A stretch of 11,974 nt of DNA from Thiobacillus sp. (GTDB taxonomy: Bacteria > Pseudomonadota > Gammaproteobacteria > Burkholderiales > Thiobacillaceae), in assembly GCA_020217265.1 (NCBI GenBank), contig JAIWOS010000191.1, positions 1 through 11,974 on the forward strand, read 5' to 3'. The notes under the pieces are model-generated. The model was given only the letters and a program-made list of their open reading frames with translations. It was not told the DNA's origin and did not search any database. Shown piece after piece: positions 1-11,974 of this stretch; position 1 is the stretch's first letter; every line of letters begins with the position of its first letter. The translations under genes were made by a program, and so were the position numbers.

Positions 1-321
1 AAAGGCGCGCGAGCGGCCGCCCGCATCGATGACGCGGCGCAGGATCAGCGTGTCGTCTTCCACGGCGAAGCCGGCGGCGTCGAGCCAGCCGGCCAGCGCG
101 GGCAAGGCGGCGATGTCGAATTCCGCCGCGATTTCGGCGCGTGCCGCACCCGGCCGCACCACGCCGCCTTCGGCGCGGTCGCCCAGCGCCAGCGCCAGCG
201 CGTCGATGAGAATCGACTTGCCGGCGCCGGTTTCGCCGGTGAGCACGGTCAGCCCCGGTTCGAAATCGAGATCGACGGCTTCGGCCAGCAGGTAGTTGCG
301 AATGGAAAGATGCCTGAGCAT
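1..321 (-). CDS. recN: RecN, DNA double-strand-break repair ATPase (N-terminal 107 residues, runs off window)
   Basis: RecN is a cytoplasmic SMC-like ATPase that acts early in recombinational repair of double-strand breaks. Only the N-terminal head is present: it opens MLRHLSIRNYLL and carries a Walker A motif GETGAGKS at residues 29-36, followed by the LIDALALALGDRA helix typical of RecN. The usual family length is about 550 residues, so roughly four fifths lies beyond the left edge. The chosen ATG is 7 bp after the stop of nadK on the same strand, which suggests co-transcription; nadK-recN adjacency is common in proteobacteria. The reading frame is open to the window edge with no sign of damage. 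The family call is firm because of the Walker A context and the neighbour; the coiled coil, signature motif and Walker B are not visible. Confidence 0.93.
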   Translation of the reverse strand, partial: MLRHLSIRNYLLAEAVDLDFEPGLTVLTGETGAGKSILIDALALALGDRAEGGVVRPGAARAEIAAEFDIAALPALAGWLDAAGFAVEDDTLILRRVIDAGGRSRAF

Positions 322-328
322 GGCCCGC

Positions 329-1201
329 TCAAAGTTTCTTGCCCCAGTGCAGCTTCTGCCGCAGCGTGTCGTAGTAGCTGTAGGAATGCGGATGCAGCAG
401 GGTGACTGGGCGGCTGGCACGGGTGATCCACACGTGATCGCCGCTCATCAGATCGAAGTGAAGCTGGCCGTCGAAATGCACGCGTGCGTCGTCGGCATAG
501 GTGAGGTTCAGCTCGATGCGCGAATGGCTGCTCACCACGATGGGCCGCGCCGACAGCGTGTGCGGACAGATCGGCACCAGCGCCACCGCTTCCAGCGTGG
601 GATGCACGATGGGGCCGCCGGCCGACAGCGCATACGCCGTGGTGCCGGTGGGGCTGGTCACCACCAGCCCGTCGGCGCGCTGGCTGTAGACGAACTCGCT
701 GTTGATCGCGATTTCCAGGTCGATCAGCCGGCCGGAGCCACCCTTGCCAACGACCACGTCGTTGAACGCGGTAGCCTCGAACACGCGTTCGCCGTTGCGG
801 CGGATCTGGCCATTGAGCAGGATGCGCTCCTCGGCGACGTACTGGCCCGACAGGATTTCCGCCATCGCATCGAACATGTCGTCCACCGTGATGTCGGTGA
901 GGAAGCCGAGCCGGCCCTGGTTGATGCCGATCAGCGGCGTGCTGTGCGACGCCAGTTCGCGCGCGATCGACAGCATGGTGCCGTCGCCGCCCATCACCGC
1001 CACCACGTCGGACTCGGCCGCCAGCTCGTGCAGATTGCGGTGCGGGCAGTCCTGGATGTTCAGCCGCTCGGCCGTCTGGCTGGCCAGCATCACCTCGTGG
1101 CCGCGCCCGCGCAGGAACTCGCCCAGCTTGCAGACGGAATCGTGCATCCCGGGATTGTCGTACTTGCCGACCAGGCCGACAGTGTGGAAAGGCGTTTGCA
1201 T
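329..1201 (-). CDS. nadK: NAD kinase
   Basis: This enzyme phosphorylates NAD+ to NADP+ with ATP or polyphosphate in the cytoplasm, the only route to NADP. The 290-residue product matches the usual family length. It has the GGDGT motif at residues 71-75 with the flanking MLSIAREL helix, the [10 protein letters not shown] segment at 94-103, and the glycine/threonine-rich NAD-binding motif [15 protein letters not shown] at 182-196. The start ATG has no recognisable Shine-Dalgarno. A TATAAT box ends 8 nt upstream, so the mRNA may begin at or within a few bases of the start codon. recN follows 7 bp downstream; hrcA diverges from the other side. No odd residues are seen in the catalytic motifs. Confidence 0.97.
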
Positions 1202-1209
1202 GGGCGTGG

Positions 1210-1215
1210 ATTATA
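1210..1215 (-). promoter_or_regulatory. Putative -10 box of nadK (near-leaderless)
   Basis: A perfect TATAAT reads on the minus strand, ending 8 nt before the nadK ATG. With the usual 6-8 nt from -10 box to start point, transcription would begin 0-4 nt before the ATG. No convincing -35 hexamer is seen about 17 bp upstream (CCGAAA at that place), so strength is uncertain. Confidence 0.5.
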
Positions 1216-1287
1216 AGGGGCTCCCGGCCGGGTTTCGGGATTCGGCACGATTTACCCCTGCACGCCCACTGCCGCATTGCGGCGCCT

Positions 1288-1293
1288 TATAAT
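1288..1293 (+). promoter_or_regulatory. Putative -10 box of hrcA (leaderless)
   Basis: A perfect TATAAT lies 6 nt before the hrcA ATG, and no Shine-Dalgarno fits between them. The expected start point is the A of the ATG itself, which would make the transcript leaderless. The -35 position holds CCCACT, a poor match. No CIRCE operator (TTAGCACTC-N9-GAGTGCTAA) is present, so autoregulation by HrcA is not supported here. Confidence 0.5.
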
Positions 1294-1299
1294 TCATCC

Positions 1300-2316
1300 A
1301 TGCTCACCGAGCGCGCCCAAATCCTGCTGAAGACCCTGGTCGAACGGTACATCGCCGAAGGCGAGCCGGTGGGTTCGCGCACGCTGTCACGACACTCTGG
1401 CCTCGATCTGTCGCCCGCCAGCATCAGGAACGTGATGGCCGACCTGGAGGAGATGGGCTTTGTCGCCAGCCCGCACACTTCGGCCGGCCGGGTGCCGACG
1501 CCGCGCGGCTACCGCTTCTTCGTAGACACCCTGCTCACCGTGCGGCCGCTTGCGCAGTTGGAAGTCTCCCAGCTCGAAAGCCAGCTTGCCCCCGCCGACC
1601 CGCAACGCCTGATCGCGCAGGCCTCGACGCTGCTGTCCGATCTCTCCCGCTTCGCCGGCCTGGTGATGACGCCGCGCCGCAACCCGGCCTTCCGCCAGAT
1701 CGAGTTTCTCAGCCTGTCGGAAAAACGCATCCTGCTCATCATCGTGACGATGGAAGGAGAAGTGGAAAACCGCGTCATCCTCACCGACACGCCCTACTCC
1801 GCCTCGGCACTCACCGAGGCCGCGAACTATTTCAACCAGAACTTCGCCGGCCACCGCTTCGACCAGGTGCGCGCCAAACTGCGCGACGAGCTCGGCCGCA
1901 TGCGCGACGACATTACGCGCCTGATGACCGCGGCGGTGGACGCCGGCAGCCAGGCGCTCGACGCCAGCCAGGACACCGTGGTGGTCTCGGGCAGCCGCAA
2001 GCTCCTGGACGTGGAAGAACTCTCCAGCAACATGGGCAACCTGCGCCGTCTGTTCGACGCCTTCGAGCAGAAGACCGGCCTTTTGCAGCTGCTCGACCAG
2101 TCGCGCAGCGCCGCCGGTGTGCAGATCTTCATCGGCGGCGAATCCGAGCTGCTGCCGCTGGACGAATGCAGCCTCGTCACCGCCCCCTATTCGGTCGACG
2201 GCCAGGTCGTGGGCACGCTCGGCGTCGTCGGCCCCACCCGCATGGCGTACGAACGCGTCGTTCCCATCGTCGACATCACCGCCAAACTATTATCGAGTGC
2301 GCTTTCGCATCACTGA
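1300..2316 (+). CDS. hrcA: Heat-inducible transcription repressor HrcA
   Basis: HrcA is a dimeric repressor that binds CIRCE operators upstream of groESL/dnaK-type chaperone operons and needs GroEL to stay folded. The 338-residue product has the normal family length. The N-terminal winged-helix domain spans about residues 1-75 and includes the signatures [14 protein letters not shown] (17-30), [17 protein letters not shown] (38-54) and [18 protein letters not shown] (59-76). A GAF-like domain follows, ending with IFIGGES (276-282) and [18 protein letters not shown] (308-325). The ATG at 1300 starts directly on the conserved N-terminus, so no other start is needed. The TGA stop shares its A with the hemH ATG, which predicts translational coupling. 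The chaperone genes it controls are not in the window. Confidence 0.97.
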
Positions 2317-3419
2317 TGACCTATCTCACAGAACCCGGGTACACCCACGGACAGGCGAGCAAAACCGGCATCCTCCTGATCAATCTCGGCACGCCCGAAG
2401 CACCGACTGCGCAGGCGCTCAGGCCCTACCTCAAGCAATTCCTTTCCGATCCGCGGGTGGTGGAAATTCCGCGTGCGGTCTGGTGGCTGATCCTCAACGG
2501 CATCATCCTCAACACCCGGCCGAGAAAATCCGCCGAGAAGTACGCCGCGATCTGGACCGCCGACGGTTCTCCACTGAAGGTGCACACCGAAAAGCAGGCC
2601 AAGCTGCTCAAGGGCTGGCTCGGCGAGAAGGTCGCCTCACCCTTCCAGGTCGAGTACGCCATGCGTTATGGCGCGCCCTCCATTCCCGACACGCTCGCGC
2701 GGATGAAAGCCGATGGCTGCGACCGCATCCTGCTGCTGCCGGCCTACCCGCAGTACGCCGCATCGTCCACCGCCACCGCCTTCGACATGGCCTTCGGCTG
2801 GCTGCAGCAAACACGCAACCAGCCGGCGCTGCGCACCGTCAAGCACTACCACGACCACCCCGCCTACATTCAGGCGCTGGCCGCCAACATCCGCGACACC
2901 TGGCAAATGCACGGCCGCCCCGACGTGCTGCTGATGAGCTTTCACGGCGTGCCGAAATACACCCTGGATAAAGGCGACCCCTACCACTGCGAATGCCAGA
3001 AGACCGGGCGGCTGCTGGCCGAAGCGCTCGGGCTCGAAGCAAAGCAGTTCCGCATCACTTTCCAGTCGCGTTTCGGCAAGGCGGAGTGGCTGCAACCCTA
3101 CACCGACAGGACGCTGGCTGCGCTTGGCCGGGAAGGGGTCGGGCGCGTCGATGTCGTCGCCCCGGGCTTCACCGCGGACTGCCTTGAGACGCTGGAGGAA
3201 CTGGCGATGGAAGGCCGCGAAACCTTCCTCACCGCAGGTGGCCGGGAATTCCGCTACATCCCTGCGCTCAACGAACATCCGCAATGGATAGACGCGCTCG
3301 GCCGCATCGCCCTCGACAACCTGGGCGGCTGGGTGAGCGAAACCTGGGATCGCGAAGCCGAAGCGCACGCGCGCGAAGCGACCCGGACGCGCGCACTGCA
3401 AGCCGGTGCCAACCGATAA
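2316..3419 (+). CDS. hemH: Ferrochelatase
   Basis: Ferrochelatase inserts Fe2+ into protoporphyrin IX, the last step of heme synthesis. The start chosen is the ATG overlapping the hrcA stop by one base; it gives 367 residues, right for betaproteobacterial enzymes. The frame is open further upstream, but that part lies inside hrcA and has arginine-rich shadow composition. Visible motifs are [11 protein letters not shown] (20-30), [18 protein letters not shown] (140-157), SFHGVP (208-213) with the presumed metal-binding His210, and [13 protein letters not shown] (284-296) with the acidic residue at Glu291 that corresponds to the conserved porphyrin/metal-site Glu. No N-terminal signal is present, and the last 20-odd residues are a basic, low-conservation tail. 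A terminator begins inside its stop codon. Heme made here would be needed by FccA downstream. Confidence 0.97.
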
Positions 3420-3438
3420 ACCGCGCCCGGTTTTTTTT
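3418..3438 (+). terminator. Intrinsic terminator of hrcA-hemH
   Basis: AAACCG (3418-3423) pairs with CGGTTT (3428-3433) around the loop CGCC, followed by a run in which eight T occur in total. It starts within the hemH TAA stop codon. It separates the hrcA-hemH unit from the fcc unit. Confidence 0.88.
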
Positions 3439-3480
3439 GTCGAACACCCCGCAAACCCGCGCTATATAAGCGTTTGCTTG

Positions 3481-3509
3481 TTGACAGTAGTTTTTGCCTA
3501 CTGAATCAT
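3481..3509 (+). promoter_or_regulatory. Sigma-70 promoter of the fcc operon
   Basis: A perfect -35 TTGACA (3481-3486), a 17-bp spacer and a -10 AATCAT (3504-3509, four of six matches) predict a start near 3516. That would give a leader of about 131 nt before fccA, beginning almost exactly at the first conserved hairpin. The spacer carries an inverted repeat (separate entry). A small dyad CGCT-ATATA-AGCG lies at 3460-3472, just upstream of the -35. Confidence 0.65.
3485..3503. promoter_or_regulatory. Inverted repeat in the fcc promoter spacer, possible operator
   Basis: CAGTAG (3485-3490) and CTACTG (3498-3503) form a perfect 6-bp dyad separated by 7 bp, overlapping the end of the -35 box and abutting the -10 box. 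A dimeric regulator bound here would cover the core promoter. No known binding consensus was recognised. Confidence 0.4.
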
Positions 3510-3517
3510 GCGGGCAC

Positions 3518-3587
3518 CGCACGGGTAACCGAGAAACCCGTGTGCTTTTGATCGTGGCCTTTTCGTCAGGTAACCGAGAAACCTGGC
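3518..3587 (+). ncRNA. Tandem-hairpin leader motif of the fcc operon (candidate cis-regulatory RNA)
   Basis: Two hairpins share the identical 9-nt loop AACCGAGAA and the identical closing GGT/ACC pairs. Hairpin 1: stem 3518-3526 with 3536-3544 (9 bp including one G-U), loop 3527-3535. Hairpin 2: stem 3565-3571 with 3581-3587 (7 bp including one G-U), loop 3572-3580. Below the closing pairs the stems differ by compensating changes: G-C versus A-U, A-U versus U-G, and C-G versus G-C. The loops are 45 nt apart. The predicted transcript start (about 3516) lies just before hairpin 1. Conserved loops on varying stems suggest an RNA recognised by a protein or small molecule. I do not recognise it as a named riboswitch; the guanidine-II class also has two hairpins, but with ACGR loops. 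Confidence 0.6.
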
Positions 3588-3630
3588 CGCATTGGTCCAA
3601 ACTGGTGTCGTGCACACCACCCAACTCAAT

Positions 3631-3649
3631 CTCCTGGAGGAGTCTTATG
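3631..3649 (+). promoter_or_regulatory. Ribosome binding site of fccA inside a small hairpin
   Basis: A strong Shine-Dalgarno GGAGGAG (3636-3642) sits 4 nt before the ATG (6 nt if GGAGG is counted). Directly before it, CTCC (3631-3634) can pair with GGAG (3639-3642), and ACTC (3624-3627) can pair with GAGT (3640-3643). The site could therefore be masked. A further hairpin, TGGTGT with ACACCA, lies at 3603-3619. Confidence 0.5.
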
Positions 3650-3952
3650 ACATTCAAGACCATCGCCCTGTCGCTTGCGGCTTTTGCGGGTTTCGGTCTG
3701 GCGAGCGCGTCCCACGCCGCCGACATGCACATTCAAGTGATTTCGTCGACCTGCATGTCCTGCCATGGCCCCGGCGGCAAGAGCCTCGGCGCCATTCCCA
3801 GCATCGCCGGCCTCGACAAGGATTACTTCGTCAAACAGATGAAGGACTTCAAGTCCGGCGCTCGTCAGGGCACCATCATGAAGCGTCACGCCGCCGGCTA
3901 CACCGACGCTGAATACGAAGCCATGGGCGCGTACTTCGCGAGCCTGAAATAA
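3647..3952 (+). CDS. fccA: Monoheme cytochrome c, FccA-like subunit of flavocytochrome c sulfide dehydrogenase
   Basis: This small periplasmic c-type cytochrome would accept electrons from the flavoprotein encoded next to it and pass them to soluble cytochrome c. The ATG at 3647 has a strong Shine-Dalgarno and begins directly on a Sec signal peptide (hydrophobic residues 5-20, likely cleavage after SHA or SHAA, residues 22-25). The 101-residue precursor holds a single heme motif CMSCH at 36-40, followed by GPGGKS and the IPSIAGL turn of class I cytochromes. Met78 or Met93 may be the sixth heme ligand. The open frame extends upstream from a TTG at 3494, but that stretch overlaps the promoter -10 and the hairpins and is rejected. 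The gene ends 23 bp before fccB. The length fits the monoheme FccA type rather than the diheme 21-kDa type. An alternative name is SoxE. Confidence 0.88.
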   Translation: MTFKTIALSLAAFAGFGLASASHAADMHIQVISSTCMSCHGPGGKSLGAIPSIAGLDKDYFVKQMKDFKSGARQGTIMKRHAAGYTDAEYEAMGAYFASLK

Positions 3953-3975
3953 GTGAGCGTAAGGGAGACATGAAC

Positions 3976-5247
3976 ATGACTTTGAATCGTCGCGATTTTC
4001 TGAAAGTTTCCGGCGCAGGTGCCGCGGTGGCCCTGACCGGCTGCGCCACCCAGTCCGCCCCCACCGTTGCCAAGGCCAACCCGCACGTCGTCGTGGTCGG
4101 CGCGGGCTTCGGCGGCGCCACCTGCGCGAAGTACCTGCGCAAATGGGGCCCGAATATCCAGGTCACCCTGGTCGAGCCGAACGACAAGTTCGTTTCCTGC
4201 CCGATGTCCAACTGGGTGCTCGGCGGCATGAAAACCATGGACGACATCACCCACGGTTACGACAATCTGCCCAAGCACGGCATCAAGATGGTCAAGGACT
4301 ACGTGGTCGGCGTCGACACCTCGAACCGCGTGCTCAAGCTGAAATCCGGCGCCACGCTGAACTACGACCGCCTGGTGCTGGCGCCTGGCGTCGAAATCAT
4401 GACCGACTTCGTCAAGGGCTTCAAAGAAGCCGAGGCCGCCGGCAAGGTGGTTCACGCCTGGAAAGCCGGCCCGCAGACCGCCCTGCTGCGCAAGCAGCTC
4501 GAGGCCATGCCCGACGGCGGCGTGTTCGTCATGTCGGTGCCCGCGGCGCCCTACCGCTGCCCGCCCGGACCTTACGAGCGCGCCTGCCTGGTCGCCAACT
4601 ACTTCAAGAAGGCCAAGCCCAAGTCCAAGATCATCCTGCTCGACGGCAACCCCGATGTCGCCTCGAAGCCGGCCCTGTTCAAGGGTGTGTGGAACGACCA
4701 GTACAAGGGCATGATCGACTACCGCCCCAACAACCTGCCTTTCGCCGTGGACGGCAACAGCATGGTCGTCTCCACCGAATTCGACGACGTGAAGGGCGAT
4801 GTGCTGAACGTGGTGCCGCGCCAGAAGGCGGGCCAGGTCTGCGAACTGGCCGGCGTGCGCAACGACAGCAACGGTATCTGGTGCGCGGTCAACCTGGCCA
4901 CCTTCGAGTCGACTACCGTGCCCGGCGTCCACATCATCGGCGACTCGGTGCTGTCCAACCTGCCGAAATCCGGCCACATGGCGACCAACATGGCCAAGGT
5001 CTGCGCGGCAGCCATCGTCGAGTTGTTCGCGGGCCGCCAGCCCGACCCGATTCCGGTCGTCGCCAACACCTGCTACTCGGCCGTCTCCGACTCGCAGTCG
5101 GGCTATGTGGCCAACGTGTTCCGCTTCGACAAGGAAAAGGGCTACGTGTCGCAACCCGAGGGCGGCGCCACGGCCAAGGGCGACGACTTGAACTTTGCCT
5201 ACAACGAGTCCTGGGCTCAAAACATCTGGGCTGAAGTGCTCGGCTGA
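3976..5247 (+). CDS. fccB: Flavocytochrome c sulfide dehydrogenase, FAD subunit
   Basis: The flavoprotein oxidises sulfide to sulfur/polysulfide in the periplasm and reduces the FccA heme. The 423-residue product starts with a Tat motif NRRDFLK (4-10) and a hydrophobic stretch. VVVVGAGFGG (38-47) is the FAD-binding Rossmann motif. Cys75 in FVSCPMSN matches the cysteine that binds FAD covalently in the family. Cys195 (YRCPPGPYE) and Cys366 (NTCYS) fit the redox-active disulfide, and IIGDSV (320-325) is the second FAD motif. Start choice: the ATG at 3970 is in frame but only 2 nt after GGGAG, whereas the ATG at 3976 is 8 nt after it and is preferred. Oddity: the Tat signal ends in LTGC (20-23), a plausible lipobox. 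It shares one transcript with fccA and ends before a strong terminator. SoxF is the equivalent name. Confidence 0.93.
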   Translation: MTLNRRDFLKVSGAGAAVALTGCATQSAPTVAKANPHVVVVGAGFGGATCAKYLRKWGPNIQVTLVEPNDKFVSCPMSNWVLGGMKTMDDITHGYDNLPKHGIKMVKDYVVGVDTSNRVLKLKSGATLNYDRLVLAPGVEIMTDFVKGFKEAEAAGKVVHAWKAGPQTALLRKQLEAMPDGGVFVMSVPAAPYRCPPGPYERACLVANYFKKAKPKSKIILLDGNPDVASKPALFKGVWNDQYKGMIDYRPNNLPFAVDGNSMVVSTEFDDVKGDVLNVVPRQKAGQVCELAGVRNDSNGIWCAVNLATFESTTVPGVHIIGDSVLSNLPKSGHMATNMAKVCAAAIVELFAGRQPDPIPVVANTCYSAVSDSQSGYVANVFRFDKEKGYVSQPEGGATAKGDDLNFAYNESWAQNIWAEVLG

Positions 5248-5266
5248 TCACTTTGACTCGGGCATG

Positions 5267-5292
5267 AAAACGGGGCTTCGGCCCCGTTTTTT
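5267..5292 (+). terminator. Intrinsic terminator of fccAB
   Basis: AAAACGGGGC (5267-5276) pairs perfectly with GCCCCGTTTT (5281-5290) around a UUCG tetraloop and is followed by more T. It lies 20 bp after the fccB stop and closes the fcc transcription unit. The A run before the stem may also let it act on the convergent minus-strand gene. Confidence 0.95.
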
Positions 5293-5294
5293 AT

Positions 5295-5309
5295 GCTGGG
5301 ATTCCCAGC
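5295..5309. repeat. Short palindrome after the fccAB terminator
   Basis: GCTGGGA and TCCCAGC form a perfect 7-bp dyad around a single T, three bases after the terminator. No T tract follows. It may be a back-up termination or mRNA-stability structure; no function is shown by the sequence. Confidence 0.35.
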
Positions 5310-5337
5310 TCTGACGAACCAGCCTATAGCTGAAATC

Positions 5338-5355
5338 AAGGTGATTCATCACCTT
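5338..5355. repeat. Inverted repeat at the 3' end of the methyltransferase gene
   Basis: AAGGTGA (5338-5344) and TCACCTT (5349-5355) form a 7-bp stem with loop TTCA. It spans the stop codon of the minus-strand methyltransferase gene. Read on the minus strand it is followed by only a weak T-containing stretch, so it is at best a poor terminator. Confidence 0.35.
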
Positions 5356-6194
5356 TCGCCGCAAATCGTAACGGCAGACCACCCGAAGCGGACTTTCCCC
5401 TCACGTGTCGCTTGCTGCGCGAGATCGCGCACCGTTTGTCCGATTCGGTCGCGCGTCGTCGCATCGGCCAGGGTCAGGCCCGCGACCACGGGCGCCGCGA
5501 TCTCGGTCATGAATGTCCAGTACTGCGCGGCGTCGGCGAATTCGACGACGCCGGAAATTTCGTTTTCCGCGACATTGCCAAGACCTGCCTGTCGATAGGC
5601 ACGCGCCATGAGCCCCGGCTCGGCACAACGGAACAGGCCGGGCGCGCCTGGGGCTGCGGGCGGCAGCGCCACATTGGCCGCAATCGTTCGCATGATCGTG
5701 GTGGCCCAGGGGTTCTTCTCGGGCGCCCCCCAGACTGCCGCGCAGATGCGCGCGCCGGGTTTGGCGACGCGAACCATTTCGTCCAGGCTGACGCGCACAT
5801 CGGGGAAGAACATGAATCCGAAACGGCACATGACCGCATCGAAGCTGTTGTCGCCGAAGGGCAGCGCACCGGCATCGCACTGCCGGGTTTCCACGTTTTC
5901 GATACCGCGCTGCCTTGCGTTGTCGGCAGCGACTTCGAGCATGGCATCGGAGAGGTCGGTGATGACGACCTTGCCCGCGGGCACCCGGCTCGCCGCTGTC
6001 AGGCCGGGTTCCCCGGTTCCGGCGGCGATGTCCAGCACCTGTGCGGCGGGCCCAAGCCGCGCGCCCTGGATGAGCGCCTCGCCCACCGGGGCGATCCAGC
6101 GCTGAACCAGCGCGTCCCATTTTTTCCATCCCGCCGAAAACGTGTCCCAGGTCTGGCGCTGCTGGTCCCGGATCTCTTCAAGTTGCGCGTCCAT
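5349..6194 (-). CDS. Class I SAM-dependent methyltransferase, substrate unknown
   Basis: The 281-residue product has the Methyltransf_11/UbiE-like fold pattern. Motif I is VLDIAAGTGEPG at 53-64, the acidic residue after strand 2 is in VITDLSDAML (77-86), RQCDAGALPFGDNSFDAV (104-121) covers motifs II/III, and FFPDV and VRVAKPGARI follow at 129-150. The N-terminal helix (WDTFSAGWKKWDALVQRW, 16-33) resembles small-molecule methyltransferases rather than RNA or protein methylases. The start ATG has a good GGGAG 5 nt upstream. It stands alone, convergent with fccB and 147 bp after folA, so context gives no substrate. It is not UbiE itself by sequence impression, and no gene symbol is justified. 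Domain assignment is firm; function is unknown. Confidence 0.85.
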   Translation of the reverse strand: MDAQLEEIRDQQRQTWDTFSAGWKKWDALVQRWIAPVGEALIQGARLGPAAQVLDIAAGTGEPGLTAASRVPAGKVVITDLSDAMLEVAADNARQRGIENVETRQCDAGALPFGDNSFDAVMCRFGFMFFPDVRVSLDEMVRVAKPGARICAAVWGAPEKNPWATTIMRTIAANVALPPAAPGAPGLFRCAEPGLMARAYRQAGLGNVAENEISGVVEFADAAQYWTFMTEIAAPVVAGLTLADATTRDRIGQTVRDLAQQATREGKVRFGWSAVTICGER

Positions 6195-6208
6195 GGCATC
6201 TCCCTAAG

Positions 6209-6253
6209 CTTTCCCCGTAGCTAGGGTTATAGCATCTGCGGCATCGGGGAAAG
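6209..6253. promoter_or_regulatory. 9-bp inverted repeat upstream of the methyltransferase, possible operator or leader stem
   Basis: CTTTCCCCG (6209-6217) and CGGGGAAAG (6245-6253) are perfect reverse complements 27 bp apart, just upstream of the methyltransferase ribosome binding site. A TATAAC (minus strand, 6231-6226) lies between the arms and could be the -10 box, but no good -35 is seen. Nothing else was recognised in the 6195-6341 gap. Confidence 0.4.
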
Positions 6254-6341
6254 ATTTACCGGAGGACGGGCAGCCGGCTGAGGCGCAGCAGACGCAACGC
6301 CCGGCCAAATTCGGTGACGGCTCCCTGCTTCGAGCGTCGGG

Positions 6342-6847
6342 CTATTTCCTGTCCCGCTCGTACACCACGAAATCGAAATGCAGCGCATCGCCTTTTTCTC
6401 CCACCCGCGGCTCGCGCGACACCTCGCGGAACGCAGCGCGGTCGTAGTCGGGGAACCAGGCGTCACCCGCGGCCTCGACGTCCACTTCGGTCAGGTACAG
6501 GCGGTCGGCCAGCGGGATGGCCTGGGCGTAGAGTTCGGCGCCGCCGATGAAGAACAGCTCGTCGGCATCGCGGCACAGCTCGATGGCCGCTGGCAGTGAG
6601 CCGGCGACCTGGCACCCCGCCACATGAAAATCCGGGTTGCGCGTGATGACGATGTTGGCCCGTCCCGGCAAGGGGCGGCCCAGCGACTCGAAAGTTTTGC
6701 GTCCCATGAGGATGGGATGCCCCAGCGTGAGCGCCTTGAAATGCGCCAGGTCTTCGGGCAGCCGCCAGGGCAGCCGGTTCTCGACGCCGATGACGCGATT
6801 CTTCGCCAGCGCGGCGATGACACTGATGCGCGGCCGATTCTCCACGC

Positions 6848-6851
<4 letters not shown>
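6342..6851 (-). CDS. folA: Dihydrofolate reductase
   Basis: DHFR regenerates tetrahydrofolate with NADPH from the dihydrofolate released by thymidylate synthase. The GTG start at 6851 overlaps the thyA stop in the sequence GTGA, giving 169 residues, the usual bacterial length. A second GTG lies two codons further in. Motifs are [20 protein letters not shown] (19-38) with the catalytic acid corresponding to Asp34, [15 protein letters not shown] (50-64) for NADPH binding, and FIGGAELY (101-108). The frame is open far upstream, but that part is out-of-frame thyA and is not coding. No convincing Shine-Dalgarno is seen, so translation is probably coupled to thyA. It is the last gene of the aat-bpt-peptidase-thyA-folA run; no T-tracted terminator was found after it. 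Confidence 0.95.
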
Positions 6852-7638
<787 letters not shown>

Positions 7639-7642
<4 letters not shown>

Positions 7643-8475
7643 GGTTTGACGGAAGGAGCGGCCGGCGCGGCCTGGAGGGTCGGATTATCGCCCAGAACGC
7701 CGGCATAGAAGCCGGTCAGCGTGGTCACAGGTGATGCGCCGTAGATGTCCCAGAAGGCGATCTCGAAGTCGACGTTGTCCTGCACCGCCAGCGCCAGACG
7801 GCGGAACTTGCGCTCGTCCTGCGCTTTCAGCCAGCCGACCAGCAGCATGGCCTGGCGATAGAACTCGTGGATGCCCAGATTCGACGCAGGTGCGCGGTGG
7901 CGCTTGCCGGGCGTGTCGCGCAAGGCCAGATTGACGCGGCGACCGGCCCGGATCGATTCGTAAACCTGCGCGTCGGTGGCGAACTCCGCGCCGCCACCCC
8001 CGGCGACGAGCGAAGCCCAGCCCTCGTGAAACCACACCGGCAGGGTGCTGTGGTAGTGGCCGATGCGCTGCCCCAGATGCAGATGCGCCAGTTCGTGCGT
8101 CAACAGCGCCGACAAGCGCCAGCTTTCCTTGCCGTCGAGATTGGGCGACAGGATGAGACGGTTGTCCGGCGCCACGGCGGCAGAGAGCTTGGGCGTAAGC
8201 ACGTGGCGCCTGAAACAGGCATCGCTGCCGCACACGTAGACACGCGGCACCTGGGCGAACTTCAGATAATGCGCGGCTTCCACCCGTTCGATGGCGGCTG
8301 GCAGGGCCGCGGCGACGCGCGCGCCGTAATCCTCGTGGCCGGGCTCGACCCAGACGCGCGCATCCTGCGCGAGCGGCACGAAACCCTCGATGGGCTGCAG
8401 CGCGCGCGGGTCGCTCACGGTGAACGCGCAGCCGGACACGAGCGCCAGCGCGACGATCGACAGCCACCGTCTCAT
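7639..8475 (-). CDS. Putative lipoprotein zinc metallopeptidase (HExxH gluzincin-like), unnamed
   Basis: I do not recognise a named gene. The start chosen (ATG at 8475) overlaps the bpt stop as ATGA and begins directly on a lipoprotein signal: MRRW, a hydrophobic core, then VSGC with the lipid-modified Cys16. The frame is open for 50 more codons upstream, but that part lies inside bpt and looks like shadow. The mature part has HELAH at 127-131, followed by [13 protein letters not shown] (149-161), the arrangement of zinc metallopeptidases whose third ligand is Glu151 (peptidase MA/M1-like). A cysteine pair (Cys82, Cys87) precedes it. The expected location is the periplasmic face of a membrane. 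The 278-residue product sits between bpt and thyA with 4-bp overlaps on both sides, so it is surely co-expressed with them, but this does not reveal a substrate. Confidence 0.8.
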
Positions 8476-9200
8476 CGTGCCGCGTCGAGCAGTTGCCAGC
8501 GGCCGTCGACCAGGCCTTCGAGCGGCGCGTATTGCGTCTTGTAGGCCATCTTGCGGCTCTCGGCGATCCAGTACCCGAGGTAGAGATAAGGCAGTTCCAG
8601 CCGGCGCGCGAGTTCGATCTGCCACAGCACGCCGTACACACCGAGGCTGTCCTGCGCGCGCTCGGGATCGAAGAAAGTGTAGACGGCCGACAGGCCGTCA
8701 TCGACCTGGTCGATCACCGAGATCATCGCCAGCGCGTCGCCGTCGCGGAATTCGACCATCACGCTCTCGACGTTGGACGACAGCAGGAACTGCGTGTACT
8801 GGTCGGGGCCGTCCCGGTCCATGCCGCCGCCGGCGTGGCGGCTGCCGAGATAGCGGCGATACAGCGCGTAGTGTTCTTCCCTGAAATCGAGTGGCAGAAA
8901 GCGCGCCGCGAGCGACCGGTTGCGCTTGAGGCAGCGGCGCTGGGTGCGGCTGGGCGCAAAGCGCGCGACGTCGACGCGCACCGGCACGCAGGCCCGGCAC
9001 TGCTCGCAATGCGGCCGGTAGGTGAACTGGCCGCTGCGGCGGAAGCCGGCGCGGATCAAGGCGCTGTAGGCGTGGCGATCGATCAGATGGGTTGGGGTGG
9101 CGACCTGCGACCGCGCACGTTGCTGCGGCAGATAACTGCAATCGTAATGCGCGGTGAGGTAGAACTGGATGCGCTGGAACGGGGGTTCAGTCGGGTGCAT
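8472..9200 (-). CDS. bpt: Aspartate/glutamate leucyltransferase (Bpt)
   Basis: Bpt transfers leucine from Leu-tRNA to proteins with N-terminal Asp or Glu, marking them for ClpS/ClpAP degradation. The 242-residue product fits the family. It begins with the conserved [14 protein letters not shown] (12-25) and ARSQVATP (29-36), then [16 protein letters not shown] (61-76) with the cysteine cluster Cys65/68/71. FFDPE (176-180), [10 protein letters not shown] (187-196), YLYLGYWI (205-212) and [12 protein letters not shown] (217-228) complete the transferase core. The ATG lies within the 3' end of aat (14-bp overlap) and the stop overlaps the next start as ATGA. Older annotations call this family arginyl-tRNA-protein transferase (ate); the bacterial enzyme of this subfamily is better described as a leucyl transferase. 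Confidence 0.95.
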
Positions 9201-9879
9201 CGAAACGCCACGGCCCGGGAAGATGCGGCAAGTTTACCAATTCCGCGACGCGTTCGACGAACGCCGCCCGCGGCAGCGTTTTTGCCCCCAGGCTGGCCAG
9301 ATGCGGCGTTTCCATCTGGCAGTCGACGAGGCCGAAGTCCCAGCGCGCCAGTTGCCGGCAGAGCCGCACCAGGGCGACCTTGGAGGCGTCGCTTTCGCGG
9401 CTGAACATCGATTCGCCGTAGAACATGCGCCCGATCGCCACCCCGTAGAGTCCGCCGACCAGACGGCCGTCGCGCCAGCTCTCGATCGAGTGCGCGTAGC
9501 CGGCGTCGAACAGGCGCGTGTAGGCGGCGATCATCGCCGGCGAGATCCAGGTGCCGCCGGCGCCGGCGCGCGGCGCGGCGCACGCCTGCATCACCTCGAC
9601 GAACGCCGTGTCCACCCGCAGCTCGAAGCCGCCATTGCGCAGGCGCTTGGCGAGCGAGCGCGTCACCCGCACCTCGGCGGGCGCCAGCACCATGCGCGGA
9701 TCGGGGCTCCACCACAGGATCGGCTCGCCCGGGTTGAACCAGGGAAAGATGCCATGCCGGTAGGCGTCGAGCAGCCGCGGCAACGACAGGTCGCCGCCCA
9801 TCGCCAGCAGGCCGTTGGGCTCGGCCAGCGCGGTTGCGGGCGGGGGAAAGGCGGAAGTCGTGGCGTACCGGACCGGCAT
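9187..9879 (-). CDS. aat: Leucyl/phenylalanyl-tRNA--protein transferase
   Basis: Aat adds Leu or Phe to proteins with N-terminal Lys or Arg, creating a type 2 N-degron for ClpS/ClpAP. The 230-residue product has the family hallmarks: [20 protein letters not shown] (23-42), GIFPWF (43-48), [11 protein letters not shown] (55-65), [12 protein letters not shown] (109-120), [11 protein letters not shown] (150-160) and the end of the core [14 protein letters not shown] (186-199). It is the first gene of the minus-strand run and overlaps bpt by 14 bp, the usual aat-bpt pairing. The start ATG opens the conserved N-terminus. Upstream lies an AT-rich block; on the minus strand TTGAAG and TATACC 15 bp apart are only a weak promoter candidate. 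Confidence 0.96.
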
Positions 9880-10006
9880 GCCGCCATCTTAGCCGATAGA
9901 AAAAACGCTTGCCTTTTTACTCTGGTATATTATGATTTACATATCTTCAATGCTGTTATGAATTTTCCGGCCGGTGAAGTGCCCAGGGCGTGGCCAAGTC
10001 GCTCCG

Positions 10007-10012
10007 TATAAT
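10007..10012 (+). promoter_or_regulatory. Putative -10 box upstream of ccoI
   Basis: A perfect TATAAT in the context CCG-TATAAT-GCGG, a context I associate with betaproteobacterial promoters. The predicted start is near 10019, giving a leader of about 260 nt before ccoI. There is no recognisable TTGACA 17 bp upstream, so an activator may be needed or the box may be fortuitous. Confidence 0.4.
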
Positions 10013-10068
10013 GCGGGCTCCGGGTCACGCACATGAACCTTCCCGCCAGGACAAGACAGCAGTGAAGC

Positions 10069-10284
10069 ATGGCTAGCGCAAACAAAACGTTTCACCCCGC
10101 CGAGGCGGCATCGGCGTCACGAGCATCGATGCCACGCTTACCGACCCGGGCACGCATCCGGTGCCCGGCGTTTTCGGTGAAACCCGCGTTTGCCCGCGCC
10201 ACGTGCAGCATGACGTTTGCGGCAGGTGCAACTTCTCTCCTGGGCCTGCCGTGCTGTAGCGTCCTCCTCTGGGGCGATTCATGA
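10069..10284 (+). CDS. Doubtful small ORF overlapping the ccoI start (ATGA)
   Basis: The open frame would encode 71 residues from an ATG at 10069, or 24 from an ATG at 10213. Its TGA overlaps the ccoI ATG by four bases, the arrangement of translationally coupled genes. The last 24 residues are mostly hydrophobic and contain a Cys pair (GLPCCSVLLWG). Against it: no good Shine-Dalgarno, third-codon-position GC clearly lower than in the neighbouring genes, no recognised family, and overlap with the proposed RNA structure. It may be a regulatory upstream ORF or nothing. Confidence 0.2.
   Translation: MASANKTFHPAEAASASRASMPRLPTRARIRCPAFSVKPAFARATCSMTFAAGATSLLGLPCCSVLLWGDS
10078..10193 (+). ncRNA. 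Candidate structured 5' leader RNA of ccoI
   Basis: Long-range pairing is visible. GCAAAC (10078-10083) pairs with GTTTGC (10188-10193), then GTTTCACC (10089-10096) pairs with GGTGAAAC (10176-10183), across a small internal loop. Inside, GGCATC (10107-10112) pairs with GATGCC (10128-10133), and CCGGGCAC (10146-10153) pairs with GTGCCCGG (10161-10168) around a 7-nt loop. Together they make a closed multi-branch structure in the predicted leader of a copper-ATPase gene. No known riboswitch class was recognised. Some of the pairing could be chance in GC-rich DNA. Confidence 0.35.
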
Positions 10285-11974
10285 GCGGCTCTCCTGGACG
10301 ACTCGTGAACGCCCCTTCTTTTTTGCCCTGTTTCCACTGCGGCCTGCCGGTGCCCGACGGCGCCGCCTACCCCGTCGAATACGAAGGCGAAACGCGCCAG
10401 ACCTGCTGTCGCGGCTGCCAGGCGGTGGCGCAGACCATCATCGACAGCGGCCAGGGCGCCTACTACACGCACCGCACCGCGCTGCCCGCGACGCCGCAGC
10501 AGGCCGAAGCCGAACTCGCGCAGCTGGGCCTCTACGACCTGCCGGAAATCCAGGAAAGCTTCGTCCGCGTCGAAGCCGAAAACATCCGCGAAGCCGCGCT
10601 GATCCTGGAAAACATCGTCTGCGCCGCCTGCATCTGGCTGAACGAGCGCCACATCGCCGCGCTGCCCGGCGTGCTGTCGGTCGAGATCAACTACGCCACG
10701 CGCCGCGCGCGCGTGCGCTGGGATGCGAGCCGCATCCAGCTCTCGGCCATCCTCAAGGCCGTTGCCGACATTGGCTACATCGCCCACCCCTTCGACCCCG
10801 GCCGTTCGGACGACATCCACAAACGCGAGCGCAATACCGCGATCAAGCGGCTGGCGATCGCCGGGCTGGGCATGATGCAGGTGATGATGTACGCGCTGCC
10901 CACCTACACCGCCACCGACATGACGCCCGAGATTCGCCGCCTGATGAGCTGGGCGAGCCTCGTGCTCACCATCCCGGTGGTGCTGTATTCGGCGTGGCCA
11001 TTCTTCCTCGGCGCGTGGCGCGACCTCAAGCGGCGCATGCTGGGCATGGACGTGCCGGTGGCGCTGGGCGTGGGCACGGCCTTCATCGCCAGCGTCTACA
11101 GCACCTTCTCCGGCCACGGCGAGGTGTACTACGACTCGGTCACCATGTTCATTTTCCTGCTGCTCACCGGGCGGTTTCTGGAAATGAACGCGCGCCGCCG
11201 CGCCGGCGCCGCGGTGGAAGAACTGGTGAAGCTGATCCCCGCGGCCACCACCCGCCTGCCCCGCTGGCCCGCCCGCGACGAGGAGCAGGTGCCGGTCGCG
11301 CGGCTCGCGGTCGGCGACCACATCCTGGTGCGGCCCGGCGAAACCCTGCCCGCCGACGGGGTGGTGGTCGACGGCGCAAGCGCGGTGTCGGAAGCCATGC
11401 TCACCGGCGAATCGCTGCCGGTGTCCAAAACCACGGGCGCGCACGTCGTCGGCGGCAGCCTCAACCAGGCGAGCCCGCTCGTCGTGCGGGTGGAGCGCCT
11501 GGGCGCCGACACGCGGCTGGCTGCCATCGTGCGTCTGCTCGACCGCGCGCAGAGCGAAAAGCCGCGCATCGGCCAGCTCGCCGACCGCGCCGCCGCCTGG
11601 TTCGTCGGCCTCCTGCTCGTCATCACCGCGCTGGTGGGCATCGCCTGGCTGCTCATCGACCCGTCGAAGGCGCTGTGGATCGTCGTCTCGGTGCTGGTCG
11701 TCACCTGCCCGTGCGCGCTGGGCCTTGCCACGCCCGCCGCGCTCACCACCGCCACCAGCCGGCTCACCCGGCTGGGCCTTTTGACCACCCGCGGCCACGC
11801 GTTGGAAACGCTGGCACGCGCCACCGACCTGGTGTTCGACAAGACCGGCACGCTCACCCAGGGGCGGCTGTCGGTGCATCGCGTCGTGCCTGTCGGCGAC
11901 CGCGACGTCGCCCGCGTCGCCGCGCTGGCGGCCGCGCTGGAGGCTGGCTCCGAGCACCCCATCGCGCGGGCGCT
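10281..11974 (+). CDS. ccoI: Copper-translocating P1B-type ATPase, CcoI/FixI type (C-terminus beyond window)
   Basis: This inner-membrane pump exports Cu+ for assembly of cytochrome cbb3 oxidase. The 564 visible residues start with the cysteine-rich metal-binding domain of this subgroup (CFHCGLP 17-23, CCRGC 42-46), then a heavy-metal-associated domain with CAAC at 114-117. Membrane segments begin around residue 188. The actuator motif LTGES is at 374-378, the copper-binding CPC at 476-478 within TCPCALGLATP, the phosphorylation site DKTGTLT at 520-526, and SEHPIARA of the nucleotide domain at the very edge. The ATG at 10281 is the first ATG after an in-frame stop (10257); a GTG at 10305 with a GGA 6-7 nt upstream is an alternative. 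The extra N-terminal Cys domain points to CcoI rather than CopA. ccoS or ccoNOP genes would be expected next but are outside. Confidence 0.92.
   Translation, partial: MSGSPGRLVNAPSFLPCFHCGLPVPDGAAYPVEYEGETRQTCCRGCQAVAQTIIDSGQGAYYTHRTALPATPQQAEAELAQLGLYDLPEIQESFVRVEAENIREAALILENIVCAACIWLNERHIAALPGVLSVEINYATRRARVRWDASRIQLSAILKAVADIGYIAHPFDPGRSDDIHKRERNTAIKRLAIAGLGMMQVMMYALPTYTATDMTPEIRRLMSWASLVLTIPVVLYSAWPFFLGAWRDLKRRMLGMDVPVALGVGTAFIASVYSTFSGHGEVYYDSVTMFIFLLLTGRFLEMNARRRAGAAVEELVKLIPAATTRLPRWPARDEEQVPVARLAVGDHILVRPGETLPADGVVVDGASAVSEAMLTGESLPVSKTTGAHVVGGSLNQASPLVVRVERLGADTRLAAIVRLLDRAQSEKPRIGQLADRAAAWFVGLLLVITALVGIAWLLIDPSKALWIVVSVLVVTCPCALGLATPAALTTATSRLTRLGLLTTRGHALETLARATDLVFDKTGTLTQGRLSVHRVVPVGDRDVARVAALAAALEAGSEHPIARA

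Follow-up and report, generated by a model that had tools for sequence, protein, structure and literature searches.

A lineage-restricted tandem-hairpin leader element upstream of sulfide-oxidation genes in Thiobacillus, probably a docking site for a regulator

The window, by which we mean the entire stretch of 11,974 nucleotides that was analysed, contains the ferrochelatase gene hemH (2313–3419, start codon predicted; Pfam PF00762, E 1.3e-119), followed after 227 nt by fccA and fccB, the genes of flavocytochrome c sulfide dehydrogenase. The genes and leader elements of the window listed here lie on the forward strand. The cytochrome c subunit is encoded by fccA (3647–3952, starting with the ATG at 3647), which matches cytochrome c Pfam models (E ∼2e-5) and precedes fccB (3970–5247), the gene of the flavoprotein subunit, which carries a TAT signal (FCSD_central, E 1.6e-44; FCSD-flav_bind, E 3.2e-15; TAT_signal, E 1.7e-6). 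A Shine–Dalgarno motif, GGAGG, was read from the sequence at 3636–3640 and is kept in the leader alignment.

The end of hemH coincides with a predicted intrinsic-terminator-like hairpin followed by a T run (3418–3438), which would split hemH from the fcc transcript. Further downstream lies a predicted σ70 promoter, TTGACA-17-AATCAT (3481–3509; 10/12 matches, shuffle mean 0.0). The box TATATAAG (3463–3470) is located 5′ of the −35 element and shortly 5′ of CTTGTTGACA, the two together occupying 3463–3486; it recurs across the genus, as the pattern [CT]ATATAA[GA], a gap of 3–14 nt and TTG[TA][TC] was found in 26 of 35 leaders, and is perhaps an activator or UP-like site. The promoter spacer is crossed by a dyad, CAGTAG-N7-CTACTG (3485–3503), a possible repressor operator that is present with changes at the loci L005 (CAGCA/TGCTG) and L168 (CAGTA/TACTG).

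Beyond the promoter, the 15-nt sequence GGTAACCGAGAAACC occurs twice without a mismatch, at 3524–3538 and 3569–3583, an offset of 45 nt. Hairpin 1 (H1, 3519–3543; GCACGGGT-AACCGAGAA-ACCCGTGT) comprises 8 pairs, the outermost of which is G-U, and a loop at 3527–3535; hairpin 2 (H2, 3565–3587; GTCAGGT-AACCGAGAA-ACCTGGC) comprises 7 pairs and a loop at 3572–3580. A preliminary description of this DNA had reported an identical loop repeated 45 nt apart and three differences between the stems that each keep pairing (G-C/A-U, A-U/U-G, and C-G/G-C), and we read the same from the sequence. The covariance model described below assigns 36.7 bits to H1 and 31.9 bits to H2. H1 starts ∼10 nt 3′ of the predicted promoter, so its assignment to the very 5′ end of the mRNA, also proposed earlier, holds if that promoter is real, in which case H1 would begin at most ∼10 nt from the start of transcription. 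The linker between the hairpins (3544–3564) varies between species. A third hairpin (H3, 3603–3619; TGGTGT-CGTGC-ACACCA) with a variable loop is positioned directly 5′ of the ribosome site and is not followed by a T run in the window.

When folded singly, the two window hairpins are more stable than shuffled sequences (−12.3 kcal/mol, z −3.66 for H1; −7.8 kcal/mol, z −3.01 for H2), and the hairpins of three relatives are weaker (z −1.73, −2.33, and −1.04). In the fold of the whole window leader, H1 has a pair probability of 1.0, and H2 is a minority structure (0.22–0.23) that is missing from the minimum-energy fold; the 141-nt leader as a whole shows no unusual stability against shuffles (z −0.17). 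Within 3550–3590, GTGGCC can pair with GGCCGC, which excludes H2. None of the other six leaders that bear the hairpin pair shows such pairing when its fold is predicted.

The window's assembly (2.14 Mb, ∼85% complete) holds no copy of the 15-nt core besides these two and no match to its reverse complement, each at up to 2 mismatches. A strict double-loop pattern matched no further genome among 60, because the middle of the loop varies. Direct reading of the regions 5′ of fccA in relatives revealed the pair in four more genomes, and a covariance model (R1), built from the ten hairpins of these five genomes and run on 56 genomes of the genus, added two further pairs. The pair is thus found in 7 of the 56 genomes (G000, G031, G064, G026, G003, G035, and G062), in all seven between hemH and fccA, and every strong model match in the genus falls at this position. 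On account of a loop 2 nt longer, the second hairpin of G062 reached an E-value of only 0.19, which indicates that the model search would miss more diverged copies. Further genus matches with E up to 0.5 (34 rows, as against ∼28 expected from the E-values) look like chance; one of these rows falls in the window's own assembly (E 0.43). The preliminary description had named absence from orthologous fccA leaders and a scatter of copies over the genome as the two outcomes that would speak against its reading, and neither occurred. A REP-type or mobile repeat is ruled out by the presence of just two copies in the assembly at up to 2 mismatches and by the confinement of strong matches to the hemH–fccA position. 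A general fccA leader element, on the other hand, was not borne out: the pair is present in 7 and missing from 28 of the 35 leaders examined (a set from which 12 distant fcc paralogs and one locus without fccA were excluded), and none was seen in the order and class samples besides genus members.

Outside the genus, no pair was found in samples taken at the levels of order (399 genomes), family (117), and class (369). The order sample contained 17 non-genus genomes with one match each (E up to 0.02); a frame free of stops over at least 80 amino acids overlaps each of the 17 sites, which is no proof of coding in GC-rich DNA, and L204, L210, and L211 may be intergenic. At L203 a second weak match (13.6 bits) lies 49 nt upstream within a long open frame, and at L213 a second weak match is 1.3 kb away. 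Single matches were also obtained in 8 non-genus genomes of the family sample and in 5 genomes of the class sample; in the 8 of these 13 that were examined, no second match on the same strand lay within 100 nt. A pattern scan of genome contigs yielded at least 117 stretches, which together with 16 viral stretches gave 133 loci for stem filtering. Among the matches listed, L054 and two tandem-repeat loci (L111 and L160) passed the filter, and six loci at sequence edges, which could not be filtered, were read as repeats. L054 is the same leader as that of G035, and L065 (Hydrogenophilales bacterium 17-61-9) is the same leader as that of G003; we assume that L065 failed the filter because of its bulge.

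RNAalifold, given no structure in advance and applied to the seven leaders as aligned with MAFFT, returned three helices that correspond to H1, H2, and H3. The consensus hairpin can be written as stem-CGGG-W-AACC-N-RGAA-R-CCCG-stem, and across the 14 hairpins, 13 of which are distinct, 7 of the 9 positions common to the loops show no variation or a single exception. In the distinct hairpins, 76% of cells are paired (66.8% in shuffles), a value that drops to 17–40% when the pairing register is slid by 1–3 columns. Compensated-change cells number 12 in the distinct hairpins (5.6 in shuffles) and 13 in the whole leaders (6.0 in shuffles; 87.6% of cells paired), and in both cases 0 of 500 shuffles scored as high, counts that are no probabilities because the seven leaders are related. 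Pairs changed on both sides (179/500 for hairpins, 110/500 for whole leaders) and the number of pair types (234/500 and 177/500) do not exceed the shuffles. As these two measures are the least inflated by relatedness, the covariation is suggestive and not conclusive on its own.

The loops contain 7 of 11 and 6 of 11 invariant columns, the first linker 0 of 23 scored columns, and the second linker 1 of 16. The majority letter accounts for a fraction of 0.86 in both loops and 0.77–0.86 in the stem arms, compared with 0.57 and 0.67 for the two linkers and 0.46 upstream of H1; the values for H3 and the Shine–Dalgarno motif are 0.62 and 0.95. Loop conservation therefore does not exceed that of the arms. 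The loop measures 9 nt except in hairpin L173_b, where it measures 11 nt, and in several genomes the two copies do not share the same middle. Next to the loop, U-A or U-G is present in 5 of the 13 distinct hairpins and A opposite G in the other 8, so the closure by GGU/ACC noted earlier applies to both window hairpins, but a closing U-A is not general. The distance from hairpin to hairpin is flexible (41, 41, 45, 45, 45, 48, and 49 nt) and keeps no single helical phase. We infer that the loop may be organized as two A-A mismatches, a C-G pair as cap, and a small apex, which the 2-nt apex insertion of L173_b would fit. Complementarity between the loop and its own 3′ tail equals that of shuffled tails (131 versus 130.4; 947/2000 as high), and a loop–tail pseudoknot was rejected on this ground. 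Between the loops of H1 and H2, complementary runs are only 1–3 nt long (sum 15 versus 11.5 in shuffled loops; 29/2000 as high), and the loops of L012_b (CCGG) and L173_b (CCUAGG) are self-complementary. Judged by sequence comparison, conservation in seven genomes excludes a chance origin of the pair. The earlier proposal that selection acts on an RNA structure whose loop is fixed agrees with this conservation, the unguided fold, the compensated changes, and the invariant loop columns, and we regard a selected RNA structure as highly probable.

Individual leaders differ in their predicted folds. In single-sequence ensembles of the whole leader, both hairpins dominate in three of seven (L005, L168, and L011; inner pairs ≥0.84). 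The ensemble of L010 lacks H2 and contains H1 only around its bulge, and in L012 and L173 the arms of H1 and H2 pair mutually to give one long hairpin. Watson–Crick pairs within hairpins outnumber those across hairpins in the window (13 versus 9), L005 (10 versus 8), and L168 (11 versus 8), the three leaders in which the H2 stem carries A-U for G-C, a change of one or two events that favours separate hairpins.

A hemH tree (28 rows, midpoint root) places five of the seven pair-bearers in one supported group (99/94) and the remaining two, L010 and L011, among pair-less relatives; on an fccB tree of six of the seven (L010 was too short), the pair needs 3 changes. Either a single old origin with later losses or an exchange of the locus could account for this. 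The fccB genes 3′ of the pair fall into two subfamilies, that of L173 (G062) being 56% identical to the window's, which indicates that the pair goes with the locus and not with the enzyme lineage. At L222, we read two hairpins at the same places with decayed loops. A second leader type, aligned for eleven leaders upstream of fccA (L007–L009, L014, L020, L024, L025, L027, L028, L215, and L220), features a different 5′ hairpin, then a near-invariant AAGGCTT, then H3. Some of these leaders have a terminator-like T run after H3 (TTTTTT in L027, TTTTT in L028), and in L014 and similar leaders CCCCGC and GCGGGG could pair alternatively in the manner of an attenuator. Taken together, the paired, decayed, and second-type leaders indicate that the leader evolves fast 3′ of a promoter that has the TATATAAG box.

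We tentatively propose that the element acts in cis in the 5′ leader of the fccAB mRNA, where its twin loops would dock one factor that controls fccAB output. The two loops would be sites for one and the same RNA-binding factor that acts in trans; a protein touching both hairpins as a dimer or via two domains is the most likely candidate. From its place at the extreme 5′ end, the element might set fccAB output via mRNA lifetime or ribosome entry, with H3 possibly insulating the ribosome site; the gene context suggests sulfide or electron supply as the signal, and the preliminary description had on the same basis named sulfide, sulfur species, redox state, or heme as candidates. A loop kept like the stem, free linkers, two copies at a drifting distance of 41–49 nt, and little pairing between the loops form the pattern of two docking sites. 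That the loop is no better kept than the arms weakens the docking reading and strengthens its main rival, according to which the hairpins merely shield the fccAB mRNA from 5′-end-dependent decay and bind no specific factor. The conserved stems, the proximity of H1 to the predicted transcription start, and the different hairpins that other genus members carry at the same place are consistent with such a stabiliser, yet it leaves unexplained why the 9-nt loop is conserved at the level of the stem and why it is present in two copies; we consider it possible, if rather doubtful. The arms of H1 and H2 could also form a single long hairpin with the loops facing each other across an internal loop, since the arms are cross-complementary, the folds of lowest energy for L012 and L173 take this shape, and L012 has at least as many pairs across hairpins (6 and 6) as within them (5 and 6). 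However, the H2 stems of the window, L005, and L168 have changed on both sides such that the separate hairpin is kept and cross-pairing is weakened, and there is little chance that the long hairpin is the functional form.

Other readings invoke a ligand, a terminator, DNA, or a second RNA. A metabolite riboswitch whose two hairpins meet around a ligand through their loops would share twin hairpins, similar loops, and a variable linker with guanidine-II, and the complementarity of the H1 and H2 loops, slightly above shuffled loops, as well as the self-complementary loops of L012_b and L173_b point in the same direction. Against it stand the shortness of the loop–loop runs, the lack of an Rfam match in the leaders (E up to 1), the confinement to one genus in the searches made, and the lack of an expression platform common to all seven leaders. 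The narrow range and the simple loop make a bound factor look more likely than a small-molecule riboswitch, and we regard the latter as unlikely. Protein-dependent antitermination of the ANTAR type, with H3 as the terminator, would fit the T-rich tail (≥5 of 8) that follows H3 in L010 and L011, the A-C-C-G within 5 of 14 loops, and the ANTAR protein genes in all seven pair genomes. Such a tail is missing from the window and the four other leaders, though, ANTAR genes also occur in 34 of 49 pair-less genomes (Fisher p 0.17), the loop differs from a paired hexaloop bearing A1 and G4, and six ANTAR-to-transporter intervals read in the genus lack the loop pattern (one chance match lies elsewhere, in L244); we thus consider an attenuator of this kind rather improbable. 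It is very unlikely that the repeats are two direct-repeat transcription factor sites in DNA: their location directly after the promoter and their equal orientation would suit an operator, but the stem arms change with compensation around a fixed non-palindromic core, the 41–49-nt spacing keeps no helical phase, and the window core occurs nowhere else in the assembly at up to 2 mismatches. Two equal exposed loops could likewise be the target of a trans-encoded small RNA. This is highly improbable, however, as the ∼85% complete assembly contains no complement of the full 15-nt core at up to 2 mismatches and the loop middle differs between copies in several genomes.

Returning to the docking of one factor by twin loops, the element would probably be a lineage-restricted docking site for a regulator ahead of sulfide-oxidation genes. 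That it constitutes an undescribed class of tandem-hairpin RNA with the loop AACC-N-RGAA, read by an RNA-binding protein responsive to sulfide or electron supply, is a more speculative proposal. If true, this would be, to our knowledge, the first case in which flavocytochrome c sulfide dehydrogenase is controlled at the level of RNA; no report of such control or of such an element was found at the level of titles and abstract beginnings, in a literature sample with few subscription journals. If the element works as proposed, it would provide a short RNA bait for a new RNA-binding regulator in sulfur-oxidising bacteria. It is also an example of a leader retained at one locus in front of enzyme genes from different subfamilies.

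The element can be compared with several known systems. As in cis-regulatory leaders in general, it shows compensated changes and the same position across species, with double changes and pair types at the shuffle level. CsrA/RsmA targets also present repeated hairpins in 5′ leaders, with GGA in the loop as the core CsrA signature, whereas only 5 of the 14 hairpin loops contain GGA here. Hairpins that stabilise mRNAs at the 5′ end, such as that of the ompA leader, are likewise stem-loops near the 5′ end, but those depend on the stem and leave the loop free to vary, whereas in the present leaders loop and arms are equally well conserved. In line with the preliminary description, which knew of no described class with this loop, Rfam has no match in the window at the gathering score, and a search of the leaders at 12 loci gave no match with E up to 1 either; the sub-threshold matches to sX6 (L011) and BSR0709 (L027) lie outside the leaders. 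The guanidine-II class has a short ACGR loop, which is not the loop found here, and a different gene context. Its two similar stem-loops, joined by a linker of 7–40 nt (PMC7544219), nevertheless resemble the present arrangement.

The element also resembles the ANTAR-target RNAs of the nasF, amiE, and eut leaders. These consist of two small hairpins with conserved loop residues at variable distance and are bound by a dimeric protein; their stems have 3 bp, the loops are hexanucleotides in which positions 1 and 4 are occupied by A and G, and a terminator lies downstream (PMC3369931). Measured against that account, the present leaders differ in their 9-nt AACCNRGAA loops, longer stems, and lack of a shared terminator. 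A-C-C-G is found in 5 of the 14 loops, both window loops among them, where a hexaloop would be closed by A opposite A, and is absent from the other 9. With loop size and closure different, no shared terminator, and ANTAR proteins common in pair-less genomes, an assignment as ANTAR target is not supported. Separately, we observed an ANTAR response regulator gene ∼1 kb 3′ of a gene for an FCSD-like flavoprotein (42–44% identical to FccB) at L243 (G064 C10), L246 (G000 C174), and L247 (G026 C14); in G064 and G026 the next gene encodes a putative NrtA-like transporter, whose leader has a strong hairpin and a T run. What the ANTAR-target RNAs and the present leaders appear to have in common is a leader with two small hairpins, conserved loops, and variable distance, and the docking of one factor at both loops may, with due caution, be likened to ANTAR proteins, which act as dimers on dual hairpins.
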